Assembly (NCBI GenBank): GCA_027296185.1
Contig: JAPUJL010000123.1
Coordinates: 1 to 11,272 of the forward strand
DNA from: SAR324 cluster bacterium
GTDB lineage: Bacteria; SAR324; JACQKK01
Direction of reading: 5' to 3'
DNA: 11,272 nt
A program made the translations under genes and the position numbers. The notes under the pieces are model-generated. The model was not told the DNA's origin and did no database searches. It saw only the letters and a list, made by a program, of their open reading frames with translations. Below are positions 1 through 11,272 of the stretch, one piece after another (position 1 is the first letter of the stretch; each line of letters begins with the position of its first letter).

Positions 1-1555
1 CCTGCTCCGGCGCGAACAGCTCCCGCGCGGAGAGGGACGCCAACCCAGCTGGGACGCCAACGTCCGCGGCGGGCGATCTGGCCCCGGAGGCGACAAAGAT
101 GCGCCGGTATTCGTCCATCCAGGGCTCGAATCCCGTCACGGCCTGGCCCAGGGTCACTTCCACGCCGAGGCGGTCCAGTTCCCGCCGGTAGGATTCGACC
201 AGGGGCGCGAACTCCTCCCGGGCGGGAACCTGGGCGGCCAGCAGGGCCGCCATGCCGCCCAGGGTTTCCCTCGCTTCGATCAGGCGCACCCGGTGGCCCA
301 ACCGGGCCAGGGTGGTGGCGGCTTCCAGCCCCGCCGGTCCGCCGCCGACGACCAAGGCCGCTTCCCGCTGCGCCAACGGGAGTGGCTCGACCGGCGGCAG
401 GAGCGCCTCCCGTCCGGCGCGGGGATTGGCCAGATCGCCCAAAGGACGGTTCCAATCGCCCTTCACGACGAAGTAGCGGTTCATGCCCACATGGGGCCGG
501 ATCGCTTCCTCGCTCTCTCCGGCCAGCTTCAGGGGCAGGTCCGGGTCGGAGACCAGCGCCCGCGTCATCACGGCGGCATCGGCTTGTCCCTGGGCCAGGA
601 CTTCCCGTGCCGCCGCGGCGGTTTCAATGCGGCCCTCCGCGAAGACCGGGACGGCGGCGCCGATGGCCTTCCTGACTTGCCCTGCCAGCGGTGCCGCATG
701 GGCCTGGGGCATGGGCATGCCGGCATCGGTGGCGTGGGCCGAGTAGGGTCCGCCGATCTCCACCGAGAGATAATCGATCGCCCCGGTGGCGCACAGGCGT
801 TTCGCGATCTGCCCCGCATCTTCCGGCGTGAGCCCGCCCCAGGGCGCCAGCTCGTCGCCGCACAGTTTCACGCCGAGCACCTTGCCGGCGCCCAGCGCCT
901 CCCGCGCCGCCTCCACGACCGACAGCAGGAGCCGCATGCGGTTCTCCAGATCGCCGCCGTACGCGTCGTTGCGAAAATTTGTCAGCGGCGAGAGGAACTG
1001 CCGCAACAGGGAGTACTGCCCGGCGTTCAGCTCCACGCCATCCAGCCCGGCCCGCGCCACCCGATCGGCAGCCGCGGCGAACCCCTCGACGACCTGGGCG
1101 ATTTGGCCGTGATCCATCTCCCGCGCCATCTTCTTGCTCGCCACGTCCGGCACGGGCGAGGGCGCCCAAGGCGATTGGCGCAGCATCCGCCCGCTGGTCT
1201 GCCCGCCCGTGTGATTGAGCTGGGCGATCACGGCCAGGGCGGCGTGAGGCGAGGCTTCGCGCAATTCCTCGGCGAGCCGCTGCAAGGACGGCACGATGGC
1301 TTCGGTGTGGCCGAAGGGAACGTGCTCATAGGGGTAGTCCAGGGGATGGACCGTCAGCGCCTCGGTGACGATCAGGCCCGCGCCGCCCGCCGCCCGGGCG
1401 CGGTAGTAGGCCCGGTGCCGCGCCGAATAGCCATGATCCTTGCCGAAATTGGTCAGGTGGGCGCCGAACACGATGCGGTTCGGCAAGCTCCCCGAACCGA
1501 GCGGGAGCGGGTGCAACAGATCCGGCGGCCGGGCGTCGGGAGCGGGATCGGTCAT
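1..1555 (-). CDS. FadH/Old Yellow Enzyme-type flavin oxidoreductase of the mycofactocin cluster, C-terminus cut by window
   Basis: Seen: 518 residues with no stop, continuing past the left edge. Residues 13-350 read as an OYE-type FMN TIM barrel (LPNRIVFGAHLTNFG near 24-38, QLNHTG 112-117, QFLSPLTNFRNDAYGGDLENR 186-206 in part). A dinucleotide-binding GGGPAGL follows at 404-410 and opens the FadH-like C-terminal flavoprotein part. Known: 2,4-dienoyl-CoA reductase-type members carry FMN, FAD and a 4Fe-4S cluster and run about 640-680 residues, so roughly 130 residues are missing. FadH/OYE enzymes are recognised companions of mycofactocin loci. Odd: the segment that should hold the cluster cysteines reads RPHVGMNRYFVV...DLANP (353-378), with no cysteine. 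The barrel motif usually written HGAHGYLL reads NAGQYSLL (177-184). Start: ATG at 1555 puts the conserved barrel start about a dozen residues in. An in-frame ATG at 1594 would add 13 residues, and neither has a clear ribosome-binding site. It follows mftC closely on the same strand, so co-transcription is likely. The substrate is unknown. Confidence 0.9.
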   Translation of the reverse strand, partial: MTDPAPDARPPDLLHPLPLGSGSLPNRIVFGAHLTNFGKDHGYSARHRAYYRARAAGGAGLIVTEALTVHPLDYPYEHVPFGHTEAIVPSLQRLAEELREASPHAALAVIAQLNHTGGQTSGRMLRQSPWAPSPVPDVASKKMAREMDHGQIAQVVEGFAAAADRVARAGLDGVELNAGQYSLLRQFLSPLTNFRNDAYGGDLENRMRLLLSVVEAAREALGAGKVLGVKLCGDELAPWGGLTPEDAGQIAKRLCATGAIDYLSVEIGGPYSAHATDAGMPMPQAHAAPLAGQVRKAIGAAVPVFAEGRIETAAAAREVLAQGQADAAVMTRALVSDPDLPLKLAGESEEAIRPHVGMNRYFVVKGDWNRPLGDLANPRAGREALLPPVEPLPLAQREAALVVGGGPAGLEAATTLARLGHRVRLIEARETLGGMAALLAAQVPAREEFAPLVESYRRELDRLGVEVTLGQAVTGFEPWMDEYRRIFVASGARSPAADVGVPAGLASLSARELFAPEQ

Positions 1556-1623
1556 GGGCGGTGGAAGCCCTGGCGCATTTTTTCGGTACGCCATTGGAGG
1601 TCTGGGCGGCGGAGCCGCATCGG

Positions 1624-2697
1624 TCAAATGCCGGACGCGGGGGAACCCTCGGCGACGCCCGAAGGTGTACCCAATACGCAGTCCGGATCGGGCACGTCGA
1701 GCCGTCCCACCAGTGCATCCTTCACCGCCGGGCAGCCCCCGCCGCATCCCTCGAAGGCCGAGCAGGAGGTGCATGCCCCTTCCTCACCCGCGCGGAACAG
1801 GCCGTTGAACACCGGCGCCTCGCGCCAAACCCTTTGAAACGGGCGCGCCCGCAGGTTGCCGGCCCGGAACCGATCGGACTGAGTAAAAGCGCAGGGATAC
1901 ACGTCCCCGGTGGGGTCGATCAGGCAGGTCAGCCGCGCGGCGCCGCAGTAGCGGAAGCCCCGGGAGGGCTCTCCGCCGAATGCGTTGAGGTGGAAGAACG
2001 TGTCGCCGGTCAGGACTTCCGGGTGCCGCTCCAGCCAGCCATGGAGCGTGGCCAGCTGCGTCTGGGTGGGGCGGAGCGCCTCGTAAGCCGCCGCGCCCCG
2101 GCCCGAGGGCTTGAGCCGCGTGACCCGCAGCACCGCACCGTGCGTCTCGGCCAGGGCCAGGGCCGCGTCCAACTCGTGGGCGTTGGTGCGGCAGTAGACG
2201 AAGTTCACCGTGCGCACGATGGCGGTGCCCTGCAACCGTTCCAGCGCCGCGACGGCCTTGCGGTACGCGCCCTCGCCACGGAGGGCGTCGCATTGCGCTT
2301 CCGTCGCCCCGTCCAGGCTCAGTTGGAGGTAGATGCCGCCCAGCGCCTCCAGCTCGGCGATCCGCGCCTCGTTAAGCAAGGAGCCGTTGGTGCTGATGCA
2401 CAGGCAACTCATCCCCCGGCCCCGGGCGTAGCGCAGGAGCTCCAGAAACCCCGGATAGACGAACGGCTCCCCGCCGCCGAAGTGCACCTGGAACACCCGG
2501 GCCGCGATAAGCTGATCGGCGACGGCCTTCGCCTCGTCCAGACTCAGCTCGCCGCTGACGTCCGCCTCCGGAGATGAATCGGAGAGGCAATGGGCGCAGC
2601 GCAGGTTGCAGCGTTTGGTGACCTCCCAGGTCACCGTGAGCGGCGCGCTCAGTTGGCCGCTGCGGACGATCCCGTCCAGCCGGTCATGCAGGGACAA
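1624..2697 (-). CDS. mftC: Mycofactocin radical SAM/SPASM maturase MftC
   Basis: Known role: MftC uses S-adenosylmethionine and iron-sulfur clusters to oxidatively decarboxylate the C-terminal tyrosine of MftA and then crosslink it to the preceding valine. This is the committed step to mycofactocin, a redox cofactor for certain dehydrogenases. Seen: 357 residues. The radical-SAM motif CNLRCAHC places Cys30, 34 and 37 on the SAM cluster, and GGGEP sits at 74-78. The C-terminal SPASM region carries Cys251, 258, 269, 309, 312, 318, 322 and 340, in the spacing expected for two auxiliary clusters. Length is close to, or slightly shorter than, known MftC. Start: TTG at 2697, preceded by GGAAAGGAAAG at suitable spacing. 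It overlaps the end of mftB by 14 bases, pointing to translational coupling. The identity rests on this architecture plus the adjacent mftA and mftB, since SPASM proteins otherwise look alike. Confidence 0.95.
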   Translation of the reverse strand: MSLHDRLDGIVRSGQLSAPLTVTWEVTKRCNLRCAHCLSDSSPEADVSGELSLDEAKAVADQLIAARVFQVHFGGGEPFVYPGFLELLRYARGRGMSCLCISTNGSLLNEARIAELEALGGIYLQLSLDGATEAQCDALRGEGAYRKAVAALERLQGTAIVRTVNFVYCRTNAHELDAALALAETHGAVLRVTRLKPSGRGAAAYEALRPTQTQLATLHGWLERHPEVLTGDTFFHLNAFGGEPSRGFRYCGAARLTCLIDPTGDVYPCAFTQSDRFRAGNLRARPFQRVWREAPVFNGLFRAGEEGACTSCSAFEGCGGGCPAVKDALVGRLDVPDPDCVLGTPSGVAEGSPASGI

Positions 2698-2965
2698 GGG
2701 CTTTCCTTTCCACCAGGTCGCCGAAGAATCGGCGCATGGCGGAGATCTGGCTATTGCCGAGCCGGAAGGTGGCCGTGGCTTCTTCCATCAGCGACTCCAG
2801 GGGGGCCCGCTCCACCAACTCCAGCAGGTCGATCAAGAACCGGGAATCGACGAAATAAAGCCGGGGATCGGGGGTCCGACCCTCATAATGGAAGAGGATG
2901 CCGCCGAAAGATTCCTTGCGGAAAGCAAAGCCGGGCGCGCACCGGTAGGTTTTCGACCAATCCAT
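2684..2965 (-). CDS. mftB: Mycofactocin precursor chaperone MftB
   Basis: Known role: MftB is a small RiPP-recognition-element-like protein that binds the MftA leader and delivers it to MftC. Seen: 93 residues from the chosen ATG. The N-terminal half carries the family pattern YRCAPGFAFRKESFGGILFH (residues 7-26), then LYFVDSR and a helical C-terminal half ending FFGDLVERKALVPA. This length is normal for MftB. Start: ATG (MDWSKTYR) places the conserved Y-R about six residues in, as in relatives. An in-frame TTG at 3016 would add 17 residues that look poor (MRRGGLSRHHEPEIPNG), and neither start has a good Shine-Dalgarno. The stop codon lies inside the mftC start region. The gene sits between mftA and mftC, which is the usual order and strengthens the call. 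Confidence 0.9.
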   Translation of the reverse strand: MDWSKTYRCAPGFAFRKESFGGILFHYEGRTPDPRLYFVDSRFLIDLLELVERAPLESLMEEATATFRLGNSQISAMRRFFGDLVERKALVPA

Positions 2966-3066
2966 GCCGTTCGGGATTTCGGGTTCGTGATGCCGGGAAA
3001 GTCCGCCGCGGCGCAACGTAGCTGACAGACCGCCGCCGCGCCTTCGGGTTCGAAGTCCACCTAGGC

Positions 3067-3243
3067 TTAGTAGACGCCGCAGATGCCGTCGATGGTAAGT
3101 TCCTCGATCTGGACGGACTCCAGATTCTCCGGCGGAGCGATGCGGGAGAGGTCCAGCCGGGGGCGCCGTCTCGCGGTCTGTTCAGGGCTCCGCACCTCCC
3201 CTTCGGGGCGTGGCGGCTCGGTGGGCGGGGACGGGTTTTCCAT
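3067..3243 (-). CDS. mftA: Mycofactocin precursor peptide MftA
   Basis: Seen: a 58-codon gene opening with ATG behind TAGGAG five bases upstream, a good ribosome-binding site. It ends IEELTIDGICGVY followed by TAA. The last eight residues, IDGICGVY, are the near-invariant C-terminus of mycofactocin precursors. Val57 and Tyr58 are the pair that becomes the cofactor core, and the acidic ESVQIEEL stretch before it is the part expected to be recognised by MftB. Odd: many MftA peptides are about 30-40 residues. Here the N-terminal 40 residues form an extended arm rich in proline, arginine and glutamate (MENPSPPTEPPRPEGEV at the start). A GTG at codon 17, just after GGGGAG, could give a shorter product, but the ATG has the better ribosome-binding site. 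It is the first gene of the minus-strand mft run and the identity is near certain. Confidence 0.96.
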   Translation of the reverse strand: MENPSPPTEPPRPEGEVRSPEQTARRRPRLDLSRIAPPENLESVQIEELTIDGICGVY

Positions 3244-3255
3244 GAACGCTCCTAA
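3238..3255 (-). promoter_or_regulatory. Ribosome-binding site fixing the mftA start
   Basis: On the minus strand TAGGAG stands five bases before the ATG of mftA. It supports the long 58-residue form of the precursor over an internal start. I see no convincing -35/-10 pair upstream in the divergent gap. Confidence 0.6.
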
Positions 3256-3390
3256 AAGAAAGTCGACGACCGGCGTGACAGTATGTTATGCGGGCCTGGA
3301 ACGGACGCAAGCAAGGTGTTATTCTTCCCGTATTCGCTGGCGAAAATCCACTCCCAATTCCCAGCGGGGCCCACCAACCGCTCACAGGAC

Positions 3391-3582
3391 ATGGACGCGA
3401 TCATCTACGGACTGGTGGGACATGCGGGTTCGATCAGCATGCCGCTCGAAGATTTGGATCTGGACGATCTGGCCACCGGCCGAGAGTTCGCCTATCAGGG
3501 CAAGATTTACGAAATCCGCTCCATCACCGAGGGCGACAGCACCGTGCACATGAATGTCGTGATGATCATGGAGGACGTCTAG
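3391..3582 (+). CDS. Small unrecognised acidic protein
   Basis: Not recognised. Seen: 63 residues, MDAIIYGLVGHAG at the start, then an acidic PLEDLDLDDLATG, then a segment that alternates like beta strands (FAYQGKIYEIRSI and VHMNVVMIMEDV). There is no signal peptide, no membrane segment and no cysteine. The composition looks like a real folded small protein rather than a shadow of another frame, since the opposite strand and other frames here contain nothing convincing. Start is uncertain: this ATG has AGGA only one base before it, and an in-frame ATG at 3283 would add a 36-residue, less protein-like extension. It is divergent from mftA and lies upstream of the membrane protein/MoxR/DUF58 run on the same strand. 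A strong inverted repeat right after its stop suggests it may be its own transcription unit. Whether it relates to mycofactocin or to the downstream genes cannot be told. Confidence 0.55.
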   Translation: MDAIIYGLVGHAGSISMPLEDLDLDDLATGREFAYQGKIYEIRSITEGDSTVHMNVVMIMEDV

Positions 3583-3586
3583 GCGT

Positions 3587-3624
3587 CGGCACCCATCGCG
3601 GGAATGCCCGGCGAAAGGGTGCCG
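3587..3624 (+). terminator. Nested inverted repeat after the small gene, possible terminator
   Basis: CGGCACCC (3587-3594) pairs with GGGTGCCG (3617-3624) to give an 8-bp stem. Inside the 22-base loop, CGGG/CCCG around AATG can form a second short stem. It begins five bases after the stop of the small gene. No T-run follows, so it may be a transcript-end stabiliser or a terminator of a non-standard kind. Confidence 0.45.
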
Positions 3625-3697
3625 CTTCAACTGGAGTGCCTAGCCCGCCCGGAGCCCAACCGCCGAACCCCCACCCCGCAGCGACAGGCCGCAGCAC

Positions 3698-5263
3698 ATG
3701 GAACGGACCGACCTCGATTCACTGGCCAGGCGCCTGGCCGGACGGCACCGTGCGGCCCAGCGGTGGCGCGCGGCCGTGCTGGACACGGCCGCGGCGGCCG
3801 GGCTGTCCCTGGTTGCGTCGACGGTGCGCAACGCGTGGGTGCCGGCGCTTCCCCTCGCCGTGACGCTCACAGTGCTGGGGCTGTTGTGGGCTGCCACCTT
3901 GGGTTGGCTCTGGTGGCGGGCCCGAGCCAACGCGGCGCGGCTGATTCTTCTGGCCGACCGGCAGGTGGCGGGCGAGGAGCAACTGGCGACCGCCTACGAG
4001 CTGCATTCGATCCGGCCGCAACACCCGTTCCTGCCCCTGCTGCTGAACCGGTGCCAGGCCCTCGTGCCGCGGGTGGACGTGGCGCGGCTGATTCCCTACG
4101 AGCTGAGCCGCCCGGCCGTCGGCGCGCTGTTGTTCGCCACGGCCGCGCTCGTGCTGTACCTGCTACCGCCCACCCTGCTGCAGGTATCCCTGGCCGAGGA
4201 GCCATCGGCCGATCTCCTGATCGTCGAGGAAGGCGAACGGCTGAAAAATTTGGCGGCGCGGCTGGAGGAAATCGCACGGCGGGAGGGCTTTGAGTCGGTA
4301 CGGGCGCTGGCCAAGGAACTGCGGGAAGTCTCGGAGCAACTGCAATCCGGAGAGCTCAGCGCGGTGGACGCCGCACAGCGCATGCAGGAGTTGAGCGAGC
4401 TGGCCGAGGAGCTGATCGAGGGCGACCCCAATTCCAAGCTGCCCAACTTCGGCGGGGAGACCCTGAGCGAAACGGACCCCTCCGCCGGAGGCGAGGAGCC
4501 CGATCCCGACGCCCAGGGCGAGGCGGCGGCGGAAGACCGCATCGGTCTCGGCGGCCGGGGGCCGGAGAACCTTCTGAACCGCAAGGCCGAATCCGAGGCT
4601 ATCCGGGGGGCGGAACAGGACGCAAACAAGCAGGCGGATGGAGACGACTTCGGCAAAGAACCCCCCGCGGAATCGCCCTACGCCCGAAAGATACGGGATC
4701 CCGAACGGCGGATGGAATTGGAAGTGCTCGAGCGCACCCAACTGCGGTTGAAGGAAGCCTCCCGGGAGCTGCTCAATCAATTCATCTCACAGGACAATCC
4801 GCAGCAGCAGCCCGATCCGAACTCTCCGCCACAGCAAGGCGAGGGCGACCCCAGCGGCCAGCAAATGTATCAGCAGTCGGACGATCAGATAGATTCCGTG
4901 CCCAACCCGGGAATGGCGACCGGACCCGACGGAGAAGTGGCGCAGGAATCCAGCGAAGCGCCCTCCCAGTCCGAGCACAGGGAGGATCGCGATTCCGGCG
5001 TGCCGGAGTCCCACGGATTCGAAGACGTGAAAATCGAGGGCATCGAAGGCGAGGAGCCCGCCGAAGAGTTCTGGGTGCAGCAACTGCCCACCCTGAATGC
5101 GCGGAAAATCCGTGCGGATGGCACCGTCCCTCAGTTCCAACGCACCACGATCACGGCCCAGAGCGGCACGGCCGTTCCGCGGGCTTACCGATCCGTGGTG
5201 AAGACGTACTATCTCGAGTTGGACCGCCTCACGGGCGAGCAGAAATCGGCGGGAGCGCGCTGA
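3698..5263 (+). CDS. Membrane protein with coiled-coil and acidic Gln/Pro-rich tail, next to MoxR-DUF58
   Basis: Function unknown. Seen: 521 residues. Hydrophobic segments lie at about 24-41, 49-73 and 138-160, leaving a charged stretch (75-137, with LADRQVAGEEQLATAYEL) between the second and third. After the third segment come helices with coiled-coil character (about 165-222, EEGERLKNLAARLEEI), then a long acidic, low-complexity region (about 225-460) rich in Glu, Gly, Pro and Gln (DNPQQQPDPNSPPQQG). The end is more ordered (FWVQQLPTLNARKIRADG, then VVKTYYLELDRL). Layout and context recall the DUF4175/low-complexity membrane proteins that often accompany MoxR and DUF58 genes, but I assign no family. 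The ATG is preceded only by a weak ACAGG. The gene precedes moxR by 84 bases on the same strand. It probably anchors or works with the MoxR/DUF58 pair at the inner membrane (inference). Confidence 0.85.
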   Translation: MERTDLDSLARRLAGRHRAAQRWRAAVLDTAAAAGLSLVASTVRNAWVPALPLAVTLTVLGLLWAATLGWLWWRARANAARLILLADRQVAGEEQLATAYELHSIRPQHPFLPLLLNRCQALVPRVDVARLIPYELSRPAVGALLFATAALVLYLLPPTLLQVSLAEEPSADLLIVEEGERLKNLAARLEEIARREGFESVRALAKELREVSEQLQSGELSAVDAAQRMQELSELAEELIEGDPNSKLPNFGGETLSETDPSAGGEEPDPDAQGEAAAEDRIGLGGRGPENLLNRKAESEAIRGAEQDANKQADGDDFGKEPPAESPYARKIRDPERRMELEVLERTQLRLKEASRELLNQFISQDNPQQQPDPNSPPQQGEGDPSGQQMYQQSDDQIDSVPNPGMATGPDGEVAQESSEAPSQSEHREDRDSGVPESHGFEDVKIEGIEGEEPAEEFWVQQLPTLNARKIRADGTVPQFQRTTITAQSGTAVPRAYRSVVKTYYLELDRLTGEQKSAGAR

Positions 5264-5289
5264 AGCTTCGGAAACGGCCTCGGCGCTCA

Positions 5290-5320
5290 TGGGCGGCAAG
5301 ACCCCTGCGCCCAAATTTTT
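5290..5320 (+). terminator. Weak hairpin with T-run ahead of the MoxR gene
   Basis: TGGGCG (5290-5295) can pair with CGCCCA (5308-5313) across a 12-base loop, followed by AATTTTT. The stem is short. It could be a weak terminator or attenuator that lowers expression of the MoxR gene relative to the membrane protein gene before it, or chance. Confidence 0.25.
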
Positions 5321-5347
5321 CAAACGAGTTTTCAATCGGATAAGCCA

Positions 5348-6331
5348 ATGAGTTTGGAGTCTGAAGTCGACGCGGTGAAGATTGAGTTCGCGAAAATCAA
5401 AAAGGAATTGCGGAAGAAGATCGTCGGCAACGACGAGATCATCGAGGGCATCCTGACCTGCCTCCTGTGCAACGGTCACGCGCTGCTCGAAGGCCCTCCC
5501 GGGCTCGGGAAGACCTCGATCATCAAGAGCCTGGGCGAGGCGCTGCACCTGGAATTCTCGCGGATCCAATTCACGCCCGACTTGATGCCGGCGGACATCA
5601 TCGGCACGCGCATCGTGATGGAGGACGACTCGGGCAAGCGGTTCTTCGAGTTTCAGAAGGGCCCGATGTTCGCCAACATCGTCCTGGCCGACGAGATCAA
5701 CCGGGCGACCCCCAAGACCCAGTCGGCCCTGCTGGAATCCATGCAGGAGGGGCGGGCTACGGTGGGCCGCGACGAGCATCAACTGCCCCATCCGTTCCTG
5801 GTGTTGGCGACCCAGAACCCGATCGAGATGGAGGGCACCTATCCCTTGCCCGAGGCGCAACTGGACCGGTTTTTCTTCAAGCTGATCATGAAACCCCCCA
5901 CCCGGGAGGAGTTGCTGGAGATCATCGACATGACCACCGCGGAGGAGCCCGAAGCGATCCAGCCCGTGGTCAGCGAGGAACACATCCACGAGCTGCAGCG
6001 GCTGGTGCGCATGGTGCCCGTGGCCAGCCCGGTGAAAAATTACGCTTTGCGCCTGGTGATGGCCACCCACCCGAAGGCCGAGGAGGCCATCGACGAGACG
6101 CGCAAGTACGTCCGCTACGGCGCCAGCCCCCGGGCGCTGCAGAGCATGATCCTCTCCGCCAAGACCCGCGCCCTGCTGCACGGGCGGGTGAGCGCCAGCT
6201 TCGAGGATATCCGCCAGGCCACACCCGCCTGCCTGCGGCACCGGGTGATCCTGAACTTCGAAGGCGAGGCGGAGGGCATCACCACCGAGGACATCAACGG
6301 CTTTCTGCTCGAAACGATTCAGCCGGAATAG
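5348..6331 (+). CDS. MoxR-family AAA+ ATPase
   Basis: Known role: MoxR ATPases are cytoplasmic chaperone-like AAA+ proteins that act with VWA-domain partners to mature or insert metal or cofactor into client complexes, or to assemble envelope machines. Seen: 327 residues, the usual length. Walker A is GPPGLGKTS (49-57), Walker B is IVLADEIN (111-118), sensor 1 is ATQN (154-157), and the PLPEAQLDRFFFK stretch at 167-178 follows. Sensor 2 is GASPRA (248-253). The family stretch INRATPKTQSALLESMQE follows Walker B. All ATPase residues look intact, so it should be active. Only six bases separate its stop from the DUF58 gene, so the two are almost certainly co-transcribed and probably interact. 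The ribosome-binding site is weak (GGATAAG before ATG). The client is not evident from the sequence; the nearby mycofactocin genes are on the other strand and not obviously linked. Confidence 0.95.
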   Translation: MSLESEVDAVKIEFAKIKKELRKKIVGNDEIIEGILTCLLCNGHALLEGPPGLGKTSIIKSLGEALHLEFSRIQFTPDLMPADIIGTRIVMEDDSGKRFFEFQKGPMFANIVLADEINRATPKTQSALLESMQEGRATVGRDEHQLPHPFLVLATQNPIEMEGTYPLPEAQLDRFFFKLIMKPPTREELLEIIDMTTAEEPEAIQPVVSEEHIHELQRLVRMVPVASPVKNYALRLVMATHPKAEEAIDETRKYVRYGASPRALQSMILSAKTRALLHGRVSASFEDIRQATPACLRHRVILNFEGEAEGITTEDINGFLLETIQPE

Positions 6332-6337
6332 TCGCCC

Positions 6338-7219
6338 ATGCCCGCCACGCTGTTCGACCAGACCTACCTCGCCAAACTGGAGCGTCTCCAGTTGCTCGCC
6401 CGGCGTCTGCTCCGCAGCCGCTCGGCGGGGGAACACCTCTCCATGGGCAAGGGCGTCAGCCTGGAATTCAACGAGTACCGGCACTACAATCCGGGCGACG
6501 ACTTCCGCCTGATCGACTGGAACGTCTACAGCCGCACGGACAAGCTTTTCCTCAAGCTGTTCGCGCCGGAGCAGGATCTGAACGTCTACCTGCTGGTCGA
6601 CGACAGCGGATCCATGAACTACGGCAAGCCCCCGAAGATTCAGCTGGCGCGGCAGGTGGCGGGCTCCCTGGGCTACATTGCACTGGCCCAGCACGACCGC
6701 ATCAGCATGTTCGCCATGGGCCGCGAGCTGGTGGAACGGCTGCATCTCCAACGCAGCAAGAGCCAGGCGTTCCAGTTCTTCCGCACTCTCGAGGAGATGC
6801 GCTGCGAGGGGAAGGGCAAGTTCAACAGCCTGATCGACCGCTTCATGCGCAAGAACCTGCCCAGCGGCGTGGTGGTGCTAATCTCGGACCTGCTGGACGA
6901 GGAAGGATACGAGGTGGGGCTGAAGTACCTGGCCGCCAGCCGCTTCGACGTGGTCGTGATTCACATCCTCGATCCCACCGAGGTGCGCGTCACGGCCAGC
7001 GGACCCTACATCATGGAGGACATGGAGGAGGACGCGGAGGAGAAGATCGCCATCACGCCGGCGCTCCGGGAACGTTACAACGCCCGCATGGCGGAGTTCC
7101 TGGAAGAGGTGGAAAGCGTTTGCCGCCGCCTGCGGATCGAGTACCTGCGCAGCCTCACCACCGCGTCCTTCGAGGACATCGTCCTGCGCTATCTCCGCTC
7201 GGGCGCCCTGGTGCACTGA
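6338..7219 (+). CDS. DUF58 domain protein, MoxR partner
   Basis: Known: DUF58 proteins contain a VWA-like fold and are usually encoded directly after a MoxR ATPase; the exact biochemical role is unsettled. Seen: 293 residues. The signature YRHYNPGDDFRLIDWNVYSR occupies 47-66. A MIDAS-like DDSGSM lies at 88-93, and LISDLLDEEG at 181-190 supplies a further acidic site. The three together suggest a divalent metal site. There is no membrane segment, unlike some longer DUF58 proteins with two N-terminal helices, so this is the short soluble form. Near the C-terminus, SFEDIVLRYLRSGALV is typical of the short type. ATG start, with no clear Shine-Dalgarno in the six-base gap, is consistent with translational coupling to the MoxR gene. 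A 14-bp direct repeat sits across its stop codon. Confidence 0.93.
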   Translation: MPATLFDQTYLAKLERLQLLARRLLRSRSAGEHLSMGKGVSLEFNEYRHYNPGDDFRLIDWNVYSRTDKLFLKLFAPEQDLNVYLLVDDSGSMNYGKPPKIQLARQVAGSLGYIALAQHDRISMFAMGRELVERLHLQRSKSQAFQFFRTLEEMRCEGKGKFNSLIDRFMRKNLPSGVVVLISDLLDEEGYEVGLKYLAASRFDVVVIHILDPTEVRVTASGPYIMEDMEEDAEEKIAITPALRERYNARMAEFLEEVESVCRRLRIEYLRSLTTASFEDIVLRYLRSGALVH

Positions 7220-7233
7220 GCCCTGGTGCACTG
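7205..7233 (+). repeat. Tandem 14-bp repeat over the DUF58 stop codon
   Basis: GCCCTGGTGCACTG occurs at 7205-7218 and again at 7220-7233, one base apart. The first copy encodes ALVH plus the first bases of the stop, the second is non-coding. It looks like a slippage duplication. Confidence 0.85.
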
Positions 7234-7254
7234 GGCCCCGGCGCGGCGGCTACG

Positions 7255-7737
7255 ATGCCATCCCCCGAATCCACCGGACCGCCGCTCAACGTGGTGCTGG
7301 TGGAGCCGCAGATACCGCCCAACACCGGCAACGTGGCCCGGTTGTGCGCCGCGGCGGGGTGCCGCCTGATCCTCGCGGGGCAGCTGGGCTTCGAGCTTAA
7401 CGACCGCACGCTCAAGCGGGCCGGGCTGGACTATTGGGAATTCGTGGAATGGGAACACGTCCCCGACCGGGAGGAGTTGCTCGCCGGTCTTCCTGGCGGT
7501 GCGTTCCATCTGCTGACCACCCACGCCACCACGCCCTACACCCGGATTCCCGCCTGCTGGGGGGATTACCTGGTGTTCGGCAAGGAGACCGCCGGGCTGC
7601 CCAAGACCTGGCTGAAGCGCCACCCGGAGCGGTGTTACACGATCCCCATGGCCCAGCCGGGGGTGCGCTCCTTGAATTTGTCCTCGGCTGTGGCTATCGT
7701 ACTCTATGACGCCCTGCGGCGCGTGCGGCCGTTTTGA
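7255..7737 (+). CDS. trmL: tRNA (cytidine/uridine-34 2'-O)-methyltransferase, TrmL type
   Basis: Known role: TrmL, a SPOUT-class enzyme, methylates the 2'-OH of the wobble base of leucine tRNAs using S-adenosylmethionine, in the cytoplasm. Seen: 160 residues, close to the usual length. The three trefoil-knot motifs are present: motif 1 PPNTGNVARLC (21-31), motif 2 LVFGKETAGLP (106-116) and motif 3 VRSLNLSSAVAIVLYD (137-152). The core begins at LNVVLVEP, so the first ten residues (MPSPESTGPP) are an extra short arm or reflect a start-site error. The ATG has no good ribosome-binding site. It lies 35 bases after the DUF58 gene on the same strand, so read-through is likely, but the functions are unrelated. 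The call is firm at family level, and wobble-base specificity is inferred from the short single-domain form. Confidence 0.93.
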   Translation: MPSPESTGPPLNVVLVEPQIPPNTGNVARLCAAAGCRLILAGQLGFELNDRTLKRAGLDYWEFVEWEHVPDREELLAGLPGGAFHLLTTHATTPYTRIPACWGDYLVFGKETAGLPKTWLKRHPERCYTIPMAQPGVRSLNLSSAVAIVLYDALRRVRPF

Positions 7738-7912
7738 AGCACCGGCCGTGCTTCCGCCGTTTCTCCCGCCGGCATGGAGCCCGTGCCGCGCGGGCCGAAC
7801 TCCCCCAGATCGGTGCAAGGATGCCCGGCGCGCCGGAAGGCGCAATTTGGCGCTGAATTTGAATACCCTTAAGGGTTCGGATTCTTAAATTTCCCCGCGC
7901 CGGGAGGCATTC
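7738..7912 (+). promoter_or_regulatory. Intergenic region with a 12-bp palindrome before the CvpA-type gene
   Basis: This 175-base gap is locally AT-richer near its right end. It contains the perfect palindrome ACCCTTAAGGGT at 7865-7876, between AT-rich stretches (AATTTGGCGCTGAATTTG before, TTCTTAAATTT after). It is a reasonable place for a promoter and operator for the downstream gene. I cannot identify a firm -35/-10 pair. Confidence 0.4.
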
Positions 7913-7915
7913 TTG
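7901..7915 (+). promoter_or_regulatory. Ribosome-binding site deciding a TTG start
   Basis: GGGAGG lies about six bases before the TTG at 7913-7915. The match and spacing are good, and they justify using TTG as the start of the CvpA-family protein, giving an MSINLFDAI N-terminus typical of the family. Confidence 0.7.
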
Positions 7916-8368
7916 AGCATCAATCTCTTCGATGCGATCGTCTTCGTCATCTTGGTGGCGTTCATGCTGCTCAGCTACGTGCGCGGCGCCACGCGCGAAC
8001 TGCTGTCCCTAGTGGGATTGGTGATCGGGTACTGGGCCGGACTGCAATTCCACCAGGATCTGGGCGGCATGCTCGAGCCGATCGTGCAGGACCTGCAGCT
8101 GGCGGAGTTGCTATCGTTCGTCATGATCCTCGTGGCAGGCTACCTGGTAGGCGCTTTCGTGGGCGGATTCCGCGAAGGCAGACCGCGCGGACTGCTGAAT
8201 CACCTGATCGGCGGCGGCGTGGGGGTGCTGAAAGGATTGGTCGTGTCGCTGGCCCTTTACTGGGTGGTGATCGCCTACGTTCCGCCTTTCCAGGATGAGC
8301 TCGCGGCCTCCCGCTCCGCACCCTACTTGGGCCTCCTGCTGCAATACGTAGCCAGCCTGACCCTCTAG
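7913..8368 (+). CDS. cvpA: CvpA-family inner membrane protein
   Basis: Known: CvpA proteins are small four-helix inner-membrane proteins linked to colicin V production, purF-linked loci and envelope stress or bile tolerance; the molecular function is unsettled. Seen: 151 residues with hydrophobic segments at about 6-22, 30-46, 64-85 and 98-122. The family stretch RGATRELLSLVGLVIGYWAG (24-43) follows the first helix, where the conserved Arg-Gly sits. A glycine-rich run (LIGGGVGVLKGLVVSLAL) opens the fourth helix. The start is TTG, supported by GGGAGG at good spacing. The C-terminus ends near the fourth helix after a short periplasmic-looking tail. It sits between trmL and a lipoprotein gene, not beside purF, so context adds little. 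Confidence 0.9.
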   Translation: MSINLFDAIVFVILVAFMLLSYVRGATRELLSLVGLVIGYWAGLQFHQDLGGMLEPIVQDLQLAELLSFVMILVAGYLVGAFVGGFREGRPRGLLNHLIGGGVGVLKGLVVSLALYWVVIAYVPPFQDELAASRSAPYLGLLLQYVASLTL

Positions 8369-8413
8369 CGCTTTCTTCCGGGCACAGCGGAGCGAAGGCG
8401 GCGCAATTTTTTT
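8369..8413 (+). terminator. Possible rho-independent terminator after the CvpA-type gene
   Basis: CGCTTTC plus TTCCG (8369-8380) can pair with CGGAG and GAAGGCG (ending about 8398), with one bulged base and two G-T pairs, around a GGCACAG loop. A run of seven T follows at 8407-8413, six bases after the stem. The spacer is longer than ideal. The run ends only 17 bases before the next start codon. Confidence 0.4.
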
Positions 8414-8430
8414 CGGTCGCACGGACGACG

Positions 8431-9921
8431 ATGGATTCCACGACCCGCGGACGCTTCTGGACCCGGTGGAGTTCCGCCGCAGCGGTGGTGCTGCTGGCTG
8501 GCGCTTGCACCCTGCTGATCGACGCGGAGCCGGAGCCCGGCGCCGAACTCGGCGAGCCGTCGGTGTTTACCCCGCGCATCGAGGCGGTGGTGGTGCCGCC
8601 GTTCACCCGGGCGGAGGGGGTGCAGATCAACCCCGACGACATGGAGTTCCTTCGCCAGCGCCTCCGGGAAATCCTGGAGCGCCATCCGCCGCTGGAAACC
8701 TTCGACGAGCCCCCGGACGAGTTGCCCGGTGTGGCCACCCTGCGCACGGAATTCACCCGCTACCGGGTAGAGGAGGTGGGCGGGGATGCGTTCTACCTGC
8801 GCACCATCGATCTTGGGATCCGGATCGCCATCGAGTTTCAGGCATCCGAGGACGAGCCCCTGGAAATCACGAAGGCATACTCCTACCAAAAGCTCTATTT
8901 GCCCGAGCAGGACGTGACGGCGCTGCTGTTCGACCTCCAGACCGCCCTGATCGAAACGGCGGCGCTGGTCGAGATCGAGCTGTTTCCCGGCGAGCCGCCG
9001 GACGAGACGACGATCGAAGCCGCGCTGGACCCCGATACGGGCGAGGAAATGGCGACGCCCCTGCTGACCAAGGGCAACCGCTTTGCCGGGGAGGGCGCGG
9101 TCGATCAGGCGATCTACTACTGGGAGCTCTCCCTCTACGCCCCCGAGGAAGAATCGGTTCCTGAACTGTACAAGCTCACCCGCCGCACCCTCAATCTGCT
9201 GCGCGGCGAGGGCATTGCCGAGGAGACCCTCGAGGCCCTGACCGGGCTGGTGGACGCGCCCCCCGTCGACTTTGTCGACTTCCGCAGCGCCGTCAGGCGA
9301 GCGCTGGGGGCGAAGATCCCCGAGGAAGCGCAGATCCTCGAGCTGTCGAGCATCCGCCTCAACCACGCCCACTACAGCCTCGCCGCGGCCCACCTCAACC
9401 TGGCGCGGGCCTATCGGCCGCGGCGGCAGTTCGACCTGGCCGCCTACCACTTCGCCATGGCCTTCGCCCATAACCCCTCCGAGGCGGCGCTGGATGGCTG
9501 GGGACAGGTTCAGGCGGCGCGCAACCTGGTGCCTGGCGGGCTGGCGAACCGCAGCGCCATGCGGCTCTACCTGAGCATTCCGCCCCCCGCGACGGCACGG
9601 CACCTGCCCGGAAAGTTCGATGAGGCGGTGCTGCCCGAATCCACCATCCGCACCGAAGGGATTGCGGCGCGCATTCGGCGCATCGTCGGCGGAGAGAACG
9701 GAGGGGGTGGCGATCTGGGTCCGATCGAAATCGAAATCGAGCCCGTGCCTCTGGAACCCCTCGAATCGACGGTGATCGAATCCTTCTCGCCTGAAGACCT
9801 GGAACCCCTCGAAGAAGATCCCGAGGAATTCGCCGTGCCCGAGCCGCCGGACGTCGGCGCGCTCCCCCCGCCGGAAGACATTCCGCTGGACGTGGTTCCC
9901 CTGGAGCCCGAAGCCCAGTAA
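8431..9921 (+). CDS. Predicted lipoprotein with helical repeats and acidic proline-rich tail
   Basis: Not recognised. Seen: 496 residues. A basic N-terminus and hydrophobic stretch (SAAAVVLLAGAC) lead to Cys26 in a lipobox-like LAGAC, so it is probably a lipid-anchored envelope protein. Residues 46-190 look like a mixed alpha/beta domain (EAVVVPPFTRAEG, then a helix DMEFLRQRLREILERH) reminiscent of CsgG/LpoB-like envelope lipoproteins, a weak impression. Residues about 203-235 and 315-350 look like TPR-type helix pairs (GNRFAGEGAVDQAIYYWELS; AAHLNLARAY, then FDLAAYHFAMAFAHNP). The tail (about 431-496) is almost entirely Glu, Pro, Leu, Ile and Asp, with repeated PLEPLE-like units. ATG start with a weak ribosome-binding site. 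It is followed after 77 bases by the FlgT-like gene on the same strand, so a shared envelope role is plausible. Confidence 0.8.
   Translation: MDSTTRGRFWTRWSSAAAVVLLAGACTLLIDAEPEPGAELGEPSVFTPRIEAVVVPPFTRAEGVQINPDDMEFLRQRLREILERHPPLETFDEPPDELPGVATLRTEFTRYRVEEVGGDAFYLRTIDLGIRIAIEFQASEDEPLEITKAYSYQKLYLPEQDVTALLFDLQTALIETAALVEIELFPGEPPDETTIEAALDPDTGEEMATPLLTKGNRFAGEGAVDQAIYYWELSLYAPEEESVPELYKLTRRTLNLLRGEGIAEETLEALTGLVDAPPVDFVDFRSAVRRALGAKIPEEAQILELSSIRLNHAHYSLAAAHLNLARAYRPRRQFDLAAYHFAMAFAHNPSEAALDGWGQVQAARNLVPGGLANRSAMRLYLSIPPPATARHLPGKFDEAVLPESTIRTEGIAARIRRIVGGENGGGGDLGPIEIEIEPVPLEPLESTVIESFSPEDLEPLEEDPEEFAVPEPPDVGALPPPEDIPLDVVPLEPEAQ
9723..9813 (+). repeat. Short in-frame repeats in the lipoprotein tail
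   Basis: A hexanucleotide run (ATCGAAATCGAAATCGA, encoding IEIEIE) starts at 9724. The 15-mer CTGGAACCCCTCGAA occurs at 9751-9765 and 9799-9813, 48 bases apart and so in frame. Both encode LEPLE units, suggesting the tail grew by small duplications. Confidence 0.7.
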
Positions 9922-9984
9922 AATACGCTACGCATTCATGCCCCCCGGGGCCGCGTCGAACAGGGCGTGCGGCGGTTCAAGCTG

Positions 9985-9998
9985 AGGAGGAACGACCC
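9985..9998 (+). promoter_or_regulatory. Strong ribosome-binding site for the FlgT-like gene
   Basis: AGGAGGA (9985-9991) stands seven bases before the ATG. It is the best Shine-Dalgarno in the window and suggests this secreted protein is made in quantity compared with its neighbours. Confidence 0.75.
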
Positions 9999-11171
9999 AT
10001 GAAGTCCCTGCGACTCTCCCTGCTGGTTACGATCATCGGGCTGTGGGCCCACAGCGCCCTGGCCGTGGAGGTTGAAGCCACCGGCATGGCGGCGATCCTT
10101 TCGGGAAACATCGGGAGCGCCCGCACCCAGGCCGTCCTGAACGCCCAGCGTAGCGCGGTCGAGCAGGGTGTCGGGGTGATCCTGGATTCCAAGACCCTGA
10201 TGGAGAATTTCGACCTCATCCAGGATCAGGTGCTCACCTCGAGCAAGGGATTCATCACCAATTACCTGGTGCTCGAAGAGAAGAAGAGCGCTGACGGGAG
10301 GAGCTTTCTGGTCAAGATCAAGGCCAACGTTTCCACCGATCTGTTGGAAGACCGGCTCTCGGCCCTGCGCATCCTCCACCGGAAGATGGGTAACAAGCGG
10401 CTGATGGTGATCTATCACTCGGAGAACCCGAACGCCATGAAGCGCACCCACGGCGCCACCACGGCGGCTCTGCAAGCCCTGCGCGACGAGTTCAACAGCG
10501 CCGGATTCCGGCTGTTCAACGAGTCGGCCACAAGTGAGGTCTATCGGCAAATCGAGGTGGCGGGCCGGGTGGACCGGCCGGTGGACGACCTGATCGCCAT
10601 GGCCCTGGACCAGCAGGCGGATATCCTGGTGCGCTTCGAGAACATCGGCGGCAAGCGGGGTCCCCAGGGGGGTGCCTTCTCCGCGGCGTTTTCCACGATT
10701 CGCGTGAGCGTGTTCGATACCAACACCGGGCGGCAGATCGCTGACGCCCAGACGGAAGGCAAGCAATTGCTCCGCGCCGACGCCGGTCCGTACGACTGGG
10801 AAAAGGCCCTTGCCCAGGCCTCCATCAAGGCAGCCCGCAACGTGGCCGACGAGGCCATCTCCAAGATCGGCAACTACTACGAGCAGGTGGAGGATCAGGG
10901 CAATGCGATGCTGCTGGTGTTCCGCGGATTCGACGAGGATCAGAAGGACGCGATCCTGGATTACCTGGAGAACACCCCGGGCTTCCAGCAGCTCTCCGAA
11001 TTGAAGAACACCCTCAACTACATGGAAATTGAGGTCTTCTCCAACCAGCAGCCCTCGCGGCTGCGGCGCATGGTGCGCTCGGGCCTGAAGGATAAGGGGT
11101 TGGCCATGCAAACCCAATCGGCCAGCCGCAACCGGATCGTCTTCACCAACCCCCGGCAATCGGACAACTAG
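9999..11171 (+). CDS. Secreted FlgT/LPP20-like envelope protein
   Basis: Seen: 390 residues with a clear Sec signal peptide (basic MKSLRLS, hydrophobic LLVTIIGLW, ALA cleavage after residue 22). The mature N-terminus (about 23-115: VEVEATGMAAILSGNIGSAR, repeated Ala/Arg-rich helix, then KANVSTDLLEDRL) matches the pattern of the LPP20/FlgT N-terminal domain, in which a helix bearing AVLNAQRSAVEQGVG packs on a sheet. The middle (about 130-290) has features of a CsgG-like domain (LMVIYHSENPN, DQQADILVRFEN, AFSTIRVSVFDTNTGRQIADAQTEG). The last 100 residues repeat an alpha/beta pattern (MLLVFRGFDEDQKDAILDYL). Known: FlgT is a periplasmic flagellar-basal-body protein of three such domains. There are no flagellar genes in the window, so a motility role is not supported. 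It has a strong ribosome-binding site, follows a lipoprotein gene, and a palindrome comes after its stop. Confidence 0.75.
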   Translation: MKSLRLSLLVTIIGLWAHSALAVEVEATGMAAILSGNIGSARTQAVLNAQRSAVEQGVGVILDSKTLMENFDLIQDQVLTSSKGFITNYLVLEEKKSADGRSFLVKIKANVSTDLLEDRLSALRILHRKMGNKRLMVIYHSENPNAMKRTHGATTAALQALRDEFNSAGFRLFNESATSEVYRQIEVAGRVDRPVDDLIAMALDQQADILVRFENIGGKRGPQGGAFSAAFSTIRVSVFDTNTGRQIADAQTEGKQLLRADAGPYDWEKALAQASIKAARNVADEAISKIGNYYEQVEDQGNAMLLVFRGFDEDQKDAILDYLENTPGFQQLSELKNTLNYMEIEVFSNQQPSRLRRMVRSGLKDKGLAMQTQSASRNRIVFTNPRQSDN

Positions 11172-11190
11172 CTCCCGTCCGAAATTCGTG

Positions 11191-11210
11191 GGCGGCTCGA
11201 TCGAGCCGCC
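11191..11210 (+). terminator. Perfect 20-bp palindrome after the FlgT-like gene
   Basis: GGCGGCTCGATCGAGCCGCC is a perfect inverted repeat forming an 8-bp GC-rich stem with a GATC loop, 20 bases after the stop codon. No T-run follows, so it could be a hairpin terminator of a weak type, a transcript-end stabiliser or a protein-binding site. The remaining 60 bases to the window edge show no gene. Confidence 0.45.
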
Positions 11211-11272
11211 GGCTGTGACGGCTCCTCGGGGAAACGCCCCACGTCCGGACCCCCTGAGTAGCCGTCCGCGTG

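What the first reader, a model, noticed from the sequence alone, without database searches (positions are those of the whole stretch)
1..3243. Mycofactocin locus in an apparently Gram-negative-type genome
A clear mftA with IDGICGVY end, then mftB, mftC and a FadH/OYE partner lie next to genes typical of Gram-negative chromosomes. Mycofactocin is best known from Actinobacteria, with scattered occurrences elsewhere, so this may be an underexplored lineage of the system, possibly acquired by transfer. The mycofactocin-dependent dehydrogenases here are unknown.
Basis: partly seen in the sequence, partly recalled or inferred. Interest (0 to 1): 0.75.

Follow-up and report, generated by a model that had tools for sequence, protein, structure and literature searches.

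The report
MftD-less mycofactocin system in SAR324 bacteria
This stretch of a SAR324 bacterium's genome holds real genes for the peptide-derived redox cofactor mycofactocin, in an unusual form in which two standard pathway enzymes were not found and a modified flavoprotein stands next to the core genes, which may be another way to finish or recycle the cofactor.

Summary
On the minus strand lie mftA (3067-3243, ending IDGICGVY), mftB (2684-2965), mftC (1624-2697) and a FadH/OYE flavoenzyme cut by the contig end (1-1555). MftA, MftB and MftC exceed NCBIfam cut-offs. The lineage is SAR324; true MftC is in 6 of 10 genomes of the own family and 0 of 42 others searched in the phylum.

The system is dispersed and variant. 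MftD and MftE pass their cut-offs in 0 of 10 family genomes. An MftF-like protein lies unlinked in 5 of 6 mftC+ genomes, not in the own MAG. An SDR with the mycofactocin-type insertion is in 6 of 6.

Across 53 mft loci, MftD (8) and OYE (29) never co-occur; 16 have neither. SAR324 OYEs lack all four Fe-S cysteines: 3 of 3 loci, 46 of the 47 best database hits.

Best reading: a functional variant in which OYE does MftD's and/or MftG's job (inferred). Databases already label SAR324 MftC, and mftD absence with OYE was noted in Saccharopolyspora (PMC11162802). New variant of a known kind.

The parts
3067..3243 (-). mftA, mycofactocin precursor peptide, 58 aa, C-terminal IDGICGVY (core Val-Tyr)
   Evidence: TIGR03969 and NF040489 above curated cut-offs; same C-terminus in relatives L004, L006/L063, L007
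2684..2965 (-). mftB, peptide-binding chaperone (93 aa from ATG 2965; longer in-frame TTG start at 3016)
   Evidence: TIGR03967 40.3 bits, cut-off 33 (frame scanned from 3028); relatives 49-64% identical
1624..2697 (-). mftC, radical SAM/SPASM maturase, 357 aa
   Evidence: TIGR03962 344.9 bits, cut-off 265; Pfam Radical_SAM and SPASM; named database hits are mycofactocin radical SAM maturases
1..1555 (-). FadH/OYE-family flavoenzyme, 3' end cut by the contig end; lacks all four 4Fe-4S cysteines of the family
   Evidence: Oxidored_FMN plus FAD/NAD domains; nearest NCBIfam TIGR03997; 0 of 4 cysteines
3390..3582 (+). conserved small ORF of unknown function, divergent from mftA (63 aa); neighbour, not shown to belong to the system
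   Evidence: conserved beside mftA in L063, L004, L007; no Pfam hit
3698..11171 (+). flank used for synteny: 521-aa protein, MoxR-like AAA ATPase (5348-6331), 6338-7219 (DUF58-like, name recalled), TrmL-like methyltransferase (7255-7737), CvpA (7913-8368), 8431-9921, LipL46/FlgT_N-like (9999-11171)
   Evidence: TrmL, CvpA, 8431-9921 and 9999-11171 have relatives in L063, L004 and L007; 3698-7219 only in L063

Best explanation
The window carries the core of a functional, dispersed, MftD-less mycofactocin system of SAR324 bacteria. MftB presents MftA to MftC, which decarboxylates and cyclises the C-terminal Val-Tyr (known MftC chemistry; inferred here from family membership). An unidentified peptidase frees the core, since no MftE was found. 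An unlinked MftF-like glycosyltransferase decorates it. The adjacent OYE-type FMN enzyme, here without its Fe-S cluster ligands, does the oxidation that MftD does elsewhere and/or re-oxidises the carrier as MftG does (inferred). An unlinked SDR with the NAD-covering type of insertion uses the cofactor (inferred). Shown by sequence: the genes, their co-occurrence, the absence of MftD and MftE over cut-off, the OYE/MftD exclusion in the loci compared and the cysteine loss. Not shown: any reaction.
For: MftA, MftB and MftC over cut-offs. MftC over cut-off in 6 of 10 family genomes and 0 of 42 others searched in the phylum. MftF-like full-length matches in 5 of 6 mftC+ and 0 of 4 mftC- genomes (Fisher p 0.024, ignoring descent). 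SDR relative (58-68% identical to the own one) with the insertion in 6 of 6 mftC+ genomes; the top TIGR03971 hit of each of the 4 mftC- genomes is 30-32% identical and lacks it (p 0.005; only one SDR per mftC- genome was compared). Its two best NCBIfam families are both 'mycofactocin-coupled'. MftD over cut-off in 0 of 10 family genomes and 0 of 15 genomes with more distant MftC, while two positive-control plasmids score 715 and 711 bits. Of 53 loci, MftD 8, OYE 29, both 0, neither 16 (p 0.0008 ignoring descent). OYE sits in mftD's slot right after mftC in Streptomyces plasmids against mftABCDEF. Saccharopolyspora clusters lack mftD, carry a TIGR03997 OYE, and S. erythraea is reported there to make a methylated mycofactocin (PMC11162802, passage).
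Against: Only two independent MftD/OYE switches on the MftC tree, too few for a phylogeny-aware test. 16 of 53 loci have neither within the DNA fetched, some of them truncated. Oxygen alone does not explain the split: of 29 OYE loci, 7 are from groups known as anaerobes (six Desulfobacterota, one Dehalococcoidales), but 6 are Streptomyces and 5 haloarchaea, mostly aerobes (with record titles; lifestyles recalled). G005/L005 has no OYE in 6.6 kb after mftC; G004/L062 shows no mftA-like end anywhere on its 6.4-kb contig. Own genome: no MftF found (73.6% complete). The SDRs and four of five MftF-like matches lie below curated cut-offs. The trimethylamine-dehydrogenase catalytic residues (recalled) do not appear at the aligned site. 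No ETF beside SAR324 mft loci (0 of 6); ETF was not searched genome-wide.
Confidence: 0.6

Rival explanations
1. OYE takes no part in making the cofactor; it only re-oxidises mycofactocinol (MftG's role) or is a client ene-reductase, and some unrelated flavin oxidase replaces MftD.
For: OYE relatives with solved structures are electron-transfer or ene-reductase type enzymes (FadH 1ps9, NCR 6qkg, histamine dehydrogenase 3k30). Many OYE loci carry ETF-like and FixC-like genes, and MftG was seen only in two MftD-type loci, the ones its references came from. PMC11778925 (section 5 read) says that about 25% of MftC genomes lack MftG and leaves open whether another enzyme replaces it.
Against: It leaves MftD, whose deletion abolishes mycofactocin in M. 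smegmatis (PMC7491314, passages), without a named replacement. The strongest MftD-like proteins of SAR324 (G002, G004, G009; two-piece matches of about 68-131 bits each) also occur in mftC- G001 and are missing from the other three mftC+ genomes at that strength.
Confidence: 0.3
2. The product is not free mycofactocin: without MftE and MftD the cyclised core stays on the peptide or ends as glycosylated AHDP, a different RiPP.
For: MftE over cut-off in 0 of 10 family genomes; MftD in 0 of 10; delta-mftD M. smegmatis accumulates AHDP species (PMC7491314, passages).
Against: MftE is dispensable in M. smegmatis (same passages). An insertion-bearing SDR, expected to need the redox-active form, tracks mftC 6 of 6. 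S. erythraea, whose cluster also lacks mftD, is reported to make a methylated mycofactocin (PMC11162802, passage).
Confidence: 0.12
3. A canonical mftABCDEF system whose mftD and mftE lie in unsequenced parts of incomplete MAGs.
For: Own MAG is 73.6% complete in 547 contigs; mftF is unlinked where found.
Against: MftD is not over cut-off in any of the six mftC+ genomes, of completeness 73.6, 80, 91, 93, 72 and 91%; taking completeness as the chance of seeing a gene, missing it six times has a chance of about 8e-6 (my arithmetic).
Confidence: 0.03
4. Contamination or chimeric contig from another phylum.
For: The system is confined to one family of the phylum.
Against: Same locus and parts of the flank in named SAR324 and Lambdaproteobacteria contigs L004, L006/L063 and L007; the six SAR324 MftC form one clade with 100/100 support.
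Confidence: 0.01

Closest known systems
Canonical mycofactocin cluster mftABCDEF (Tsukamurella L173, Streptomyces NBC_00080 L172; in part Mycolicibacterium L097)
   Same: MftA with IDGICGVY-type end, MftB, MftC; in SAR324 an MftF-like protein and an insertion-type SDR elsewhere in the genome
   Different: MftD and MftE not over cut-off, no MftG beside the loci; genes spread over at least three loci; OYE in the slot after mftC
OYE/ETF-type mycofactocin clusters (Streptomyces plasmids L099, L168-L171, L174; Saccharopolyspora in PMC11162802; Chloroflexota L152-L157)
   Same: OYE follows mftC or lies near it; no MftD in the stretch fetched
   Different: Those I fetched have two OYEs, ETF- and FixC-like genes, and several have MftE and MftF in the stretch; SAR324 has one OYE with 0 of 4 cysteines and no adjacent ETF. 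In the alignment, 42 of 44 non-SAR324 rows keep at least three cysteines in the loop (L013 two, L155_3871 one)
Desulfobacterota and haloarchaeal mft loci (among L008-L023, L096, L098)
   Same: mftA, mftC and one or two OYEs in many; no MftD over cut-off in the 15 genomes searched
   Different: MftC only 41-49% identical for L008-L023; separate branches of the tree; ETF-like or MftF genes nearby in several
FadH (2,4-dienoyl-CoA reductase, 1ps9) and histamine/trimethylamine dehydrogenases (3k30, 6de6, 1djn)
   Same: FMN barrel plus C-terminal FAD/NAD-type domains by alignment
   Different: Fe-S loop replaced by a conserved RPHxGMxRYFxVRGDWNRPLGDLxNPRAGR-like loop

Membership tests
Mycofactocin biosynthesis locus (Haft 2011) | MftA peptide with conserved C-terminus | tested here: met
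   TIGR03969 34.1 bits against 25; Pfam MftA below its cut-off
Mycofactocin biosynthesis locus (Haft 2011) | MftB next to MftA | tested here: met
   TIGR03967 40.3 against 33
Mycofactocin biosynthesis locus (Haft 2011) | MftC radical SAM maturase | tested here: met
   TIGR03962 344.9 against 265
Mycofactocin biosynthesis locus (Haft 2011) | MftF glycosyltransferase in the same genome | tested here: inconclusive
   Not found in the own MAG; found unlinked in 5 of 6 mftC+ family genomes, one over and four under the cut-off
Mycofactocin biosynthesis locus (Haft 2011) | At least one dependent nicotinoprotein (SDR, Zn or Fe dehydrogenase) | tested here: inconclusive
   SDR with insertion in 6 of 6, best families mycofactocin-coupled but below cut-offs; Zn and Fe types not searched
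Canonical MftD/MftE-type cluster | MftD present | tested here: not met
   0 of 10 family genomes over cut-off; controls 715 and 711 bits
Canonical MftD/MftE-type cluster | MftE present | tested here: not met
   0 of 10 over cut-off; one 127-bit hit in G003 on another contig. No positive control of my own for this model
Mycofactocin FadH/OYE family (TIGR03996/TIGR03997) | Score above curated cut-off | tested here: not met
   Full-length L004 protein 568 bits against 793 (OYE_2) and 425 against 628 (OYE_1)
Mycofactocin FadH/OYE family (TIGR03996/TIGR03997) | Four-cysteine Fe-S motif seen in FadH and Streptomyces OYE1/OYE2 | tested here: not met
   0 of 4 in 3 of 3 SAR324 loci and in 46 of the 47 best database hits
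Mycofactocin-coupled SDR (TIGR03971) | Insertion at the NAD site | tested here: met
   No gap at the insertion against carveol dehydrogenase 3oec or an above-cut-off TIGR03971 protein; an ordinary SDR of G005 lacks it; 6 of 6
Mycofactocin-coupled SDR (TIGR03971) | Score above curated cut-off | tested here: not met
   198-239 bits in the six genomes against 300
Mycofactocin-coupled SDR (TIGR03971) | Non-exchangeable NAD, activity with mycofactocin | not testable with these tools
   Needs biochemistry

The most novel reading that the evidence does not exclude
OYE-family flavoenzymes are a second, widespread route that completes and recycles mycofactocin without the aerobic MftD (and without MftG); in SAR324 this enzyme has further turned into an Fe-S-free form in which the former cluster loop became a new conserved functional loop, so that electrons leave FMN by another path, with mftF physically coupled to the Alternative Complex III respiratory operon.
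Probability: 0.3. Interest if true: 0.8.

Novelty: new variant of a known kind. Interest (0 to 1): 0.58.

Why it matters
Two open points become testable. MftD's step is described as aerobic (PMC8406134, discussion passage), yet mft loci without MftD occur in groups known as anaerobes (7 of the 29 OYE loci: six Desulfobacterota, one Dehalococcoidales; lifestyles recalled), though also in aerobic Streptomyces and haloarchaea. And PMC11778925 (section 5) leaves open what, if anything, replaces MftG in about a quarter of MftC genomes. The exclusion of MftD by OYE in the 53 loci compared names one candidate for both. SAR324 gains a predicted peptide-derived redox carrier with a candidate client SDR, and its OYE without Fe-S ligands gives a natural contrast for asking what the cluster does in the family.

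Tried and rejected
Canonical system with genes lost to assembly: rejected by MftD absence in six genomes. MftF absent: my first idea after (none in the own genome); overturned, which found it unlinked in 5 of 6. Recent transfer: not supported (synteny). Common origin with Desulfobacterota MftC: disfavoured. G008's partial MftC-like hit (L064) is not counted as MftC (92.8 bits; at most 39% to others). OYE as a plain amine dehydrogenase: the catalytic residues of trimethylamine dehydrogenase are recalled, not looked up; SAR324 proteins show AGQ followed by Y, H or T at the aligned place, so this sub-mechanism is weak. The L005 SDR beside mftC scores over the cut-off of a hydroxybutyrate-dehydrogenase family and was set aside as client. 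'Anaerobes need OYE' as the whole story: not borne out, since Streptomyces and haloarchaea have OYE too. Phylogeny-aware test of OYE against MftD: two pairs only. Rows dropped: L148 (3.9-kb second copy) and L167 (same contig as L009), so 55 loci became 53; of the 26 loci I left out L024-L029 (24-32% identical); of the plasmid records I used H1-H12; L168 and L174 have identical MftC. The clade-level Fisher test (p 0.023) used clades that I counted by eye and I do not rely on it. In one search P0043 (4 cysteines, 35% identical, 1031 aa) is the exception among P0001-P0047; the shorter hits P0054 and P0086 also have 0. Searches scored 8000 candidates and listed 120 each.
Full report
What is in the window. 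The window is the whole of contig C28 of a 2.73-Mb, 547-contig, 73.6% complete MAG. On the minus strand lie mftA (3067-3243), mftB (2684-2965), mftC (1624-2697) and a FadH/OYE flavoenzyme cut by the contig end (1-1555). MftA, MftB and MftC exceed NCBIfam cut-offs. The rest of the contig, on the plus strand, carries genes such as a MoxR-like ATPase, a TrmL-like methyltransferase, CvpA and a LipL46/FlgT_N-like protein.

Which organism. The nearest named MftC loci are SAR324 cluster and 'Candidatus Lambdaproteobacteria' contigs at 70-74% identity; the other 22 loci of that scan are at 49% or less. Of 52 genomes of the phylum searched, MftC is over the cut-off in 6, all within the own family of 10. 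L005 and L062 differ: the L005 contig begins about 140 bases before mftB, and L062 shows no mftA-like end anywhere on its 6.4-kb contig. So mftA was seen in 4 of the 6 SAR324 loci. OYE follows mftC in 3; L007 and L062 end shortly after mftC, and L005 has none in 6.6 kb. The six SAR324 MftC form one clade (100/100). Databases already label such proteins 'mycofactocin radical SAM maturase [SAR324 cluster bacterium]', so the presence itself is recorded, though I found no paper holding both 'mycofactocin' and 'SAR324'.

Missing and displaced parts. MftE reaches its cut-off in 0 of 10 family genomes, with one 127-bit hit on another contig in G003. MftD reaches it in 0 of 10. The MftD model works: Thermomicrobium and Mycolicibacterium plasmids score 715 and 711 bits, while 0 of 15 genomes with more distant MftC pass. 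For MftE I ran no positive control of my own; 0 of those 15 genomes pass its cut-off, the best at 170.4 against 172. MftF-like full-length matches lie on other contigs in 5 of 6 mftC+ SAR324 genomes (289, 270, 265, 251 and 232 bits, cut-off 280); in the 4 mftC- genomes the best is a partial 98-bit match, and nothing was found in the own MAG. In all five the gene stands upstream of conserved genes which, where scanned in L114, are an Alternative Complex III operon: multihaem cytochrome, molybdopterin/Fe-S subunit, NrfD, ActD and cytochrome c.

Client dehydrogenase. The five best TIGR03971 hits of the family (228-239 bits, cut-off 300) lie one each in five mftC+ genomes, the own genome included. 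Relatives were found in all six mftC+ genomes (five at 58-68% identity to the own one); the top TIGR03971 hit of each of the four mftC- genomes is 30-32% identical and lacks the insertion (other SDRs of those genomes were not compared). The insertion aligns without a gap to carveol dehydrogenase 3oec, of a family whose insertion covers the NAD (PMC5264612, passages). For the two scanned, the two best NCBIfam families are both 'mycofactocin-coupled' SDRs, below cut-off.

OYE in MftD's place. I compared 53 mft loci: 6 SAR324, 16 of 26, 12 plasmid records and 19 Chloroflexota after dropping two duplicates. The Chloroflexota came from 400 genomes of that phylum with 20 positives. With my thresholds (MftD 200, OYE 150 bits) and within the DNA fetched (up to about 10 kb each side, often less), MftD is present in 8, OYE in 29, both in 0, neither in 16 (p 0.0008 ignoring descent). 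In Streptomyces plasmids OYE1-OYE2-etfA-FixC-like-ferredoxin-etfB follows mftC directly, where mftD follows it in the Streptomyces NBC_00080 and Tsukamurella plasmids. The MftC tree needs at least two MftD changes, and in 200 random pairings OYE never goes the same way; two pairs cannot reach significance. Of the 29 OYE loci 6 are Streptomyces, 5 haloarchaea, 6 Desulfobacterota, 1 Dehalococcoidales, 6 other Chloroflexota, 3 SAR324 and 2 other, so lack of oxygen alone does not explain OYE. The pattern was seen before in one genus: Saccharopolyspora clusters lack mftD, have a TIGR03997 OYE 'with unknown function', and S. erythraea makes a methylated mycofactocin (PMC11162802, passage). I did not find the general exclusion stated in the listings, abstracts and passages that I saw, but most subscription papers are not in that library and I did not read every listed paper.

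The SAR324 OYE is itself changed. FadH and Streptomyces OYE1/OYE2 share four Fe-S cysteines. SAR324 OYEs have none: 3 of 3 loci, while 42 of 44 other rows (one a duplicate) keep at least three in that loop. Of the 47 best database hits 46 have none; the exception is a 1031-aa protein, 35% identical. The 46 are 45-99% identical to the query. Among the next 73 hits, 36 keep four, 35 keep one or two, and two shorter ones have none. The former ligand loop is strongly conserved (RPHxGMxRYFxVRGDWNRPLGDLxNPRAGR-like), which speaks for a new role and not decay. FMN- and FAD-site stretches still align. Eight contig lengths are shared between the OYE and MftC listings, which suggests (by length only) the same contigs. 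No ETF genes lie beside SAR324 mft loci (0 of 6; not searched genome-wide). Loss of the cluster and lack of an adjacent ETF fit each other: in relatives the cluster passes electrons between FMN and FAD or ETF (recalled).

Mechanism, with steps marked. Shown by sequence: precursor, chaperone, maturase, OYE, MftF-like protein and insertion-type SDR co-occur in the family, with the gaps told above. Inferred from known families: MftC chemistry, glycosylation and SDR use of the carrier. Inferred from exclusion and position: OYE replaces MftD and/or MftG. Unknown: the peptidase; an unspecified peptidase also stands in for MftE in M. smegmatis (PMC7491314, passages).

Against the reading. 16 loci have neither enzyme; among them a Thermogemmatispora-like Chloroflexota clade (L159-L166) has MftF, and mftA in the four loci read, but no MftD or OYE nearby. 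L005 has no OYE in 6.6 kb. Several scores are below curated cut-offs. SAR324 branches are long on the tree.

Noticed in passing
L120:664-2394, L121:3903-5585, L117:7686-9359, L118:8123-10084, L119:7752-9488, L125 (partial): A protein of about 560-650 aa stands before the insertion-type SDR in 6 of 6 mftC+ SAR324 genomes, in G002 partial; no Pfam hit for the one scanned.
   Followed up: partly
L112-L116: MftF-like gene upstream of the Alternative Complex III genes in 5 of 5 genomes where it was found, with a small conserved protein before it in four. Not checked in mftC- genomes.
   Followed up: partly
L159-L166: Thermogemmatispora/Ktedonobacteria-like mft loci with MftF but neither MftD nor OYE nearby; an unknown protein of about 530-590 aa beside MftF in the two loci annotated.
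   Followed up: partly
P0050-P0118 (subset), L155:3871: A second group of OYE proteins (Chloroflexota, Competibacter and unnamed ones) keeps only 1-2 of the four Fe-S cysteines, perhaps an independent partial loss.
   Followed up: no
L008, L009, L010, L011, L012, L016, L021, L022: One OYE of these loci reads C-x-x-D-N in place of C-x-x-C-N, a possible aspartate ligand.
   Followed up: no
window 3390-3582: Conserved 63-aa ORF divergent from mftA in four SAR324 loci, no Pfam family.
   Followed up: no
L018 and L021 (JACRMM): One MAG titled Deltaproteobacteria carries two mft loci, one with OYE, ETF-like, FixC-like and MftF genes in the stretch fetched and one without.
   Followed up: no
L062 (G004:C305): mftB and mftC of a 93% complete SAR324 genome without any mftA-like end on the 6.4-kb contig; mftA may lie elsewhere or be lost.
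   Followed up: partly
L002 (G000:C4): A second protein of the own genome related to MftC (24% identical, 396-aa frame; 111 bits with the MftC model).
   Followed up: no
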